DNA from: Methylopila sp. Yamaguchi
GTDB taxonomy: Bacteria > Pseudomonadota > Alphaproteobacteria > Rhizobiales > Methylopilaceae
NCBI RefSeq assembly: GCF_002897035.1
Contig: NZ_BAUX01000012.1
Span: 62,001 to 126,000, forward strand
Direction of reading: 5' to 3'
DNA length: 64,000 nt
In this document: positions 1-64,000 of the stretch, piece after piece
How positions within the stretch are numbered: position 1 is the stretch's first letter
Layout of the letters: every line of letters starts with the position of its first letter
Program-made: the position numbers and the translations under genes
The notes under the pieces: generated by a model
What the model saw: the letters and a program-made list of their open reading frames with translations, nothing else
Told to the model about the DNA's origin: nothing
Database searches by the model: none

Positions 1-537
1 GCGCTCGCCTCGCCGCTGATCGCGCTCAGCGTCGCGGGCTCCCGCTACGATCTCTCGGCCCGCCACTCGCTGCTGTTCGCGGCCGTTCCGGCCTCGCTGG
101 TCGAGTTGGTCGTGGTGTGGGGCTGGCATACGCCGGCCGCCCACGATCTCGCCCGGGAAAGCGCCCTCGCCTATGTCGGCGAGCAAGCCTCGTTCCTGCT
201 TTCCGGCCTCTGGGTCTGGCTCGCCTGCTTCGGCTACGGCGCGGCGACGAAAACGGGCCGCACCGCCGCGGGGGTCGTGGCGATGTTGCTCACTTCGATC
301 CACATGACGCTGCTCGGCGCGCTCCTCGCCATGAGCGTCCGGCCGCTCTACGCCGCGCATCACCAGGTGAGCGAGGCGCTTACCCTGCTCACCCCCCTCG
401 ACGACCAGCAGCTCGGCGGCGTGATGATGCTGCTGATCGGCGGCGCGGCCTATCTCGCCGGCGGCGTCGCTTTGGTCGGCCGGCTGCTCTCCGACGATCG
501 CGCCCCATCGGCGCTCACCCGCGGAGGCCGGCCATGA
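1..537 (+). CDS. CtaG-family cytochrome c oxidase assembly protein (5' partial)
   Basis: The reading frame is open from the first base of the window, so the start lies outside. The visible 178 residues are strongly hydrophobic, with at least four membrane segments. They carry the spaced His/Trp pattern of the caa3-type CtaG family (VVVWGWH, SIHMTLLGALL, LYAAH, and a C-terminal TPLDDQQLGGVMM stretch). This family consists of inner-membrane proteins associated with assembly or copper supply of cytochrome c oxidase. The stop codon overlaps the start of the next gene (ATGA), so the two are probably co-translated. Family assignment is fairly sure; the precise role is inferred from the family. Confidence 0.8.
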   Translation, partial: ALASPLIALSVAGSRYDLSARHSLLFAAVPASLVELVVVWGWHTPAAHDLARESALAYVGEQASFLLSGLWVWLACFGYGAATKTGRTAAGVVAMLLTSIHMTLLGALLAMSVRPLYAAHHQVSEALTLLTPLDDQQLGGVMMLLIGGAAYLAGGVALVGRLLSDDRAPSALTRGGRP

Positions 538-1691
538 GCGGGTTTCTCAATCGCGGCGTAGACATCCGCGTGACCCCGAAGCGCGCCGGTCTCGCGGGGA
601 TCGCGGTGGTGGCGGCGGGCCTCGCCTTCGGCTGGTCCGGGCTGTTCAACATCTCGGCGAGCACCAAGCACTGGCCGGTGACCGACTGGTTCCTGCACTG
701 GGTGATGATCAACTCAGTGGAGACCTGGTCGATCGGCGTCGAGGTCCCGGACAACCTCGACGATCGCGCGCTGATCGCCCGCGGCGCCGGGCATTACGCA
801 ACGGGCTGCGCCTCCTGCCACGGCGCGCCCGGCCGGCCGCGATCCCCGCTCACCGACGTCATGAGCCCGCCGCCGCCTGACCTCGACGCCAAGGTCCCGA
901 CCTGGGAGACCGCTCAGCTCTTCACCATCGTGAAACACGGCGTGAAGTTCTCGGGCATGCCGGCCTGGGTCTCGTTCGACGAGCGGGAGGACGAGGTCTG
1001 GTCGGTCGTCGCCTTTCTAAAGAAGCTGCCGGGCATGACGCCGGACGAGTACAAGGCGCTCGCCATGGGCGCCGAGACCGATGGCGCGGTGGGCGGGCTG
1101 GTGGCGATCGCGCATGGCCCGCAAGGCCGCGGCCCGCGCGAGGACGTGCTGGCCGACTGCGCCCGCTGCCACGGCCGCGACGGCCTCGGCCGGGACGGCG
1201 ACGCCTTTCCCGTGATCGCCGGCCAGTCGGAGGACTACCTGTTCGACGCGCTGTCGGCCTACGCCGTCGGCAAACGCCACAGCGGCATCATGCAGCCCGC
1301 CGCCGCGCGGCTGCCTTATTCCGAGCTCGCGGCGCTCGCCGAGCATTACGCCAACCAGCCCGCCGCCCGCCCGAAGGACGCGCCGACGCCCGATCCGGCC
1401 CTGGTGGCCGCGGGCGAGAAGATCGCGCGCGATGGCGTGCGAGCCACCGGCACGCCCGCTTGCCAGTCCTGCCACGGGCCGTCCGCCTCGGCGCGCAACC
1501 CCGCTTACCCGTCGCTTAACGGGCAGCACGCGTCTTATCTGGAGACCCAGCTCCACCTCTGGGAGAAGGAGCACGACTCCCGCGGCGGCGGGCCGTTCCG
1601 CGAGATCATGCGCAAGGTCGCCTTCCGCATGACGCCGGAGGAGATCCGCGCCGTCGCCGCCTACTACGCTTCTCTCCCGCCGGGGAAGTGA
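534..1691 (+). CDS. Three-haem c-type cytochrome, membrane anchored
   Basis: A 385-residue protein with one N-terminal membrane segment (about residues 17-38) and three CXXCH haem-binding motifs: CASCH near residue 92, CARCH near 209 and CQSCH near 310, each starting a cytochrome c-like domain. It should sit in the periplasm, tethered to the inner membrane, and carry electrons. The start overlaps the stop of the CtaG-like gene by four bases, which decides this ATG over upstream in-frame codons. Context with CtaG suggests a link to a terminal oxidase or to an alcohol or sugar dehydrogenase chain. The electron donor cannot be told from sequence. Confidence 0.85.
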   Translation: MSGFLNRGVDIRVTPKRAGLAGIAVVAAGLAFGWSGLFNISASTKHWPVTDWFLHWVMINSVETWSIGVEVPDNLDDRALIARGAGHYATGCASCHGAPGRPRSPLTDVMSPPPPDLDAKVPTWETAQLFTIVKHGVKFSGMPAWVSFDEREDEVWSVVAFLKKLPGMTPDEYKALAMGAETDGAVGGLVAIAHGPQGRGPREDVLADCARCHGRDGLGRDGDAFPVIAGQSEDYLFDALSAYAVGKRHSGIMQPAAARLPYSELAALAEHYANQPAARPKDAPTPDPALVAAGEKIARDGVRATGTPACQSCHGPSASARNPAYPSLNGQHASYLETQLHLWEKEHDSRGGGPFREIMRKVAFRMTPEEIRAVAAYYASLPPGK

Positions 1692-1731
1692 GGGGGTGCG
1701 TCGGCGTCCAGCTGACCACGTCGACCCACCG

Positions 1732-1828
1732 CCGTCATGCTCGGCAAGGCCGGGCATCCACGACTTTCTAAAGATCGTCGAGCTCGACCCCAAAGCCGTA
1801 GATACCCGCAAAGACGCGTGCATGACGG
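1732..1828. repeat. Palindromic intergenic repeat element
   Basis: Outer ends are inverted (CCGTCATGC at 1732-1740 and GCATGACGG at 1820-1828). The inside follows the pattern 'CGTCATGCTCGG...GGGCATCCACGACTTT', which I recognise as a common dispersed intergenic repeat of Hyphomicrobiales genomes. It lies between the convergent ends of the cytochrome gene and the TIGR02588 gene. No open reading frame of its own. Confidence 0.6.
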
Positions 1829-1872
1829 TGCGGTTGTGAGCGACGCCGCGTTTATGTCGTAGCGCTTCCGCC

Positions 1873-2265
1873 TCAAGGCTTCCGATACGACGTCGCCCGG
1901 ATCGTTAGCTCCGCTCCCGCCGGATCGCGCACGAACACCACGCCGGCCTGCTTCGACGACTTGCGCGCCACGTAGTCGAGGGTGACCTCGGCGCTTTCAA
2001 GCACCTCGTCGCCCTGCTTCAGCTCGGCGAGCATCAGGATCTCAGCCGCGGTCGAGGCGCCCTCGTTCTTCGCGGTGAAGCGGACGACATAGCCGCCGGA
2101 GCCACGGCTGACGTCGTCGACCGTCGCGACGATCGCGGGCGGGCCGTCCTCGTAGGTCAGCGCCTCGTGCGTAAGGACGCCCAGCACGCCCACCACGATG
2201 GCCGCGCCGAGCCCGGCGACGCCCCACTCCAGCCATCCAATTTCGCGCGGGCCTTCCTCAGCCAT
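1873..2265 (-). CDS. TIGR02588 family small membrane protein
   Basis: A 130-residue protein with one membrane segment near the N-terminus (about residues 13-33) followed by an approximately 95-residue beta-rich exported domain. The pattern matches TIGR02588, a family of unknown function almost always encoded beside TIGR02587. Here it follows that gene with a 9-base gap, in the same direction, as expected for a two-gene operon. No catalytic motif is visible. Function unknown. Confidence 0.75.
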   Translation of the reverse strand: MAEEGPREIGWLEWGVAGLGAAIVVGVLGVLTHEALTYEDGPPAIVATVDDVSRGSGGYVVRFTAKNEGASTAAEILMLAELKQGDEVLESAEVTLDYVARKSSKQAGVVFVRDPAGAELTIRATSYRKP

Positions 2266-2274
2266 GTCGGTTCC

Positions 2275-3120
2275 TTAAACGATGAGCCGCGCGAATGCGG
2301 CGCCCACGGCGGCCGGGAAGCCCAGCGTCACGCACAGCCGCAGCGCGGCCTCGACCCCGAGATCGTCGAAGCGGCCGAACGTCCACATCAGGGCGAAGCA
2401 CACCAGCAACGACAGCGCGTAGCCGACGACGGTGTAGCGCGCGAACAGGCTCCAGAAGCCGGCGCCCTCCGGGTCGACGGGCTCCTGGCCGGCGTACTGC
2501 AGCACGTAGACCACCGAGTGCATGGCGGCGAGGGAGACCAGAACGAGAGCGATGGCGTGGAACGGCGTCATCTCCGCGGAGATCAGGTCGACCTCCTCGG
2601 TCGGCGCGACGCTGAAGCAGAGGTAGATGGCGCCGGCCGCCATAAACAGCAGCTCGGCCCAATACCCCGCCTCGCGGGCGTGCCGCTCGTCGCTCTCGTC
2701 CGCCTTGCCGAACTGGCCCTGCGCGACCACGGCCCCCAGGCTCGCCGGCACGCTCTCGATCACGATCGCGCCCATGATCTCGTCGAACGACATCCGCGGT
2801 TCGATCAGGCCGAACAGGCTGAGGATCACCGCGGAAGTGACCACGCCGACCGCGAAGGCCACCAGCGCGTCGCGGATGTCGTCGCGCCAGCACGTCGTCT
2901 CCTCGAAGCCGATGAAGCGCGACAGGCCGACGAGCAGCGGGATCAGACCTGCGACGAGCGCGAGCAGCCGCCATCGGTCGAGGCTTGCTCCCAGCGACCA
3001 CATCTCCATGGTCATCAGCACGGGCAGCGAAAACACCGCCGCGCCGCCGACGGCCCGGCCCACGCCCGCGAGGAAGTCAAGCTCGACGTCGCGGCGGGAC
3101 GGGGTTTGCGCTGGCGCCAT
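2275..3120 (-). CDS. TIGR02587 family integral membrane protein
   Basis: A 281-residue protein with about seven hydrophobic segments. Features are an N-terminal DFLAGVGRAVGGAAVFSLP stretch, a segment with SRFIGFEETTCWRDDIRDA between helices, and paired acidic loops. This fits TIGR02587, an uncharacterised membrane family found as a pair with TIGR02588. It is the first gene of the leftward pair. The ATG chosen starts immediately before the conserved N-terminal region. Role unknown. Confidence 0.75.
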   Translation of the reverse strand: MAPAQTPSRRDVELDFLAGVGRAVGGAAVFSLPVLMTMEMWSLGASLDRWRLLALVAGLIPLLVGLSRFIGFEETTCWRDDIRDALVAFAVGVVTSAVILSLFGLIEPRMSFDEIMGAIVIESVPASLGAVVAQGQFGKADESDERHAREAGYWAELLFMAAGAIYLCFSVAPTEEVDLISAEMTPFHAIALVLVSLAAMHSVVYVLQYAGQEPVDPEGAGFWSLFARYTVVGYALSLLVCFALMWTFGRFDDLGVEAALRLCVTLGFPAAVGAAFARLIV

Positions 3121-3190
3121 AAGATGCAGATTCCGGAGAGCCGCCCACGGACGCGGGCGTCGCCGCTAGATCGCGCGGGCGTGGCCGGCG

Positions 3191-4057
3191 TCAAGCGGCG
3201 AAGCGGCGGGCGGCTTGGATGAGCTCGCGGGTGTAATCCTCGCGCGGGGCCGAAAGAACGGCGCGGCAGGCGCCCTCCTCGACCACCCGGCCGCGGCGCA
3301 TCACCACCACCCGGTCGCACAGCGCCTCGACCACCGCGAGGTCGTGACTGACGAAGACGAGGCTCAACCCGCCCCCGGCCCGCAGCTCCCTGAGCAGCGC
3401 CAACACCTGCGCCTGCACGGAGACGTCGAGCGCCGAGACCGGCTCGTCGAGCACGACGATGCGCGGATCCGCCGAGAGGGCGCGGGCGATGCCGATGCGC
3501 TGCAGCTGACCGCCGGAGAACTCGTGCGGGTGGCGGGCGGCGTGCTCCGGCGCGAGGCCGACGCGCGCGAACAGCTCCGCCACGCGCGCCTTTCGCCGGG
3601 GCGCGTCCCAGCCCTTCAGCCCGATCATCGGCGCCTCGACGCTGGCCCCCACCGTCTTGCGGGGGTTCATGGCGCTCGCCGGATCCTGGAAGACCATCTG
3701 GGCGCGCCGCTGCAGCCGGCGGCGATCTGCCCCGCGGCCGAGATCGAGCGCCTCGCCGTCGAGCGCGAGGTCACCGGCGCTCGGCTGCAGCAGCCCGACC
3801 AGCATGCGCGCGAGCGTGGATTTGCCGGAGCCGCTCTCGCCGACGATCCCCAGCGTCTCGCCCGGCCCCAGCGGCAGACTGACGTTGTCGACAGCGACCA
3901 GCGCCGGACGTTTCGTCCCGAACCATCCGCCGCCTCCGAAGCGGCGCGTGACGGCGCGGGCCTCCAGCAGCGGCGACGACGCAGCGCGGGCTTCGACACG
4001 CCGTCCTCCCTTCGGCTCCTCAGCATGAGGAGGTGGGGAGTCGCCCGGGAGCCTCAC
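3191..4057 (-). CDS. Oligopeptide/dipeptide-type ABC transporter ATP-binding protein (DppF-like)
   Basis: A 288-residue ATPase with Walker A GESGSGKST, Q-loop MVFQDPASAMNPR, signature FSGGQLQRIGIARAL and Walker B VVLDEPVSALD, followed by the peptide-transporter C-terminal extension. It would energise import together with the permeases and the other ATPase upstream. The start is a GTG preceded by AGGAGG at a 7-base spacing. Both the ribosome-binding site and the first ~23 codons lie inside a palindromic repeat (3990-4104), so the N-terminus is repeat-derived and the ABC domain begins only near residue 30. Last gene of the leftward peptide-importer operon. Confidence 0.85.
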   Translation of the reverse strand: MRLPGDSPPPHAEEPKGGRRVEARAASSPLLEARAVTRRFGGGGWFGTKRPALVAVDNVSLPLGPGETLGIVGESGSGKSTLARMLVGLLQPSAGDLALDGEALDLGRGADRRRLQRRAQMVFQDPASAMNPRKTVGASVEAPMIGLKGWDAPRRKARVAELFARVGLAPEHAARHPHEFSGGQLQRIGIARALSADPRIVVLDEPVSALDVSVQAQVLALLRELRAGGGLSLVFVSHDLAVVEALCDRVVVMRRGRVVEEGACRAVLSAPREDYTRELIQAARRFAA

Positions 4058-4104
4058 CGCGAAACCTCCTCATGCTGAGGAGGCCCGCAGCGCCGTGTCG
4101 AAGC
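3990..4104. repeat. Palindromic repeat spanning the dppF-like start
   Basis: Two inverted arms, 3990-4033 (GCTTCGACACG ... CTCAGCATGAGGAGG) and 4065-4104 (CCTCCTCATGCTGAGG ... GTGTCGAAGC), are separated by a 31-base loop. The ends (TTCGACAC/GTGTCGAA) and the CTCAGCATGAG core are typical of a dispersed palindrome in Hyphomicrobiales. One arm supplies the Shine-Dalgarno sequence, and the other encodes residues ~9-23 of the ATPase at 3191-4057. Confidence 0.75.
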
Positions 4105-4130
4105 ACGCACCCCGTCCCCGAACCCTTCCC

Positions 4131-6016
<1,886 letters not shown>

Positions 6017-6020
<4 letters not shown>

Positions 6021-6964
6021 GCCTCGAGCCTCGGGTCGAGCGCCGCCTGGGCGAGATCGGCGACGACGTTGATCGCGACATAGAGCGTGGCGAGCGCGAG
6101 CACGCCGCCCTGCACCAGCAGGATGTCGCGCCGGCCGATCGCCTCCACCAGCATGCGGCCCACGCCCGGCCACTGGAACACGGTCTCGACATAGACCGCG
6201 CCGCCGAGCACGTAGCCCGCCTGCAGTCCGATGACGGGGACGACCGCCACCAGCGCGCTCTTCAGCGCATGGACCGAGATCACCCGGTCCTCCTCGACCC
6301 CTTTGGCGCGGGCGGTGCGCACGAAATCCTGCCGCAGCACCTCGAGCATGGCGGCGCGGGTGAGCCGGCCGAGAATCGCCGTCGCGACCACCGCCAGCGT
6401 CACGGCCGGGAGCACGAGGTGGCGCAGCAGATCGACGACGCCTCCGCCGCCGAACAGCGCGGACATGCCGCCGGTCGGGAACCAGCCGAGCCCGACCGCG
6501 AGCCAGAGGATGAGCAGAAGCCCCAGGAAGAACGAGGGCGTCGAGACGCCGAGCAGCAAAGCGAGGCCGATCGTGCGGTCGACCCAGCCGTTCTGCCGCA
6601 CGGCGGAGGCGACGCCCGCGGCGAGGCCGAAAAGGACGCTCAGGGTCAGCGCCGCCGCGGCGAGGATCAGCGTGGGGCCGAGCCGCTCCAGCACCTCGTC
6701 GAGCACCGGCCGGTCGAGCGCGTAGGAGCGCCCGAGGTCGCCCGTGAGCGCGGCCCCGACCCAGGCGAGGTAGCGGGCGGGCAGCGACCGGTCGAGGCCG
6801 AGCTCCGCGTTCAGCCGGGCGACGCTCTCGGGCGTCGCGTAGGAGCCGAGGATGGCGAGCGCGGGATCGCCGGGCACGAGCGCGATGACGAGGAACACGA
6901 CGACGGTGACGCCGAACAGCACGGGGACCGCGAGCGCGAGGCGGCGGAGCGCATAAGCCGTCAT
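6017..6964 (-). CDS. Peptide/nickel-type ABC transporter permease (DppB-like)
   Basis: A 315-residue permease with six or so membrane segments. It has the family N-terminus (AYALRRLALAVPVLFGVTVV, then LVPGDPA) and the EAA-type coupling loop near MLEVLRQDFVRTARAKG. It forms the inner-membrane channel with the DppC half of the next gene. ATG overlaps the stop of the binding-protein gene (ATGA), and its own stop overlaps the next GTG, showing tight translational coupling. Confidence 0.9.
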
Positions 6965-8538
6965 CGCTTCGCCATGCCCTTCAGCTCCAGCAACGAGGAC
7001 GGCTCCAGCGTCAGGCCCTCGACGCCTCTCGCCGTCACCGCCGTCTGCTTGGCGGAGGCGACGAAGGCCCAGGGCGCGGCGTCGTGCGTCAGACGGTCGA
7101 TCCGGCGGTAGAGGCCGGCGCGGGCCTCCGCGTCGGTCTCCCCGCGTGCGGCGTCGATCAGCCGGTCGAGCTCCGGGTCGGAGAAGCCGCCGGCGTTGAA
7201 GCCGCCCTTGTCGGCGGCCGCCTCCGAACGCAGCGCGAGATAGGGCAGCGTGTCGGGATCGTTGGTGGACCAAGCCATCTCCGCCATCGCGGCGCCCTTC
7301 AGGCCGCCGTTGACGCGCGCGAGATAGGCGTTCCACTCGAAGGTCTCGATCGCGACCTTCAGCCCGACGCGCGCGAGATCCGCCTGGATCGCGGTCGCCA
7401 TGGCGAGCGGCTCCAGCATGCCGGAGCCGCCCTCGGCCGCGAGCAGGGTGAGAGTCGCACCCTGGGCGCCCGCCTCGCGGATCAGCGCGCGGGCGCGCTC
7501 CGGGTCATGCGGATAGGGCTCGAGCGCGGGATCGTGCGCGGCGCCGAAGGCGGGCGAGATCGGGCCGGAGGGCACGGTCGCGGCGTTCGACAGCACGTTC
7601 TCGACGATCGTCCGCTTGTCGATCGCGAGGTTCACCGCCCGGCGCACACGCACGTCCCGGAGCGGACCCTCGACCGCGTTCAGGATGAGAAACCAGAGGT
7701 GGGGCGCCGGGGCCTCGTGGAGAGCGAAGCGCGCGGGGTCGCGGAAGCTTCCGAGCTGATCCGGCGGGACCTCCACCATCAGGTCGATCCCGCCCGCCAG
7801 CATCTCGCTCGCGCGGGCGTTGGCGTCCGGGATCGGTCGGAAGGCGATCCGGGCGAGCGACGGCTTGTCGCCCCAGTAGGCCTCGTTGCGCACGAGCGCC
7901 ACCTGCCGGCCGCTCTCCCAGCGCTCGAACCGGAACGGCCCGGTGCCGACCGGCGCGCGGCCGAACGCCTTGCCCGCGGCCTTCGCCGCGGCCGGCGAGA
8001 CCATGTAGCCGATAGGGTAAGCGAGATGCGCAAGCAGCGGCGCGTAGGGCTCGTCGAGCCTCAGCCGCACGGTCAGCGGGTCGAGGACCTCCACCGCCAT
8101 CACCGGCGCGAGGAAGAAGGCCAGCGGGAACGGCCCGGCGTCCGCGCTTGGATGCTTCGGGTCGAGCAGGCGGTCGAGGTTGAACCGGACGGCCTCCGCG
8201 TCGAAGGGAGTCCCGTCGTGGAAGCGCACGTCCGGGCGGAGATGGAAGGTGTAGGCCCGCCCGTCGTCGGAAATCTCCCAGCGTGCGGCCAAGGCCGGGG
8301 CGGGCTCCAGCGATCCGGGGCGGAAGCGAGTCAGCCCCTCGAACAGGTTGGCGAGGATGCGAAAATCGTTCGCGGCGGTGACCGCCGCCGGATCGAGCGA
8401 CTTGGGCTCCGCCATCTGCCCCACGACCAGCGTGTCCCTCGGCGTCGCCGTCCGCCCCGGCCCCGTGGCGACGAGCGCGACGACACCGAGCGCGAGGCCG
8501 AGAACGCAGATCGTGAAGCCGGTCGCGGCGCGGCCCAT
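6961..8538 (-). CDS. Extracytoplasmic solute-binding protein, family 5 (DppA-like)
   Basis: A 525-residue protein with an N-terminal hydrophobic export segment (residues ~5-25), then the family-5 features LVVGQMAEPKSLDPA, YTFHLRPDVRFHDGTPFDAE and RRAVNLAIDKRTIV. It captures a peptide or another small ligand (the family also includes nickel and opine binders) for the permeases downstream. First gene of the operon. The ligand cannot be assigned. The 200 bases upstream (8539-8740) hold its promoter region; no site is clear there. Confidence 0.9.
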   Translation of the reverse strand: MGRAATGFTICVLGLALGVVALVATGPGRTATPRDTLVVGQMAEPKSLDPAAVTAANDFRILANLFEGLTRFRPGSLEPAPALAARWEISDDGRAYTFHLRPDVRFHDGTPFDAEAVRFNLDRLLDPKHPSADAGPFPLAFFLAPVMAVEVLDPLTVRLRLDEPYAPLLAHLAYPIGYMVSPAAAKAAGKAFGRAPVGTGPFRFERWESGRQVALVRNEAYWGDKPSLARIAFRPIPDANARASEMLAGGIDLMVEVPPDQLGSFRDPARFALHEAPAPHLWFLILNAVEGPLRDVRVRRAVNLAIDKRTIVENVLSNAATVPSGPISPAFGAAHDPALEPYPHDPERARALIREAGAQGATLTLLAAEGGSGMLEPLAMATAIQADLARVGLKVAIETFEWNAYLARVNGGLKGAAMAEMAWSTNDPDTLPYLALRSEAAADKGGFNAGGFSDPELDRLIDAARGETDAEARAGLYRRIDRLTHDAAPWAFVASAKQTAVTARGVEGLTLEPSSLLELKGMAKR

Positions 8539-8740
8539 GTCCCCTCCCCGTTCGCCTGCACGCCTCCGTTATAGGCCCCGTCGTCCGCTCGTCAGCGGCG
8601 CGAGCCGCCGACGGTTTCTCAGGCGGTCCGGAGAGCGACGGCGCCTTGTTCGTCTGGCGGCGACGCGGAGGAGCGACGGCGGACGCCACCTGGGGCCGTC
8701 GCTCGGGCCGCAACCCAGCTCGGCCGCACCCCCAAGACGC

Positions 8741-8980
8741 TCAGTCCCTCCGCACCGGCCTCGGCGGCTGCGTTCCGCGCCGGTAGCCGAGCGATCCGGA
8801 GCTCTCGGCCTCACGCCGCGCGCGTTCGACCTCCGCGAGTTGCACGAGCAGCGCGCCGACCGCGGCGCGCGGGTCGCCGTGGGCCTGCGCGATCACCGCC
8901 TCGATCTCCGCCGCTTGGCCCGCAAGAATTTCGTCCTGAAACAGCTCCGCCGTCGACGGGGCCTCCACCTGTCTCGCCAT
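8741..8980 (-). CDS. Small hypothetical protein
   Basis: A 79-residue acidic-helical protein beginning MARQVEAPSTAELF, with a predicted helix rich in Ala/Glu (residues ~15-60) and a basic Arg/Pro tail. The ATG has GGAG seven bases upstream; an earlier in-frame GTG at 9055 would add 25 residues that look untranslated. No family recognised. Stands alone between the peptide importer and the copper operon, in the same direction as both. Confidence 0.5.
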   Translation of the reverse strand: MARQVEAPSTAELFQDEILAGQAAEIEAVIAQAHGDPRAAVGALLVQLAEVERARREAESSGSLGYRRGTQPPRPVRRD

Positions 8981-9279
8981 GATCTCGCTCCGTGCCGGTC
9001 TGAGGAATGGATTCCAGACGTCCGCCCGTGGCGCAAGAACAAAAAAGAACATCACCCTTTGGCTGGGGAGAACGGGCGCAAGCGGGAGCCTGACGAGGCG
9101 GTGGTCGCCAAAGCGCCCAGCCGCTGAGCTCGGCGGCTGGCCTTGCCGGCGTCAGATGCGCTGACCAGCCAGCTCAGGAAGTGAGCACAGGGGGCGCGGC
9201 TGAGTGTCCGTGGTGTCGATGGCGCGAGAAGAAGGCGTTCTACACGTACGTCGACGTTCCAATCCGAGCGGGCCTTCGA
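8981..9279. other. Gene-free stretch before the copper operon end
   Basis: About 300 bases between the small hypothetical gene and the stop of the DUF411 gene. No convincing reading frame, RNA gene or strong hairpin seen. It presumably holds the promoter of the small gene at 8741. Confidence 0.4.
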
Positions 9280-9747
9280 CTAGGCAGGCGCGCCGCCCCT
9301 AAACCTCAGGAACGTCCGCGGCTCGCCGTCTCCGAACGCCATCACGTCGTAAGTCTCCGCCTCGCGTCCTTCGAGCTCCATGCCGGGCGACCCGATCGGC
9401 ATCCCGGCGACGGCCAGCCCACGGACCTTTGGACGCTCGGCCAGCAGGCGGTCGATCGCGGAGGCAGGCACATGGCCTTCCAACACGTAGCCGTCGATCT
9501 CGGCCGTGTGGCAGGATCGGAGGGCGACAGGCACGCCGAGCTTAGCTTTCACCGCGATGATGGCGTCGGTCTCCACAGTTTCCGCCGGGTAGCCGGCCGC
9601 ACGGACATGGTCGACCCAGGCCTCGCAGCAGCCGCAGGACGGGTCCTTGTGGACCACCATTCGCGGCTTGCCCCCGGCGCGAGCGTGGCCGACGGCGGCG
9701 GCGGCCGCTATCAGCGAAAGCGCGATCCTTCGAGTAATCCGATGCAT
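9280..9747 (-). CDS. DUF411 family periplasmic metal-binding protein
   Basis: About 155 residues: signal peptide (RRIALSLIAAAAAVGHARA), then the DUF411 core with DPSCGCCEAWVDHVRAAGYP near the N-terminus, the LRSCHTAEIDGYVLEGHVPA motif and GLAVAGMPIGSPGME. DUF411 proteins are found in copper-resistance clusters and are thought to bind copper through the CxCC and downstream Cys/His. GGAG lies five bases before this ATG and only two before an ATG one codon earlier, which favours the second. Last gene of the copper operon. Confidence 0.85.
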   Translation of the reverse strand: MHRITRRIALSLIAAAAAVGHARAGGKPRMVVHKDPSCGCCEAWVDHVRAAGYPAETVETDAIIAVKAKLGVPVALRSCHTAEIDGYVLEGHVPASAIDRLLAERPKVRGLAVAGMPIGSPGMELEGREAETYDVMAFGDGEPRTFLRFRGGAPA

Positions 9748-9808
9748 CATCTCTCCGTCCTCGGGTCTGGATGCGTGGGACGGGCGGCGTTGTCTGCGGA
9801 CGTGCGGA

Positions 9809-10552
9809 TCAACGCAAGACCATCCAGACGGCCATGCCGACCATCATGAGGTTCTCGGTCAGAGAGACGAAGCCGAGCGGCACGTTGCTCGAGCCGCCGA
9901 CGCAGGCGCATTTGAGTTCGCGCTTGTCCACGTAGACCGCCTTGAACACCGATATCGCGCCGATCGAGCCGATGAACAGCGCGACCGGGATCGACACCCA
10001 GTGCAGCGCGCCCGCGGTCATGAGCACGCCAGCCAGCGCCTCTGCGTACGGGTAGACGTAGCCGTAGCGAACCCAGCGCTTCGCCAGAAGGTCGTAGTTC
10101 AGGAACATGGTCGAGAAGCTCTCGACGTCCTGCAGCTTCAGCAGCGCGAGCACGCACATGCTGATCGATACGAACCACTCCGCGGCTTGGACCGTGAAGG
10201 GCGTGCCGAACGCGGCGTGGCTCGCCGCAAGCGCGACCAGAGCGGCCATAGCGAACACGGCGACGACGGGCCTGTAGCTGGTTTCGCCGGGCTTCGGGAC
10301 GTGCAGGCCGAAATGGCGGCGGAGGTCGTCGTAACCGCCGATGCGCCGCCCGTCGATGAAGATCTGCGGGGTGGTCTTCACCCCGTATCGCTCCTTAAAC
10401 GCGTCGGTCTCGTTACGCGTCTTGAGCCAGTGGTCATCGACCTCGAAGCCATTGCGCCTAAGGAGGTCAACCGCCTTCGTCCCGTAGGGACAGACGTGCG
10501 ACGGCATCACCATGCGGTGGATCGACGCCGTCGGGCGCGTGGTCGTGCTCAT
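9809..10552 (-). CDS. Glutaredoxin-MauE fusion membrane protein
   Basis: A 247-residue protein. Residues ~12-85 form a glutaredoxin fold with a one-cysteine CPYG active site and TTPQIFIDGRRIGGYDDL. Residues ~90-247 are a MauE/DoxX-like domain with four membrane segments and a KCACVGG motif in the last loop. MauE-type proteins act in disulfide handling in the periplasm. In a copper operon this protein probably protects or repairs cysteines, but that is inference. GGAG six bases before the ATG supports the start. Confidence 0.8.
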   Translation of the reverse strand: MSTTTRPTASIHRMVMPSHVCPYGTKAVDLLRRNGFEVDDHWLKTRNETDAFKERYGVKTTPQIFIDGRRIGGYDDLRRHFGLHVPKPGETSYRPVVAVFAMAALVALAASHAAFGTPFTVQAAEWFVSISMCVLALLKLQDVESFSTMFLNYDLLAKRWVRYGYVYPYAEALAGVLMTAGALHWVSIPVALFIGSIGAISVFKAVYVDKRELKCACVGGSSNVPLGFVSLTENLMMVGMAVWMVLR

Positions 10553-10613
10553 GTCGTCTCCCGAGCGCCGGGCGCCGCCGCGACGACCGCTTCCGACGCT
10601 TCACGTGTGGTCA

Positions 10614-11063
10614 TCACTTGGCCCGGGCGTTCGCCCAGCTCTCAAACTGGGCGATCTGCTTCTCCTGGTCGGCGATGATCGCCTTCGCCCACGACTTGGC
10701 CTGTTCGTCCTTGCCGTGCTGGAGCTCGATCGTGCTCATCGCCACCGCGCCGCGATGGTGGGCGATCATCCCGCAGACGAAGGCGAGGTCCGGATCCTTG
10801 ATCCCATGCGCCGCCCTCATCGCCCGGTTCATCTCGTGCATCGCCTTCATGGAGGCCGTCTGCGGCCCGCGCATGTCGAACATCGAATGGGCCGCCATGT
10901 CGCCCATCTCCATGGCCTTGCCAGTCACGCCCTGCCCCGGCGAGGCGGCCTGACATGCTTTGGGGAGGCTCTCCGCGCCCTCTGGGGCCTGCTTGGCGTC
11001 CTGCGCCATCGCGGTCAAGCACGTCGCGGCCAAGGCCGCGGAAGCCAGAATGAACTTGTTCAC
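10614..11063 (-). CDS. DUF305 (CopM-type) exported copper-binding protein
   Basis: A 149-residue protein with a signal peptide (ILASAALAATCLTAMAQ) and a DUF305 four-helix region containing DMAAHSMFDM, EMNRAM and CGMIAHHRGAVAMSTIEL. The Met/His-rich helices are the basis for copper binding in this family. The start is GTG with AGGAG seven bases upstream; upstream in-frame codons lack a signal peptide. Part of the leftward copper operon. Confidence 0.85.
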   Translation of the reverse strand: MNKFILASAALAATCLTAMAQDAKQAPEGAESLPKACQAASPGQGVTGKAMEMGDMAAHSMFDMRGPQTASMKAMHEMNRAMRAAHGIKDPDLAFVCGMIAHHRGAVAMSTIELQHGKDEQAKSWAKAIIADQEKQIAQFESWANARAK

Positions 11064-11118
11064 GTCAGATCTCCTGATCAGATGTCGGCAGACGCGCGGC
11101 GCGCCCAAGCTCTCGAGG

Positions 11119-11403
11119 TCATTTCTTACGGATCTTGGTCACGGTGATCTGGCCGTTCACGCGCTCGGCTTCGAACGTCACCTTGTCGCCCGCCTTGACG
11201 GACTTGAGCATCGCGGGGTCGGCCGCCTTGAAGACCATCGTCATCGGATCCTCCATGTCGAGGCTCTTGATCGGGCCGTGGTCGAGCGTGATCTTGCCGG
11301 CCGCCTCATCGATCTTCTTCACCGTTCCGTCCGCTGCGAGCGCGACGGATGCGGAGAACAGCGCAGCTGACAGAATGGCGCCGGCGGAGACGAACTTTTT
11401 CAT
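11119..11403 (-). CDS. CusF-like periplasmic copper-binding protein
   Basis: A 94-residue protein: signal peptide (MKKFVSAGAILSAALFSASVALA), then a small beta-barrel domain with the CusF pattern GKITLDHGPIKSLDMEDPMTMVF. Its His, Met and Trp-equivalent positions bind Cu(I). It likely shuttles copper in the periplasm. No CusA/CusB efflux pump lies in the window, so the partner may be the multicopper oxidase or a pump elsewhere. Confidence 0.85.
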   Translation of the reverse strand: MKKFVSAGAILSAALFSASVALAADGTVKKIDEAAGKITLDHGPIKSLDMEDPMTMVFKAADPAMLKSVKAGDKVTFEAERVNGQITVTKIRKK

Positions 11404-11426
11404 CTGGATCTTCCTTGGTTCGCGGC

Positions 11427-11897
11427 TCACTTGACGGCGACCGCGCCGTCCATGCCGGCCTCGCGGTGGCCGGGGATGAGGCAGGCGAAGTTGAACTCCC
11501 CGGCATTGGTGAACTTCCAGACGATCTCGCCGGACTTGCCGGGAGAGACGCGTCGCCCGTTCGGATCGTCGTGCTCCATGTCTGGGTTCTTGCGCATTGC
11601 GATCGCGTGGCGGTCGTTCTCGGCTCGGGTCGCGAGCATGAACTCGTGGTCGACCTGGCCCTCGTTCTTGAGGACGAAGCGCACCTGCTCGCCGCGCTTG
11701 GCGGTCAGGGAGCCGGGTTCGAACAGCATCTTGCCGTCGTCGGTCTCCTTCATGACGACCTCGACGGTGCGGGCGGGCTTGGCCGGATCTCCCGGCTCGC
11801 CATAGGCGCGCGTCTTGCCGTCATGGCCGGGGTCAGCGAGCGCGGCGGCCGGCGCGAGGACCGCTGCGAGCGCGGCGGTGACGATGAGCTTCCTCAT
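11427..11897 (-). CDS. Cupredoxin-domain copper protein
   Basis: A 156-residue exported protein with signal peptide MRKLIVTAALAAVLAPAAALA and a single plastocyanin/azurin-like domain. The type-1 copper ligands are visible: His in VDHEFML, then Cys-His-Met in FACLIPGHREAGMDG near the C-terminus. It probably carries copper or electrons in the periplasm. It starts 27 bases after the multicopper oxidase stop. Confidence 0.85.
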   Translation of the reverse strand: MRKLIVTAALAAVLAPAAALADPGHDGKTRAYGEPGDPAKPARTVEVVMKETDDGKMLFEPGSLTAKRGEQVRFVLKNEGQVDHEFMLATRAENDRHAIAMRKNPDMEHDDPNGRRVSPGKSGEIVWKFTNAGEFNFACLIPGHREAGMDGAVAVK

Positions 11898-11924
11898 GGG
11901 GCTTCCTCTCGTGGGTCGGTGGCG

Positions 11925-13337
11925 TCAGTGGTTCGCGTGCCCGCCGCCGCCCTTGCCGGCGGCCTTGGGCTTGACGACGTTCATCTCGACGGAGCCGGGC
12001 TTGGCGGGTTCGGCAGCGGCCTTGGGAGCCGCGGGGGCCTCGCCCTTCCACTCGAAGGCGACGGTTCCCTGCGGGTGCTCGAACCATCCGGGATCGCGGT
12101 AGTCCTCGCGCGCGAGCCCCTTGCGGACCTTCACGACCGAAAACATCCCGCCCATCTCGATCGCGCCGAACGGGCCGAAGCCGGTCATCATCGGCAGCGT
12201 GTTGTCCGGGAGCGGCATCTCCATCTCGCCCATGTCGGCCATGCCCGCCTGTCCCATCGGCATGTAGCCGGGGGCGAGCTTCCGGATGCGCTTGGCCAAG
12301 TCCTTCTTGTTCACGCCGATGAAGTTCTGGAGCCCGTGGCCCATGGCGTTCATGGTGTGGTGCGACTTGTGGCAGTGGATCGCCCAGTCGCCCGGGGCGT
12401 CGGCGATGAAGTCGAAGGCGCGCATTTGCCCGACCGCGCAGTCGACCGTGACCTCGGGCCAAGCGGCGGCCTCCGGCACCCAGCCGCCGTCCGTGCACGA
12501 GACCTTGAAGTCGTAGCCGTGCATGTGGATCGGGTGGTTCGTCATGGTGAGGTTGCCGAACCGCACCCGGACCCGATCGCCCTTCGCCGCCACGAGGTGG
12601 TCGATGCCTGGGAACACACGGGTGTTCCAGGTCCAGAGGTTGAAGTCCGTCATCTCGGCGACGCGCGGCACATAGGCGCCGGGCTCGATGTCGTAGGCCG
12701 ACATCAGGAAGACGAAGTCGCGGTCGACGCGCCGGAATGCCGGGTCCTTCGGGTGCACCACGAAGAAGCCCATCATGCCCATGGCCATCTGGACCATCTC
12801 GTCGGCGTGCGGGTGATACATGAAGGTCCCGCTCTTCTTCAGCTGGAACTCGTAGACGAAGGTTTTTCCCGGCTTGATGTGCGGCTGGGTCAGCCCGCCG
12901 ACGCCGTCCATCCCCGAGGGCAAGAGCTGCCCGTGCCAGTGCACCGTGGTGTGCTCCGGCAGCCGGTTGGTGACGAAGATGCGGACCTTGTCGCCCTCCA
13001 CCGCCTCGATGGTCGGTCCCGGCGACTGGCCGTTGTAGCCCCAGAGGTGGGCGACCATGCCGGGCGCGAGCTCCCGCACCACGGGCTCGGCGACGAGGTG
13101 GAACTCCTTCCAGTCGCGGTTCATGCGCCAGGGCGCGGTCCAGCCGTTCAGCGTGACCACGGGGTTGTAGTCGGGGCCGGTGGTAGGCGTCAGCGGAGGC
13201 TGCATTGTCGCCTCCGACATGGTGGCGGCCTCCGGGATCGAGGCGGCTTGGACGCGGCCGGAGACGGCGCTCGCCGCGACCAGCGTGGTGGCTCCCGCCG
13301 CGGAGGCGGACAGGAAGGATCGGCGCGACACGGCCAT
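11925..13337 (-). CDS. Multicopper oxidase (CopA/CueO-type)
   Basis: A 470-residue enzyme with a Tat-type leader (SRRSFLSASAAGATTLVAA) and all four copper motifs in order: HWHGQLLP, YHPHADEM, NHPIHMHGYDF and HCHKSHHTMNAMGHG. It should oxidise Cu(I) to the less toxic Cu(II) in the periplasm using oxygen. The C-terminal tail is Lys/Gly-rich and ends in HANH. The start chosen is the ATG just before the Tat leader; the longer open frame upstream overlaps the TolC-like gene and is spurious. Confidence 0.92.
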   Translation of the reverse strand: MAVSRRSFLSASAAGATTLVAASAVSGRVQAASIPEAATMSEATMQPPLTPTTGPDYNPVVTLNGWTAPWRMNRDWKEFHLVAEPVVRELAPGMVAHLWGYNGQSPGPTIEAVEGDKVRIFVTNRLPEHTTVHWHGQLLPSGMDGVGGLTQPHIKPGKTFVYEFQLKKSGTFMYHPHADEMVQMAMGMMGFFVVHPKDPAFRRVDRDFVFLMSAYDIEPGAYVPRVAEMTDFNLWTWNTRVFPGIDHLVAAKGDRVRVRFGNLTMTNHPIHMHGYDFKVSCTDGGWVPEAAAWPEVTVDCAVGQMRAFDFIADAPGDWAIHCHKSHHTMNAMGHGLQNFIGVNKKDLAKRIRKLAPGYMPMGQAGMADMGEMEMPLPDNTLPMMTGFGPFGAIEMGGMFSVVKVRKGLAREDYRDPGWFEHPQGTVAFEWKGEAPAAPKAAAEPAKPGSVEMNVVKPKAAGKGGGGHANH

Positions 13338-13351
13338 GGTCTGTCTTCCGG

Positions 13352-14791
13352 TCAATGGGGCGAGGCCGCGGATGCGGACGGAGCAGACGCGACGGCGGCC
13401 GAGGGCGCGAACGACGCTGGCGCGCCGCCCCAGATCAGGGCCGCCTGGAAGTCGACGTCGGCGATGAAGAAGTCGCGCTTGGCGCGGATCGCCGCGACGT
13501 TGCTCGCGACGTTCTCTCGGGCGTTGGTCAGGAGCTCGAAGGCGTCGACCAGCATGCCGTTGTAGCGGAGCAGCGACTCCTCGGTGATGATCTTGCGGAG
13601 CGGCAGGACCCTCGCTTGGTAGGAGCGCGCGATGTCGTGGCGGCCGCGCCATGTCTGGTAGGCTTCGCGGGCCTCCGAGCGCGCGTTGACGGCCTTCTCC
13701 AGCAGGCGGTTGACCGCGCCCATGTAGGTCTCGCGTGCTCTCGCCGATCGCGCCTTTCCGAAGTCGAAGATCGGGATCTGGACGGCGACCTCGAAGCCCT
13801 TCGGGTTCGCCTTCTCGCCCTCGGCTGAGCGGGCTCGGTTGGCGACGCCTGTGACCTCCAGCAGGGAGATCGCCCGGGTCTGCTCGGTCAGCCCGTAGTG
13901 TTGCGCGAGCGCGTCGAGTTCGAGGCGGTCGGCGATGATGTCGACGCGGCGGGTGAGCGCCACGGCCTCGACGTCGCCCTGAGGCTTCAGCGTCGGGAAG
14001 CCGGGCAGCCGGTCCGGCAGCTTGAACTCCGTGTCCCGCCCCCAGAGTCCAAGCTTCCGCGTAAGCGCCTCGCGCTCCTTGGAGGCCTCGAGACGCGCCT
14101 CGGCCAGCTCGGTCGAGACCTCGGCGTAGAGGGCGGCCGAGCGCGCTTGGTTGAGCTTCGTGGCCGCCCCCGTTTCGCCGAGCTTGCGTGTGAGCTCGGC
14201 CGCCGCGCCCGCCGAGGCCCTTGCGGTCGCGAGGAAGCCGACGGTCTCCCGCGCAGCGACGGCTCGGATCCAGCCTCGGCGCGCCTCGGCGGCCGTTTGG
14301 AACGTCGCAGCGATCGCTTTCTGTTGCGCCGCTCGGAACTCCGTCTCGGCGATCCTGGCGCGTCGAGGCAGCGTCAGGAGTTGAAGCAGATCGGCGATCA
14401 GCCTCCGCTCGACGTCGAGGTCTCCCGACCCGGCCACGCGCTCGAGCGACACGGTCGGCGACGGGGGAAGGCTAGCTTCGACGTATGCGGCCTCGGAGAC
14501 GCCGAGCGCGTTGTATTCGGCCTGAAGGCCGCGGTTGTTCAGCAGCGCGATCTGGACGGCGCCGTCGGCGGTGAGCGGCCGGGTCAAAAGCGAGCGGACA
14601 CGGCCCTGCGCCGCTTCTGCGTCCGCCGGGGTGACGATCTTCGCGGCGTTCTTGCCGAGTTCCAGCGAAACCCGAGAGACGACAGGGGCCATGCCGCCGT
14701 CGGGCGATAGGGAGGCGCAGGCGGCGAGCGTGGCCGCGGCGGCCGCGACCAGCGTCGCCCTTGCGAGGCCCCGGGATCGGGTCGCGACCAT
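13352..14791 (-). CDS. TolC-family outer-membrane efflux lipoprotein
   Basis: A 479-residue protein with lipobox TLAAC near residue 24 and two long coiled-coil halves typical of outer-membrane efflux proteins (NRGLQAEYNALGVSEA, LIADLLQLLTLPRR, PIFDFGKARSARARETY). It would form an outer-membrane duct for copper. The start overlaps the stop of the upstream small lipoprotein by one base (TGATG). No inner-membrane pump is encoded here. Confidence 0.85.
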   Translation of the reverse strand: MVATRSRGLARATLVAAAAATLAACASLSPDGGMAPVVSRVSLELGKNAAKIVTPADAEAAQGRVRSLLTRPLTADGAVQIALLNNRGLQAEYNALGVSEAAYVEASLPPSPTVSLERVAGSGDLDVERRLIADLLQLLTLPRRARIAETEFRAAQQKAIAATFQTAAEARRGWIRAVAARETVGFLATARASAGAAAELTRKLGETGAATKLNQARSAALYAEVSTELAEARLEASKEREALTRKLGLWGRDTEFKLPDRLPGFPTLKPQGDVEAVALTRRVDIIADRLELDALAQHYGLTEQTRAISLLEVTGVANRARSAEGEKANPKGFEVAVQIPIFDFGKARSARARETYMGAVNRLLEKAVNARSEAREAYQTWRGRHDIARSYQARVLPLRKIITEESLLRYNGMLVDAFELLTNARENVASNVAAIRAKRDFFIADVDFQAALIWGGAPASFAPSAAVASAPSASAASPH

Positions 14792-15015
14792 CACATGCCT
14801 CCCGGCGTCTTCGGAGCGACGCCCCGGTTCTGCTCGGCCCACGGCTTCGGCGGCACGGGTCGGTGGTCGGCCGTGCCCGCCGTGACGGAGGCGTAGCGGG
14901 CGGGCGCCGCCCGGACCGTCGGATCAGATGGATCGCGCCCGGCCACCGGAGGTGGCGGGAGCGTGGAGCAGCCGGCCAGCAGCGACGCTGCGGCGGCCGT
15001 GAGAAGCGGCTTCAT
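14791..15015 (-). CDS. Small copper-operon lipoprotein
   Basis: A 74-residue protein with lipobox LLAGC, then a Pro-rich sequence (PPPPVAGRDPSDP) and YASVTAGTADHRPVPPKPW. Similar short lipoproteins are often found just before TolC-type genes in alphaproteobacterial copper clusters. Its function is not established. Coupled to the next gene by a one-base overlap. Confidence 0.6.
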   Translation of the reverse strand: MKPLLTAAAASLLAGCSTLPPPPVAGRDPSDPTVRAAPARYASVTAGTADHRPVPPKPWAEQNRGVAPKTPGGM

Positions 15016-15050
15016 GTGAACCCCGGGATCTGAACGAGCGGGCGCGGGCG

Positions 15051-15120
15051 GCGCGGGAAGCGCGCCGCATGACGCGGTCGGTCAGGTCTCACGGGCGCGC
15101 GCCGAGCGCGGGAAGCGCGC
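15051..15120. repeat. Pair of 15-base direct repeats in the copper operon
   Basis: GCGCGGGAAGCGCGC occurs at 15051-15065 and again at 15106-15120, in the 123-base gap between the Cys-rich exported protein and the small lipoprotein. Each copy can fold into a short hairpin. It could set mRNA stability inside the operon or be a binding site. No known consensus matches. Confidence 0.5.
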
Positions 15121-15138
15121 GCGGAACGTCAGCGAGGC

Positions 15139-15549
15139 TCAGCCGACCGTGGCGGCCAGCGGTCTCGGAGGTCGCTTGACGTTGATCGCGGGGCCGCTGT
15201 GGGCGGTCGGCTCCGGCAGGGACGGCCCCGAGGTCGCCTCGATCGGCAAGGGCGTCAGAACGCCAAGCTCCTCGGACAGCACGGCGTGGCAGACGCTGCT
15301 GCAGCAGCGCGTCTTGTCGGCCGGCCCATGGCCTCCGCAGTCCGCGTTGGCGCCTGACGCGGCGACGTCAGCCGCCCGGTCTTCCGCCGCGGCTCCACTG
15401 GACACGTCCCCGACCGAAGACGGCGGCCGAGACTGCTCCGCGGCGGGCGGAGCGCCGTGCCCGGCGTGCGCCTCGCTGGGAGTCGCCCAAGCGGAAGCCA
15501 CGAAGACGGCGAACACGACGGCGGCGAGCAGGCGGAGGATGGCGCTCAT
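15139..15549 (-). CDS. Cys/His-containing exported protein of the copper operon
   Basis: A 136-residue protein with a signal peptide (AILRLLAAVVFAVFVASAWA) followed by HAGHGAPP and a Cys cluster CGGHGPADKTRCCSSVCH (residues ~75-95). It resembles the short metal-binding proteins found after copper regulators (CopL/DUF2946-like), but the match is by pattern only. Its ATG overlaps the csoR stop, so it is translated together with the regulator. Confidence 0.6.
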   Translation of the reverse strand: MSAILRLLAAVVFAVFVASAWATPSEAHAGHGAPPAAEQSRPPSSVGDVSSGAAAEDRAADVAASGANADCGGHGPADKTRCCSSVCHAVLSEELGVLTPLPIEATSGPSLPEPTAHSGPAINVKRPPRPLAATVG

Positions 15550-15821
15550 CCGCGCACCCTCCCGAGCACGTTTACGAGCTCCGCCACCTTCTGGCGCTGC
15601 TCGTCCTTGTCGCCGGACTGGATGGCGTTCTCGACGCAATGGCCGACGTGATCCTTGAGGATCTCCTCCTCGACCCGCTTGAGGGCGGCCCGGACGGCGG
15701 AGATCTGCGTGACGACGTCGATGCAGTACCGGTCCTCCTCGAGCATGCGCGCGATGCCGCGGACCTGGCCCTCAATCCGGCCCAGCCGCTTCGCGCAGGA
15801 GGTCTTGGCGCAGCACTGCAT
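15546..15821 (-). CDS. csoR: CsoR-family copper-sensing transcriptional repressor
   Basis: A 91-residue all-helical repressor of the DUF156/CsoR family (KRLGRIEGQVRGIARMLEEDRYC). The Cu(I) ligands are in place: Cys33, His58 and Cys62, with the 25- and 4-residue spacing of known CsoR proteins. Copper binding releases it from DNA. It is the first gene of the leftward operon, and a matching operator lies within its promoter, so it very likely represses itself and the whole copper cluster. Confidence 0.92.
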   Translation of the reverse strand: MQCCAKTSCAKRLGRIEGQVRGIARMLEEDRYCIDVVTQISAVRAALKRVEEEILKDHVGHCVENAIQSGDKDEQRQKVAELVNVLGRVRG

Positions 15822-15827
15822 CGGACC

Positions 15828-15856
15828 AGGCTACCCCGAGGGGGTATGTTCGGCAA
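15828..15856 (-). promoter_or_regulatory. csoR promoter with CsoR-type operator
   Basis: A perfect inverted repeat TACCCC-GAG-GGGGTA occupies 15832-15846, matching the G-tract palindromes bound by CsoR proteins. On the minus strand it sits between a plausible -35 (TTGCCG, 15856-15851) and -10 (TAGCCT, 15833-15828) with a 17-base spacer, so repressor binding would block polymerase. The -10 lies only six bases before the csoR ATG, so the leader would be very short. Confidence 0.75.
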
Positions 15857-15892
15857 GTTGCGGTCGGACGGTTCGGAGGCCGTCAACGACTT

Positions 15893-17191
15893 CTATTCTG
15901 GCCCGGCGCCACGTCGATTGCTCATGCCGCCTGACGATGCGCTCGAACCGCCAGCCGGCTGCGGCTCCCACCCGAAGGTGCTGCGCCCGCCGTAGCTATG
16001 GGACATGTCTCGTTCGTCCTGCAGCGCCGCGTCGAACGACGGCCCGTCCACCACGGTCTCAAGCCTCCGGGATTCCCTGTCGAGCCGCGCGAGGGCTTCA
16101 AGTCTGTCGTCCCGACCCAGCTTCGCGTTCGAAACGGCGGTCTTCAGAACGCGGATCGTCTCGTCGTAGACGAGGGTCGGCACGGGGAAGGGATGCCGAT
16201 CCTTGCCGCCATGGGCGAACGAGAAGCGCGCGGGATCGCTGAAGCGGCACGGCGCGCCGTGCACGACCTCCGCGACCAGCGCGAGCGCCCGGACCGTGCG
16301 GGCCCCGACGCCGGGCGTCGCCAGCACGTCCGCGAAGTCCTCCGGCCCTCTTTCGGCCGCCGCGGCGATCGCCCCCTGGAGACGGCGCGCGATCACGTCA
16401 CCGGCGCGCACCTCGTGATGCGCGGGCAGGACGAGGTGCGGCAGCGTCATCTGGTCGGATGGTTTGGCTGGAGCCTCTCGAGGCGGCTCGAGCGCCATCG
16501 CGTCGGCCGCGATTCTGTCCGGCGACGTGGTCCGCAAAAGATCGAGTTGAGCGTCCCGGGAAGCTGCGGCGCGCCGGTCGGCGAGGTTGACGATCGCGCC
16601 GCCGGTTTCGCCGTCGATCGCGGCGTGCGGATCGTCGACGAAGCTCGTAAGACCCTCGGACAGCCAGTGGTAACGGCGGGCTTGGCGAAGATCGCCGTTC
16701 ATGCCCTGCTGCACGACCGCCCAGCGACCATCGTCCGTTACGATGAAGCTGTGCAGGTAGAGATCGAAGCCGTCCTGCACGGCGGCGCTGTCGACCTTGG
16801 CGATCAGTCGGCTGGCCGCGGCGAGCGCCGTTGCGTCGAAGCCCACGCGCGCCCCGGCTGCGATCAGTTCGTCAGGGGTCTGTCTCGACTGTTTGCCCCG
16901 GCCGCCACAGACGTGGATGCCGAGTTCGCCGGCGCGCGGCGTCAGCCCGCGCTTCAGTGCGCCGACGACGCTCGTCGTGACGCCGGACGAATGCCAGTCC
17001 ATCCCCATGACCGCCCCGAAGGACTGGAACCAGAAGGGATGCGACAGCCGCCGCAGAAACTCGTCGCGACCGTAGTGGTGGACGATCGCTTCGGTGATGA
17101 TGACGCCGAGCTGCGTCATGCGCTGGCCAAGCCAAGCCGGAACGCGGCCGCCGTGCAGTGGAAGGTCCGCGCTGCCGGCCCGTCGCGTCAT
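15893..17191 (-). CDS. DUF763 domain protein
   Basis: A 432-residue protein matching DUF763 along its length (ADLPLHGGRVPAWLGQRM at the start; DWHSSGVTTSVVGALKRGL; YHWLSEGLTSFVDDPHAAI). A helix-hairpin-helix-like stretch, LATPGVGARTVRALALVAE, lies near residues 290-310. That motif often contacts DNA, but the family function is unknown. Single gene, not obviously part of the copper operon that begins 70 bases downstream. Confidence 0.8.
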   Translation of the reverse strand: MTRRAGSADLPLHGGRVPAWLGQRMTQLGVIITEAIVHHYGRDEFLRRLSHPFWFQSFGAVMGMDWHSSGVTTSVVGALKRGLTPRAGELGIHVCGGRGKQSRQTPDELIAAGARVGFDATALAAASRLIAKVDSAAVQDGFDLYLHSFIVTDDGRWAVVQQGMNGDLRQARRYHWLSEGLTSFVDDPHAAIDGETGGAIVNLADRRAAASRDAQLDLLRTTSPDRIAADAMALEPPREAPAKPSDQMTLPHLVLPAHHEVRAGDVIARRLQGAIAAAAERGPEDFADVLATPGVGARTVRALALVAEVVHGAPCRFSDPARFSFAHGGKDRHPFPVPTLVYDETIRVLKTAVSNAKLGRDDRLEALARLDRESRRLETVVDGPSFDAALQDERDMSHSYGGRSTFGWEPQPAGGSSASSGGMSNRRGAGPE

Positions 17192-17443
17192 CGCTCTTTA
17201 TCTCAGGTCTGATCGCGCACGACTTTACCCGCGGAGGACCCGCGGCGCGCAAGGACGTATAGCAGGCCGCGCCTCCCGAGGCAGGACCGCACCTTTCCCT
17301 TCCCCCAGGCTTGTCACGCGGCCCATGCGTTCGCTCGCCATGTCTTTGGAACAGCGACGGCCCGCTGGGCGCAATGGGCGGTAACATGCTTGGCCGGTGG
17401 AGCTGACGCTCGCGAAGCGTCAGGCGCACGCGTCCGATGTCGA

Positions 17444-18334
17444 TCAGGCGACCGCCTGAACCTGCGCCTTCGCGGCGCGCGCGCTCCGCACGGGCGGCGC
17501 GCCGAACAGTCGCCCGTATTCGCGCGTGAACTGCGACACGCTTTCGTAGCCGACCGCATAGGCGGCGCTGCTGGCGCTCGCCTCCTCGGACAGCATCAGC
17601 CGCCGCGCCTCGATCAGGCGCAGCTGCTTCTGGAACTGCAGCGGCGACAACGAGGTCACGTTGCGAAAATGCTCGTGGAACGAGGACGGGCTCATGCCCG
17701 CCGTCTCGGCGAGCCGCTCGACCCGTAACGGCCGCGCGAACTCGGCGCGCAGAAGAGCGACCGCCCGGGCCACGCGCCGCACATGCCCCTCAGGCCAGCC
17801 CAAGAGGCGAATCGCGGCGCCGTGGCGTCCCGCGAGCAGCCAGTAGTGCATCTCGCGCACGAGCTGCGGCCCGAGCACGGGCACGGAGGATGGACGCTCG
17901 AACAGCCGCATCAGGCGGAGCGCCGCGTCCGTCACCTCCGCGTCTGTCGGGTGCACGCGCACCGGCGCGGGGTCGCGGACCCCGTCCTCCGGCATCTGGG
18001 CCGTCAGGTCGGCGATGACGGCCGGATCGAGCTCCAGCACCAGCGAATAGTATGGGGCCGTAGGGCTCGCGAGGGTGACCTGGCTCAGCGTCGGCACGTC
18101 GGCGGTGATGAGCAGACTGTCGCCGGCGGAGAAGTCGAACGCCGTCGCGCCCATCGCGACGTGCTTCGATCCCTGCAGCACCAGCGCCGCCAGCGGGCGC
18201 GGGATCTGGTGGACGATTTCGCTTGGGGCGGTCGCGCGAACCAGCGTCAGGCCCGCGACGGGCGTGTCGAACACGCCGTCGCCGGTCCCTTGGGAGTCCA
18301 CATGCGCGCGGACGGCGTCGAACAGGGCGGTCAT
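17444..18334 (-). CDS. AraC-family transcriptional regulator
   Basis: A 296-residue regulator. Residues ~1-170 form an AraC N-terminal sensing domain (VRATAPSEIVHQIPRPLAALVLQGSK). The C-terminal ~100 residues carry two helix-turn-helix motifs (RVERLAETAGMSPSSFHEHFRNVT; SSAAYAVGYESVSQFTREYGRLFG). It is divergent from the short-chain dehydrogenase gene at 18468, with a 133-base shared promoter region, and so is its likely regulator. Confidence 0.9.
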   Translation of the reverse strand: MTALFDAVRAHVDSQGTGDGVFDTPVAGLTLVRATAPSEIVHQIPRPLAALVLQGSKHVAMGATAFDFSAGDSLLITADVPTLSQVTLASPTAPYYSLVLELDPAVIADLTAQMPEDGVRDPAPVRVHPTDAEVTDAALRLMRLFERPSSVPVLGPQLVREMHYWLLAGRHGAAIRLLGWPEGHVRRVARAVALLRAEFARPLRVERLAETAGMSPSSFHEHFRNVTSLSPLQFQKQLRLIEARRLMLSEEASASSAAYAVGYESVSQFTREYGRLFGAPPVRSARAAKAQVQAVA

Positions 18335-18467
18335 GGCCCAAAGCTAAATCAGGCGCGCGACGTTTGCACGCCGCTTCGGAGGAATAGGCAAAAACCGTCG
18401 AGCTTCGGGAAACAAGCCGAGACGCTGGGCGACGATGTTCAGCCCGTCCCCAACACGGAGCCCGAAC

Positions 18468-19223
18468 ATGACCACCATCTCACTCGTGACCGGCGCCAGC
18501 CGCGGCCTCGGCCGCAACACGGCCCTCAGCATCGCCCGCGGCGGCGGCGACGTCGTCATCACCTATTACAGCCGCTCCGACGAGGCCGAAAAGGTCGTTG
18601 CGGAGATCGAGGCCATGGGCCGCAAGGCGCTGGCTTTCCGGCTGGACTCCGGCTCGGTCCCCGCGTTCAAGCCCTTCGCGCAAGAGCTCAAGGCGGCGCT
18701 CAGCCAGACCTGGGACCGGGAGACCTTCGACCATCTCGTCAACAACGCCGGGCATGGCGACTACGCGCTGATCGCGGACGCGACCGAGGCGCAGTTCGAC
18801 CGGCTGGTCGACGTGGACTTCAAGGGCATGTTCTTCCTGACCCAGGCGCTGTTGCCGCTGATCGCCGACGGCGGTCGGATCGTGAACCTGTCGTCGGGCC
18901 TCACCCGCATGTCCTATCCGGGCTACGGCGCTTACGCCGCGGTCAAGGGCGCGGTCGAGACGCTCACGCTCTACATGGCGAAGGAGCTCGGCTCCCGCGG
19001 CATCGCGGTCAACACCGTGGCGCCCGGCGCGATCGAGACCGACTTCGGGGGCGGCGCGGTGCGCGACGATGAGAGCCTCAACAAGGCCTTCGCCGACATG
19101 ACCGCGCTCGGCCGCGTCGGCGTGCCGGACGACATCGGCCCGATGATCGCAAACCTGCTCGCCCCCGCCAACCGCTGGGTCAACGCGCAGCGGATCGAGG
19201 TCTCGGGCGGCCAGATCATCTGA
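18468..19223 (+). CDS. Short-chain dehydrogenase/reductase
   Basis: A 251-residue classical SDR: cofactor motif TGASRGLGRN, NNAG in the middle, and a catalytic Tyr-Lys pair in YGAYAAVKGA. The basic residue after the glycine motif suggests NADP(H). The ATG at 18468 starts right at the first beta strand; an earlier in-frame ATG adds an unlikely leader. Paired divergently with the AraC-type regulator. Substrate unknown. Confidence 0.88.
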   Translation: MTTISLVTGASRGLGRNTALSIARGGGDVVITYYSRSDEAEKVVAEIEAMGRKALAFRLDSGSVPAFKPFAQELKAALSQTWDRETFDHLVNNAGHGDYALIADATEAQFDRLVDVDFKGMFFLTQALLPLIADGGRIVNLSSGLTRMSYPGYGAYAAVKGAVETLTLYMAKELGSRGIAVNTVAPGAIETDFGGGAVRDDESLNKAFADMTALGRVGVPDDIGPMIANLLAPANRWVNAQRIEVSGGQII

Positions 19224-19350
19224 CCGCCGCATGTCGACGGCGGAGCCCCACACGCTCCGCCGTCGGCCAGCGCGGAGACCCGCATTCTCTAGATCAACAA
19301 AAAGAGTCGAAGCTGCCTCCGACTCTCTTCTAGTTCAGCGACCTTTTGTT

Positions 19351-19800
19351 CTAGCGGCCCACTTCCGTCGTCGACTTGACAGGCTTACTGCCCGGCTCGT
19401 GCGACATGGTCTTGGTGCGGGACTGGACCCCGTCCTCGCCGACGGTCGTTTTTGTTTGCGACTTCGAGAACGTGCCGCCGTCGTGGGACATGGCCTTCGA
19501 CTGGCCCTTCAGGTCGCCTGAGCCGGTCTCATGGCTCTTGGAGCGGCTCGAGTTCTTTGTGCCGCCCGCCGCGGCGCCGCCGGTGGCGAGCGACGATCCC
19601 CGCGAGCCGTCAGCGTCCGTCGACGTGCCTCCCGTTCCCAGCGTGGTCGCGGATGTGCCTCCGGCGGCCGCAGAGCCCCCGGTTCCGCCGGTCGAGCTGC
19701 TCTGGGCGAACGCCGGAGCCGTCATGAGCGCTCCGGCGAAAACGCACGCTGCGAACTGGCGGGAGATTCTGGCGTTGGTGCTGGTGTACCGATTGATCAT
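19351..19800 (-). CDS. Ser/Gly/Thr-rich exported protein A
   Basis: A 149-residue protein with an export signal (FAACVFAGALMTAPAFAQ) followed by low-complexity Gly/Ser/Thr sequence (STGGTGGSAAAGG). The second half has recurring SKSHETGSG / KAMSHDGG / TKTMSHEPGSK units. No known domain. It is the last of three consecutive leftward genes for small exported Ser/Gly-rich proteins, which look like diverged relatives or at least a functional group. Confidence 0.65.
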   Translation of the reverse strand: MINRYTSTNARISRQFAACVFAGALMTAPAFAQSSSTGGTGGSAAAGGTSATTLGTGGTSTDADGSRGSSLATGGAAAGGTKNSSRSKSHETGSGDLKGQSKAMSHDGGTFSKSQTKTTVGEDGVQSRTKTMSHEPGSKPVKSTTEVGR

Positions 19801-19810
19801 GGCGGTGTTC

Positions 19811-20221
19811 CTACTTCTGCCCGGGCGGGACGGTCACGACGCAGTCGCCGTCGCTGCTGGTCGCCACGCCCTGTCCGTTCGATGACGAGGAAGACGACGA
19901 AGACGAAGAGGAGCCGCCCCTCGACGCTCCGGCGCTCGGGCCGGTGGTCGATGCAGTCACGCCATTTGGTCCGGCGGTGACTTCGCTCGACATCTGGCCC
20001 GCGCGGGCCTGTGACGACGCGCCGGGAGGCGCTTCCACCGTGCGGCAGGGCTTTCCGTCAGGCCCGGTGGTGACGGTCTTGCCGTCCGGTCCCGTGCTCG
20101 TCGACACAGAGCCGCCTGGACCCGAACTCGACGAGGACGAACTTGACGCCGCGTACGCGACGCCGATCGTGGCCACGGCCATTGCGGCCGCAGCGCACAT
20201 CACGATTGATGAGCGGGGCAT
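19811..20221 (-). CDS. Ser-rich exported protein B
   Basis: A 136-residue protein with signal peptide (IVMCAAAAMAVATIGVAYA), an 8-serine run, STGPDGKTVTTGPDGKPC repeats, an 11-serine run, and a C-terminal GDCVVTVPPGQK. Two cysteines could form a disulfide. No family recognised. Ten bases separate its stop-side neighbour (protein A), so they may share a transcript. The start is the ATG directly before the signal peptide. Confidence 0.65.
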   Translation of the reverse strand: MPRSSIVMCAAAAMAVATIGVAYAASSSSSSSSGPGGSVSTSTGPDGKTVTTGPDGKPCRTVEAPPGASSQARAGQMSSEVTAGPNGVTASTTGPSAGASRGGSSSSSSSSSSSNGQGVATSSDGDCVVTVPPGQK

Positions 20222-20249
20222 GGGGTGAGCCTTCAGTGATAGTGAACGA

Positions 20250-20274
20250 GCGGCCCCGGCGATGCCGGGGCCGC
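20250..20274 (-). terminator. Hairpin between Ser/Gly-rich genes C and B
   Basis: GCGGCCCCGGC / GCCGGGGCCGC form an 11-base stem with a three-base loop, immediately after the stop of the gene at 20281-20721 (leftward). The tail has few T residues, so it may terminate weakly or protect the upstream mRNA end. Confidence 0.55.
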
Positions 20275-20280
20275 TGCGGA

Positions 20281-20721
20281 TCACTTGCTCTTGTTGCGAC
20301 CCGGCGCGTTCTCGCTGTTGCCGGGGCCGGACGCGTCATGTCCGGCCGCGCCGGCCGAGGAGCCGCCGGTTCCGACCGAGGAGCTCGAACCGCTGCCGCC
20401 GCCAGCGGTCGAACCGCCCGTGCCCAACGTCGAAGAGCTGCCCGAACCCGAGCCGCCCGCCGAAGAGCCGCCAGTGCCGACCGTCGAGTTCGAGTCGCCG
20501 CCGCCGGCGGAGGACCCGCCCGTGCCGACAGTCGAGGAGCTGCCCGAACCCGAACCGCCGGACGACGAGCCGCCGGTGCCGACCGTTGAACTGGACTCGC
20601 CGCCGCCAGCGGAGGATCCACCCGTCCCCACAGTCGAGCTCGACTGCGCATGTGCAGCGATCGCAGTGCCCGCGAAAAGGGCGCCGGCGAGTGCGAAGGT
20701 TCTGAAAGCCTGGAAATTCAT
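20281..20721 (-). CDS. Ser/Gly-repeat exported protein C
   Basis: A 146-residue protein: signal peptide (FRTFALAGALFAGTAIAAHAQ), then about six tandem units of the form SSSTVGTGGSSAGGG, alternating with GSGSG-type spacers, and a charged tail ending APGRNKSK. It is almost devoid of hydrophobic residues after the signal, so it is probably a flexible surface or periplasmic protein. No family is recognised. First of three similar consecutive genes. Confidence 0.65.
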   Translation of the reverse strand: MNFQAFRTFALAGALFAGTAIAAHAQSSSTVGTGGSSAGGGESSSTVGTGGSSSGGSGSGSSSTVGTGGSSAGGGDSNSTVGTGGSSAGGSGSGSSSTLGTGGSTAGGGSGSSSSVGTGGSSAGAAGHDASGPGNSENAPGRNKSK

Positions 20722-21127
20722 AGGATGTCTCCCTGCGCACCGACGGTCGTCGCTGCACAAAAGTTGATCCGCCCTCGCACAGCAAACGTGCACTGGAGGC
20801 AGGCGTTCCTCGCCCACGTCTCGATTTTTTGGAAGGGATCGACGTTGCTAGAGGCTGGGAGGTACTTCGGAGGTCGACCTCCACATCCCGCGACCGGCCA
20901 CGATGTCTGCCCCTCGACACCCTGTCCGGCGTCGGTCAGCAGACCGGGGGGATTTCCCCTCCCCGGCTGTCACGCCGCCCCAGTTCGCTCGCCATTTCTC
21001 CGAGCGCCTGATGGGCGCGAGAGATGGAGCGTCGCATGACCATCGTCGTCATCAGCGGAAGCTGAGGGAGCCCCGCCCAGGCCCGGTAAGGCGGACGGGG
21101 TCCGCACGCTCCCGCCTGCAGTGCGGA
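20722..21127. other. Gene-free stretch with a nine-codon reading frame
   Basis: About 400 bases upstream of the Ser/Gly-rich genes, and downstream of the short-chain dehydrogenase gene at 21128, both read leftward. The promoter for protein C should lie at its low end. A nine-codon frame at 21036-21065 on the plus strand (MTIVVISGS, preceded by GGAG) looks like the N-terminus of a flavodoxin-like NADPH:FMN reductase cut short; it may be a relic. Nothing else stands out. Confidence 0.4.
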
Positions 21128-21847
21128 TCAGACCAGGACGCCGCCACCGTCGACCACGAGCGTCTGGCCCGTGCCGTAGGTCTGAGCCATGAGGTAGACG
21201 TAGGCCTCAGCCACCTCATCGGGCTCGCCCACGTGTCTGACCGGCAGACGATCCGCCTGGTCGGCGTAGAAGGCGCTCCGAACCTCGTCGTCCATGCCGC
21301 GCCAGAGCGGCGAGCGTACGACGCCCGGCGAGACGATGTTGACGCGCAGAGGCGCCAGCTCGACGGCGAGCGCGCGGGTGAGCCCTTCCATAGCCGAACA
21401 AATGCTCGCCGCCACGGACCAGCCCGGAGCAGGCCTTGCGCCCGCGATCCCGGAGGTGAAGATGATGGAGCCGCCGGGCCGCAGCTTGCCGTGAGCCGCC
21501 TTCGCCGCTCCCAGGGCGCCCCAGTAGCGCAGCTCGAAGAATGTCCGCGCCTCGTCCAAACTCATCGAGGCCAAGGGGGACAGCTTCAGCCCTTCGCCGG
21601 CCGTGTAGACCAGATGGTCGAACGCGCCGACGGTTTCAAAGAACCTGGCGATCGCGTCGGCGTCCAGAAGGTCGACGACCGTCCCGGTGGAGCCGGCGGG
21701 CAGCGCAGCCAGCGCTTCGTCGACGCGGCCTGGGTTGCTCGAAGCGATGACCGCCTCGGCGCCCTCCGCCGTTGCGGCCTGCGCGACGGCCAAGCCGATG
21801 CCCGAGGTGCCTCCCAGGAGGACGACCTTCTTTCCTTGCAGTTTCAT
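21128..21847 (-). CDS. Short-chain dehydrogenase/reductase
   Basis: A 239-residue SDR with LLGGTSGIGLAVA at the cofactor site, an internal RPGGSIIFTSG strand and a C-terminal YGTGQTLVVDGGG. The usual catalytic Tyr-x-x-x-Lys is not obvious: the region after FTSGIAGARPAPGWSVAASICSAMEG has Trp-Ser instead of a clear Tyr and no Lys, as in some atypical SDRs. The start is the ATG just before the first strand. Divergent from a LysR gene, its likely regulator. Confidence 0.8.
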   Translation of the reverse strand: MKLQGKKVVLLGGTSGIGLAVAQAATAEGAEAVIASSNPGRVDEALAALPAGSTGTVVDLLDADAIARFFETVGAFDHLVYTAGEGLKLSPLASMSLDEARTFFELRYWGALGAAKAAHGKLRPGGSIIFTSGIAGARPAPGWSVAASICSAMEGLTRALAVELAPLRVNIVSPGVVRSPLWRGMDDEVRSAFYADQADRLPVRHVGEPDEVAEAYVYLMAQTYGTGQTLVVDGGGVLV

Positions 21848-21891
21848 TGCGACGCTCCTTGTTCGGAGCCGGATTTTCGTCCTTGAAATCA

Positions 21892-21908
21892 GTTGCCTCC
21901 AGAGCAAC
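21892..21908. promoter_or_regulatory. Likely LysR-type binding site
   Basis: GTTGC-N7-GCAAC, a perfect inverted repeat containing a T-N11-A core, lies in the 92-base space between the divergent SDR and LysR genes. This is the standard arrangement of a LysR recognition site controlling both genes. A second imperfect palindrome (ATGAT-N8-ATCAT) follows near 21921-21940. Confidence 0.6.
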
Positions 21909-21939
21909 TTCAGACACTCTATGATGACGAGGAATCATC

Positions 21940-22857
21940 ATGGGTCTTGATGCGCGGCTACTGTCCGGAATTGGCGTGATGATCGCGGTCGTCGACCAGG
22001 GAGGCTTCGCCCGTGCGGGAGACGAGCTCGGGCTGACGCCCTCGGGCGTGAGCCGCGCGATCGCACGCCTCGAAGCCCAGTTGCGAGTTCGCTTGTTTCA
22101 TCGGACCCCACGTCGTGTGGAGCTGACCGAGGAAGGCCGCCGCTTCCACGCGGAGGTCTCGCCGCTGCTGGCGGCGATCCGCGACGCTGCGGAGGACGTG
22201 GGCGAGGCGACCGCCAGCGTGAGGGGGCGATTAAAGGTCAACAGCGATCCCTGGTTCGCCCGGGTGATCCTGGCGCCTCGCCTTCCCGATCTCCTGCGAT
22301 TGCATCCCGAGCTTCAGATCGAGTTTGTGGTCAGCAACCACCGCGAGGAGATGATGTACGGCGGCGTCGACGTGGCGGTGCGGTTCGGATCGCCGCCTGA
22401 CGCCGCGATGATCGCCCGGAAGCTTCTGGAGACACGGATCGTTACCTGCGCTGCGCCGGCGTACCTCGCGCGGAGAGGCGCCCCGCAAAGCCCGGAGGAC
22501 GTCGCGCAACACGATGTTCTGCTGTTCCGCAATCCGGAAACCGGCCGGCCCTTCCCTTGGGAGTTCCATAGGGCTGGCTCGGTGGTCGAAACCAGGGTCG
22601 CGGGACGGGTCGTCATGGACGACCCGTCCGCCGCCCTGGCGGCCTGCGAGGCCGGGGGCGGTCTCTTCCAGAGCTTCGAACTGGGTCTTGCGCCGTGGCT
22701 TCGCGATGGGCGTCTGACACAGGTGCTGACGGATTGGGCCGAGGAACGCTTTCCGCTTTATTCCTTCTACCCGTCCCGGCGTCAGACGCCGGCGAAGGTG
22801 CGCGCCTTCCTCGATTTCGTGGACCGCATCTGCAGGATGGAAGCCGCGACAGCGTGA
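21940..22857 (+). CDS. LysR-family transcriptional regulator
   Basis: A 305-residue regulator: N-terminal winged helix (GIGVMIAVVDQGGFARAGDELGLTPSGVSRAIARLE) and a LysR substrate-binding domain (GRLKVNSDPWFARVILAPRLPDLLRLHPELQIEFV). Divergent from the SDR gene at 21128-21847 and expected to control it through the palindrome between them. Ligand unknown. Confidence 0.92.
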   Translation: MGLDARLLSGIGVMIAVVDQGGFARAGDELGLTPSGVSRAIARLEAQLRVRLFHRTPRRVELTEEGRRFHAEVSPLLAAIRDAAEDVGEATASVRGRLKVNSDPWFARVILAPRLPDLLRLHPELQIEFVVSNHREEMMYGGVDVAVRFGSPPDAAMIARKLLETRIVTCAAPAYLARRGAPQSPEDVAQHDVLLFRNPETGRPFPWEFHRAGSVVETRVAGRVVMDDPSAALAACEAGGGLFQSFELGLAPWLRDGRLTQVLTDWAEERFPLYSFYPSRRQTPAKVRAFLDFVDRICRMEAATA

Positions 22858-23168
22858 TGAGATGTCGCCAGTCGGGCCATCGTCGACTGCAAAGGGGCGA
22901 CAGGCTTCGTGCAGCGAAGAGGCGCTGCTCCCGCCTGACATGGGCGGTGGGTAGCCGCCGATAAGCCGCGGGGGCGCCGCTCAATGTCGTCGCAGCGTCC
23001 GTCGGCTACCGGAGCGCTTAGAACCTGCGCGTGATGCTGGAGAAGACGATTGGCGCCCAGCGCCGGCCTGCTTGAGGCGGCCACATCGGGCGCGGACAGC
23101 CGCAGACCGGGGAACACGGCGTCGGGGTCGGACGTTGTTGGGGCTCCTGCAACTAGGGAGGCGCCATC
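22858..23168. other. Gene-free stretch before the ferritin-like gene
   Basis: About 310 bases after the LysR gene. It holds the promoter of the YciE/YciF-type gene; GGGAGG sits seven bases before that start. No RNA gene or clear repeat seen. Confidence 0.4.
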
Positions 23169-23666
23169 ATGGCCGACAAAGGACTCGAGAAGCTCTTCCA
23201 CGAGACGCTGAAGGACATCTACTACGCCGAGCGCCAGATTCTGAAGGCGCTTCCCAAGCTCGCGCGAGGGGCCCAGGCGCCGCAGCTGAAGGCCGCTTTC
23301 GAGAAGCACAAGGAAGAGACGCAGGGCCAGATCGAACGGCTGCAGCAGGTCTTCGAGATCATCGGCAAGCCAGCCCGCGGCAAGACCTGCGACGCGATCG
23401 AGGGGATCATCTCCGAAGGCGAGGAGATCCTCGACGAGTTCAAGGGCGACCCGGCCCTGGACGCCGGGCTGGTCGCAGCCGCTCAAGCCGTCGAGCATTA
23501 CGAGATCGCGCGCTACGGCACGCTGAAGACCTGGGCTGAGCAGCTCGGCCTCTCCGAGGCGGTGAAGCTCTTCGACGAAACCTTGAGCGAAGAGAAGAAG
23601 ACGGACGCCGACCTGACCAAGCTCGGCGTCTCGGCTGCGAACGTCACTGCGAAGAAGGCGGCTTAA
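23169..23666 (+). CDS. YciE/YciF-type ferritin-like protein (DUF892)
   Basis: A 165-residue four-helix protein matching DUF892: starts KGLEKLFHETLKDIYYAERQILKALPKLA, with carboxylate/His positions such as HKEET, EEILDEF and VEHYEIARYGTL on successive helices that could hold a di-iron centre. The family is induced by stress in many bacteria. C-terminal tail is Lys/Ala-rich. Strong ribosome-binding site (GGGAGG) and its own terminator; a single-gene unit. Confidence 0.9.
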   Translation: MADKGLEKLFHETLKDIYYAERQILKALPKLARGAQAPQLKAAFEKHKEETQGQIERLQQVFEIIGKPARGKTCDAIEGIISEGEEILDEFKGDPALDAGLVAAAQAVEHYEIARYGTLKTWAEQLGLSEAVKLFDETLSEEKKTDADLTKLGVSAANVTAKKAA

Positions 23667-23694
23667 TCCTAGTCGCGCTCTGCGACCGCCATTT

Positions 23695-23733
23695 GAACGG
23701 CCCGCCGCAGCGTCTGCGTGCGGGCCGTTCTTT
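23695..23733 (+). terminator. Rho-independent terminator after the ferritin-like gene
   Basis: GAACGGCCCGC (23695-23705) pairs perfectly with GCGGGCCGTTC (23720-23730) around a 14-base loop, followed by TTT. Confidence 0.8.
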
Positions 23734-23944
23734 ATCCAAGGGCCCCGCGACGACCTTTCTCCGCTCGCGCATGACGACGATCTCGCGGCGGAAGCCGGCG
23801 GTCCACTTGGCCTCCGGGCCTCGGCATGGCGATACTGGCGGCTTGTTCGCCGCGAACGTCATGCTCAGCCGCGTTTCGCCGCCTATACCGCTGCAGCAAC
23901 GCTGAGGCGAACACGCGCCGGTCAGGAAAGCGCCTGATCTGGAG

Positions 23945-24021
23945 TGGTAGGCCCGGCCGGACTTGAACCGACAACCAGACCGTTATGAGCGGTCGGCTCT
24001 AACCAATTGAGCTACGGGCCC
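23945..24021 (-). tRNA. tRNA with CAU anticodon (Met or Ile2)
   Basis: A full 77-base cloverleaf on the minus strand: acceptor GGGCCCG pairing with CGGGCCT, D-arm GCTC-AATTGGTTA-GAGC, anticodon stem GACCG/CGGTC with loop CTCATAA, T-arm GTCGG-TTCAAGT-CCGGC (one mismatch or wobble), and CCA encoded. The CAU anticodon could mean elongator Met or lysidine-modified Ile for AUA codons. A G-U pair closes the acceptor. I lean slightly to Ile2 but cannot decide. Confidence 0.93.
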
Positions 24022-24233
24022 CCGGCGCAGACATACGCCAGAGCGGGACGCTTTGTCATCGGCGCGATGCGAAGGTCCGGCCAAACGCTCACAACGCCGC
24101 CACGCCACGCGTCGCCACATCGATTTGTTGTTTGATGTGGATTTACGTTGACTTCACCGCCGCGTCACGTGAGGAACGTCGACGTGCGCCGCGGCGGGCG
24201 GCGCGCGAGACCTTTCCACGACAGGGCGCGCGC

Positions 24234-26681
24234 ATGGCGGATTTCCCGACTCAGGCTCAGATCGTCATTGTCGGCGGCGGCATCATCGGGGCCTCGACGG
24301 CCTACCATCTGGCGAAGCTCGGCCTGAAGGACGTCGTGCTGCTGGAGCGGCACAAGCTGACCTCCGGCTCGACCTTCCACGCGGCCGGCCTCGTGGGGCA
24401 ACTGCGCTCAAACGCCAACATCACGCAGCTGCTCGGCGAGAGCGTGAAGCTCTACCGGACGCTGGAGCAGGAGACCGGGCTCGCCACCGGCTGGAAGATG
24501 AACGGCGGCCTGCGCCTCGCCTGCACCGAGGAGCGCTGGACCGAGGTGAAGCGGCAGGCGACCACCGCCCGCTCCTTTGGGCTCGAGATGCACCTGCTGA
24601 CCCCGAAGGAGGCGCAGGATCTTTGGCCGCTGATGGACGTCTCCGACGTGATCGGCGCGGCCTTCCTGCCGACGGACGGCCAGGCCAACCCCTCCGACAT
24701 CACAGGCTCTCTCGCCAAGGGGGCGCGCATGCATGGAGCGCGGATCGTCGAGGACACGGAGGTCACGGGCTTCCGTATCGAAAAAGGGCGAGTGACCGTG
24801 GTCGAAACCGACCGTGGCCCGATCGCCTGCGAGATCGTCGTGAACTGCGCGGGCCAGTGGGCGCGCGAGGTCGGCCGCATGGCGGGCGTCAACGTGCCGC
24901 TCGTTTCGGTCGAGCACCAGTACATGATCACCGACCGGATCGAGGGCGTGACCTCCTCCCTGCCGACGCTGCGCGATCCCGACCGCCTCACCTACTACAA
25001 GGAGGAGGTCGGCGGCCTCGTCATGGGCGGCTACGAGCCGAACCCGATCGCATGGGGCGTCGACAGCTTCCCCAAGGCGTTCAACTTCCAGCTGCTTCCG
25101 TCGAACTTCGATCATTTCGAGCAGCTGATGGAGCTCGCGCTCGGCCGCGTGCCGGCGCTGGAGACGGCGGGCGTCAAGGAGTTGATCAACGGGCCGGAGA
25201 GCTTCACGCCGGACGGCAACTTCATCCTCGGCCAGGCGCCGGAACTGACAGGCTTCTTCGTGGGCGCAGGTTTCAACGCCTTCGGCATCGCGTCGGGCGG
25301 CGGCGCCGGCAAGGCGCTCGCGGAGTGGATCGCCGGCGGTCGCGCGCCCTACGACCTCGCGCCCGTCGACATCCTGCGCTTCGGCCGCAACCACCAGGAC
25401 GTCGCCTGGGTGCGGGAGCGCACGCTGGAGGCCTATGGCAAGCACTACACCATCGCCTGGCCGCATGAGGAGCACGCGAGCGGCCGCCCGCTGCGGCGCT
25501 CGCCGCTCTACGACCGGCTGAAGGCGCAGGGCGCAGTGTTCGGCGAGAAGCTTGGGTGGGAGCGGCCGAACTGGTTCTCCCAGCCCGGCGAGGAGGCCCA
25601 GGACCGCTACACCTTCGGCCGGCCGAACTGGACCGACGCGGTGGCGCGCGAGCACCGCGCGGTGCGCGAGGCGGTTGGCCTGTTCGACCAGACCTCCTTC
25701 GCCAAGTTCCGCATGGTGGGCCGCGACGCCGAGGCGGCGCTGTCCTGGCTCAGCGCCGCCGACCTCGCCGGGGCGCCCGGCGCCGTCGTCGTCGCGCCCA
25801 TGCTGAACGTCAAAGGCGGAGTCGAGTGCGACCTCACCGCGGTGCGGGTCGCGCCCGACGACTACTACCTGATCGCCGGCACCGCGGCCGCCACCAAGGA
25901 CTTCGACTGGCTCCGCCGCAACATCCCCGAAGGCCTCGACGCCCACCTGATCGACGTGTCCTCCGCCTACGGCGTGCTCAGTCTGATGGGCCCCAACGCG
26001 CGGAGGACGCTGGAGCGCGTCTGCTCCGACGACCTGTCGAACGACGGCTTTCCCTTCGGCTCCGCCCGCAGGATCAACGTCGCGGGCGCCCCGACTCTCG
26101 CGCTCCGCGTGACTTACGTCGGCGAACTCGGCTTCGAGCTCCACCTGCCGGTCGAATTCACCGCCACCGTCTATGACGCGCTGATGGCGGCGGGCGCGGA
26201 TCTCGGGATCGCGAACGCCGGCTACCGGGCGATCGAGACGCTGCGGCTGGAGAAGGGTTACTGGGCGTCGGGCGCCGACGTCGGGCCGGACCATACGCCG
26301 TTCGAGGCGGGCTTCGGCTGGGCCGTAGCTCTGGACAAGGCGGCCGACTTCCTTGGCCGCAACGCGCTGCGCGCCGCGCAGGGGCGGCGCATCAAGAAAC
26401 GGCTCGCTGGCTTCACCGTCGACGATCCGTCGATCGTGCTGCTCGGCCGCGAGACAATCTACCGGAACGGCGAGCGCGTCGGCTGGCTCTCCAGCGGCGG
26501 GTTCGGGCACACCGTCGGCAAGCCCATCGGCTACGGCTACGTGCGCCAGCCCGAGGGCGGCCTGGATGACGCTTTCGTCCTGTCCGGCGCGTACGAGCTC
26601 GACGTCGCCACCCTCCGCGTGCCGGCGAAGGTCCATCTCGCGCCGCTGTACGACCCGGAGATGCGGCGCGTGCTCGCGTAA
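24234..26681 (+). CDS. FAD-dependent dimethylglycine/sarcosine dehydrogenase-like protein with GcvT domain
   Basis: An 815-residue two-part enzyme. Residues ~1-400 are a DAO-type FAD oxidoreductase (VIVGGGIIGASTAYHLAKLG). Its GSTFHAAGLVGQLR motif contains the His that covalently carries FAD in dimethylglycine and sarcosine dehydrogenases. Residues ~430-815 are a GcvT/aminomethyltransferase-like folate domain (FDQTSFAKFRMVGRDAE; GELGFELHLPVEF; ETLRLEKGYWASGADV). It should demethylate an N-methylated glycine and pass the one-carbon unit to tetrahydrofolate. First gene before a glycine-betaine importer. Start is the ATG before the FAD strand. Confidence 0.88.
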   Translation: MADFPTQAQIVIVGGGIIGASTAYHLAKLGLKDVVLLERHKLTSGSTFHAAGLVGQLRSNANITQLLGESVKLYRTLEQETGLATGWKMNGGLRLACTEERWTEVKRQATTARSFGLEMHLLTPKEAQDLWPLMDVSDVIGAAFLPTDGQANPSDITGSLAKGARMHGARIVEDTEVTGFRIEKGRVTVVETDRGPIACEIVVNCAGQWAREVGRMAGVNVPLVSVEHQYMITDRIEGVTSSLPTLRDPDRLTYYKEEVGGLVMGGYEPNPIAWGVDSFPKAFNFQLLPSNFDHFEQLMELALGRVPALETAGVKELINGPESFTPDGNFILGQAPELTGFFVGAGFNAFGIASGGGAGKALAEWIAGGRAPYDLAPVDILRFGRNHQDVAWVRERTLEAYGKHYTIAWPHEEHASGRPLRRSPLYDRLKAQGAVFGEKLGWERPNWFSQPGEEAQDRYTFGRPNWTDAVAREHRAVREAVGLFDQTSFAKFRMVGRDAEAALSWLSAADLAGAPGAVVVAPMLNVKGGVECDLTAVRVAPDDYYLIAGTAAATKDFDWLRRNIPEGLDAHLIDVSSAYGVLSLMGPNARRTLERVCSDDLSNDGFPFGSARRINVAGAPTLALRVTYVGELGFELHLPVEFTATVYDALMAAGADLGIANAGYRAIETLRLEKGYWASGADVGPDHTPFEAGFGWAVALDKAADFLGRNALRAAQGRRIKKRLAGFTVDDPSIVLLGRETIYRNGERVGWLSSGGFGHTVGKPIGYGYVRQPEGGLDDAFVLSGAYELDVATLRVPAKVHLAPLYDPEMRRVLA

Positions 26682-26871
26682 CAGGCGCGTGATCAGCCGA
26701 GGCGCCGCAGGACGAGGCGCCCCAGGCCAAATTGCCCCGAGCGCGAAGTTTTTTCTTGGGAGGAAAGCCTCGAACGCCAACAGAATGCCTCGTCCTGTGT
26801 GGATTTCTATCCGCTGGCATCGAACCTGCATTACGATGCCCGCCAGCCCCGGCGTCCTGAGGAGGACCGAC

Positions 26872-27819
26872 ATGCGACGCATTCTGACGAGCTTGATCGC
26901 GGCCAGCGCCTTGGCGCTCGGCTCCGCCGCGGTGGTCGCCGCCGCGCCCGAGTCAAAGGACCCGATCAAGATCACCCTGAACGACTGGACCGGCCAGCTC
27001 CTCACCGCGCACATCATGGGCGGCGTGCTCGAGAAGGCCGGATACACCGTGCAGTACGTGCCGGCGGACTATCTCGCGCAGTTCGCAGGGATGCGCACCG
27101 GCGACCTAACGGTCGCGATGGAGGTCTGGGCGACCACCGCCAAGGAGGCGATGGACGCCGCGATCGACGCCGGCGGCGTGGAGAACGTGGGCGAGACCGG
27201 CATGCAGGCGCGCGAGGACTGGTGGTACCCGTCCTACATGAAGGAGAAGTGCCCCGGCCTGCCGGACTGGAAGGCGCTGAAGGAGTGCGCCGAGGCCTTC
27301 TCGACGCCGGAGACCGCGCCGAAGGGCCGCTACCTCGGCGGCCCGGTGACCTGGGGCGGCTATGACGAGGAGCGCATCCAGGCGCTCGACCTGCCGTTCG
27401 AGGTGGTGCACGCCGGCACCGACGCGGCCCTCTTCGCCGAGCTGAAGAGCGCCTACGAGCGCAAGGCCCCCGTGCTGCTGTGGATCTACGCGCCGCACTG
27501 GGCCCCCATCAAGTACGAGGGCGAGTGGGTCGAGTTCCCGAAGTACGAGAAGGCCTGCTACGAGGACCCGGCGTGGGGCTCCAACAAAGAGGCCAAGTAC
27601 GACTGCGCCAAGCCTGTCGGCCCGATCTACAAGGCGGTCTGGACCGGCATGAAGGACAAGTGGCCGACGGCCTACAAGGCGGTGAAGGCCTACACCTTCG
27701 ACAACAAGGGCATCGGCGAGCTCGCAGCCCGCGTCGACATCGACGGCGAGAAGGTCGAGGCTGTCGCGGCGGACTGGGTGGCCAAGAACGAGGCCGTCTG
27801 GAGCGCTTGGCTGAAGTAG
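26872..27819 (+). CDS. Glycine betaine/choline-type ABC substrate-binding protein
   Basis: A 315-residue protein with signal peptide (LTSLIAASALALGSAAVVAAA) and the OpuAC fold (ITLNDWTGQLLTAHIMGGVLE). Many Trp/Tyr residues (DWWYPSYM; TWGGYDEE; LLWIYAPHWAP) could form the aromatic cage that binds quaternary amines. GAGGAGG lies just before the ATG. It follows the dimethylglycine dehydrogenase-like gene after 190 bases, and the ATPase and permease follow. The exact ligand (betaine, choline or a related amine) is not determined. Confidence 0.88.
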   Translation: MRRILTSLIAASALALGSAAVVAAAPESKDPIKITLNDWTGQLLTAHIMGGVLEKAGYTVQYVPADYLAQFAGMRTGDLTVAMEVWATTAKEAMDAAIDAGGVENVGETGMQAREDWWYPSYMKEKCPGLPDWKALKECAEAFSTPETAPKGRYLGGPVTWGGYDEERIQALDLPFEVVHAGTDAALFAELKSAYERKAPVLLWIYAPHWAPIKYEGEWVEFPKYEKACYEDPAWGSNKEAKYDCAKPVGPIYKAVWTGMKDKWPTAYKAVKAYTFDNKGIGELAARVDIDGEKVEAVAADWVAKNEAVWSAWLK

Positions 27820-27906
27820 GCTCTTCGCCTCGATCGTAACGCGTGTCCCGCCCGGCGTCGCAGGATCCGGGCGGGACGGGTCAGCAGCCGTCGCCCGGAG
27901 CTGTCG

Positions 27907-28941
27907 ATGAGCCACCCCATCCTCGCCTGCAGAGGCGTCGCCAAGCTCTACGGAGCCAGGGCCTCGCGCTTCGTTCGCGACGGGCGTTTCGCAGGCGCTC
28001 CGGAGGAGCTTGCGGCCGCCGGCGTCGTCGCCGCCGTCCGCGACGTCGACCTTGAGATCGCGCGCGGCGAAACCTTCGTGATCATGGGGCTGTCGGGCTC
28101 GGGCAAGTCCACCCTCGTCCGCTGCCTCTCCGCCCTGACGCCCCCGAGCGCCGGCGAGGTGCTGTTCGAGGGCCGGAACCTCAGCACCATGGCCGAGGGC
28201 GACCTCCTGCAGATCCGCCGGCACCAGATGGGCATGGTGTTCCAGAACTTCGCCCTGCTGCCGCATCTCACCGTGCTGGGCAACGTGGCCTTCCCGCTTG
28301 ACGTGCAGGGCGTCAAGAAGACCGAGCGCGAGGCCAAGGCGCTGGAGATGATCCGGCTCGTCGGCCTGTCGGGACGCGAGGGCCGCTTCCCGCGTGAGCT
28401 CTCCGGCGGCCAGCAGCAGCGCGTCGGCATCGCCCGCTCGCTCGCGGTGAAGCCCGACCTCTGGTTCCTCGACGAGCCGTTCTCGGCGCTCGACCCGCTG
28501 ATCCGCCGCGAGATGCAGGACGAAGTGCTGCGGCTGCAGGGGTTGCTGAAGAAGACCATCGTCTTCATCACTCACGACTTCGACGAGGCGGTGCGGATCG
28601 CGGATCGCATCGCCATCATGAAGGACGGCCGCATCGAGCAAATCGGCACGGCCGAGGAGCTCCTGCTGCGCCCCGCGACCGACTACGTCCGCGCCTTCAC
28701 CCAGGAAGCGCCGCGGGCCAAGATCCTGACCGCGCGCGCCGTGATGGCGCCCGCGCCGTCCGGCGCCGAGTTCGCCGGCCGCGTCGACGCCCGCGCGCGC
28801 GTCGCCTCCTTCGCCCACGAGGTCGAGGCGGCCGAGCGGCCCTTCGCGGTGGTCGACGGCGGCGCGGTGATCGGCGTGGTCGACCGGCTCGCAATGATCG
28901 ACGTCCTGGTCGGCCGCGAGCGGAAGGCCGTCGCGGCATGA
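27907..28941 (+). CDS. Glycine betaine/proline-type ABC ATP-binding protein (ProV-like)
   Basis: A 344-residue ATPase with Walker A GLSGSGKST (about residue 61), Q-loop MVFQNFALLPH, signature LSGGQQQRVGIARSL and Walker B LWFLDEPFSALDP. The C-terminal ~70 residues look like the short remnant of the CBS region found in ProV/OpuAA. Stop overlaps the permease start (ATGA). Energises betaine-type uptake. Confidence 0.9.
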   Translation: MSHPILACRGVAKLYGARASRFVRDGRFAGAPEELAAAGVVAAVRDVDLEIARGETFVIMGLSGSGKSTLVRCLSALTPPSAGEVLFEGRNLSTMAEGDLLQIRRHQMGMVFQNFALLPHLTVLGNVAFPLDVQGVKKTEREAKALEMIRLVGLSGREGRFPRELSGGQQQRVGIARSLAVKPDLWFLDEPFSALDPLIRREMQDEVLRLQGLLKKTIVFITHDFDEAVRIADRIAIMKDGRIEQIGTAEELLLRPATDYVRAFTQEAPRAKILTARAVMAPAPSGAEFAGRVDARARVASFAHEVEAAERPFAVVDGGAVIGVVDRLAMIDVLVGRERKAVAA

Positions 28942-30959
28942 GCGTCGCAGCCGCGACGCATCCGCCGGCGGCGACGCGAACGGGCGTCCCTCTGCTGCGC
29001 TTCGCCGTCCCCCTGGCGCTCGTCCTCGTCACGGCGGTTCTCGTCTCGTTGCCGACGAGCGCGCTGCCGGCCTGGGCGTGGAAATACCCTCTCGCCTGGC
29101 AGGCGCCGCTCCCGGCGTGGATCTCGGCCTTCATGAAGTGGCTGATGGAGACCGCGTCGCTCGGCCTGTTCACCGTGCGCGACCTCACCCGCGGCGTCGC
29201 GAGCGCGCTGGACGCGGTGCTGTTCGTGGCGAAGGCGGTGCTTGCGACGGGCGTCGCGCAGGGCGCGGGCGCAAGCGCGACGACCCTCGTGCCTCCCATC
29301 CCATGGTTCGCGATGATCCTGGCGAGCTCCGCCGCGGCCTACGCCGTCGGCGGGCGAAGGCTCGCCTTGGGCATGGCGGCGGGGCTGCTCTATCTCGCCG
29401 TCTTCGGCCAATGGGCAAGCGCGATGATCACGCTCGCGTCCGTGCTGGTCGCGAGCGTGATCGGGGCGGCCGGAGGCCTGCTGATCGGCCTCGCCTGCGT
29501 CCGCTGGCGAACGCTCGAGCGGCTGATGTCGCCGCTGCTCGACATGGCCCAGACCATGCCGGTCTTCGCCTACCTGTTGCCGATGCTGATCCTGTTCGGC
29601 TTCGGGCCCGCCTCCGCGATGGTCGCGACGGTGATCTACGCCCTGCCTCCCATGGTGCGGGTGACGATCGTCGCAATCCGCGCCGTGCCGGAGGAAATCC
29701 GCGAGCTTGGCGTGATGTCCGGCTGCACCCGGCGGCAGATCACCTGGAAAATGCTCGTCCCGAGCGCGCTGCCGGCGCTGATGGTGGGCGTGAACCAGGT
29801 GATCATGCTGTCCCTCAACGTCGTCATCATCGCCTCGATGATCGGCGCCGGCGGTCTCGGCTGGGACGTGTTGGCGGCGCTGCGGCGGCTCGACATCGGC
29901 GGCGGGCTGGAGGCGGGCCTCGCCATCACTGTGCTCGCGGTGCTGCTCGACCGTTTCGCGCAAGCGATGGCGCAGCGCACCGAGCGTGTGGCGAAGGAAG
30001 ACGTCGCGGGAGCGGCCGGCCGGCGTCTCGCCGTGCGCGTGGCCCTCGTCTGGGCGCTCGGTCTCTGGATCGCCGCGGCGGTCTGGCCCGAGATCGCGCT
30101 CTACCCCAACGACTGGAAGCTCTCGACAGCGCCGTACTGGAGCCAGCTCGTCAGCTGGATCAACGTCAATTTCTTCAGCGTGCTCGACGCGATCCGCACC
30201 GCGGCTCTGCTCAACGTCCTGACGCCCGTGAAGCGCTTCATGCTCGCCCTGCCCTGGCCGTGGGTGGTGGCGCTGGTCATGCTGGCCGGCTGGCGGCTCG
30301 GTGGCCTCCGGCTGGCGCTGACCACCGGCGCGATGACGCTGTTCCTGGCGGTCGTCGGCCTGTGGCAGACCTCGATGCTGACCGTCTACCTCTGCGGGGT
30401 CGCGGTGCTCATCTCGGTCGTGATCGGCGTGCCGATCGGCGTCGCCGCCGCCAACCGCCCCCGGCTGTGGCGGGTGGTCGAGGCCGTCATCGACACGCTC
30501 CAGACGCTGCCGGCCTTCATCTACCTGATCCCGATCGTGATGCTGTTCCGGGTCGGCGACTTCACCGCGCTGATCGCGATCGTGCTCTACGCCGTCGCGC
30601 CGGCGATCCGCTACACTGCGCACGGCGTGCGCCGCGTCCCCGCCACGCTGATCGAGGCGGGTCAGATGACCGGCTGCAGCCGCCGGCAGCTGCTCACACG
30701 CATCCGCCTCCCGCTGGCGACGCCCGACATCCTTCTCGGCCTCAACCAGACGATCATGCTCGCCCTCTCCATGCTCGTGATCACCGCGCTCGTGGGCACG
30801 CGCGACCTGGGCCAGGAGACTTACATGGCGCTGTCGAAGGCCGACGTCGGCCGCGGGCTGGTCGCCGGCGTCTGCGTCGCCTTCATCGGGATGGTGGCCG
30901 ATCGGCTGATCTCGGCGGCCGCCGAACGGCTGCGGCGGCGCACCGGGCTCGCGGCGTGA
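28938..30959 (+). CDS. Double-length glycine betaine-type ABC permease (ProW-like)
   Basis: A 673-residue membrane protein made of two permease units. Each has a cluster of helices and a coupling loop: RELGVMSGCTRRQITWKMLV near residue 255 and IEAGQMTGCSRRQLLTRIRL near residue 575. Each is followed by a GVNQVIM or GLNQTIM stretch. A single chain can thus supply both halves of the membrane channel. Start overlaps the ATPase gene; stop overlaps the next gene (GTGA). Long tandem permeases of this type occur in rhizobial relatives. Confidence 0.88.
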   Translation: MSVAAATHPPAATRTGVPLLRFAVPLALVLVTAVLVSLPTSALPAWAWKYPLAWQAPLPAWISAFMKWLMETASLGLFTVRDLTRGVASALDAVLFVAKAVLATGVAQGAGASATTLVPPIPWFAMILASSAAAYAVGGRRLALGMAAGLLYLAVFGQWASAMITLASVLVASVIGAAGGLLIGLACVRWRTLERLMSPLLDMAQTMPVFAYLLPMLILFGFGPASAMVATVIYALPPMVRVTIVAIRAVPEEIRELGVMSGCTRRQITWKMLVPSALPALMVGVNQVIMLSLNVVIIASMIGAGGLGWDVLAALRRLDIGGGLEAGLAITVLAVLLDRFAQAMAQRTERVAKEDVAGAAGRRLAVRVALVWALGLWIAAAVWPEIALYPNDWKLSTAPYWSQLVSWINVNFFSVLDAIRTAALLNVLTPVKRFMLALPWPWVVALVMLAGWRLGGLRLALTTGAMTLFLAVVGLWQTSMLTVYLCGVAVLISVVIGVPIGVAAANRPRLWRVVEAVIDTLQTLPAFIYLIPIVMLFRVGDFTALIAIVLYAVAPAIRYTAHGVRRVPATLIEAGQMTGCSRRQLLTRIRLPLATPDILLGLNQTIMLALSMLVITALVGTRDLGQETYMALSKADVGRGLVAGVCVAFIGMVADRLISAAAERLRRRTGLAA

Positions 30960-31834
30960 CGGCGAACGCGCTCGACCGCATCCGCGCGCTGCCGCTCTGG
31001 ACGGGCAAGGTCGAGCCGCAGCCGCTCGCGGGCGGCATCACCAACAGCAACTTCCTGGTGGAGGACGGCGGAGCGCGCTTCGTGGTGCGGCTCGGCGAGG
31101 ACATCCCCGCGCACAACGTCATGCGCTTCAACGAGCGGGCGGCGGCGCTGGCGGCCGAGCGCGCCGGCGTGTCGCCCGCGCTGCGCCATTTCGAGCCCGG
31201 CCTGATCGTCATCGACTACATCGAGGCCCGCACCTTCACCGAACAGGACGTGCGGGACCACCTGCCGCGGGTCGCCGAGCTGATCAGCCGCGCCCACCGC
31301 GAGGTCACCCGCGAGATCCGCGGGCCGGCGCTGGCCTTCTGGACCTTTCACATCCTGCGCTCCTACGTGCACGCCTTGCGCGAGCGCGGCCATCGGCTGG
31401 CCGGCGACCTGCCCCGCTACGCGCGCGTCGCCGAGCGGCTGGAGGCGAGCCTCGGGCCGACCGAGATCGTCTTCGGCCACAACGACCTGCTGCCCGGCAA
31501 CTTCCTCGACGACGGCGATCGCCTCTGGCTGATCGACTGGGACTACGGCGGCTTCAACACGCCGCTGTTCGATCTCGGCGGCCTCGCCTCGAACAACGGC
31601 TTCAGCCCGGCCCAACGGGACGAACTGCTCGCGCTCTACTACGAGCGCGCGCCGGACGACGGCCTGCGGCTGCGGCTTCAGGCGATGCTCGTGGCCTCGC
31701 TGCTGCGCGAGGCGCTGTGGAGCATGGTCTCCGAGAGCGAGTCGACGATCGACTTCGACTACCAGGCCTACACCGCCGAAAATCTGGCGCGGTTCGAGCG
31801 TGCGCTCGCCGAGTTCGAGGTCATGGCGGGCTGA
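30956..31834 (+). CDS. Choline-kinase-like phosphotransferase (APH fold)
   Basis: A 292-residue protein of the APH/choline kinase fold: AGGITNSNFLVE glycine loop, catalytic FGHNDLLPGNFLDD (Brenner-like HxDxxxxN), and metal-binding LIDWDYGG. Translation is coupled to the permease gene by a GTGA overlap, so the start codon is GTG. Choline or ethanolamine kinase activity would make sense beside a quaternary-amine importer, but the substrate is inferred from position only. Confidence 0.82.
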   Translation: MTANALDRIRALPLWTGKVEPQPLAGGITNSNFLVEDGGARFVVRLGEDIPAHNVMRFNERAAALAAERAGVSPALRHFEPGLIVIDYIEARTFTEQDVRDHLPRVAELISRAHREVTREIRGPALAFWTFHILRSYVHALRERGHRLAGDLPRYARVAERLEASLGPTEIVFGHNDLLPGNFLDDGDRLWLIDWDYGGFNTPLFDLGGLASNNGFSPAQRDELLALYYERAPDDGLRLRLQAMLVASLLREALWSMVSESESTIDFDYQAYTAENLARFERALAEFEVMAG

Positions 31835-31952
31835 ACCAGCGCATCGCCACGCAATCCGGCGCCTGACATGACGTTTTGACTGTCGGCGACGAGGTTTTGC
31901 GCCTAGGTTCTGGGGACAGCGTCGCCCCGCCCAGAGCCCCGCGAGACCCGCA

Positions 31953-32753
31953 ATGTCGCTGAAGCGCCAGAACGACATCCTGCAGGCCGTCCGGGCGAAC
32001 GGCAGCTTCAGCATCGCCGAGCTCGCCACGCGGCTCGCGGTCTCGACCGAGACGATCCGGCGCAACGTCCAGCCCCTGATCGACGACGGCGCGCTGCTGC
32101 GCTTCCACGGCGGCGTCATGTTGCCGGAGGCGGTGGACGAGCCGCCGTTCCAGCGCCGCATGCAGGTGAACCACGAGGCCAAGTGGGCGCTCGCCGGCAT
32201 CGTGCGCGATCAGGTCCGCGACGGCGACAGCCTGATCCTCGACAACGGCACCACCTCCGCCTACGTCGCCGACGCGCTCGCCTCGCACTCGCGCCTGACC
32301 GTCGTCACCCACTCCGTCCAGATCGCATATCGCCTCGCCTCGCGGAACGGCAATCGCGTGTTCTTCGCCGGCGGCGAGCTCTCAAGCGAGGACGGATCGG
32401 CGATCGGTCCCTCCGCGATCGAGTTCGTGCGGCAGTTCCAGGTGCGCTACGCGTTCATCTCGGTCGGCGGCATCACCCTCGGCGGCGAGCTCGGCGATTT
32501 TCATCTGTTCGAGGCCGAGTTCGCCCGCGCGGCCCTCCAGCAGGCGCAGGAGACCTGGATCATCGCGGACGCGACCAAGTTCGGCCGCGAGGCTCCGGTG
32601 AAGGTGTGCCAGCTCTCGGCGGTCGACGCGATCGTGTCCGACGGCGCGCCGCCGGCGGAGTTCGCGGCCAAGTGCCGGGCCGGCGGCGTGCGCGTGCTCA
32701 CCCCTCAGACGCTGAAGCAGGACCGCCCCGCAGCCGGGCGTCCGCAGGCCTGA
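31953..32753 (+). CDS. DeoR/GlpR-family transcriptional regulator
   Basis: A 266-residue regulator: N-terminal DeoR helix-turn-helix (RQNDILQAVRANGSFSIAELATRLAVSTETIRRNVQPL) and a ribose-isomerase-like ligand domain (DGDSLILDNGTTSAYVADAL; FISVGGITLGGELGDF). These usually sense phosphorylated metabolites, which fits the neighbouring kinase. It lies 118 bases after the kinase in the same direction and probably controls the methylated-amine operon. Confidence 0.88.
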   Translation: MSLKRQNDILQAVRANGSFSIAELATRLAVSTETIRRNVQPLIDDGALLRFHGGVMLPEAVDEPPFQRRMQVNHEAKWALAGIVRDQVRDGDSLILDNGTTSAYVADALASHSRLTVVTHSVQIAYRLASRNGNRVFFAGGELSSEDGSAIGPSAIEFVRQFQVRYAFISVGGITLGGELGDFHLFEAEFARAALQQAQETWIIADATKFGREAPVKVCQLSAVDAIVSDGAPPAEFAAKCRAGGVRVLTPQTLKQDRPAAGRPQA

Positions 32754-32827
32754 TCCCGACCTCTGGTCCCGCCGTCGGTGCGCCCCACTTCGGTCGGCGA
32801 CTCCGAATCTTGTTCGAGGACCCGACG

Positions 32828-33223
32828 ATGGCCGCACTCATCCCCACTCCGTCGCGCCGCGAGGCCGAGATCGCCTCCACGGCGCTCGGCTGGCTCACGC
32901 TCGCCCTCGCGGCGGTGGAGTTGGCGGCGCCGGGACGGCTCTCCCGGTCGCTCGGCCTGTCGGCTAACCACCAGTTCCTGAAGGGCTTCGGCGCGCGGGA
33001 GATGGCGACCGGCGCGGGCCTGTTCGGGTGGCGAAGGGGCCGCGGACGGACGTTATGGATCTGGGCGCGCGTCGCCGGCGACGCGATGGACATCGCCACG
33101 ATCGCGCCGGCGCTGAGCCGCGACAACCCGAAGCGCAAGGCGGCGTTCGCGGCCTTCGCGGTCATCGTCGGCGTCACTCTCGTGGACGTGCTCTGCGCCC
33201 GCGCGCTCGACGACCGCGACTAA
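32828..33223 (+). CDS. Small membrane protein
   Basis: A 131-residue protein with about three hydrophobic segments. It has the pattern AELAAPGRLSRSLGL, GFGAREMATGAGLF, WARVAGDAMDIATIAPA that is common in short alphaproteobacterial membrane proteins (some annotated as cyclase/dehydrase N-termini). Function unknown. The ATG at 32828 follows the regulator by 74 bases. Convergent with the aminotransferase gene. Confidence 0.65.
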   Translation: MAALIPTPSRREAEIASTALGWLTLALAAVELAAPGRLSRSLGLSANHQFLKGFGAREMATGAGLFGWRRGRGRTLWIWARVAGDAMDIATIAPALSRDNPKRKAAFAAFAVIVGVTLVDVLCARALDDRD

Positions 33224-33256
33224 CGCCGGCTCGGCCGCCTCGCGCGGAAAGCCGGG

Positions 33257-34414
33257 TCACCGCAGGAACCGGCCGAGCCGCTCCAGCGCCGCGTCGAGCA
33301 CCGCGTCGTCCTTGGCGAAGCAGAAGCGCGCGACCGTCGTCACCTTGTCCTCGGCGTAGAATGCGGACACGGGGATCGCGACGACCCCTCCCTCTCGCGC
33401 CAGCTGCGTGCAGAAGGCGACGTCGTCGGTCACGCCGAGCGGCCCAAGGTCAATGTTGAGGAAGTAGGTTCCCCGCGTCGGAAGAACCGTGAAACCGGCG
33501 CCCGCGAGGCCCTCAGCGAACCGATCGCGTTTGCCCTGCAGGCCCGCCCGCATGGCGTGGAACCACGCCTCTTCCTTTCCCAGTCCATAGGCCACCGCGG
33601 ACTGCAGGTTGGGCGGGGTGGTGAAGGTGAGATACTGGTGCGCCTTTGACAGCGCGCCCATCAGGGACGGCGGCGCGCAGACGAGCCCGACCTTCCAGCC
33701 CGTCATCGCGAAGATCTTGCCCGCAGAGCCGATCTTGACCGTGCGGCGCTCGAGCCCTTTGACGGCCAGCGCGGAGACGTGGGCCGCCCCGTCGAAGGTG
33801 ACGTGCTCCCAGACCTCGTCCGAGATCACCACGACGTCCGTGCCCTCCACCGCGCGGGCCACCGCCTCCAGCGTCTCGCGGCCGTACACGGCGCCCGCGG
33901 GGTTCAGCGGGTTGTTCAGCAGCACCGCCTTGGTGCGCGGGCCGATGGCGGCTTTCAACGCCGCCTCGTCCAGCCGCCAGTCCGGCGGAGAAAGCTTCAC
34001 GAAGCGGGGCGTCGCGCCGGCCCGCAGCGCGAGCGGCAGATAGGCGTCGTACATCGGCTGCAGCAGCACGACCTCGTCCCCGGGCTCGACCAGGGCGAAC
34101 AGCGCGCCGGCGAGCGCTTCAGTGGCGCCCGAGGTCACCATCACCTCCGCATCGGGGTCGAGATCGAGCCCCTGCCAGCGGGCGTAGTGGGCGGCGGCGG
34201 CCGCGCGCAGCTCGGCCAGGCCCATCATCGGCGGGTACTGGTTCCAGCCGTCGACCACGGCCTCCGCCGCCTTGGCCCGCACGTCGGCGGGACCGGGGGC
34301 GTCGGGAAAGCCCTGGCCGAGATTGATCGCGCCAGTTTCCCTCGCGAGCCGGGACATGGTCTCGAACACGGTGACGGGCAGGTCGGCGAAGACAGGATTG
34401 AAGCGGGGCGACAT
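33257..34414 (-). CDS. PLP-dependent aminotransferase, class I/II
   Basis: A 385-residue fold-type I aminotransferase: INLGQGFPDAPGP at the start, YPPMMGLAELRAA, NNPLNPAGAVYGRE, VISDEVWEHVTFDG, and PLP-lysine motif KIGSAGKIFAMTGWKVG (Lys in SAGK). The N-terminal GQGFPD motif resembles kynurenine/methionine-type aminotransferases (YbdL-like). The start is the ATG directly before SPRFNPVF. The acceptor and donor amino acids are not known, though the divergent gene is a MetN-like ATPase. Confidence 0.88.
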   Translation of the reverse strand: MSPRFNPVFADLPVTVFETMSRLARETGAINLGQGFPDAPGPADVRAKAAEAVVDGWNQYPPMMGLAELRAAAAAHYARWQGLDLDPDAEVMVTSGATEALAGALFALVEPGDEVVLLQPMYDAYLPLALRAGATPRFVKLSPPDWRLDEAALKAAIGPRTKAVLLNNPLNPAGAVYGRETLEAVARAVEGTDVVVISDEVWEHVTFDGAAHVSALAVKGLERRTVKIGSAGKIFAMTGWKVGLVCAPPSLMGALSKAHQYLTFTTPPNLQSAVAYGLGKEEAWFHAMRAGLQGKRDRFAEGLAGAGFTVLPTRGTYFLNIDLGPLGVTDDVAFCTQLAREGGVVAIPVSAFYAEDKVTTVARFCFAKDDAVLDAALERLGRFLR

Positions 34415-34822
34415 GCTTAGAACAGACACGGGGAATCTGGGAGTTCGAGAGCGACGCCGACTTGTAAGGCTCAGGCCGTCGACGGCGTCGCTGCGTCTCA
34501 ATGAGAAACCCAAGGGGTCTAACGCCAAACTCAAAATGATCATAGTTACAATCTATAAATTCGATAGTATTTTCAATTGACCCCCTTCGACGCTTCAAGC
34601 ATGGTGCCTTCGTCCGGCGGGAGGCGGCGAAAGCGTCGCCCTCGGGGCGGCACGTCGCGCCGGTTCCGGAGGCTTCCGGACGACGATAGAGGACACGCCG
34701 ATGACGACACCGTCGAAACGCGGACGCTGTTGACGCTTACGTCGTAAGGCGCGCTCGCCGCGCGCCGCGTCTCCTCTAAGATTGCACTATCGCCGGCGCC
34801 GTCGTCGGCCTCGAGGCCCGCT
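34415..34822. other. AT-rich divergent promoter region
   Basis: About 400 bases between the leftward aminotransferase and the rightward MetN-like gene. A patch at roughly 34525-34580 is strikingly AT-rich for this genome (contains CTATAAAT and ATTTTCAATTGAC), a likely place for promoters in both directions. A second short AT-rich run (ACGTCGTAAG) occurs near 34740. No gene seen. Confidence 0.45.
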
Positions 34823-35893
34823 ATGAACGTTCCTCTCCGCGCTGCGCCGCTGGCCGCGGCCCCCACCCCATCGGTCCCTTCGGACCACCTCCTTTTCGAG
34901 GACGTGCGCCTGGCCTACCGCGCCAGCGACGGCGGAGAGATCGTTGCGCTCGACGGCGTCAGCTTCTCAGTGCCGCGCGGCGGCGTGGTCGCGGTCATCG
35001 GCCCGTCGGGCGCCGGCAAGTCGTCGCTGCTTCGGCTGGCCGAGGGGCGCGAGCGCCCGACCGCCGGCCGCGTCGAGATCACCGCTTGGGGCGGAGCGGC
35101 GCCGTCCGTCGGCGTGCTTGCGCCGCACGCCGCGCTCGATCCCAATTTGACGCTCACCGAAAACCTGGCCGCGCCGCTCCGGCGCTCCGGACGGCCGGAG
35201 CCGGAGATCGCGCGCGAGATCGAACAGGCGCTGCACTACGCGGGCCTCGACGCCGAGCGGAACCGGCGTCCGGGGGAACTCGCCACCGGCGAACGCCGGC
35301 GCGCGGCGCTCGCGCGCGCGCTGTCCGGCGGGCGCGACGTGCTGCTGCTCGACGAGCCGACCTCTGCGCTCGATCCCGACAGCGCCCAGGAACTGCTCGC
35401 CGCGGTGACGCGCGCGAGCGAGGAGCGCGGCGCGACCGTGCTGCTCGCGACCCACGACATGGCGGCCGTGACGACGCTCGCCCGCACCGTCGTCGTCATC
35501 GACCAGGGCCGGGTGGTGGAGACCGGCCGCACCTCCCGCATCTTCTCGCGGCCCGAACACAGAGTGACGCGCCGGTTCGCGGCCGCCGCGCCCGGCGCCG
35601 CTCTCCCGCCGTTCCTGCGCGGAAAGCTCAAACCGACGCCCTCCCCTCAGGGCAAGGCGCTGCTCCGGCTGGGCTTCGAAGGCCTCGCCGCGACGCGGCC
35701 CGTGCTGACCCATGTCGCGCGCGAGCTCGGCTTCGACCTCGGCATCGTCGCGGGCTCGATGGGAGCGCTGAGCGGGGATCCCTTCGGCGTGCTGATCGTG
35801 GCGGCCCCCTCCGACGAGCCGTATTTCACGGCGGCCTTGGAGCGGCTCGAGGACAACGGGCTCGCTGTCGAAACGCTGGGCTTCGTGAGCTGA
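34823..35893 (+). CDS. MetN-like ABC ATPase with NIL domain and altered motifs
   Basis: A 356-residue ATPase with Walker [10 protein letters not shown], Walker [15 protein letters not shown]-loop ATHDM and a C-terminal NIL-like ligand domain (residues ~275-356, ending [10 protein letters not shown]), as in MetN. The normal Gln of the Q-loop is missing ([11 protein letters not shown]), and the signature is ATGERRR rather than LSGGQ. No metI permease or metQ binding gene is next to it. It may be a transporter subunit paired in trans, or a repurposed regulator. Confidence 0.8.
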
Positions 35894-35900
35894 CGCCGCC

Positions 35901-37727
35901 TCAGGCGACCCGCCCCGCCCCGCCGAAAAACCGCCAGGTGCCGCGGCCCGCGTTCTTCGCGGTGTAAAGCGCGCGGTCGGCTCGGACGACGAGGTCGTCG
36001 TCCACCTGCGCCCCGACGCCCGCGACCGCCACGCCGATCGAGACGCTCGGCGTCACCTCGAAGCCGCCGCCGAAGACGGGCTCCGCCAGCACCGCGCAGA
36101 GGCGTTCCGCAAGCGAGTCGAACTCCGCCGCCGTCTGGCCGGACGCGATGATCGCGAACTCGTCGCCGCCGAGGCGCGCGACGAGGTCGTCCGCGCGAGC
36201 TGCCGTGCGCAAGCGGATCGCGGTCTCCTGAAGCAGCGCGTCGCCGGCGGCGTGGCCAAAAGTGTCGTTCACCTGCTTGAAGTGGTCGAGGTCGATCAGC
36301 ACCACCGCGATGCGGCCACCCATGCGGTCGAGCCGCGCGGCCGCGCGCAGAAGCCCGCGTTCGAACACGCCGCGGTTGGCGAGGCCGGTAAGCGGGTCAT
36401 GGGTCGCGAGATGCTCGAGCGCCTGCTCCAGGTTCTTGCGCTGGGAGATGTCCGTGAGTGTGCCGACCGCGCGCACCGCGTAGCCTTGCTCGTCGCGCTC
36501 GACGATCTTGCCGCGATCGAGGACCCAGACCCAGTCGCCGTTCTTGTGGCGGCACCGCATCTCGGCTTCGTAGAACGCCGTCCGACCCTCCGCATGGGCG
36601 TCGAACGCCGCCCGCGCTTTCGCCAGATCCTCGGGGTGGACCAGCGCGTCCCATGCGCTCGTGCCGTTGAACTCGTCCGGCTCGTACCCGAACATCCGGC
36701 ACGCCCGGGGACTGAAGAACCCCTCCCCGGTCGGTACGTGCCAATCCCACAAACCGTCGTTCGCGCCTTCGAGCGCGAAGGACAGGCGCCGGGCGTCCCT
36801 GTCCAGCGCCGCGAGTTCGCGGCGACGCTCCGACATAATGACGGCGACCAGCAGCGCCGGGACGGTGGTGAGCGCCAGCATGGCCTGAAGCGGCAGCAGG
36901 ACCGAGGCGCGGTTCTGGTCCGTTGTGTCGGGCCAGAATCCGAAGAACGCCGCCCCGGTGACGCAGATGGCGAAAATGGATGTGGTGAGCGCGGTCGCGA
37001 AGACGCCAAAGCGGAGCGCGAACCACAGCAGCACGGTCGCGCTGAGTTCGATCAACGCCAAGGTGCCCGTGATCGGAACGAGGACGCCGGCGACGGCGAG
37101 CGCGAGACAGGCGGCGCCGAGCTCCAGCCTGCGCAGGCGGCGGCGCCGGGTGTCGTTCCGCCGGGTCTCCCACCCGCCGGACCGCGCGGCGAGCCGCTCC
37201 CGCCGGATGCGCCAGAACAGGAACGGCGGGACCAGAAGGATGAAATTCACCGCCTCGACCAGCCACCAGGCCACCGTGGCGTGGAAGGGATCGGCGGCGA
37301 CCTGGACCGAGGCCGTCGCCGCGCCGCCGATCAGCGCCCCGGGGATCGGCGCGGCGGCGGCCACGAGGAACAGGCGCACGACCTTGCGCACCGTGGAAGG
37401 CGCCCCGGTCCCGACCTCCGTCCAGGCGAGCCCGAGGCAGGTCGTCAGCACCGTCAGCGCGTTCGCGACGCCGAGGACAGCCGAGAGCGCCAGCTCCCCG
37501 TCCAGCGCGTAATGGGCGGCCGCGTTGGCGAGGCCGATCGCGGCGACCTCCGGCCACGGGCGGAGGCGGCCCCAAACGATGAGCACGCCGATGGCGATCG
37601 CCGTCGCGGGCCACACCACGACGACGCCCGTATGGCGTCCGAACACCAACGTGGCGTAGGCGAGGCCGCCGTAGACGCACCCGAGCGCCACGACATCGAC
37701 CGCGCGTTTAGCCCCGTATCCCGTCAT
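35901..37727 (-). CDS. MASE1-PAS-GGDEF diguanylate cyclase
   Basis: About 608 residues. The first ~300 are hydrophobic with eight or so segments (MASE1 sensor: LVFGRHTGVVVVWPATAIAIG). Next is a PAS domain near 320-440 (LSFALEGANDGLWDWHVPTG, with a PAC-like end), then GGDEF near 450-605 with RLGGDEFAII. RADD stands five residues before GGDEF, an intact inhibitory I-site. It makes cyclic di-GMP in response to an unknown signal. The ATG at 37727 is preferred over a TTG eight codons earlier. Confidence 0.9.
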   Translation of the reverse strand: MTGYGAKRAVDVVALGCVYGGLAYATLVFGRHTGVVVVWPATAIAIGVLIVWGRLRPWPEVAAIGLANAAAHYALDGELALSAVLGVANALTVLTTCLGLAWTEVGTGAPSTVRKVVRLFLVAAAAPIPGALIGGAATASVQVAADPFHATVAWWLVEAVNFILLVPPFLFWRIRRERLAARSGGWETRRNDTRRRRLRRLELGAACLALAVAGVLVPITGTLALIELSATVLLWFALRFGVFATALTTSIFAICVTGAAFFGFWPDTTDQNRASVLLPLQAMLALTTVPALLVAVIMSERRRELAALDRDARRLSFALEGANDGLWDWHVPTGEGFFSPRACRMFGYEPDEFNGTSAWDALVHPEDLAKARAAFDAHAEGRTAFYEAEMRCRHKNGDWVWVLDRGKIVERDEQGYAVRAVGTLTDISQRKNLEQALEHLATHDPLTGLANRGVFERGLLRAAARLDRMGGRIAVVLIDLDHFKQVNDTFGHAAGDALLQETAIRLRTAARADDLVARLGGDEFAIIASGQTAAEFDSLAERLCAVLAEPVFGGGFEVTPSVSIGVAVAGVGAQVDDDLVVRADRALYTAKNAGRGTWRFFGGAGRVA

Positions 37728-37918
37728 GGGCCAAGCGACCTTCTGCGACAAAGCTGCGGCAGGATAGCCTGAACGCTCTTAGGATTTGTTGACTGATCAC
37801 TTCAAAACAGCGCGCGACCCGATCATACCTCGTTCATTGAGCGCGAAACGACGGTCCCGCGGCAAGCGGCGGCGCGCATCCGCCGACGCCCCTGCTCACG
37901 AGCTCCTCTAACCTGCGG

Positions 37919-38692
37919 TCACCCCCGATTGACGTCGAAGGCGGAGAACGCCTGCTGCGTCGGCATGACCTGCAGCCGATTGATGTTGACGTGGCGCGGC
38001 AGCGTCGTCGTCCAGAAGATCGTCTCGGCGATGTCATCCGCGGTCATGCCCTCCATCCCGGCGTAGACGTTCGACGCCTTGTCGGCGTCGCCCTTGAACC
38101 GGGTGAGCGAAAATTCGGTCTCGACCATGCCGGGCTCGATGTTGGTGACGCGCACTTTCTTGCCCTGGACGTCGGAGCGCAGCGCGAGCGCGAACTGCTT
38201 CACGAAGGCCTTGGTGCCGGCGTAGACATTGCCGCCGGGATAGGGATAGTCGCCCGCGACCGAGCCGATCGTGACGATGTGGCCGCCGCCGCGCGCGATC
38301 AGACCCGGCAACGCGGCACGCACCGTGTGCACGAAGCCGGTGACGTTGGTGTCGATCATCGTGTGCCAGTCCGAGATGTCCGCGGTCTGCGCCGGCCCAA
38401 GGCCGAGCGCGAGGCCGGCGTTGGCGATCACGACGTTCACGTTCTTGAACGCGTCCGGCAGGCCTTCGAGCAGCGCCTCGGTCGCCGGCAGATCACGGAC
38501 GTCGAGGGCCGCCACATGGAGGGCGTCGCCGAGTTCCGCCTTGAGCGCATCGAGCCGCTCGACGCGCCGTCCGGTCGCCACCACCTTCGCGCCCTCCGCC
38601 ACGTAACGCCGCGCCAGCGCCTCGCCGAAGCCGGAGGTCGCCCCCGTGATGAGGACGACGAGGGTCTTGGGATCGATCATGGCGTAGGACAT
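37919..38692 (-). CDS. YdfG-like short-chain dehydrogenase
   Basis: A 257-residue SDR: TGATSGFGEALARRY, ATGRRVERLD (NADP preference), NAG, and catalytic YAGTKAFVKQFA. It keeps the family C-terminus (ADDIAETIFWTTTLPRHVNINRLQVMPTQQ) of YdfG-type 3-hydroxy acid dehydrogenases. Single gene. Confidence 0.87.
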   Translation of the reverse strand: MSYAMIDPKTLVVLITGATSGFGEALARRYVAEGAKVVATGRRVERLDALKAELGDALHVAALDVRDLPATEALLEGLPDAFKNVNVVIANAGLALGLGPAQTADISDWHTMIDTNVTGFVHTVRAALPGLIARGGGHIVTIGSVAGDYPYPGGNVYAGTKAFVKQFALALRSDVQGKKVRVTNIEPGMVETEFSLTRFKGDADKASNVYAGMEGMTADDIAETIFWTTTLPRHVNINRLQVMPTQQAFSAFDVNRG

Positions 38693-38947
38693 CGGCGGGC
38701 GTCTCCAGACAGCGGCCGGCCGCGCGCGTGCGCCGCCGGCTCCAAACGACCGCCGAGATAGCGCAGCGGGAGCCCAGCGCCAACGCGCGGCGCGCGATGC
38801 GACGCGTGATTTCTACTGACGGCCGAGATCTTCGGGCGTAGCCTGCGATCCAAAGGGAGTTCGCGGCGCGTTCGTGACTTCTGGTTAACTGTCACGTTCG
38901 GCTTGCTTACACGCGGCGGCTCCCACAACATCTGGGAGGATACGAAC

Positions 38948-39814
38948 ATGGCCGGAGCCATCCGAAATCCCCTGCAATGGGGCGTCGACGGACTGGGCGA
39001 AAGCGTCGAGGCCTTCGGGGCCGCCAACCATAGCCTGCGGCGGCCGGCGACGGAGTACGAGACCACGCGGCCGCGCGTGCGCAGAATCGGCCTTGGCGAT
39101 CTCGGGATCGCGCTGCGCCTTGGAATCGACGACTTTCTCGCCGCCCGCACCGATGTGCTGTTCATCGGCCTGATCTACCCGCTCGCGGGCCTCATCCTCT
39201 GGGCGATGACGCTGCACGAGAACATGATCCCGCTGCTGTTCCCGCTGACCGCCGGCTTCGCGCTGATGGGGCCGTTCCTCGCGCTCGGCCTCTACGAGCT
39301 CAGCCGGCGCCGCGAGGCGGGCGAGATCGCCACATGGGAAGCGGCGATGGGCGCCTTCGCCACGCCGTCGGGCGGCGCGATCCTCAGGCTCGGGCTGATC
39401 CTCACCGCGCTGTTCGCGGCCTGGCTGCTGACGGCGATGGCGATCTACGGCAGCATCTACGGCTGGGAGACGCCGACCTCGCTCCGCGCCTTCGCGGAAG
39501 ACGTGCTCGGCACCCGCCGCGGCGGGGAGCTGATCCTCTACGGCTGCGGCGCAGGCTTTCTCTTCGCGCTCGTGGCGCTGTCCATCAGCGTGATCTCGTT
39601 CCCGCTGCTGCTTGATCGCAAGCTCCGCGTGCGCACCGCGGTCGCCGCCTCGGTGCGCGCGGTGGCGAAGAACCCGGTTCCGATGCTCGCCTGGGGCGCG
39701 CTCGTGGCGGCCCTGCTCGTGCTCGGGTCGCTGCCGCTGCTGATGGGGCTGATCCTGGTGCTCCCGATCCTCGGGCACTCGACCTGGCACCTCTACCGCC
39801 GGGTCATCGTCTGA
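38948..39814 (+). CDS. DUF2189 family membrane protein
   Basis: A 288-residue protein with about six membrane segments and the DUF2189 patterns: RIGLGDLGIALRLGIDDFLAARTD near the start, LALGLYELSRRREAGE in the middle and PILGHSTWHLYRRVI at the C-terminus. The family is widespread in Alphaproteobacteria with unknown function. Start is the ATG following GGAGGATACGAAC. Convergent with the lipoprotein dehydrogenase; a shared hairpin lies between. Confidence 0.85.
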   Translation: MAGAIRNPLQWGVDGLGESVEAFGAANHSLRRPATEYETTRPRVRRIGLGDLGIALRLGIDDFLAARTDVLFIGLIYPLAGLILWAMTLHENMIPLLFPLTAGFALMGPFLALGLYELSRRREAGEIATWEAAMGAFATPSGGAILRLGLILTALFAAWLLTAMAIYGSIYGWETPTSLRAFAEDVLGTRRGGELILYGCGAGFLFALVALSISVISFPLLLDRKLRVRTAVAASVRAVAKNPVPMLAWGALVAALLVLGSLPLLMGLILVLPILGHSTWHLYRRVIV

Positions 39815-39831
39815 CGGAGACCTGGACGGAA

Positions 39832-39865
39832 GAAGGCCGCGCGTCCAGCGTGACGCGCGGCCTTC
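39832..39865. terminator. Bidirectional hairpin between convergent genes
   Basis: A perfect 14-base stem (GAAGGCCGCGCGTC / GACGCGCGGCCTTC) with a six-base loop lies between the ends of the DUF2189 and sugar-dehydrogenase-like genes. The minus-strand tail has TCTTCC. Confidence 0.75.
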
Positions 39866-39893
39866 AGAAGAGAGAGCTCCAGAAGCCCAGCGT

Positions 39894-41240
39894 TTAGCGG
39901 GAGGCGGTCGCCGCTCCAGCCGTCACGCGCCAGACTTTGTTCCCGACGTCGTCCGACACCAGAAGCGCGCCGGTCTTGTCGAAGGCGACGCCGACCGGCC
40001 GGCCCCAGGCCGTGCCGTCCGTCATGAACCCTGTCAGCACGTCCTTGGGTTCGCCGGCGGGCTTGCCGCCCGAGAACGGCACGAAGATCACCTTGTAGCC
40101 CGACGGCGGGTTCCGGTTCCACGACCCGTGCTGGCCGACGAAGGCGCCGTTGCGGAAGGCCTCCGGAAGAGCTGTCCCCTCCGAGAAGGCGAGGCCGAGC
40201 GAGGCGGTGTGCGGCCCGAGCGCGTAATCCGGCTTGATCGCCTTCGCGACCAGCGCCGGCTGCTGCGGCTGCACGCGCTCGTCCACATGCTGGCCGAACC
40301 AGCTGTACGGCCAGCCGTAGAAACCGCCCTCCTGCACCGAGGTCATGTAGTCCGGAACGAGGTCGGAGCCGATCTCGTCGCGCTCGTTGACGGCTGTCCA
40401 GAGGCGGCCGTCCTCCGGATTCCAGGCGAGACCGTTGGGGTTCCGCAGACCGGAGGCGAACAGACGTGAGGTCGTCGCCGCGGGATCGACCTCGAGGATC
40501 GCCGCGCGGTTGGTCTCGTGCTCCATGCCGTTTTCGGCGACGTTCGAGTTGGAGCCGACCGTCACGTAGAGCTTCGCGCCGTCCTTGGAGGCGATGACGT
40601 TCTTAGTCCAATGGTGGTTGATCGGGCCGCCCGGCAGGTCGACGACCTTCTCTGGCTTGGCCGTGATCTCGGTCGCGCCTTCGGGATACTGCACCGCCAC
40701 CAAAGCGTCGGCGTTCGCGACGTAGAGCCGGTCGCCGACCAGCACCATGCCGAAGGGCGACATGAGGTCCTTCATGAAGACCGTCTTGACCTCGGCCTTG
40801 CCGTCGCCGTCAGCGTCGCGCAGCAGCATGATCTTGTTGGGGCTCTCGACGCCCGCCCCAGCCTGTTTCTTAACAAGGCCGGCGACCGCATCCTTCGCCC
40901 GCGCAAACAGGCTCTTCTGCCCGGCGCCCTCATCCTTCGGCGGCGCGTTCGACTCCGCGACCAGCACGTCGCCGTTCGGCAGCTTGTAGAGCCAGCGCGG
41001 GTGGTCGAGCCCGTCGGCGAAGGCCGTCACGGTCAGGCCTGGCGCCGCCTTGGGCGTCTTGCCCTCGGGCCACCCCTTGGCGTCCGCCACCTTCACGGTC
41101 GGGATCCAGCTCTGCTTCGGCTGCGAGAGCACCGGGTTGGGCCCGTAGGTCTTCTCCAGCGGAACCGACGCTTCCTCCCCGCAGGCCGCAAGCGACAGGC
41201 ACGCGGCGGACATCAGAAGAGCTTTGGAATGGGGAAGCAT
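39894..41240 (-). CDS. Sorbosone-dehydrogenase-like PQQ beta-propeller lipoprotein
   Basis: A 448-residue lipoprotein (lipobox LSLAAC) with a six-bladed propeller of the L-sorbosone/soluble glucose dehydrogenase family: [101 protein letters not shown]. Such enzymes oxidise sugars or aldehydes in the periplasm with PQQ, though many homologues lack proof of activity. Confidence 0.85.
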
Positions 41241-41402
41241 GACAGGGGCCTTTCACGGCGCGCGACGGCGTATCCCCGACGCGACGCAAGGGGAACTCGA
41301 GGCGAGAACGTAGGCGACCGGCGGAGGTTCCGCGCATGCACGACGCCGTGATCCTCGCTCGGCGTCGAAACACGCGCGCTTCGTTAATGCACGTTCCTTA
41401 CT

Positions 41403-42569
41403 ATGCCGCCGATCTCACGCCAGAACCTCTTCGACCGCATGTTTCCGACGCCCGACTTCAACACGCTCCGCCTTTGCAGTCTTGTCGCAAGCCTGGCCTA
41501 CGCCGGGGTGTTTCTCTCGCTTTGGCGTGGTCGCGCCGGCGAAAGTCATCTGCTGTATTGGGCCATGAGTTCCGCGGTGTACGGCGGCGTGCTGATGACC
41601 TTCCCGGCTGTGGACGATCTTGCATCGCCCCTGCCCGGCGCGGCGTTGTTCGCCCTCGTCGCGTTCAGCAACACCCTCCTGCACGCCGGCGCCCGGCGGT
41701 TCGACGGCCGGACGCCCTTCGTGTGGTGGATGGCGCTGCCGCCGCCGCTCGCCGCCATCGGCTACGCAAGCCCAGCGTTTCTCGGTCCGATCCCGGGCGT
41801 GACCGCGACGGCCGCGATGGAGACCGGCGCCGCGTTGGGACTGACGGTCAGCGTGGCGATGACCGGCCTCGCTTTGCTGTTCGAGCGCCAGACGACGCCC
41901 ATGCTCGGGCGCCGCATCGCTGCGATTGCGATCCTCGCCTACCTTCCAAGCTACGTCGTCGGCATGGCGGCGCAGTTCTACGCGGGCTGGTTCGAGAAGG
42001 CCTCCGCCGTGCTGGCGTTGCTGTCGGATCAGGCCCTGCTGGTGGCCATGTACGTCGGCCTGCTCGCCATGTCCGGCGAGCGCGCGCAGCGGGCGCTGCG
42101 GGAGGCGGCGCTGCGCGATCCGCTCACCGGCGCCTGGAACCGCGCCGCTCTCGACGCCCGCCGCTCGGCGCTGGCGGCGGCTCAGTCCGCCGTCATCCTC
42201 ATCGACGTCGATCAGTTCAAGGCGATCAACGACCAGCACGGCCACGCCGCCGGCGACGCGGTGCTGACGGCCTTCGCCGCGGCGGTGATGGCGCTGAGCG
42301 TCGCCTCCCGGGGCGCGACGCTGGTCCGGCTCGGCGGCGACGAGTTCATGGCGGTGCTGCCGCGGGCGACTCCGCTGCGCACGCAGCGGTTCGCGGAGCA
42401 GGTGCTGGCTGCGGCGAAGGCGGGCTCGCCCGGCCTTCCGGCCTGGACCGTGAGCGTCGGCGTCAGCGCTGTCGACGTCCACGAAACCGATCTTGCGCCG
42501 GCGATGGCCCGCGCCGACCTCGCGCTCTACCGGGCGAAAGCCCGCGGCCGCAACTGCATGGCGGCCTGA
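41403..42569 (+). CDS. Membrane GGDEF diguanylate cyclase
   Basis: A 388-residue protein: about six membrane helices (residues 20-225), then a GGDEF domain (LRDPLTGAWNRAALDA ... RLGGDEFMAVLPR). The position of the inhibitory RxxD site holds SRGA, so product inhibition at the classic I-site is probably lost. Makes cyclic di-GMP. It is divergent from the sugar-dehydrogenase-like gene. Confidence 0.88.
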   Translation: MPPISRQNLFDRMFPTPDFNTLRLCSLVASLAYAGVFLSLWRGRAGESHLLYWAMSSAVYGGVLMTFPAVDDLASPLPGAALFALVAFSNTLLHAGARRFDGRTPFVWWMALPPPLAAIGYASPAFLGPIPGVTATAAMETGAALGLTVSVAMTGLALLFERQTTPMLGRRIAAIAILAYLPSYVVGMAAQFYAGWFEKASAVLALLSDQALLVAMYVGLLAMSGERAQRALREAALRDPLTGAWNRAALDARRSALAAAQSAVILIDVDQFKAINDQHGHAAGDAVLTAFAAAVMALSVASRGATLVRLGGDEFMAVLPRATPLRTQRFAEQVLAAAKAGSPGLPAWTVSVGVSAVDVHETDLAPAMARADLALYRAKARGRNCMAA

Positions 42570-42593
42570 CGCCCGAGCTTCACGCCCAAAGCC

Positions 42594-43219
<626 letters not shown>

Positions 43220-43223
<4 letters not shown>

Positions 43224-43915
43224 GTGCGAAACAACCTCGTGCGTTGGGTTTCGTGGCGCATGGACGCGATGTCGGACCGGAACGCCGCGCCGGACACGTC
43301 GTCGAGCGGCGTGGCCGCCGCGCGCGCGGCGGCCACGAGCACGGCCGGCTCCAGCGCCGCGAGCGCCTTGAGCCCGTCGGTCTGGCCGAGCGGCACCAGC
43401 CGCACGGCGGCGGAGATCAGGTTCGCGACGCCCGCGTGCAGGAAGGCGGCAAGCGCGGGACCGCGCGGCAGGCCGTGGCCGGCGCTCGCGAGAGCCACCG
43501 CGACGGGATAGGCGACCGGCCCCTCCCAGCTCCCGGCGAGATCGAGCGCTGAGGTCGGCGCCGAGGCGCGGATCGCGGTGAGGAACGCGCTCCCTTGCGC
43601 GAAGCTTTCAAGGCGCCGTTCGCGCGACGGCTGGAACGCCGCGGCGAGCTCGGCCACGGCGGCGAACATTGCGGCGTCGCCCTCGCAGACCGCGTCGTGG
43701 GCGCGTGCGAAGAAGACGGCGTCGGACCCAAGCCCGCCGTGCGCGAGCAGCGCGTCGAGCCAATCGACCAGCGCCGGGCGACTCGTGACGTCGCCGATCT
43801 CCACGGCCCACTCCAGCCCGTGGCTGTAGGAAAAGGCGCCGATCGGAAAGGCCGGCGACAGCCAGGTGAGCAGTTTCAGGAGGCCTGCTTCGGCCGCGTC
43901 GATCCGGGCCAGCAT
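43220..43915 (-). CDS. ureF: Urease accessory protein UreF
   Basis: A 231-residue all-helical protein with the UreF start [28 protein letters not shown] and C-terminal [13 protein letters not shown]. UreF binds UreG and UreD (UreH) to form the nickel-delivery complex. It starts right at the ureE stop and overlaps ureG. ureD is not found nearby. Confidence 0.92.
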
Positions 43916-44362
43916 CTAACCGTGGCCGTGGGCGTGATAGGCGCCGCGTTCCGGCGTGAAGGGACGCGTGACCTCCGTCACCGTCGCGCCGAGCCCGCGC
44001 GCCATCTCGGCCAGCACGTGGTCCGGCTCGATGTAGATCGCGTCCTCGCGGATCTCCGCCGGCGTATGGCGGTTGCCGACGTGCCAGGCGAGCCGCGCGA
44101 GGCGGAGCGGCGACGCGGCGGTGATCGCGAGCAGCGGCTGGGCCGCGGCCCTCACCAGCACGAGCCGGCCGTCCTCGAGCGTCAACGCGTCGCCGTCTTC
44201 GAGAGCCATCGGCTTCTCGAGGTCGAGCAGCACGTCGAGCCCGCCCTCGCAGGCGAGCGCGATGCGGCGCCTCTGCCGGCCGTCGTGATCGAGCGTCACG
44301 ACGTCCACGGTCCGCTCGGGGCGCACGGCGGCGCGGCGAAGAACGGAGACGGCGCGGATCAT
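43916..44362 (-). CDS. ureE: Urease accessory nickel chaperone UreE
   Basis: A 148-residue nickel carrier: N-terminal peptide-binding domain, then the metal domain with WHVGNRHTPAEI and the conserved nickel His in EPDHVLAEM, ending in a short HAHGHG tail. Delivers Ni(II) to UreG. First of the leftward ureEFG genes, divergent from the guanidine operon by ~300 bases. Confidence 0.92.
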   Translation of the reverse strand: MIRAVSVLRRAAVRPERTVDVVTLDHDGRQRRRIALACEGGLDVLLDLEKPMALEDGDALTLEDGRLVLVRAAAQPLLAITAASPLRLARLAWHVGNRHTPAEIREDAIYIEPDHVLAEMARGLGATVTEVTRPFTPERGAYHAHGHG

Positions 44363-44669
44363 CGGAAGTCTCGATCAGGAACGCGATGCGGGAGGGCGCG
44401 ACTATGGCGGAGCAGGCGTCGGCCTGTCCACGGCGCAGACAGCGCGGATGACAGGCGGGACCCGCCTACAATTTAGGCGCCAGCCGCCGGTTAGGTCAGT
44501 CCGCTCCCGCCTTGGCGGCCGCGCGGCGCCGGAATGCGAGGCTTCCGCAATCGAGAGACGAAGGTTTCCGCGCCGTCGAAGTCCCAGCGTTTCCGGTCGC
44601 GCGCCGACGGCGCGGACGGAACGGAGCGCGTTTCCGCTTGCCCATGGCACGCGCCTTGCTGCAGGTTGC
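44363..44669. other. Divergent promoter region between ureE and the guanidine riboswitch
   Basis: About 300 bases with no gene. It must hold the ureE promoter (leftward) and the promoter of the guanidine riboswitch transcript (rightward). A short inverted repeat AGGCGGGACCCGCCT lies near 44453-44467. Confidence 0.45.
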
Positions 44670-44790
44670 CCGTGCAGTGCGTCTAGGGTTCCGGCCGTCC
44701 GATCAGGGCGGCGCTGGTCCGAGAGACGCACTCTCCGCTGAGCATGCGGGGAGACACGGCGGGGCAAAATCCCGGGAGGTCACTGCACGG
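44670..44790 (+). promoter_or_regulatory. Guanidine-I (ykkC) riboswitch
   Basis: A near-complete ykkC-class aptamer. Ten-base P1 stem CCGTGCAGTG (44670-44679) pairs perfectly with CACTGCACGG (44781-44790). Inside are the class-defining conserved segments: TCTAGGGTTCCG (44682-44693), GGTCCGAGAGACGCAC (44716-44731) and ACACGGCGGGGCAAAATCCC with GGGAGG after it (44754-44779). Free guanidinium is its ligand. It stands ~90 bases before the importer start. A following hairpin (GGTTCG-N6-CGAACC, 44790-44807) competes with the P1 end and may be part of the switch; no T-run follows, so control may be at translation or by an unseen mechanism. Confidence 0.95.
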
Positions 44791-44881
44791 GTTCGTCGCC
44801 GCGAACCGACCTCCATTGCTTTCGTGCGCGGCGGACTCCGAGGACACCACGGCTCATATGGCCGACCGAGGAGCGTTCCGC

Positions 44882-45940
44882 ATGCTACGCAGGCTCATCG
44901 CCGCTCTTGCTCTCTCCGCGACCGTCTTCGCGCCCTCCGCCGAAGCCGCCCCGAAGAAATCCTTTGAGATCGCCTGGACCATCTACGTCGGCTGGATGCC
45001 GTGGCCCTACGCGGCCGACAGCGGCATCGTGAAGAAGTGGGCGGACAAGTACGGCATCGACATCAAGGTCACCCAGATCAACGACTACGTGGAGTCGATC
45101 AACCAATACACCGCCGGCAAGTTCGACGGCGTCACGCTGACCAACATGGACGCGCTGACGATCCCGGCCGCCGGCGGCGTCGACACGACGGCGGTGATCG
45201 TCGGCGACTTCTCCAACGGCAATGACGGCATCGTCTCCAAAACGGCGAAGTCCGTCGCGGACCTGAAGGGCGAGAGCATCAACCTCGTCGAACTTTCGGT
45301 CTCGCACTACCTGCTCGCCCGGGCGCTGGAAGGCGCGGGCCTGTCGGAGAAGGACGTCAAGGTCGTCAACACCTCCGACGCCGACATGGTGGCCGCCTTC
45401 AAGGCCCCGGACGTGAAGACCGTGGTCACCTGGAACCCGCTGCTGGCCGAAGTGAAGGCCGAGCCGAACGTGACCCCGCTGTTCGACAGCGCAAAAATTC
45501 CCGGCGAGATCATCGACGTGCTCGCCGTCAACACCGAGACGCTGAAGGACAACCCGGACTTCGGCAAGGCGCTGGCCGGCATCTGGTACGAGACGCTCGC
45601 GCTGGTCACGGACCCCGGCGAGAAGGGCAAGGAAGCCCGCGCCGCCATGGGTAAGCAGTCCGGCACCGACCTCGCGGGCTTCGACTCGCAACTCGAGGCC
45701 ACCAAGCTCTTCGCCAAGCCCGCGGACGCCGTTTCGTTCACGGAGAGCGCCGAGATCGTGAAGACCATGGACCTCGTGCGCACCTTCTCCTTCGACCATG
45801 GACTGCTCGGCGAGGGCGCCAAGTCGAAGGACGCGGTCGGCATCGGCTTCGCCGGCGGCAAGACGCTGGGCGACGCGGGCAACGTGAAGCTGCGCTTTGA
45901 CCCCACCTTCATGAAGATGGCCGCCGACGGGAAACTGTGA
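44882..45940 (+). CDS. ABC substrate-binding protein of the guanidine operon
   Basis: A 352-residue NMT1/TauA-type binding protein: signal peptide (LIAALALSATVFAPSAEA), then FEIAWTIYVGWMPWPYAADSGIVKKWADKYGID, TLTNMDALTIPAAGGVDTTAV and a C-terminal PTFMKMAADGKL. It resembles the binding proteins usually labelled 'urea ABC transporter, urea carboxylase region'; with a guanidine riboswitch in front, guanidine is the more likely ligand. AGGAG eight bases before this ATG picks it over an ATG at 44858. Confidence 0.88.
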   Translation: MLRRLIAALALSATVFAPSAEAAPKKSFEIAWTIYVGWMPWPYAADSGIVKKWADKYGIDIKVTQINDYVESINQYTAGKFDGVTLTNMDALTIPAAGGVDTTAVIVGDFSNGNDGIVSKTAKSVADLKGESINLVELSVSHYLLARALEGAGLSEKDVKVVNTSDADMVAAFKAPDVKTVVTWNPLLAEVKAEPNVTPLFDSAKIPGEIIDVLAVNTETLKDNPDFGKALAGIWYETLALVTDPGEKGKEARAAMGKQSGTDLAGFDSQLEATKLFAKPADAVSFTESAEIVKTMDLVRTFSFDHGLLGEGAKSKDAVGIGFAGGKTLGDAGNVKLRFDPTFMKMAADGKL

Positions 45941-46030
45941 CGGGCGCCGCGCCTCCGCGCCTTATGCGTCGAACGATCCCGGATCGGCCGTAGGCCGTCC
46001 GGGATAACGGCCTATCCACACGGAGTCCTC

Positions 46031-46852
46031 ATGCGTCGCGCCATGAACATCCGTCCGAACCCGGGCGGCCGCCTGCTGCTCGCGATCATCCCCTTCGTGC
46101 TGCTGGCGCTCGTCTACGTGCTGGGATCGGCGGAGCGTCGGGCGGTCAACCCCAACGACAAGCTGCTGCCGCCGTTCTCCGAGATGGCGACCACGGCGAC
46201 GCGCATGGCGACCGAGCCCGACAAACGGACCGGCGAGATCACGATGGTCGCCGACACGGCCGCCAGCCTCCAGCGGCTCGCGCTGGGGCTCGGCCTCGCC
46301 ACGCTGATCGGTCTCTCGCTCGGCGTCGCGATCGGCATCCTGCCGGTCGCCGACGCGAGCGGCGGGCCGCTGGTCGGCGTGCTGTCGATGATCCCGCCGA
46401 TGGCGATCCTGCCCATCCTGTTCATCGTCTTCGGGCTGGGCGAAGTCTCGAAGGTGGTGCTGATCGTGATCGGCGTCGCGCCCTGCATCGTGCGCGACAT
46501 CGCGATGACCGTTCAGGCGATCCCGGTCGAGCAACTGGTGAAGGCCCAGACGCTCGGCGCCTCCACCTGGCAGACCGTGCTGCGGGTCGTCCTGCCGCAG
46601 GCGCTGCCGCGGTTGATCGAGGTGGTGCGGCTGCAGATCGGGCCAGCGTTCCTGTTCCTGATCGCGGCGGAGGCGATCGCGGCGGACTCCGGGCTCGGCT
46701 ACCGTATCTTCCTCGTCCGCCGCTACCTCGCGATGGACGTGATCCTGCCCTACGTCGCGTGGATCACGCTGCTCGCCTTCGTCATGGACTGGGCGCTCGC
46801 GAAGCTGTCGCGCTCCGCCTTCCCCTGGGCCTATGCGGGGGAGCGCCGATGA
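46031..46852 (+). CDS. ABC permease of the guanidine operon
   Basis: A 273-residue SsuC/TauC-type permease with about six helices and the coupling loop VKAQTLGASTWQTVLRVVLPQALPRLIEVVRL. Forms the inner-membrane channel for the binding protein 90 bases upstream; stop overlaps the ATPase gene (ATGA). Confidence 0.9.
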   Translation: MRRAMNIRPNPGGRLLLAIIPFVLLALVYVLGSAERRAVNPNDKLLPPFSEMATTATRMATEPDKRTGEITMVADTAASLQRLALGLGLATLIGLSLGVAIGILPVADASGGPLVGVLSMIPPMAILPILFIVFGLGEVSKVVLIVIGVAPCIVRDIAMTVQAIPVEQLVKAQTLGASTWQTVLRVVLPQALPRLIEVVRLQIGPAFLFLIAAEAIAADSGLGYRIFLVRRYLAMDVILPYVAWITLLAFVMDWALAKLSRSAFPWAYAGERR

Positions 46853-47628
46853 GCGCGATCTCCGTCCGCGACGTCTGGGTTGAGTTCGGCGACCAGATCG
46901 TCATCGAGAACCTCAACCTCGACATCGCCTCGGGCTCCTTCGTCTCGGTCGTCGGCCCCTCCGGCTGCGGCAAGAGCACCTTCCTGCGCATGGTGCTCGG
47001 CCAGGACCGCCCGACGCGCGGAACCCTGACGCTCGACGGCAAGCCGCTGCCAGACGAGCCGGGCGCCGACCGCGGCGTGGTTTTCCAGCGCTACTCGGTG
47101 TTCCCGCACCTCACCGTTCTCGGCAACGTGCTCGCGGGCTACGAGTTCGCGCAGGCGCCGCTGCTCGGAAAGCTGTTCGGCGCCGAGCGCCGGGCCGCGA
47201 TCGCGAAGGCCGAGGAGCTGATCGACGCGGTCGGCCTCGGGGCGCACCGCGACAAGTACCCAAGCGCTCTGTCCGGCGGCATGCAGCAGCGTCTCGCCAT
47301 CGCCCAGGCGCTCGCGAAGGATCCGAAAGTGCTGCTGCTCGACGAGCCGTTCGGCGCGCTCGACCCCGGCACCCGCGTCCAGATGCACGGGCTGCTCAAG
47401 CCGCTGTGGTCGCGGCTCGGGATGACCGTGATCATGGTCACCCACGACCTCAAGGAGGCCTTCACCCTCGGCACCCGGGTGATCGCCTTCGACAAGACCC
47501 GCCACGATCCGCAGGCCCCCGGCCGCTTCGGCGCCCGCATCACCTACGACCTCGACCTCACGCGCGATGTCGCGGTGCCGGTGCTTGGCTTTTCGAAGCC
47601 TCCGCTCGAAGCGAGGGCCGCGCAGTGA
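46849..47628 (+). CDS. ABC ATP-binding protein of the guanidine operon
   Basis: A 259-residue SsuB/TauB-type ATPase: Walker A GPSGCGKST, Q-loop VVFQRYSVFPH, signature LSGGMQQRLAIAQAL, Walker B LLLDEPFGALDP and H-loop VTHDL. ATG overlaps the permease stop. The 130-base gap that follows contains a fragment of intergenic palindrome and a small inverted repeat (47712-47728) before gdmH. Confidence 0.92.
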   Translation: MSAISVRDVWVEFGDQIVIENLNLDIASGSFVSVVGPSGCGKSTFLRMVLGQDRPTRGTLTLDGKPLPDEPGADRGVVFQRYSVFPHLTVLGNVLAGYEFAQAPLLGKLFGAERRAAIAKAEELIDAVGLGAHRDKYPSALSGGMQQRLAIAQALAKDPKVLLLDEPFGALDPGTRVQMHGLLKPLWSRLGMTVIMVTHDLKEAFTLGTRVIAFDKTRHDPQAPGRFGARITYDLDLTRDVAVPVLGFSKPPLEARAAQ

Positions 47629-47758
47629 GCGCCGCTCGCGGGTCCCGCCTCGTCATGCCCCGGACAGGCCGGGGGATCACGTTCAGTTTTCGTCACTACC
47701 CGCTGATGACGTTCCCGAGCCTCGGGAAGACGGCCAGCCTTACCCAAGGAGAAGCCGA

Positions 47759-48964
47759 ATGACCTCGTCGCCCATCCATCGCCGCCGCCTCGCAGGACTG
47801 GCCGCCTCGCGCGAACGCCTGCGCCGCCACCATCCCGACTTCAGCAAGATGGACACCCAGGGCTGGAAGGCGCTCGACGCGGAAAGCCGCCTGCCGGAGA
47901 CCATGTGGCGCAAGGAGCAGCAGTGGGCGCTCGACATGGGCCTGCCCGGCGCGGACAGCATCACCGATAAGTCGATCCCGACCTTCGCCCGCGGCGAGCT
48001 TCCCCACTTCGCCGGCATCAACACCTTCATGAAGGCGCCCTACGTCGAGAACGTCCGCGACGTCGGGAACTACGACGCCGCCGTGATCGGCATTCCGTTC
48101 GACTCCGGCACCACCTATCGCCCGGGCACCCGCTTCGGGCCGCAGGGCGTGCGCCGCATCTCGGCGCTCTACACCCCCTACAACTACGAGATGGGCATCG
48201 ACCTGCGCGAGCAGATGACGCTGTGCGACGCCGGCGACGTGTTCACGATCCCCGCGAACCTCGAAAAGAGCTTCGACCAGATCACCCGCGGGGTCAGCCA
48301 CATCGCCTCCTCCGGCGCGCTGCCGGTCATGATCGGCGGCGACCACTCCATCGGCTTCCCCTGCGTCCGCGGTATCGCCGACGTCACCTCCAAGCGCATC
48401 GGCATCATCCACTTCGACCGGCACATCGACATCCAGGAGAAGGACCTCGACGAGCGCATGCACACGACGCCCTGGTTCTGGGCGACGAACCTGCCGAACG
48501 TGAGCCCGAAGAACCTCGTGCAGCTCGGCATCGGCGGATGGCAGGTGCCGCGCTACGGCGTCAGCGAGGCGCGCAAGCGCGACACCAACGTGCTGACGAT
48601 CGACGACATCGAGAAGTTCGGCCTGGAGAAAACCGCCGAGATCGCGCTCGAACTCGCCTGGAAGGACGCCGACGCGGTCTACATTTCCTTCGACGTGGAC
48701 TCGATCGACTGCGGCTTCGTGCCGGGCACCGGCTGGCCGGAGCCGGGCGGCTTCCTGCCGCGCGAGGCGCTGAAGATCCTCGGGCTCGTCACCGCGCCGG
48801 GCATTTGCGGGCTCGAGGTGGTCGAGGTCTCCCCGCCCTACGACACCTCCGACATCACCGCGCTGTTCGGCACCCGCGTGATCGTGGAGGCGCTGGGCTC
48901 GATGGTCGCCCACGGCACGCTCGGCAAGCACAAGTCGATCATCGACAAGCCGGTGAGCTTCTGA
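47759..48964 (+). CDS. gdmH: Guanidine hydrolase (arginase/agmatinase family, probable nickel enzyme)
   Basis: A 401-residue ureohydrolase with all metal motifs: GGDHSIG (residues ~193-199), DRHID (220-224, the DxHxD motif) and FDVDSID (~311-317). The ~100-residue N-terminal extension and motifs such as HFDRHIDIQEKDLDERMHTTPW and PGTGWPEPGG (Trp where agmatinases have Thr or Ala) match my memory of the GdmH group from cyanobacteria. That group hydrolyses guanidine to urea and ammonia and needs Ni(II). The guanidine riboswitch upstream supports this over agmatinase. Ribosome site AAGGAG. Confidence 0.82.
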   Translation: MTSSPIHRRRLAGLAASRERLRRHHPDFSKMDTQGWKALDAESRLPETMWRKEQQWALDMGLPGADSITDKSIPTFARGELPHFAGINTFMKAPYVENVRDVGNYDAAVIGIPFDSGTTYRPGTRFGPQGVRRISALYTPYNYEMGIDLREQMTLCDAGDVFTIPANLEKSFDQITRGVSHIASSGALPVMIGGDHSIGFPCVRGIADVTSKRIGIIHFDRHIDIQEKDLDERMHTTPWFWATNLPNVSPKNLVQLGIGGWQVPRYGVSEARKRDTNVLTIDDIEKFGLEKTAEIALELAWKDADAVYISFDVDSIDCGFVPGTGWPEPGGFLPREALKILGLVTAPGICGLEVVEVSPPYDTSDITALFGTRVIVEALGSMVAHGTLGKHKSIIDKPVSF

Positions 48965-48971
48965 GGCGGCC

Positions 48972-49508
48972 ATGCACGACGGACACGACCATCCCCACGA
49001 GCACATGGGCAGCCATTTCCACGGCCACGCCCATCCCGGCCATGCGCATACCCGCCCCGGCCCCGGCCACAACGCCGGCCCGAAGCGGAACGCGCAGTGG
49101 CAGACGCCGCACCTGCCGCACGGCCATGCGCCGCAGCCGGAAGACCCGAGGACGACCGATCTCGACCTCGTGGAGGCGGCCTTCGTGGAGGCCTTTTCCG
49201 CGGCCTCAGACCCGACGAGCTTTCTGCGCGTCGCCGGCATTCCCTTCGTCGGCGAGGATGAGGCGGGGCGGCGGTTCCACCTGCTGCGCGTCGAGGTGGA
49301 GGACCGCGTCGACGTCGGCGCCGTCGCTCCGCTTCTGGGCGGCGCGGGCGTGCGCTACGATCCGCTGCCGGCTAAGATGACCTCGCGCCGCCGGGCGCTC
49401 GCCTTCCTGTTCCACGACGGCCGCGCCGTCGTCCGCCTCGACTTCGCCGCCGCGCGCGCGCTCAGCGACCGCAGCCAAGCCTCACGCTTCGACACGCCCT
49501 CGGCATGA
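48972..49508 (+). CDS. His-rich protein, candidate nickel-binding accessory for guanidine hydrolase
   Basis: A 178-residue protein whose first 52 residues contain 15 His (MHDGHDHPHEHMG ... PHLPHGHAP), then a folded ~120-residue domain (DLDLVEAAFVEAFSAAS; FHLLRVEVEDRVDVGAVAPLLGG; FLFHDGRAVVRLDF) that I do not recognise. No signal peptide, so cytoplasmic. It starts seven bases after gdmH and overlaps the next region. His tracts of this type store or hand over nickel in HypB and UreE proteins; a role in GdmH loading is inferred from place and composition. Confidence 0.7.
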   Translation: MHDGHDHPHEHMGSHFHGHAHPGHAHTRPGPGHNAGPKRNAQWQTPHLPHGHAPQPEDPRTTDLDLVEAAFVEAFSAASDPTSFLRVAGIPFVGEDEAGRRFHLLRVEVEDRVDVGAVAPLLGGAGVRYDPLPAKMTSRRRALAFLFHDGRAVVRLDFAAARALSDRSQASRFDTPSA

Positions 49509-49528
49509 TGCCTTCCGGAGACAGATCC

Positions 49529-50122
49529 ATGCGCCGTTCCCTCCTCCGCGCCGCGCTCGCCGGCGCATCCGCTCTCGCCCCCACCCTCGCGCTCGCCCAT
49601 CCGGGCCACGGCGAGGCCTTCGGCTTCGCCGCGGGCGTCGGCCACCCCGTCGGCGGCCTCGACCACGTGCTCGCGATGGTGATGGTCGGCGTGTTCGCCG
49701 CCCAGCTCGGCGGTCGCGCGCTCTGGGCCGTGCCGGCGACCTTTGTCGCGGTGATGGCGCTGGGCGGCGGGCTGGGCATGGCGGGCGTCGCGCTGCCTTT
49801 CGTGGAGACCGGCATCGCGCTCTCCATCGTCGTGCTCGGCGTCGCGGTGGCTCTCGGCGTCAAGGCGCCGGTCGCCGCCGCCATGGCGCTGGTCGGGGTG
49901 TTCGCCACCTTCCACGGCTACGCCCACGGCGCCGAAGCGCCCGAGACCGCGAGCGGCGCGGCCTACGCCGCGGGCTTCCTGCTCGCGACCGCGGCGCTGC
50001 ACGCGGCGGGCGTCGGCTTCGGCCTGCTCACCGCGAAGCTCTCCGCTGCGAACGGCGGCCTGGTCGCGCGCGCGGCCGGCGGCCTCGCTGCGCTTGCGGG
50101 CGTCGTGATCCTGCTGGGCTGA
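49529..50122 (+). CDS. HupE/UreJ-family membrane protein
   Basis: A 197-residue protein: signal peptide, then HPGHGE as the first mature residues, the family motif HPVGGLDHVLAMVMVGV and FHGYAHG on later helices, with about six membrane segments. HupE/UreJ proteins import nickel for hydrogenase and urease. GGAG eight bases before the ATG at 49529 decides the start over ATGs at 49505 and 49508. Ends the guanidine operon and adds a likely Ni(II) supply. Confidence 0.88.
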   Translation: MRRSLLRAALAGASALAPTLALAHPGHGEAFGFAAGVGHPVGGLDHVLAMVMVGVFAAQLGGRALWAVPATFVAVMALGGGLGMAGVALPFVETGIALSIVVLGVAVALGVKAPVAAAMALVGVFATFHGYAHGAEAPETASGAAYAAGFLLATAALHAAGVGFGLLTAKLSAANGGLVARAAGGLAALAGVVILLG

Positions 50123-50177
50123 GGCTCAGGAGAAGCCAATCCCGGACGGCGCACGTATCGTTCGGGGAACCTCTACG

Positions 50178-50258
50178 CCGTCATGGTCCGGCTTGACCGG
50201 ACCATCCATCTCAGACGACGCGCTCGATGGGTCCTCCGGTCAAGCCGGAGGACGACGG
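50178..50258. repeat. Palindromic intergenic repeat
   Basis: Two inverted arms, CCGTCATGGTCCGGCTTGACC (start 50178) and GGTCAAGCCGGAGGACGACGG (end 50258), with inner GTCCGGCTTGACCGGAC. Matches the dispersed palindromes common in Hyphomicrobiales. Lies between the guanidine operon end and the transglycosylase end. Confidence 0.65.
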
Positions 50259-50272
50259 CGCAGTTTAACAAA

Positions 50273-50294
50273 GGCGGCCCCAAGCAGGGCCGCC
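50273..50294 (-). terminator. Rho-independent terminator of the transglycosylase gene
   Basis: GGCGGCCC / GGGCCGCC stem with a six-base loop. Read leftward it comes directly after the stop at 50296 and is followed by TTTGTT. Confidence 0.85.
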
Positions 50295-50295
50295 C

Positions 50296-51519
50296 TCACC
50301 CGCCTTGGGCCGCCAAAGCCTGGAGCACCTCGAGCGTGGGGTAGCCGTCGGCGGCGAGGCCGAGCTTGGCTTGCGCCTTACGCGTCGCCTTGCGCGTGTC
50401 GCCGCCAAGTTTGCCGTCGGGCGCGCCTGCGAGAAAACCGTCCTTCGCCAGCAGGCGCTGCAGCTCGTGCAGCTCGTCCGTGGTCAGCGGCCGCACCGGC
50501 GCAGCGCCGATCGAGACCTCCGGCGCGCCGTCGAAGCGGGTGGCGAGATAGGCCGCGGTCGTCGCGTAGATGAACGACTGGTTCCACTTCCGGTAGACGT
50601 CGAAGTTATCGTAAGCGAGGAACGCCGGCCCGTTGCGGCCCATGGGCAGCAGCAGAGCGGCCTTGGCCTCGTCCGGCGGCAGCGCGCCGTTGCGCGGCTT
50701 CACGCCCCAGTCCGCCCACTGGCCTACAGGGTGCTTCACGTCGATGTCGGCCTCGACCCACGGCATCTCGGCCGGGACAACGACCTCCTGCAGCCATGGC
50801 TCGTCGCGCTTCCAGCCCATGTCGGAGAGGTATTTGCCAGCCGACATGATGGCGTCAGGCACGCTGCGCATCAGGTCGCGCTTGCCGTCGCCGTCGCCGT
50901 CGACCGCGTCACGGAGGTAGTCGACCGGCATCATCTGGGTGTGGCCAAGTTCGCCCGCCCAGGCGCCGCGCATCTCGGAGGGCGCAAGATCGCCGCGATC
51001 GACGATCTTGAGCGCCGCGATGAGTTGCGGACGGAAGAAGTCCGGCCGGCGGCAGTCGTGGGAGAGCGTCGCCAGAGCATTCCGGGTGTCGAACTTGCCA
51101 AGGTTGGCGCCGTAGTCGGTCTCCAGCCCCCAGAACGCGGTGATGACCGAGGCTGGCACGCCGTAGTCGGCCTTCACCCTGTCGAACAGCGCCGCGTTCT
51201 GCCTGATGACCTGAGGCCCCTTCGTCAGCCGCTGCCCCGCCACCATACGGCTCGCGAACTGCAGGAAGGTCTGCTGGAACACGGCCTGGCCGCGGTCGAG
51301 GGCCAGCACCTTGGGGTCGATCACGACGCCCGCGAGCCCGTCCGCGATGGCCCGCTCCGAAACCCCTTGCGCGCGGGCCTCGGCGCGGACGCCGTCGAGC
51401 CAGGCTGGGAACTCGCCCCCGCAAGGGGCTGTCTGGACCGGCGCGGTCTGGGCGAAGGCGGCGCCGCCGCAGGCAACGATCATGGCGAGTGCGCAGGCGC
51501 TGCGAAGAAGGTGCGTCAT
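50296..51519 (-). CDS. Lytic murein transglycosylase (MltB family) with peptidoglycan-binding domain
   Basis: A 407-residue exported enzyme: signal peptide (SACALAMIVACGGAAFA), MltB catalytic domain with FWGLETDYGANLGKFDT (catalytic Glu in LET), AGELGHTQMMPVDYL and a C-terminal peptidoglycan-binding domain (LQRLLAKDGFLAGAPDGKLGGDTRKA). Cleaves glycan strands in the periplasm to make anhydro ends. The ATG before the signal peptide is taken; 20 codons upstream are not supported. Followed by a clear terminator. Confidence 0.92.
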   Translation of the reverse strand: MTHLLRSACALAMIVACGGAAFAQTAPVQTAPCGGEFPAWLDGVRAEARAQGVSERAIADGLAGVVIDPKVLALDRGQAVFQQTFLQFASRMVAGQRLTKGPQVIRQNAALFDRVKADYGVPASVITAFWGLETDYGANLGKFDTRNALATLSHDCRRPDFFRPQLIAALKIVDRGDLAPSEMRGAWAGELGHTQMMPVDYLRDAVDGDGDGKRDLMRSVPDAIMSAGKYLSDMGWKRDEPWLQEVVVPAEMPWVEADIDVKHPVGQWADWGVKPRNGALPPDEAKAALLLPMGRNGPAFLAYDNFDVYRKWNQSFIYATTAAYLATRFDGAPEVSIGAAPVRPLTTDELHELQRLLAKDGFLAGAPDGKLGGDTRKATRKAQAKLGLAADGYPTLEVLQALAAQGG

Positions 51520-51601
51520 CGGCTCGTCGGCTTCGGCTTTGAATGCCGACACATCGACCGGAAGCCGCGCGCGGGTCAAGCCGAAGTGATGGGCGGCGCG
51601 C

Positions 51602-52645
51602 TCAGCCGCCCGACTTCATGCGCCGCACCAGCCGGGCGAGCGCCGTCTCCGCCTTGCGGAGGCCGGGCTTCGCCCGCGCGCCCTCATAGGCCTTCTTCAG
51701 CGCCCCGGAGGCGAAGGCCTCGACAACCACGGCGTGGACGTAGGACTTGCGCACCACCGCCGGCGTGTTGGCGAGCCGGTCCGACACGGCGCGCATCACG
51801 GCCGCGAGCTGCCGCCGGCGGCCGGTTTCGCTCTGGGCGGGAGCGACCTCGAACAGCTGCTCGGCTGCGGCGGCGCTCGCGCCGAGCATCCGAAGGTCCT
51901 TCGCCGTCACCGGCAGGCCCGTGACCTCGCGCAGGTAGGCGTTGACGTCGACCGAGGTGATCCGCCGGACCTTGCCGTCGTCGCCGCGGTACTGGAACAA
52001 GCGCTTGCCTGGCAGCGAACCGACCCGGCCGAGGGCGCGGGCGAGCCGTCCGGAGCGGATGCGCGCCGCGACGTCCTTGCCGCCCTTGCCGCGGAAGGCG
52101 AGCTCGACGGTCTCGCCCGTCACGGTCACATGGCGCTTCAGCAGCGTGGAGGCGCCGTGGGCCTTGTTGGAGCGGACGTAGGATTCCGAGCCGACACGGA
52201 TGTGCGTCTCGTCGATCAGCGCCACGGCGCTCGCGAGCGCCTTGGTCTTGCTCAGCTTCGGGCTCGCCATGTCGCGGGCCACGGCGCGGCGCAGCTTCGG
52301 CAAGGCCTCGATCACCTTGTCGAGGCGCTCCACCTTGCGCGTCTCGCGCACGACGTCCCAGTCGGGGTGGTAGCGGTATTGCGTCCGCCCCGCCTCGTCG
52401 CGGCCCACCGCCTGAAGGTGCCGGTTCGCCTGCGCCGCGATGCGCACGTCCTCATAGGCCGGCGGGATCGCGAGCGACCGGATCCGGGCGAGCGTCGCTT
52501 CGTCCGTCACGCGCTTGCCTCGGCCGTCGAGATAGGCGAACCCCGTGCCGGCGCGGCGACGGACGATCGACAGATCGCGCGACGCCGTCAGCTTGAGGCC
52601 GGCTTCCTTGGCGAGCGTTTCGAGCGCGACCTCGTCGTCGGCCAT
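51602..52645 (-). CDS. DNA topoisomerase IB
   Basis: A 347-residue enzyme of the poxvirus-like bacterial type IB group: RRRAGTGFAYLDGRGKRV near the start, RIRSLAIPPAYEDVRI, RRVARDMA region, catalytic core with RVGSESYVRSNKAHGASTL and active-site Tyr in RKSYVHAVVVEAF. Relaxes supercoils through a 3'-phosphotyrosine. The ATG overlaps the stop of the preceding small gene by one base, so they are co-translated; longer upstream frames are ruled out. Confidence 0.92.
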   Translation of the reverse strand: MADDEVALETLAKEAGLKLTASRDLSIVRRRAGTGFAYLDGRGKRVTDEATLARIRSLAIPPAYEDVRIAAQANRHLQAVGRDEAGRTQYRYHPDWDVVRETRKVERLDKVIEALPKLRRAVARDMASPKLSKTKALASAVALIDETHIRVGSESYVRSNKAHGASTLLKRHVTVTGETVELAFRGKGGKDVAARIRSGRLARALGRVGSLPGKRLFQYRGDDGKVRRITSVDVNAYLREVTGLPVTAKDLRMLGASAAAAEQLFEVAPAQSETGRRRQLAAVMRAVSDRLANTPAVVRKSYVHAVVVEAFASGALKKAYEGARAKPGLRKAETALARLVRRMKSGG

Positions 52646-52941
52646 CAGTGCGACCGCAGCGCGTGGATGAGATCGCCCTTGGACGCCTTCGACAGGCCCG
52701 AGAGCCCAATCTCCTTGACCTTGCCGTAGAGCTCGTCCCGGCTCCACTCCTCGTACTCCGGCGCCTTGCCGCCCTTGTGCGACGGCGCGTTCGGGCCCTT
52801 GTCGCCGTACTTCGCCTGCGCGTTAGCGATGCGCGCCGCCTTCTCCTTGCTGGCGCCCTGCTCGCGCAGCGCCTCGTAAACCTCTGCGTTCTTGATGGAG
52901 GGGTTTTTCGCCGCCTCCGGCCGTGCGTTCTTTGCAGGCAT
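52645..52941 (-). CDS. Small basic protein coupled to topoisomerase IB
   Basis: A 98-residue, mostly helical, charged protein (NAEVYEALREQGASKEKAARIANAQA, then EEWSRDELYGKVKEIGLSGLSKASKGDLIHALRSH). The C-terminal part looks like a SAP/Rho-N type nucleic-acid binding helix-extended-helix. Similar small proteins are common in Proteobacteria and sometimes labelled 'Rho termination factor'. Tight coupling to topoisomerase suggests it works on DNA with it. Confidence 0.75.
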   Translation of the reverse strand: MPAKNARPEAAKNPSIKNAEVYEALREQGASKEKAARIANAQAKYGDKGPNAPSHKGGKAPEYEEWSRDELYGKVKEIGLSGLSKASKGDLIHALRSH

Positions 52942-53016
52942 GTTTGCCTCCTCGCTCTGAGCCAGGAGAACGAGGGCGCGGGAGGCAAAGTTCCGGCAGC
53001 GGGCGACGCAGAAGCT

Positions 53017-53559
53017 TCAACCAGCGCGGCGTTCGCGCAGCACTGCGCAAGCGGTCAGGAGACGCTGATCCGCAAGTGCGCGGTCCTCAACGGTCGTAGG
53101 CATCTGGAGCTTTGCGCGATTTTCAGTGAACGTCTGTTCGGTTGGAAGATAATCGGGCTGGGCCGCCTTCGCGTAGCGGACGGTGATCTCCGACTTCGGT
53201 AAGGAATTTATCGGTCTCGGATCATAATAACTCCTGTAGTCGCAACTTAGACTTCCATCTCGACCTATTATCTTGAAATACGGGAACCCGTTCGTGCTTC
53301 CGATCTCCGCTGCGCGGGTTTCAGCGATCAGATCCATACGGCTAGGCTCCGTCGTCGCCGTACCAAAGACACGCACCTTCCAAGTCTGGTCGTCGATGCG
53401 TTCCTCCGAAAATCCATTCCGATGTAAGCCCAGACTCCAAAAGCCAGGGTCGGGCTTGTATTCGGTTGTGGGAACGACCTCCGCACGGTCGGGCAGAGCA
53501 CACCCGCCTAAAAGCAGCGTCACAAGAGGGATGGCGGCGAAGGCGCTGCGGTCAATCAT
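53017..53559 (-). CDS. Hypothetical lipoprotein (CC0125/CC1285-like)
   Basis: A 180-residue lipoprotein (lipobox LLGGC near residue 20) with GFSEERIDDQTWKVRVFGTATTEPSRMDLIAETRAAEIGSTNGFPYFKII, the pattern of a Caulobacter-type lipoprotein family of unknown function. Its codon use is less GC-rich than its neighbours, and stretches such as TTATTATGATCC occur, hinting at weaker adaptation or later arrival. Confidence 0.65.
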   Translation of the reverse strand: MIDRSAFAAIPLVTLLLGGCALPDRAEVVPTTEYKPDPGFWSLGLHRNGFSEERIDDQTWKVRVFGTATTEPSRMDLIAETRAAEIGSTNGFPYFKIIGRDGSLSCDYRSYYDPRPINSLPKSEITVRYAKAAQPDYLPTEQTFTENRAKLQMPTTVEDRALADQRLLTACAVLRERRAG

Positions 53560-53720
53560 CTCAGCTACCCTCTTGGCCCCAGCGCCGACGAGCGCGGTCT
53601 CCGCCCAATCTTAGGTGCGCTTCCGTGATCGCCGCCAATCGAAAACAGTCTCTACTCTGAATAGTTGTGAATCACGCCCGCGGGCCTCGAATGGTCCGCG
53701 CATCTTCCGAAAGGGTCCTT

Positions 53721-54734
53721 ATGACCGCTTCCGCTTTGCTCGCCGAGGTGACGCGCGGCGTCGCCGTGGAGAGCCGTCATTTCGGCGCCCTCGCCGTGTC
53801 CGACTCCTCCGGCCGTCTGCTGCTGGCGCTTGGCGACGTCGAACGGCCCGTGTTCGGGCGGTCTGCGGTGAAGGCGTTGCAGGCGCTTCCGCTGGTGGAG
53901 AGCGGCGGGGCGGAGCGGTTCGGCTTCAGCGACCGTGAACTGGCGCTGGCCTGCGCCTCCCATGGCGGCGAGCCCGAGCACGTGGAGACGGCGGCGGGCG
54001 CCCTCGCGCGCCTTGGTCTCGGCGCGGAGGCGCTGGAGTGCGGCGCGCACTGGCCGATGAACGACGCCGCGGCGCGGGCGCTGGCCGCGAGCGGCGCGGG
54101 GCCCAGCGCGCTCCACAACAACTGCTCCGGCAAGCACGCGGGCTTCCTCTGCCTCGCCTGCGCGATGGAGACGGACCCCACGGGCTATGTCGGCGCGGAG
54201 CATCCGGTGCAGCGGGAGGTGACCGCGGCGCTGGAGGGCGCGCTCGGGCTGTCGCTGGCGGACGCCGCGGTCGGCATCGACGGCTGCGGCATCCCCACCT
54301 ACGCCGCGCCGCTCGCGTCCATCGCGCGCGCCTTCGCCCGCTTCGGGTCTGGCGAGGGATTCGCGCCCGAGCGCGCCCGGGCGGCGCAGCGGCTCCAGCA
54401 GGCGGGATGGTCCGCGCCTTTTGAGATCGCGGGCACGGGCCGCTTCGACACCGAGGCGATGCAGGTGCTGAACGGACGGGCCTTCGTGAAGATGGGCGCC
54501 GAGGGCGTGCACACCGGCGCGCTGCCCGAACTCGGGCTTGGCGTCGCGATCAAGATCGACGATGGCGCGATCCGCGGCGCCGAAGCCGCGATGTCGGCCG
54601 TGCTCGCGCGCTTTCTCAGACCGGAGGGCGACGCTGGAGCTTGGCTGGCGTCCCGCGTGCGCCGCTCGCTCCGGAACTGGGCCGGCGCCGAGGTCGGCGA
54701 GGTCCGCGCAGCCGGCGAGCTGGCCGGCGGCTGA
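53721..54734 (+). CDS. Asparaginase (R. etli thermolabile/Asparaginase_II type)
   Basis: A 337-residue enzyme of the Pfam Asparaginase_II family: VESRHFGALAVSDSSGRLL, FGRSAVKALQALPLVESG, CASHGGEPEHV, NNCSGKHAGFL, GIDGCGIPTYAAPL. Unrelated to the E. coli enzymes; related to the rhizobial cytoplasmic asparaginases. Splits asparagine into aspartate and ammonia. Start is the ATG at 53721; longer upstream frames add no conserved sequence. Confidence 0.88.
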   Translation: MTASALLAEVTRGVAVESRHFGALAVSDSSGRLLLALGDVERPVFGRSAVKALQALPLVESGGAERFGFSDRELALACASHGGEPEHVETAAGALARLGLGAEALECGAHWPMNDAAARALAASGAGPSALHNNCSGKHAGFLCLACAMETDPTGYVGAEHPVQREVTAALEGALGLSLADAAVGIDGCGIPTYAAPLASIARAFARFGSGEGFAPERARAAQRLQQAGWSAPFEIAGTGRFDTEAMQVLNGRAFVKMGAEGVHTGALPELGLGVAIKIDDGAIRGAEAAMSAVLARFLRPEGDAGAWLASRVRRSLRNWAGAEVGEVRAAGELAGG

Positions 54735-54809
54735 CGGAACGCTTTCTGACGTCCTCGCTCCGCCGGCGGATCCGAACGGCGAGCAACCGAACGTAGCGGC
54801 GCAAACGAA

Positions 54810-54837
54810 AACGGGGAGCGCCAAGGCGCTCCCCGTT
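54810..54837 (-). terminator. Rho-independent terminator of the outer-membrane gene
   Basis: A 13-base perfect stem (AACGGGGAGCGCC / GGCGCTCCCCGTT) with a two-base apex in the paper fold (a four-base loop in practice) is followed on the minus strand by TTTCGTTTG. Lies after the stop at 54869, read leftward. Confidence 0.85.
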
Positions 54838-54868
54838 CCGAACAGTCCTAAAGGACCGAAGACGTCGC

Positions 54869-55711
54869 TCAGTACTTGGTGACGAGCGGGGTCATCGGAG
54901 CTTCGGGGGTCCACAGCGGCACGATCAGGCGGAACCAGCCGCGCGTGTCGTCGGAGGAGTTCTTGGAGTAGATGCTGGTCGTCAGAGCGGCCTGAGCGAT
55001 CACCGGTCCGAAGTTGTAGCCGACGAGCGGGCCGACGGCGAAGCCTTCGACCTTGCCGCCGTTCAGACGGCGGTCACGACGGGAGACGTCGTACTGGGTC
55101 GAGCCGAAGCCGATCGCGCCGATTTCCCACTTGCCGAAAGTCTTGGTGGCCGTCAGGTCAAGGTTGAAGCCGTCGCGAACGTTGTTGTCCTTGAGGCCCC
55201 AGATCAGGTTGGCGGTCAGGTTCCAGCCGTCGGCCGTGTAGCTGATCGCGAAGTCCTGACGCCAGGTGGTGGCGTGAACGCGGATGTTCTTTTCGCCGGC
55301 GTTGAAGTAGACGCCCGAGAGGTAGCTGACGCCGAAGCCGTTGCCGAGGTCGAAGGCGACCTTAGCGGCGAGGAACGGGTTGTAGAGGCCAGCGTCGTCA
55401 AAGGCGCCGCCGGGGCCGTCCGCGTGGATCATCGGGAGCGCGCCGAGCAGCTGGAAGTTCGCGCCCAGCGGATGCCACGGGGTCGACCATGCGATGACCG
55501 GAATGTCGACGCCGGTGCGGGTGTCGCCGCCCGGGGTGTCCGTGACGCCCCAGTCGAGCGTGTTCACGAAGTACACGCCTTCCGGGAGGGGGGCGCCCAT
55601 CGCGAGGCCAGCAGTCTCGCCCGGCTGAGCCGTGGCGTTCGCGTACGCCGCAGTGGCGGAGGCGCTCAGCGCGAGAGCGCCGGCGGCCGCAATTTTGATC
55701 ACGTTCTTCAT
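54869..55711 (-). CDS. Outer-membrane protein of the MetA-pathway (phenol degradation-type) transporter family
   Basis: A 280-residue protein with signal peptide (KIAAAGALALSASATAAYANA) and a beta-barrel pattern of alternating residues: GVYFVNTLDWGVTDTPG, LYNPFLAAKVAFDLGNGFGVSYLSGVYF, VGPLVGYNFGPVIAQAAL, C-terminal aromatic YNFG... and final TKY. Family members form outer-membrane channels for hydrophobic or aromatic compounds. Strong ribosome site GGAGGAAAAG. Codon choice looks optimised, suggesting high expression. Confidence 0.8.
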   Translation of the reverse strand: MKNVIKIAAAGALALSASATAAYANATAQPGETAGLAMGAPLPEGVYFVNTLDWGVTDTPGGDTRTGVDIPVIAWSTPWHPLGANFQLLGALPMIHADGPGGAFDDAGLYNPFLAAKVAFDLGNGFGVSYLSGVYFNAGEKNIRVHATTWRQDFAISYTADGWNLTANLIWGLKDNNVRDGFNLDLTATKTFGKWEIGAIGFGSTQYDVSRRDRRLNGGKVEGFAVGPLVGYNFGPVIAQAALTTSIYSKNSSDDTRGWFRLIVPLWTPEAPMTPLVTKY

Positions 55712-56116
55712 TTCGATCTTTTCCTCCGATCGACGCGTTGCTCACGCGTCGCCCTACCCGAGCTCTTTCGTTTGCGCTTTCGACTGGGTTTCTAAACGTC
55801 CCGAAATCGAAACCCGCCGAAAGTCGATACTTGAAGCGGAACGGCGCCGGTGAGTCGACGCTGTCAGCAGCAGAGGACAGTTTTTCCTCGGCGAATGCTA
55901 GAGGAACCGCGGCCCTCGACGCTGATCTGCAGGCGGTGTCTCCGAAATGTCGCATCCTCGCCACGAGCCGCCACGATTCACCTTCGGCGATGCCGCATTG
56001 CGGCGAACAACGCGCTTTCTGAGCAAATTATAAAAACTTCAAACGGTTACGTGATCGGGCGCCCGGATTTCGGGCGCCGCCGACGGCCAACCGGGCCTGC
56101 GAAGGTAAACGTAAGG
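55712..56116. other. Gene-free stretch upstream of the outer-membrane gene
   Basis: About 400 bases. A perfect minus-strand TATAAT (56032-56027) sits in an unusually AT-rich patch, a possible -10 for the outer-membrane gene with a ~315-base leader; no matching -35 is obvious. A hairpin GGCGCCCG-N5-CGGGCGCC (56058-56078) follows the Tat protein gene end and may be its weak terminator. No gene seen. Confidence 0.4.
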
Positions 56117-57490
56117 TTAACGGATAGTGTTCTGCGCAACCGTCAGCGCCGGCAGGCCGCCAGACCCTCCGACGCCAAGTTCCGGCGTCGCGATCTCAGT
56201 CCAGCGGTAACCTAGAACCGCGCCGCGCCGCGATCCGGTGATCGTATTGCCGACGATGGTCGCCGCGCCCACGCCGTCGACCACCGAGACGCCGATTCCC
56301 ACGTCGCAGCCGCGCACCACATTGCCGCTGATGCTGACGTCGCGAAGGTAGGGCCCCCACCCCGCGTGGATCCCGAAACTGGGCGCGCCTTCGATCACGT
56401 TGCCCGTGACGGCCACGTCGGCCTCGACGCCGATGCCCTGGCCGTAGCTGTCGCCGGGTCCGTCGAGCTTCTTGCGACGAAAGAGGTTGCGCACGACGTT
56501 GCCGACGATCGCGCCGAGGCGGCCGCCCTCGTTGAAGTTCGCGACCGAGATGCCGTTCGCCGCGCCGTCCACGAGGTTGCCGGAAATGACGGCGCCGGCG
56601 AAGCCGAACTCCGCGTAGAGCCCGGTCTCCCCGCAGTCGAGGCACATGTTGTCGGCGATCTGCACGTCGTCGGATTCGTGCGCCCGCACGGCGGTGAAGG
56701 CCGATCGCCGGATGGCGTTCCCGGAGACGATGACGCCGCTGGCTTTGGAAAGGTTCACCGCGTTTCCGTTCCAGCCGAGCCCGCCGTCGAGAGCGCCCGT
56801 GCCTTCGATCCGGTTCCGCGACACGATCGAGCCGTCCTCGCCCTTGGCCGAGCGGCGGATCACCACCCCGTTGTTCCGGCAGCCGCGGATCAGGTTGTCG
56901 GTCACCGTGAGCCCTCGGCCGTCCAAGGAGAACAGAGCCGCGTGCCGGGCGTTCTCGACGCGGCTCGCGCGGACGACGCCGCCCGAGCGCAGCATGACGA
57001 CTCCGGAGCCGCCGGCGTCGACCACCGCGACCTCGTCCAGAAGCGCGGCGGCGACGTCTTCGAACTGGATGACGCCGAGCTGGGACCCGCCAGGAATGTT
57101 CGCGCCGTCGAGCACCAGCCCGCGCAGCGCGACCCGAGCGGCGCCCCGCGCGACGAGCAGCGGTCCGGGCTCGCTCAGTTCGAGCCGGGTCGCCTCGGGC
57201 GCTCCGATCAAGACCGCGCCGTCGGGCAGCGCGAGCCGCGCTGCGCGGTATACGCCAGGCCCCAAGGCGAGCGGGCGCCCCTCCCGGGCCGCCCGCTCCA
57301 ACGCCCGGGTCAAAGCGCGCGTCTGGTCGCCGTCGCCGGGCTTCACGCCCACTGTCGCCGCGTCGAGCGCGCCCGGCAGGGCGTCGGCGAAGCCTGGCGC
57401 GAGGCCGACTGCCGCCGCGCCGGCGATCCCCCCGAGGACCCGGCGTCGATCGACCCGGCGCTCGGTGGGAGCGAAACCTCCTGTCGGCAT
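56117..57490 (-). CDS. TIGR03808-type Tat-exported parallel beta-helix protein
   Basis: A 457-residue protein: Tat-like leader with paired Arg (VDRRRVLGGIAGAAAVGL), then a repetitive right-handed beta-helix with many NxVxG and 'VSGN.IRRSAF', 'ISGNLVDGAANGISV', 'VTGNVIEGAPSFGIHAG' type coils, as in the TIGR03808 family. Beta-helices of this sort bind or cleave polysaccharides, but no catalytic residues can be assigned. Function unknown. Confidence 0.82.
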   Translation of the reverse strand: MPTGGFAPTERRVDRRRVLGGIAGAAAVGLAPGFADALPGALDAATVGVKPGDGDQTRALTRALERAAREGRPLALGPGVYRAARLALPDGAVLIGAPEATRLELSEPGPLLVARGAARVALRGLVLDGANIPGGSQLGVIQFEDVAAALLDEVAVVDAGGSGVVMLRSGGVVRASRVENARHAALFSLDGRGLTVTDNLIRGCRNNGVVIRRSAKGEDGSIVSRNRIEGTGALDGGLGWNGNAVNLSKASGVIVSGNAIRRSAFTAVRAHESDDVQIADNMCLDCGETGLYAEFGFAGAVISGNLVDGAANGISVANFNEGGRLGAIVGNVVRNLFRRKKLDGPGDSYGQGIGVEADVAVTGNVIEGAPSFGIHAGWGPYLRDVSISGNVVRGCDVGIGVSVVDGVGAATIVGNTITGSRRGAVLGYRWTEIATPELGVGGSGGLPALTVAQNTIR

Positions 57491-57592
57491 GCGGCCTCTC
57501 CTGGGCGTCGAGCGTACGGTTTGCCTCTTGATGCCGGCGGCGGCGTTAAACTCGCGTGTCGTGCGGGCGCGGCTTTGCTAAAGACTTCGCCG

Positions 57593-58372
57593 ATGCCCCC
57601 ATCGTCCTCCGCTTCTCCCCGTCGCCGCGCCGACCTGCTTCTGGTCGAGCGCGGCCTGTTCGAAAGCCGTGCGAAGGCGCAGGCGGCGATCGCGGCCGGC
57701 GGCGTGACGGCGGACGGCGCCCCCGTCGCCCGCGCGTCGGACATGCTGCCGCGCGACGCGACGATCGCGGCGGAGCCTGCGCACCCCTACGTCTCGCGCG
57801 GCGGGGTGAAGCTCGCCCATGCGCTCGACATCTTCGCGATCGACGTCGACGGCCTCCACGCGCTCGACGTCGGCGCTTCGACCGGAGGGTTTTCTGAGGT
57901 GTTGCTCGCCCGGGGGGCGGCGCACGTCGCCGCCGTCGACGTCGGCCGCGACCAGTTGCACCCCCGGTTGCAGGGGCATCCTCGGCTGACGAGCTTCGAG
58001 AGCGTCGACATCCGCGCGCTCGACCCGAGCGCTCTGCCGCAGCCGCCGGAGCTCGTTGTGATGGACGTGAGCTTCGCTCCGCTAGCCGTGGTCCTGCCGG
58101 CGGCGCTCGCGCTCGCGGCCCCGGCGATGACGCTGGTTGCGCTGGTGAAGCCGCAGTTCGAGGCAGGGAAGAAGGACATCGGCAAGGGCGGCGTCGTGAA
58201 GGATGAGGCCGCGCGGCGCCGCGTGGTCGAGGCCGCCGAGGACCTCGTGCGCGCGGCTGGGCTTAAGGTGCGCGGCGTCGTCCCCTCCCCGATCGCCGGC
58301 GGCGACGGCAATGTGGAGTACCTGCTGGCGGCGGACCGGGCGGGCGGCGCCCGAGGGCCCGACCATGGGTGA
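57593..58372 (+). CDS. tlyA: TlyA-family rRNA 2'-O-methyltransferase
   Basis: A 259-residue protein: N-terminal S4 RNA-binding domain (RADLLLVERGLFESRAKAQAAIAAGGVTADG), then a FtsJ-like methyltransferase domain with SAM motif ALDVGASTGGFSEVLLARGA and VVMDVSFAPL, KPQFEAGK. TlyA methylates ribose of 16S/23S rRNA cytidines. The last eight bases overlap the next methyltransferase gene, so both are likely made together. Confidence 0.9.
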   Translation: MPPSSSASPRRRADLLLVERGLFESRAKAQAAIAAGGVTADGAPVARASDMLPRDATIAAEPAHPYVSRGGVKLAHALDIFAIDVDGLHALDVGASTGGFSEVLLARGAAHVAAVDVGRDQLHPRLQGHPRLTSFESVDIRALDPSALPQPPELVVMDVSFAPLAVVLPAALALAAPAMTLVALVKPQFEAGKKDIGKGGVVKDEAARRRVVEAAEDLVRAAGLKVRGVVPSPIAGGDGNVEYLLAADRAGGARGPDHG

Positions 58373-59618
58373 GCCCGCCGTAATCCAGACCCTCGCCGTC
58401 GCTCGCCTCGGCCACCGCGGCGACGGCGTGGCGGACACGCCCGAGGGCGCGGTGTTCGTCGGCCGCGCGCTCGGCGGCGAAACCGTCGAGGTCGAGCGCC
58501 GCGGCGAGCGCGCCCGGCTGCTGCGCGTGATCGAGGCCTCGCCGGACCGCGTCGCGGCCTACTGCCCCGAGGTTCCGCGCTGCGGCGGCTGCGCGATCCA
58601 GGAATTCGCCCAGCCGGCCGCTCTCGCCTGGAAGCGCGGGCTGCTGATCGACGCGTTCCTGCGCGAAGGGCTCGACGTCGCGGACCGGGTCAACCCGACT
58701 CTCGACGCCCATGGCGCCGGGCGCCGCCGCGCCACCTTCCACGCCCGCGCCGACGCCACGGGCCGGATCCATGTCGGCTTCGCGGAAGCGCGCAGTCACG
58801 CGATCGCCCCGATCGCGGCCTGCCCGCTGCTCGCGCCCTCGCTCGCCCGCGCGCTGCCGGTCGCCCGCGCGGTCGCGGCCGCGCTGTCGTCTCGGAAGAA
58901 GCCGCTCGACATCGTGACCACGGGCACGGGCGGCGGGCTCGACGTCGACGTCCGCGGTTCCGGCTCGCCGCCCGAGGCGCTGCGGCTCAAGCTCGTCGCC
59001 CTGGCCGAGAGCCTCGACCTGGCGCGGCTCGCGATCCACGGCGACGTGGTGGTCGAGCGGCGGCGTCCAGAAATCGCGATGGGACGCGCGCTGGTCGCGC
59101 CGCCGCCGGGCGCCTTCCTACAGGCGACCGCGGAGGGAGAGGCCGTCCTGGCCGCGCTCGTGACGGAGGCGATCGGCAAGGCGAAGCGGGTGGCCGACCT
59201 GTTCTCGGGCGTCGGCACCTTCGCCCTGCGGCTTAGCGAGACCGCCGAGGTCCACGCCGTCGAAAGCGGCCGCGAGGCGATCGCCGCCCTGGATACCGCG
59301 GCGCGCCGCGCGTCCGGGCTGAAGCGGGTCACGACCGAGGCGCGCGACCTGTTCCGGCGCCCTCTGCTGGCGGCGGAGCTCGCCCGCTTCGACGCCGTCG
59401 CGTTCGATCCGCCGCGGGCGGGCGCGGAGGCCCAGGCGCGGATGCTGGCCGAGTCGAACGTGAAAAAGGTGATTGCGGTGTCCTGCAGCGCGGCGACGCT
59501 CGCCCGCGACGCGGCGATCCTGACGCGCGGCGGCTACGCGCTGGAGCGCGTCACGCCCGTCGACCAGTTCAGGCATTCGGCCCACGTCGAGGCGGTGGCG
59601 GTCTTTGCGCGCCGTTAG
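58365..59618 (+). CDS. TrmA/RlmD-family 23S rRNA or tRNA uridine-C5 methyltransferase
   Basis: A 417-residue enzyme: N-terminal TRAM-like strands, a [4Fe-4S] Cys set (CPEVPRCGGCAIQEF), SAM motif ADLFSGVGTFAL, VAFDPPRAGAE, and the family catalytic Cys in VSCSAATLARDAAIL. Ends TPVDQFRHSAHVEAVAVF. Makes 5-methyluridine in rRNA (RlmC/RlmD) or tRNA (TrmA); the Fe-S cluster favours an RlmD-type enzyme. Starts with ATG within the tlyA end. Confidence 0.9.
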   Translation: MGEPAVIQTLAVARLGHRGDGVADTPEGAVFVGRALGGETVEVERRGERARLLRVIEASPDRVAAYCPEVPRCGGCAIQEFAQPAALAWKRGLLIDAFLREGLDVADRVNPTLDAHGAGRRRATFHARADATGRIHVGFAEARSHAIAPIAACPLLAPSLARALPVARAVAAALSSRKKPLDIVTTGTGGGLDVDVRGSGSPPEALRLKLVALAESLDLARLAIHGDVVVERRRPEIAMGRALVAPPPGAFLQATAEGEAVLAALVTEAIGKAKRVADLFSGVGTFALRLSETAEVHAVESGREAIAALDTAARRASGLKRVTTEARDLFRRPLLAAELARFDAVAFDPPRAGAEAQARMLAESNVKKVIAVSCSAATLARDAAILTRGGYALERVTPVDQFRHSAHVEAVAVFARR

Positions 59619-59630
59619 GCGCCATGAAAA

Positions 59631-59658
59631 AGGGCCGAAACGCGTCAGCGCCGGCCCT
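59631..59658 (-). terminator. Terminator after the DUF2735 gene
   Basis: AGGGCCG / CGGCCCT stem with a 14-base loop; read leftward it is followed by TTTTCAT. It sits just past the stop of the DUF2735 gene and also near the end of the methyltransferase gene, so it may act on both. Confidence 0.6.
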
Positions 59659-59717
59659 CTTCAGTCGCGTCGTCGGTGGTGCGGATCCCGGCGCTTCGGC
59701 ATCGGATCCGTCGCGGC

Positions 59718-59915
59718 CTAATTCGGCCTCACCCCTTTTGAGTCCCGGATCGCTTCGTCGTGATACCAGGCGCCGGTCTGCACCACGGGCGCCTGGACGG
59801 CGGCGCGGATCTCGGCGGCGAACTGCGCCTTTCGGCGCGCGTCCGCAGCCGCGATGCGGTTCTGCGGGAACGAATAGATCTTGGCCGTGGGCTGGGGGCT
59901 GTGAGCCGAAGTCAT
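59718..59915 (-). CDS. DUF2735 small protein
   Basis: A 65-residue protein with the family signature AKIYSFPQNRIAA near residue 12 and GAWYHDEAIRDS near residue 47. DUF2735 genes stand next to glnII in many Hyphomicrobiales, as here (divergent, 535 bases apart). Function unknown, but the fixed link suggests a part in nitrogen or glutamine synthetase control. Confidence 0.82.
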   Translation of the reverse strand: MTSAHSPQPTAKIYSFPQNRIAAADARRKAQFAAEIRAAVQAPVVQTGAWYHDEAIRDSKGVRPN

Positions 59916-60450
59916 CGCATCAACCTTTCCTCTACGTCGCGAGCCTCAGGGCCCGGCTACTCGTGATATGGGAAGTGTGCGTAGTTTTTGATCTGTTTGC
60001 CTAGTAAAAAAGCAGAAGTTGGCTAAACTATCAGCATGCTCGGTTCCGCCGCGCATTTCGCGGCCCGTTGCGCGTCCCGCGCGCATGCACATTAGGCAGG
60101 CGCTCGTCATGCAGCGCCGAGGGTTGACAGCGATCTCTAACAGCGATCAGGCCTTCCGGCGCCTGAACCCCGGCGCGCAGACGCGGCCCTCATGGGGCGC
60201 TGCTTAAGCGACTGATTTCAGGTCGGGTTCGGCAAGCGGCACGAAGCCTCGGCCACGCGGGAGGCCGTCATCGTCCTTTCCGACATAGGGCCCGCACGCG
60301 ATCGGACCAGGGGCCGGCGCCTCCGGCGCCCCGCCAACTGGCATGTTTACTGCTTTGGGAGGGTGCGGTCGTCGACGCTCGCGTCGGCGGGCGACCGGCC
60401 GCGCCGAGATTCTGGACCCCTCGCGTCATACGCTTTCTGAGAGGCTCGAA
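59916..60450. other. Divergent control region of DUF2735 and glnII
   Basis: 535 bases without a gene. The sigma-54 promoter (see separate entry) lies at its right end. The left part has an AT-rich run (TAGTTTTTGATCTG ... AGTAAAAAAGCAG, 59975-60015), a likely DUF2735 promoter. A G/C-rich palindrome GGCGCC-TCC-GGCGCC is at 60316-60330. No clear NtrC box (TGCACC-N5-GGTGCA) was found by eye. Confidence 0.5.
60339..60353 (+). promoter_or_regulatory. Sigma-54 promoter of glnII
   Basis: TGGCATGTTTACTGC has the GG-N10-GC spacing required for a -24/-12 promoter (GG at 60340-60341, GC at 60352-60353); consensus is TGGCACG-N4-TTGCA/T. Transcription would begin near 60365, about 86 bases before the glnII ATG. 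NtrC activation of glnII is established in rhizobia; here it is inferred. Confidence 0.75.
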
Positions 60451-61488
60451 ATGACGAAGTTTAAGCTCGAGTACATCTGGCTCGACGGCTACGCCCCGGT
60501 GCCGAACCTCCGCGGCAAGACCCAGATCAAGGAGTTCGACTCCTTTCCGTCTCTCGAGCAGCTGCCGCTTTGGGGCTTCGACGGCTCGTCCACGATGCAG
60601 GCCGAGGGCCACAGCTCCGACTGCGTGCTGAAGCCCGTCGCGGTCTATCCGGATCCGGCCCGCACCAACGGCGCGCTCGTGCTGTGCGAAGTCATGATGC
60701 CGGACGGCGTCACCCCGCACTCCACCAACAAGCGCGCCACCATCCTGGACGACGAAGGCGCCTGGTTCGGCTTCGAGCAGGAGTACTTCTTCTACCAGAA
60801 CGGCCGCCCGCTCGGCTTCCCCGAGCAGGGCTACCCCGCCCCGCAGGGCCCGTACTACTGCGGCGTCGGCTACGCGGCCGCCGGCGGCATCGCGCGCGAG
60901 ATCGTCGAGGAGCATCTCGACCAGTGCCTCGCGGCCGGCATCAACCACGAAGGCATCAACGCGGAAGTCGCGAAGGGCCAGTGGGAGTTCCAGATCTTCG
61001 GCAAGGGCTCCAAGAAGGCCGCTGACGAGATGTGGATGGCGCGCTACCTGCTGCAGCGCCTGACCGAGAAGTACGAGATCGACATCGAGTATCACTGCAA
61101 GCCGCTGGGCGACACCGACTGGAACGGCTCCGGCATGCACTGCAACTTCTCGACCGAGTACATGCGCACGGTCGGCGGCAAGGACTACTTCGAGGCCCTA
61201 ATGGCGGCCTTCGACAAGAACCTGATGGACCACATCGCCGTCTACGGCCCGGACAACGACAAGCGTCTGACCGGCAAGCACGAGACCGCGCCGTGGAACA
61301 AGTTCTCCTACGGCGTCGCTGACCGCGGCGCTTCGATCCGCGTGCCGCACTCCTTCGTCAAGAACGACTACAAGGGCTATCTCGAGGATCGCCGCCCGAA
61401 CTCGCAGGGCGACCCCTACGCGATCGCCTCGCAGGTCCTCAAGACGATCTCGGAAGTTCCGACCGAGAAGGCCGCCGCCGCGGCCTGA
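60451..61488 (+). CDS. glnII: Glutamine synthetase type II
   Basis: A 345-residue eukaryote-type GS: KLEYIWLDGYAPVPNLRGKTQI, LWGFDGSSTMQAEGHSSDC, FGFEQEYFF, AGINHEGINAEVAKGQWEFQI, NGSGMHCNFST, and C-terminal RRPNSQGDPY. Condenses glutamate and ammonia into glutamine. No GSI adenylylation Tyr, as usual for type II. Start is the ATG after AGGCTCGAA. Sigma-54 promoter upstream, terminator downstream; single-gene unit. Confidence 0.95.
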   Translation: MTKFKLEYIWLDGYAPVPNLRGKTQIKEFDSFPSLEQLPLWGFDGSSTMQAEGHSSDCVLKPVAVYPDPARTNGALVLCEVMMPDGVTPHSTNKRATILDDEGAWFGFEQEYFFYQNGRPLGFPEQGYPAPQGPYYCGVGYAAAGGIAREIVEEHLDQCLAAGINHEGINAEVAKGQWEFQIFGKGSKKAADEMWMARYLLQRLTEKYEIDIEYHCKPLGDTDWNGSGMHCNFSTEYMRTVGGKDYFEALMAAFDKNLMDHIAVYGPDNDKRLTGKHETAPWNKFSYGVADRGASIRVPHSFVKNDYKGYLEDRRPNSQGDPYAIASQVLKTISEVPTEKAAAAA

Positions 61489-61539
61489 TCAGAATTGGGC
61501 CGGGACGTCGCTGTCTCGGCCCGACCTTCCGCTCTCCAG

Positions 61540-61568
61540 AACGCCGACGGGCCCCGCCCGTCGGCGTT
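61540..61568 (+). terminator. Rho-independent terminator of glnII
   Basis: A perfect 12-base stem (AACGCCGACGGG / CCCGTCGGCGTT) with a five-base loop, followed by CGTCGTTCC. It lies 51 bases past the glnII stop. Confidence 0.85.
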
Positions 61569-61755
61569 CGTCGTTCCAGTAGCGCTCAGGTCGGCGGCTA
61601 TGCGCTTCAGCCGATTCGAAGTGCTTGAAGAGCAAACCGCGCTAAAGAACGTCCAACAACAGGCTCACCAACGTTCCGGGCAATTGCGAAGATTTACTGT
61701 GCAATCCATAATAGGCCGTCTGATTCACCGCACTCTACGAATGGGGGAAGAGCGC

Positions 61756-62103
61756 ATGAAGTTTGTTGGAGCGGCGGGCATCGCCGCTTGCGTCGTGTTG
61801 TTAGGGGGATGCGCAGCGGCCGTCGATCCTAAAACGTTCGCGGCGGGACGCGAGGTCTTGATCGGAAGTCCTGCGGCCATGCGACATGTCACGGCCGAGT
61901 GCGCCGCCAAGGTACGCCGCAACCCGCAGCTCCATCAATCCATCAACCTTTTGGTGAATTTGCCATCAGAGCGCTCGCCTGATGTTTTCTGCGAACGCTT
62001 CATAAAGGCCTACCGCGACGGCAGGATCAGTTATGAAAAATACTTGGAAAGTTCGAAAAAGATTGTGGACCCAGATTTAGTCCGGATAGCGCAGGGCCGT
62101 TAG
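61756..62103 (+). CDS. Small lipoprotein
   Basis: A 115-residue lipoprotein: hydrophobic leader and lipobox LLGGC at about residue 18, then a helical domain with three further Cys-containing or charged helices (HVTAECAAKVRRNPQLHQ; FCERFIKAYRDGRISYEKYLESSKK). No family recognised. GGGGGAAG precedes the ATG. Its base composition and codons (TTG, TTT, AAA) are less GC-rich than the neighbours, hinting at a different history. Confidence 0.6.
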   Translation: MKFVGAAGIAACVVLLGGCAAAVDPKTFAAGREVLIGSPAAMRHVTAECAAKVRRNPQLHQSINLLVNLPSERSPDVFCERFIKAYRDGRISYEKYLESSKKIVDPDLVRIAQGR

Positions 62104-62219
62104 TCGCCCGCGTTCAGATTCCGCTCCGCTTAGGATCAATGACGACGGCATGGCCGCGACTTAGCCCCAATCCCAAGTCCTTGAGACCCGGCTTGCGGGA
62201 ATGACGCCGCCGCCGCGCC

Positions 62220-62804
62220 TTACGACGTCCAGCGCCAGCCGGCGTCGTCAAACACGATCGCGCGGCCCTGCACGATCGCCATGTCGGGGACGGCGGCGCG
62301 ATCGACGCCGCCGCGCAGCGTCAGCAGCACGCGCGAGACGCCGCCGTGGGCGACGAGCACCGTCGGCCCGTCGAGCGCCTCCACCGCCTCGCTCACCCTG
62401 AGCGACAGGTCGGCGTAGCTCTCGCCTTGGGGCGGCCGGAAATCCCAAATGGTCCTGGCGCGGCGGGCGACGCTCGCCGGATCGCGGCGCTTGAGCTCGC
62501 GGAACGTCGAGCCCTCCCAGGCTCCGAAGGACAGCTCCTTCAGGCGGGGATCGCGGTCGAAGGCGTCGGGGTCGAGCCCGAGAACCGCGCGCAGGCGCCG
62601 CATGGTCTCGGAGGCGCGCGACAGCGGGCTCGCGACGAAACGGTAGCCGGCGGCGTCGCCGAGCGCCGCCTTCAGCGTGCGGCCCACGGCGTCCGCCTGG
62701 TCGCGGCCGCGCCCATTCAGCGGAATGTCGGTCTGGCCCTGCAGCCGCCCCTCGGCGTTCCAGTCGGTCTCGCCGTGGCGAACGACGACCAGCGGAGCCG
62801 TCAC
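62220..62804 (-). CDS. Histidine phosphatase family protein (phosphoglycerate mutase-like)
   Basis: A 194-residue protein with catalytic RHGETDWN at the start, FVASPLSRASETM, KELSFGAWEG and VAHGGVSR. Removes phosphate from small metabolites or phosphosugars. GTG start overlaps the fabI stop (GTGA), so it is translated with fabI. Confidence 0.88.
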   Translation of the reverse strand: MTAPLVVVRHGETDWNAEGRLQGQTDIPLNGRGRDQADAVGRTLKAALGDAAGYRFVASPLSRASETMRRLRAVLGLDPDAFDRDPRLKELSFGAWEGSTFRELKRRDPASVARRARTIWDFRPPQGESYADLSLRVSEAVEALDGPTVLVAHGGVSRVLLTLRGGVDRAAVPDMAIVQGRAIVFDDAGWRWTS

Positions 62805-63616
62805 CCCGCGACCGACATGTCCGGCGCGTCGGGGTTCTTCATGCCGACGATGTGGTAGCCCGCGTCCACATGGTGCACCTCGCCGGTGACGCCGCGGCCC
62901 ATGTCGGACAGCAGGTAGAGCGCCGAGTCGCCGACCTCCTCGATCGAGACCGTGCGGCGCAGCGGGGCGTTGTACTCGTTCCACTTCAGGATGTAGCGGA
63001 AGTCGCCGATGCCTGAGGCCGCCAGCGTCTTGATCGGGCCGGCCGAGATTGCGTTGACGCGGATGCCGCCCGGGCCGAGGTCGGCCGCGAGGTAGCGCAC
63101 GGAGGCCTCAAGCGCGGCCTTCGCGACGCCCATGACGTTGTAGTGCGGCATCCACTTCTCGGCGCCGTAGTAGGTCAGCGTCAGGATCGAGCCGCCGTTC
63201 CCCATCAGCTTCTCCGCCCGCTGCGCGACGGCGGTGAGCGAATAGCAGGAGATGAACATGGTCTTGTGGAAGTTCTCGGCGGTCGTCTCGACGTAACGGC
63301 CGTCGAGCTGGTCCTTGTCCGAGAAGGCGACGGCGTGGACGACGAAGTCGAGCCCGCCCATCAGCTCGCCGGTCTTGTCAAAAACCGCGTCGATGCTTGC
63401 GGGATCGGTCACGTCGCAGTGGCCGACGACATGGGCGTCCAGCTCCGCCGCGAGGGGCTCCACGCGCTTCTTCAGGGCGTCGCCCTGATAGGTGAAAGCG
63501 AGCTTGGCGCCGGCTTTCGCCGCGGCTCTGGCGATCCCCCAGGCGATGGATCGGTTGTTCGCGACGCCCATCACAAGGCCCCGCTTGCCGGCCATCAAGC
63601 CCTGGACATCGGTCAT
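62801..63616 (-). CDS. fabI: Enoyl-ACP reductase FabI
   Basis: A 271-residue NADH-dependent enoyl reductase: GKRGLVMGVANNRSIAWGIA, FTYQGDALKKRVEPLA, SCYSLTAVAQRAEKLM, TYYGAEKWMPHYNVMGVAKAALEASVRYLA (the FabI Tyr-x6-Lys pair), and C-terminal GEVHHVDAGYHIVGM. Catalyses the last step of fatty acid elongation and is the triclosan target class. Start is the ATG before TDVQGLM. Confidence 0.93.
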   Translation of the reverse strand: MTDVQGLMAGKRGLVMGVANNRSIAWGIARAAAKAGAKLAFTYQGDALKKRVEPLAAELDAHVVGHCDVTDPASIDAVFDKTGELMGGLDFVVHAVAFSDKDQLDGRYVETTAENFHKTMFISCYSLTAVAQRAEKLMGNGGSILTLTYYGAEKWMPHYNVMGVAKAALEASVRYLAADLGPGGIRVNAISAGPIKTLAASGIGDFRYILKWNEYNAPLRRTVSIEEVGDSALYLLSDMGRGVTGEVHHVDAGYHIVGMKNPDAPDMSVAG

Positions 63617-63815
63617 CAAAACACCCTCACAGCGCGCGTTATCGCGGAATTGGCCCGCTATGGCATAGGGCCTCAAGGCCTTCAAGCCGCCGCGGTCCCC
63701 CGTTCATCACAGCACGTTTCATTCCACCCCAAGGGCGTGGCCACAGACGCGTTGACGGACGCTCGGGCCCATGGTGCGCTGCACTCCATACGCATTCAAC
63801 CGCCGGGGAGATCCA

Positions 63816-64000
63816 ATGAGCGACACGCGTCCGCCGCTGCCGCCGTTCACCTTCGAAACCGCGACCCTCAAGGCCCGCAAGGCCGAAGACGCCTGGAACA
63901 CCCACGATCCAGAGAAGGTCTCGCTCGCCTACACCGAGGACAGCACCTGGCGGAACCGCTCGGAGTTCTTCACCGGTCGACCCGCCATCGTGGCGTTCCT
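63816..64000 (+). CDS. DUF1348/SnoaL-like NTF2-fold protein (3' partial)
   Basis: The first 61 codons of a small protein cut by the window end: [55 protein letters not shown]. These match the N-terminus of DUF1348 proteins of the NTF2-like superfamily. GGGGAG lies seven bases before the ATG. Function unknown. It is divergent from fabI. Confidence 0.85.

What the first reader, a model, noticed from the sequence alone, without database searches (positions are those of the whole stretch)
44670..50122. Guanidine-sensing and -degrading locus with riboswitch, importer, GdmH-type hydrolase and nickel proteins
A textbook guanidine-I aptamer (perfect 10-base P1, all conserved inner segments) opens an operon of ABC importer, arginase-family enzyme, His-rich protein and HupE/UreJ-type nickel permease. 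Automated labels would read this as 'urea ABC transporter + agmatinase + hydrogenase accessory' and hide the biology. Guanidine-I riboswitches and nickel-dependent guanidine hydrolases are established; the specific combination with its own nickel supply chain, beside urease accessory genes, looks like a self-contained guanidine-nitrogen module that may not be described in this form.
Basis: partly seen in the sequence, partly recalled or inferred. Interest (0 to 1): 0.88.

Follow-up and report, generated by a model that had tools for sequence, protein, structure and literature searches.

The report
Guanidine operon with unrecognised nickel-helper candidate
This is a set of genes, probably switched on by guanidine, for importing and breaking down guanidine as a nitrogen source; it carries an unnamed histidine-rich protein that, in related alphaproteobacteria, sits beside the nickel-dependent guanidine-splitting enzyme where a cyanobacterium has known nickel-loading proteins.

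Summary
A guanidine-I riboswitch (RF00442, 86.1 bits) with a perfect 10-bp P1 opens a six-gene operon: three importer genes (binding protein TIGR03427), a GdmH-family guanidine hydrolase (543 bits to Synechocystis GdmH, next family 172; both specificity residues present), a His-rich protein and HupE/UreJ. So far this is a known kind of operon.

The new part is the His-rich protein ("HisR", my label). It has no convincing Pfam, NCBIfam or PDB match, yet follows gdmH in 80 of 80 named relatives. Among 297 genomes of the order, 31 have gdmH and 30 of these have HisR; the exception lacks the guanidine-specific Trp, and the one HisR-only hit lies in a prophage. Of those 30 genomes, 23 have neither HypA nor HypB, homologues of the chaperones reported as required by Synechocystis GdmH. 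HisR subtype follows the GdmH tree.

Best reading: HisR is a GdmH-dedicated nickel-binding delivery or holding protein standing in for HypA/HypB. Metal binding and delivery are inferred, not shown. The adjacent urease accessory genes are incidental (1 of 80 loci).

The parts
44670..44790 (+). Guanidine-I riboswitch aptamer with 10-bp P1 (Rfam match 44672-44780)
44858..45940 (+). Periplasmic substrate-binding protein of the ABC importer (start 44858 or 44882)
   Evidence: TIGR03427 556 bits; start candidates
46031..46852 (+). ABC permease
   Evidence: PF00528
46849..47628 (+). ABC ATP-binding protein, 4-base overlap with permease
   Evidence: PF00005; start
47759..48964 (+). Guanidine hydrolase, GdmH family
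   Evidence: PF00491 249.9 bits; PDB 7esr/7oi1 543 bits, 9fek 520 bits; T117 and W324 (= Synechocystis T97, W305; numbering of the 399-aa query 47765-48961) and six conserved metal-ligand-type His/Asp positions
48972..49508 (+). HisR: His-rich N-terminal tail plus conserved ~110-aa domain; candidate GdmH-dedicated nickel-binding/delivery protein, unnamed family
   Evidence: follows gdmH in 80 of 80 named loci; no convincing Pfam/NCBIfam/PDB match; AF2 domain mean pLDDT 87
49505..50122 (+). HupE/UreJ-type (nickel) permease, 4-base overlap with hisR
   Evidence: PF04955 186.2 bits
43916..44362 (-). ureE, divergent neighbour, not a conserved part
   Evidence: PF05194/PF02814; near 1 of 80 loci
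43220..43915 (-). ureF, divergent neighbour, not a conserved part
   Evidence: PF01730; near 1 of 80 loci
42594..43223 (-). ureG, divergent neighbour, not a conserved part
   Evidence: TIGR00101 335 bits; near 1 of 80 loci

Best explanation
A guanidine-inducible nitrogen-scavenging operon. Guanidine binds the riboswitch and turns the operon on; the ABC importer brings guanidine in; GdmH splits it into urea and ammonium; urease encoded elsewhere splits the urea. GdmH needs nickel. HisR, whose His-rich tail should bind nickel and whose folded domain is proposed to dock on GdmH, holds nickel and delivers it to the enzyme in place of the HypA/HypB (GhaA/GhaB) pair; HupE imports nickel in this and some other species. 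Shown here by sequence: riboswitch family, enzyme family and specificity residues, gene order, near-perfect co-occurrence of HisR with GdmH, absence of HypA and of HypB over cut-off, presence of urease genes. Inferred: guanidine response, import substrate, catalysis, nickel dependence of this enzyme, nickel binding by HisR, its docking, and delivery.
For: Riboswitch; Rfam in 7 of 7 loci tested, session model in 76 of 80 (7 of the 8 sequences it was built from are among these loci). Enzyme. Urease: two ureC. HisR follows gdmH in 80 of 80 (79 by single sequence; L145 by profile). In 297 genomes of the order, own included: gdmH (E<=1e-100) in 31, HisR (E<=1e-3) in 31, both in 30; the gdmH-only genome G140 has Ser for the guanidine-specific Trp; the HisR-only hit in G130 is weak (4.3e-5) and lies among phage tail and portal genes. 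Phylum draw: HisR domain profile in 6 of 378 genomes, each one a gdmH carrier. HypA absent from the own genome and from 23 of the 30; these 23 also lack HypB (TIGR00073, E<=1e-30). HypA is no commoner with gdmH (7 of 31) than without (72 of 266). His median 20 per protein, median 17 in the first 60 residues; Cys-free in 66 of 81. HisR subtypes A and B each form one group on the GdmH tree; different Bauldia MAGs fall in both clades, each with the matching subtype. Synechocystis GdmH is reported to require two nickel chaperones (PMC11271267 and PMC12186494, passages).
Against: No metal binding, interaction or activity was measured. No fold match that would support a chaperone role. Comammox guanidinase is active without known chaperones (PMC11410670, passages), co-expressed chaperones made no significant difference to metformin hydrolase in cell extracts, although their knockout stopped growth (PMC11271267, passages), and four actinobacterial gdmH loci show neither HisR nor HypA/HypB nearby, so GdmH may not strictly need a helper. 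Within each HisR subtype the distance correlation of HisR with GdmH is no better than that of the importer genes, so coupling beyond gene order rests on one deep split. L142 carries its His-rich stretch at the other end and L159 has only 6 His, so the tail is not fixed. The 80 loci are the closest of 550 and share ancestry.
Confidence: 0.66

Rival explanations
1. HisR is a nickel buffer or store, like Hpn-type His-rich proteins, that lets the cell hold nickel when the operon is on, without inserting it into GdmH.
For: Variable His-rich tail with variable position and count; HupE nearby in 25 of 80 loci.
Against: A general store need not be confined to gdmH carriers, nor carry a conserved ~110-aa folded domain, nor follow the GdmH clade.
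Confidence: 0.18
2. HisR's folded domain is mainly an assembly factor or regulatory subunit of GdmH and the His tail is secondary.
For: The domain, not the tail, holds the invariant residues F71, D80, P120, P133 of 69 aligned members; L142 and L159 have moved or reduced tails.
Against: The N. inopinata enzyme forms a homohexamer when expressed alone in E. coli (PMC11410670, passages); most members keep many His.
Confidence: 0.1
3. Nickel reaches GdmH through the urease accessory proteins UreE/F/G, and HisR is dispensable.
For: ureEFG lie divergently beside this operon and the genome has a second ureG and two ureC.
Against: UreE/F/G lie near gdmH in 1 of 80 loci, HisR in 80 of 80; this does not exclude ureEFG acting from elsewhere in the genome.
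Confidence: 0.1
4. The enzyme's true substrate is another guanidino compound.
For: The high Km of the characterised guanidinase has raised this doubt (PMC11410670, passage).
Against: Guanidine-I riboswitch in front; T97 and W305 equivalents in the window and 80 of 80 loci; clear separation from metformin hydrolase, agmatinase and guanidinobutyrase sequences.
Confidence: 0.05

Closest known systems
Synechocystis sp. PCC 6803 gdmH operon (sll1077, GhaA/GhaB = HypA/HypB homologues, ABC importer, guanidine-I riboswitch)
   Same: Riboswitch class, ABC importer, GdmH enzyme at 543 bits with the same specificity residues
   Different: No HypA and no HypB over cut-off in the genome; HisR and HupE instead
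Nitrospira inopinata / comammox guanidinase locus
   Same: Guanidine-I riboswitch and same enzyme clade (520 bits)
   Different: Comammox uses an APC permease and has no chaperone nearby (PMC11410670, passages); here an ABC importer, HisR and HupE
Metformin / dimethylguanidine hydrolase operons (hypA, hypB, two ureohydrolases, hupE)
   Same: Nickel ureohydrolase beside a HupE nickel permease, with urea genes in Aminobacter (PMC11399263, passages)
   Different: Heteromeric enzyme, about 126 bits to this GdmH; uses HypA/HypB; I did not look for a riboswitch there
His-rich nickel proteins: HypB tail, UreE tail, Hpn/Hpn-2
   Same: His-rich stretch likely to bind nickel (works-like comparison; general knowledge of these proteins)
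   Different: No sequence or fold relation of the folded domain found

Membership tests
Guanidine-I riboswitch (RF00442) | Score at or above gathering threshold over the full aptamer | tested here: met
   86.1 vs 63 bits, positions 1-107
Guanidine-I riboswitch (RF00442) | Guanidine binding and guanidine-dependent expression | not testable with these tools
   Needs in-line probing or a reporter; an alternative hairpin overlapping P1 is possible but across 77 loci about as common as in shuffles (53 vs 45.5)
GdmH guanidine hydrolase | Clearly closer to characterised guanidinases than to other ureohydrolases | tested here: met
   543 and 520 bits, next 172
GdmH guanidine hydrolase | Thr97 and Trp305 (Synechocystis) for guanidine specificity | tested here: met
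   T117 and W324 in window and 80 of 80 loci; W absent in G140 and Embleya; mapped through assuming chain numbers run 2 ahead of the paper's
GdmH guanidine hydrolase | Nickel-dependent guanidine hydrolysis | not testable with these tools
   Needs enzyme assay and metal analysis
HypA/HypB (GhaA/GhaB) nickel chaperones | PF01155 or TIGR00073 match in the operon or genome | tested here: not met
   HypA none in own genome; HypB none over cut-off, the two best hits being UreG-like; around the 80 loci no HypA hit, and one HypB-profile hit which is the ureG of L080
UreE or other named nickel chaperone (for HisR) | Pfam/NCBIfam match or structural match of the folded domain | tested here: not met
   69 members scanned at E<=1: best Pfam E 0.017 (ZrgA), best NCBIfam 0.0025 (a nickel/cobalt efflux transporter model), one UreE hit at 0.19 and one HypB at 0.14; Foldseek PDB best E 0.36 and 0.54
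HupE/UreJ permease | PF04955 match over cut-off | tested here: met
   186.2 vs 23 bits

The most novel reading that the evidence does not exclude
HisR is the founding member of a new family of nickel metallochaperone with a fold of its own: a single protein without a GTPase partner that loads the metal centre of guanidinase across Alphaproteobacteria, replacing the HypA/HypB pair, so that guanidinases have at least two unrelated nickel-loading routes.
Probability: 0.45. Interest if true: 0.78.

Novelty: new variant of a known kind. Interest (0 to 1): 0.62.

Why it matters
How guanidinase gets its nickel is an open point: Synechocystis GdmH is reported to need two chaperones (PMC11271267, passage), while the loading route in Nitrospira inopinata is stated to be unclear (PMC11410670, passage). 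Here a conserved protein without a family name marks a third situation, in rhizobia, methylotrophs and marine alphaproteobacteria (names), and can be tested by one gene deletion and one co-expression. It may also serve as a marker for true guanidinases among genes labelled agmatinase.

Tried and rejected
Expression platform: in the window the 3' end of the aptamer can pair with GACCTCC downstream, but across 77 loci such pairing is about as frequent as in shuffles (53 vs 45.5) and none of the 53 is followed by 5 or more T in 9 bases; the switching mechanism stays open.

Urease accessory neighbours as part of the module: rejected, 1 of 80 loci; another same-genus genome, G215, shows none in 19 kb.

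HisR as a diverged HypA, UreE or HypB: not supported by family scans, PDB profile and fold searches. The viral fold library gave nothing at E<=0.001 either.

Distance correlation: GdmH-HisR r 0.92 against 0.58-0.67 for GdmH with importer genes over 66 of 80 loci (the other 14 lacked an importer gene above 200 bits, or were L145); after dereplication to 39 loci 0.86 vs 0.43-0.51, but within subtype A (23 loci) 0.49 vs 0.51-0.68 and within B (15) 0.78 vs 0.63-0.88. So I use only the single deep split.

Importer gain and loss: one search counted 7 changes over 80 loci, but 2 of the 13 'no importer' loci (L129, L159) are cut by a contig end and L113 has a more distant binding protein; without these three the count is 4.
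Full report
What is there. The window is from an alphaproteobacterium of Methylopilaceae kinship: its GdmH groups with those of Methylopila and Hansschlegelia (lineage). The guanidine-I aptamer at 44672-44780 scores 86.1 bits, is the only match in the genome and has a perfect 10-bp P1. Six genes follow on the same strand: three importer genes, gdmH, hisR, hupE.

The enzyme. Against PDB sequences the arginase-family protein scores 543 bits with Synechocystis GdmH (7esr, 7oi1) and 520 with N. inopinata guanidinase (9fek); guanidinobutyrase comes next at 172, and metformin hydrolase subunits at about 126. The two residues tied to guanidine specificity (Thr97, Trp305; PMC11410670, passage) correspond to T117 and W324 of the 399-aa query and are present in the window and 80 of 80 relatives; of 86 rows, W324 is missing in G140 and Embleya only. 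Three other arginase-family stretches exist in the genome at 31-34% identity. Two ureC genes lie on other contigs, so the urea can probably be used.

The part without a name. The 178-aa protein after gdmH has a His-rich, low-confidence N-terminal tail and a C-terminal domain predicted with mean pLDDT 87 as helix-helix, six strands, two short helices. 69 members match no Pfam or NCBIfam family beyond weak hits, no PDB sequence at E below 0.31 and no PDB fold at E below 0.36.

Association with GdmH. In 80 loci found by GdmH alone (the best 80 of 550 relatives, at 74-94% identity, hence biased to close kin), a HisR gene follows gdmH in 79 by single-sequence search and in the eightieth, L145, by profile. 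In 297 genomes of the order (own included): gdmH 31, HisR 31, both 30. Class draw: 8 of 289 genomes have gdmH at E<=1e-90; 7 of these have HisR, and the eighth (G710) has a partial gdmH match with no HisR hit in the short stretch held. Phylum draw: 7 of 398 have gdmH, and all seven have HisR; the HisR domain profile finds 6 of 378 genomes, each a gdmH carrier; G649 is not among the hits, and whether it was in that draw is not shown. In four more distant gdmH loci of Actinomycetota (L180-L183) no HisR, HypA or HypB was found within about 7 kb; one of them has a guanidine-I element.

HypA and HypB. HypA is absent from the own genome. Of the 30 genomes with both gdmH and HisR, 7 have HypA (two of them partial matches: G015, G024) and 6 have HypB; 23 have neither (HypB sought at E<=1e-30). 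HypA is as common without gdmH (72 of 266) as with it (7 of 31). Around the 80 loci the HypA profile has no hit and the HypB profile one, the ureG of L080; 14 of the 80 loci are shorter than 20 kb, so their flanks are incomplete. These profiles were built here from 18 HypA and 16 HypB sequences of order-mates.

Two modules. On a GdmH tree of 86 rows HisR subtypes A (51) and B (28, with 2 unusual members beside them) each form one group (quick method, SH-aLRT 91 and 90), whereas presence of the importer changes at least 4 times over 77 loci. Different Bauldia MAGs fall in both clades, each with the matching subtype. Finer correlation within subtypes does not single out HisR.

Other members. HupE lies near 25 of 80 loci. 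In at least 11 others, chiefly Roseibium kin, Flavimaribacter and Denitrobaculum, the next gene is instead a 68-77-aa protein with a signal-peptide-like start, an HPGxH-type stretch and one hydrophobic segment, mostly overlapping hisR (read by eye). The riboswitch model finds 76 of 80 loci; none at E<=1 in L114, L128, L129 and L159, of which L129 and L159 have under 2 kb upstream.

Literature. Searches of the open library: in the listings, and in the passages of the 7 papers opened (one also in outline), I saw no mention of a His-rich protein beside guanidinase. Funck et al. 2022, the key paper, was not seen, so prior mention there cannot be excluded.

Verdict. The operon is a known kind; the GdmH-linked HisR family, standing where HypA/HypB would be expected, makes it a new variant. 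Its role as nickel delivery protein is the most likely reading but unproven.

Noticed in passing
L135-L138, L140, L141, L144, L145, L148, L152, L154 just after hisR: A small protein (68-77 aa) with signal-peptide-like start, HPGxH-type stretch and one hydrophobic segment follows hisR in place of HupE, in most overlapping it by a few bases; possibly a reduced nickel-related membrane protein (by eye).
   Followed up: partly
L069 / L188 (G140): A GdmH relative (56% identity) with Ser in place of the guanidine-specific Trp, a His-containing insert, HupE next to it and no HisR hit: probably a ureohydrolase of other specificity.
   Followed up: partly
L180 (Rubrobacter indicoceani plasmid): Actinobacterial gdmH just behind a guanidine-I element, followed by a sodium:solute symporter, formamidase and urease genes: perhaps another importer type for guanidine.
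   Followed up: no
window 60436-61488: Glutamine synthetase-like gene about 10 kb downstream.
   Followed up: no
window 9280-11897: Group with a DUF411 protein and a copper-binding cupredoxin, probably copper handling.
   Followed up: no
own genome C20:55055-56752 and C2:274113-275813: Two urease alpha genes over the family cut-off; the C20 copy has a ureG-like gene beside it.
   Followed up: partly
L187 (G130): The weak HisR hit there lies in a prophage-like stretch with tail sheath, tail tube, tape measure and portal genes.
   Followed up: yes
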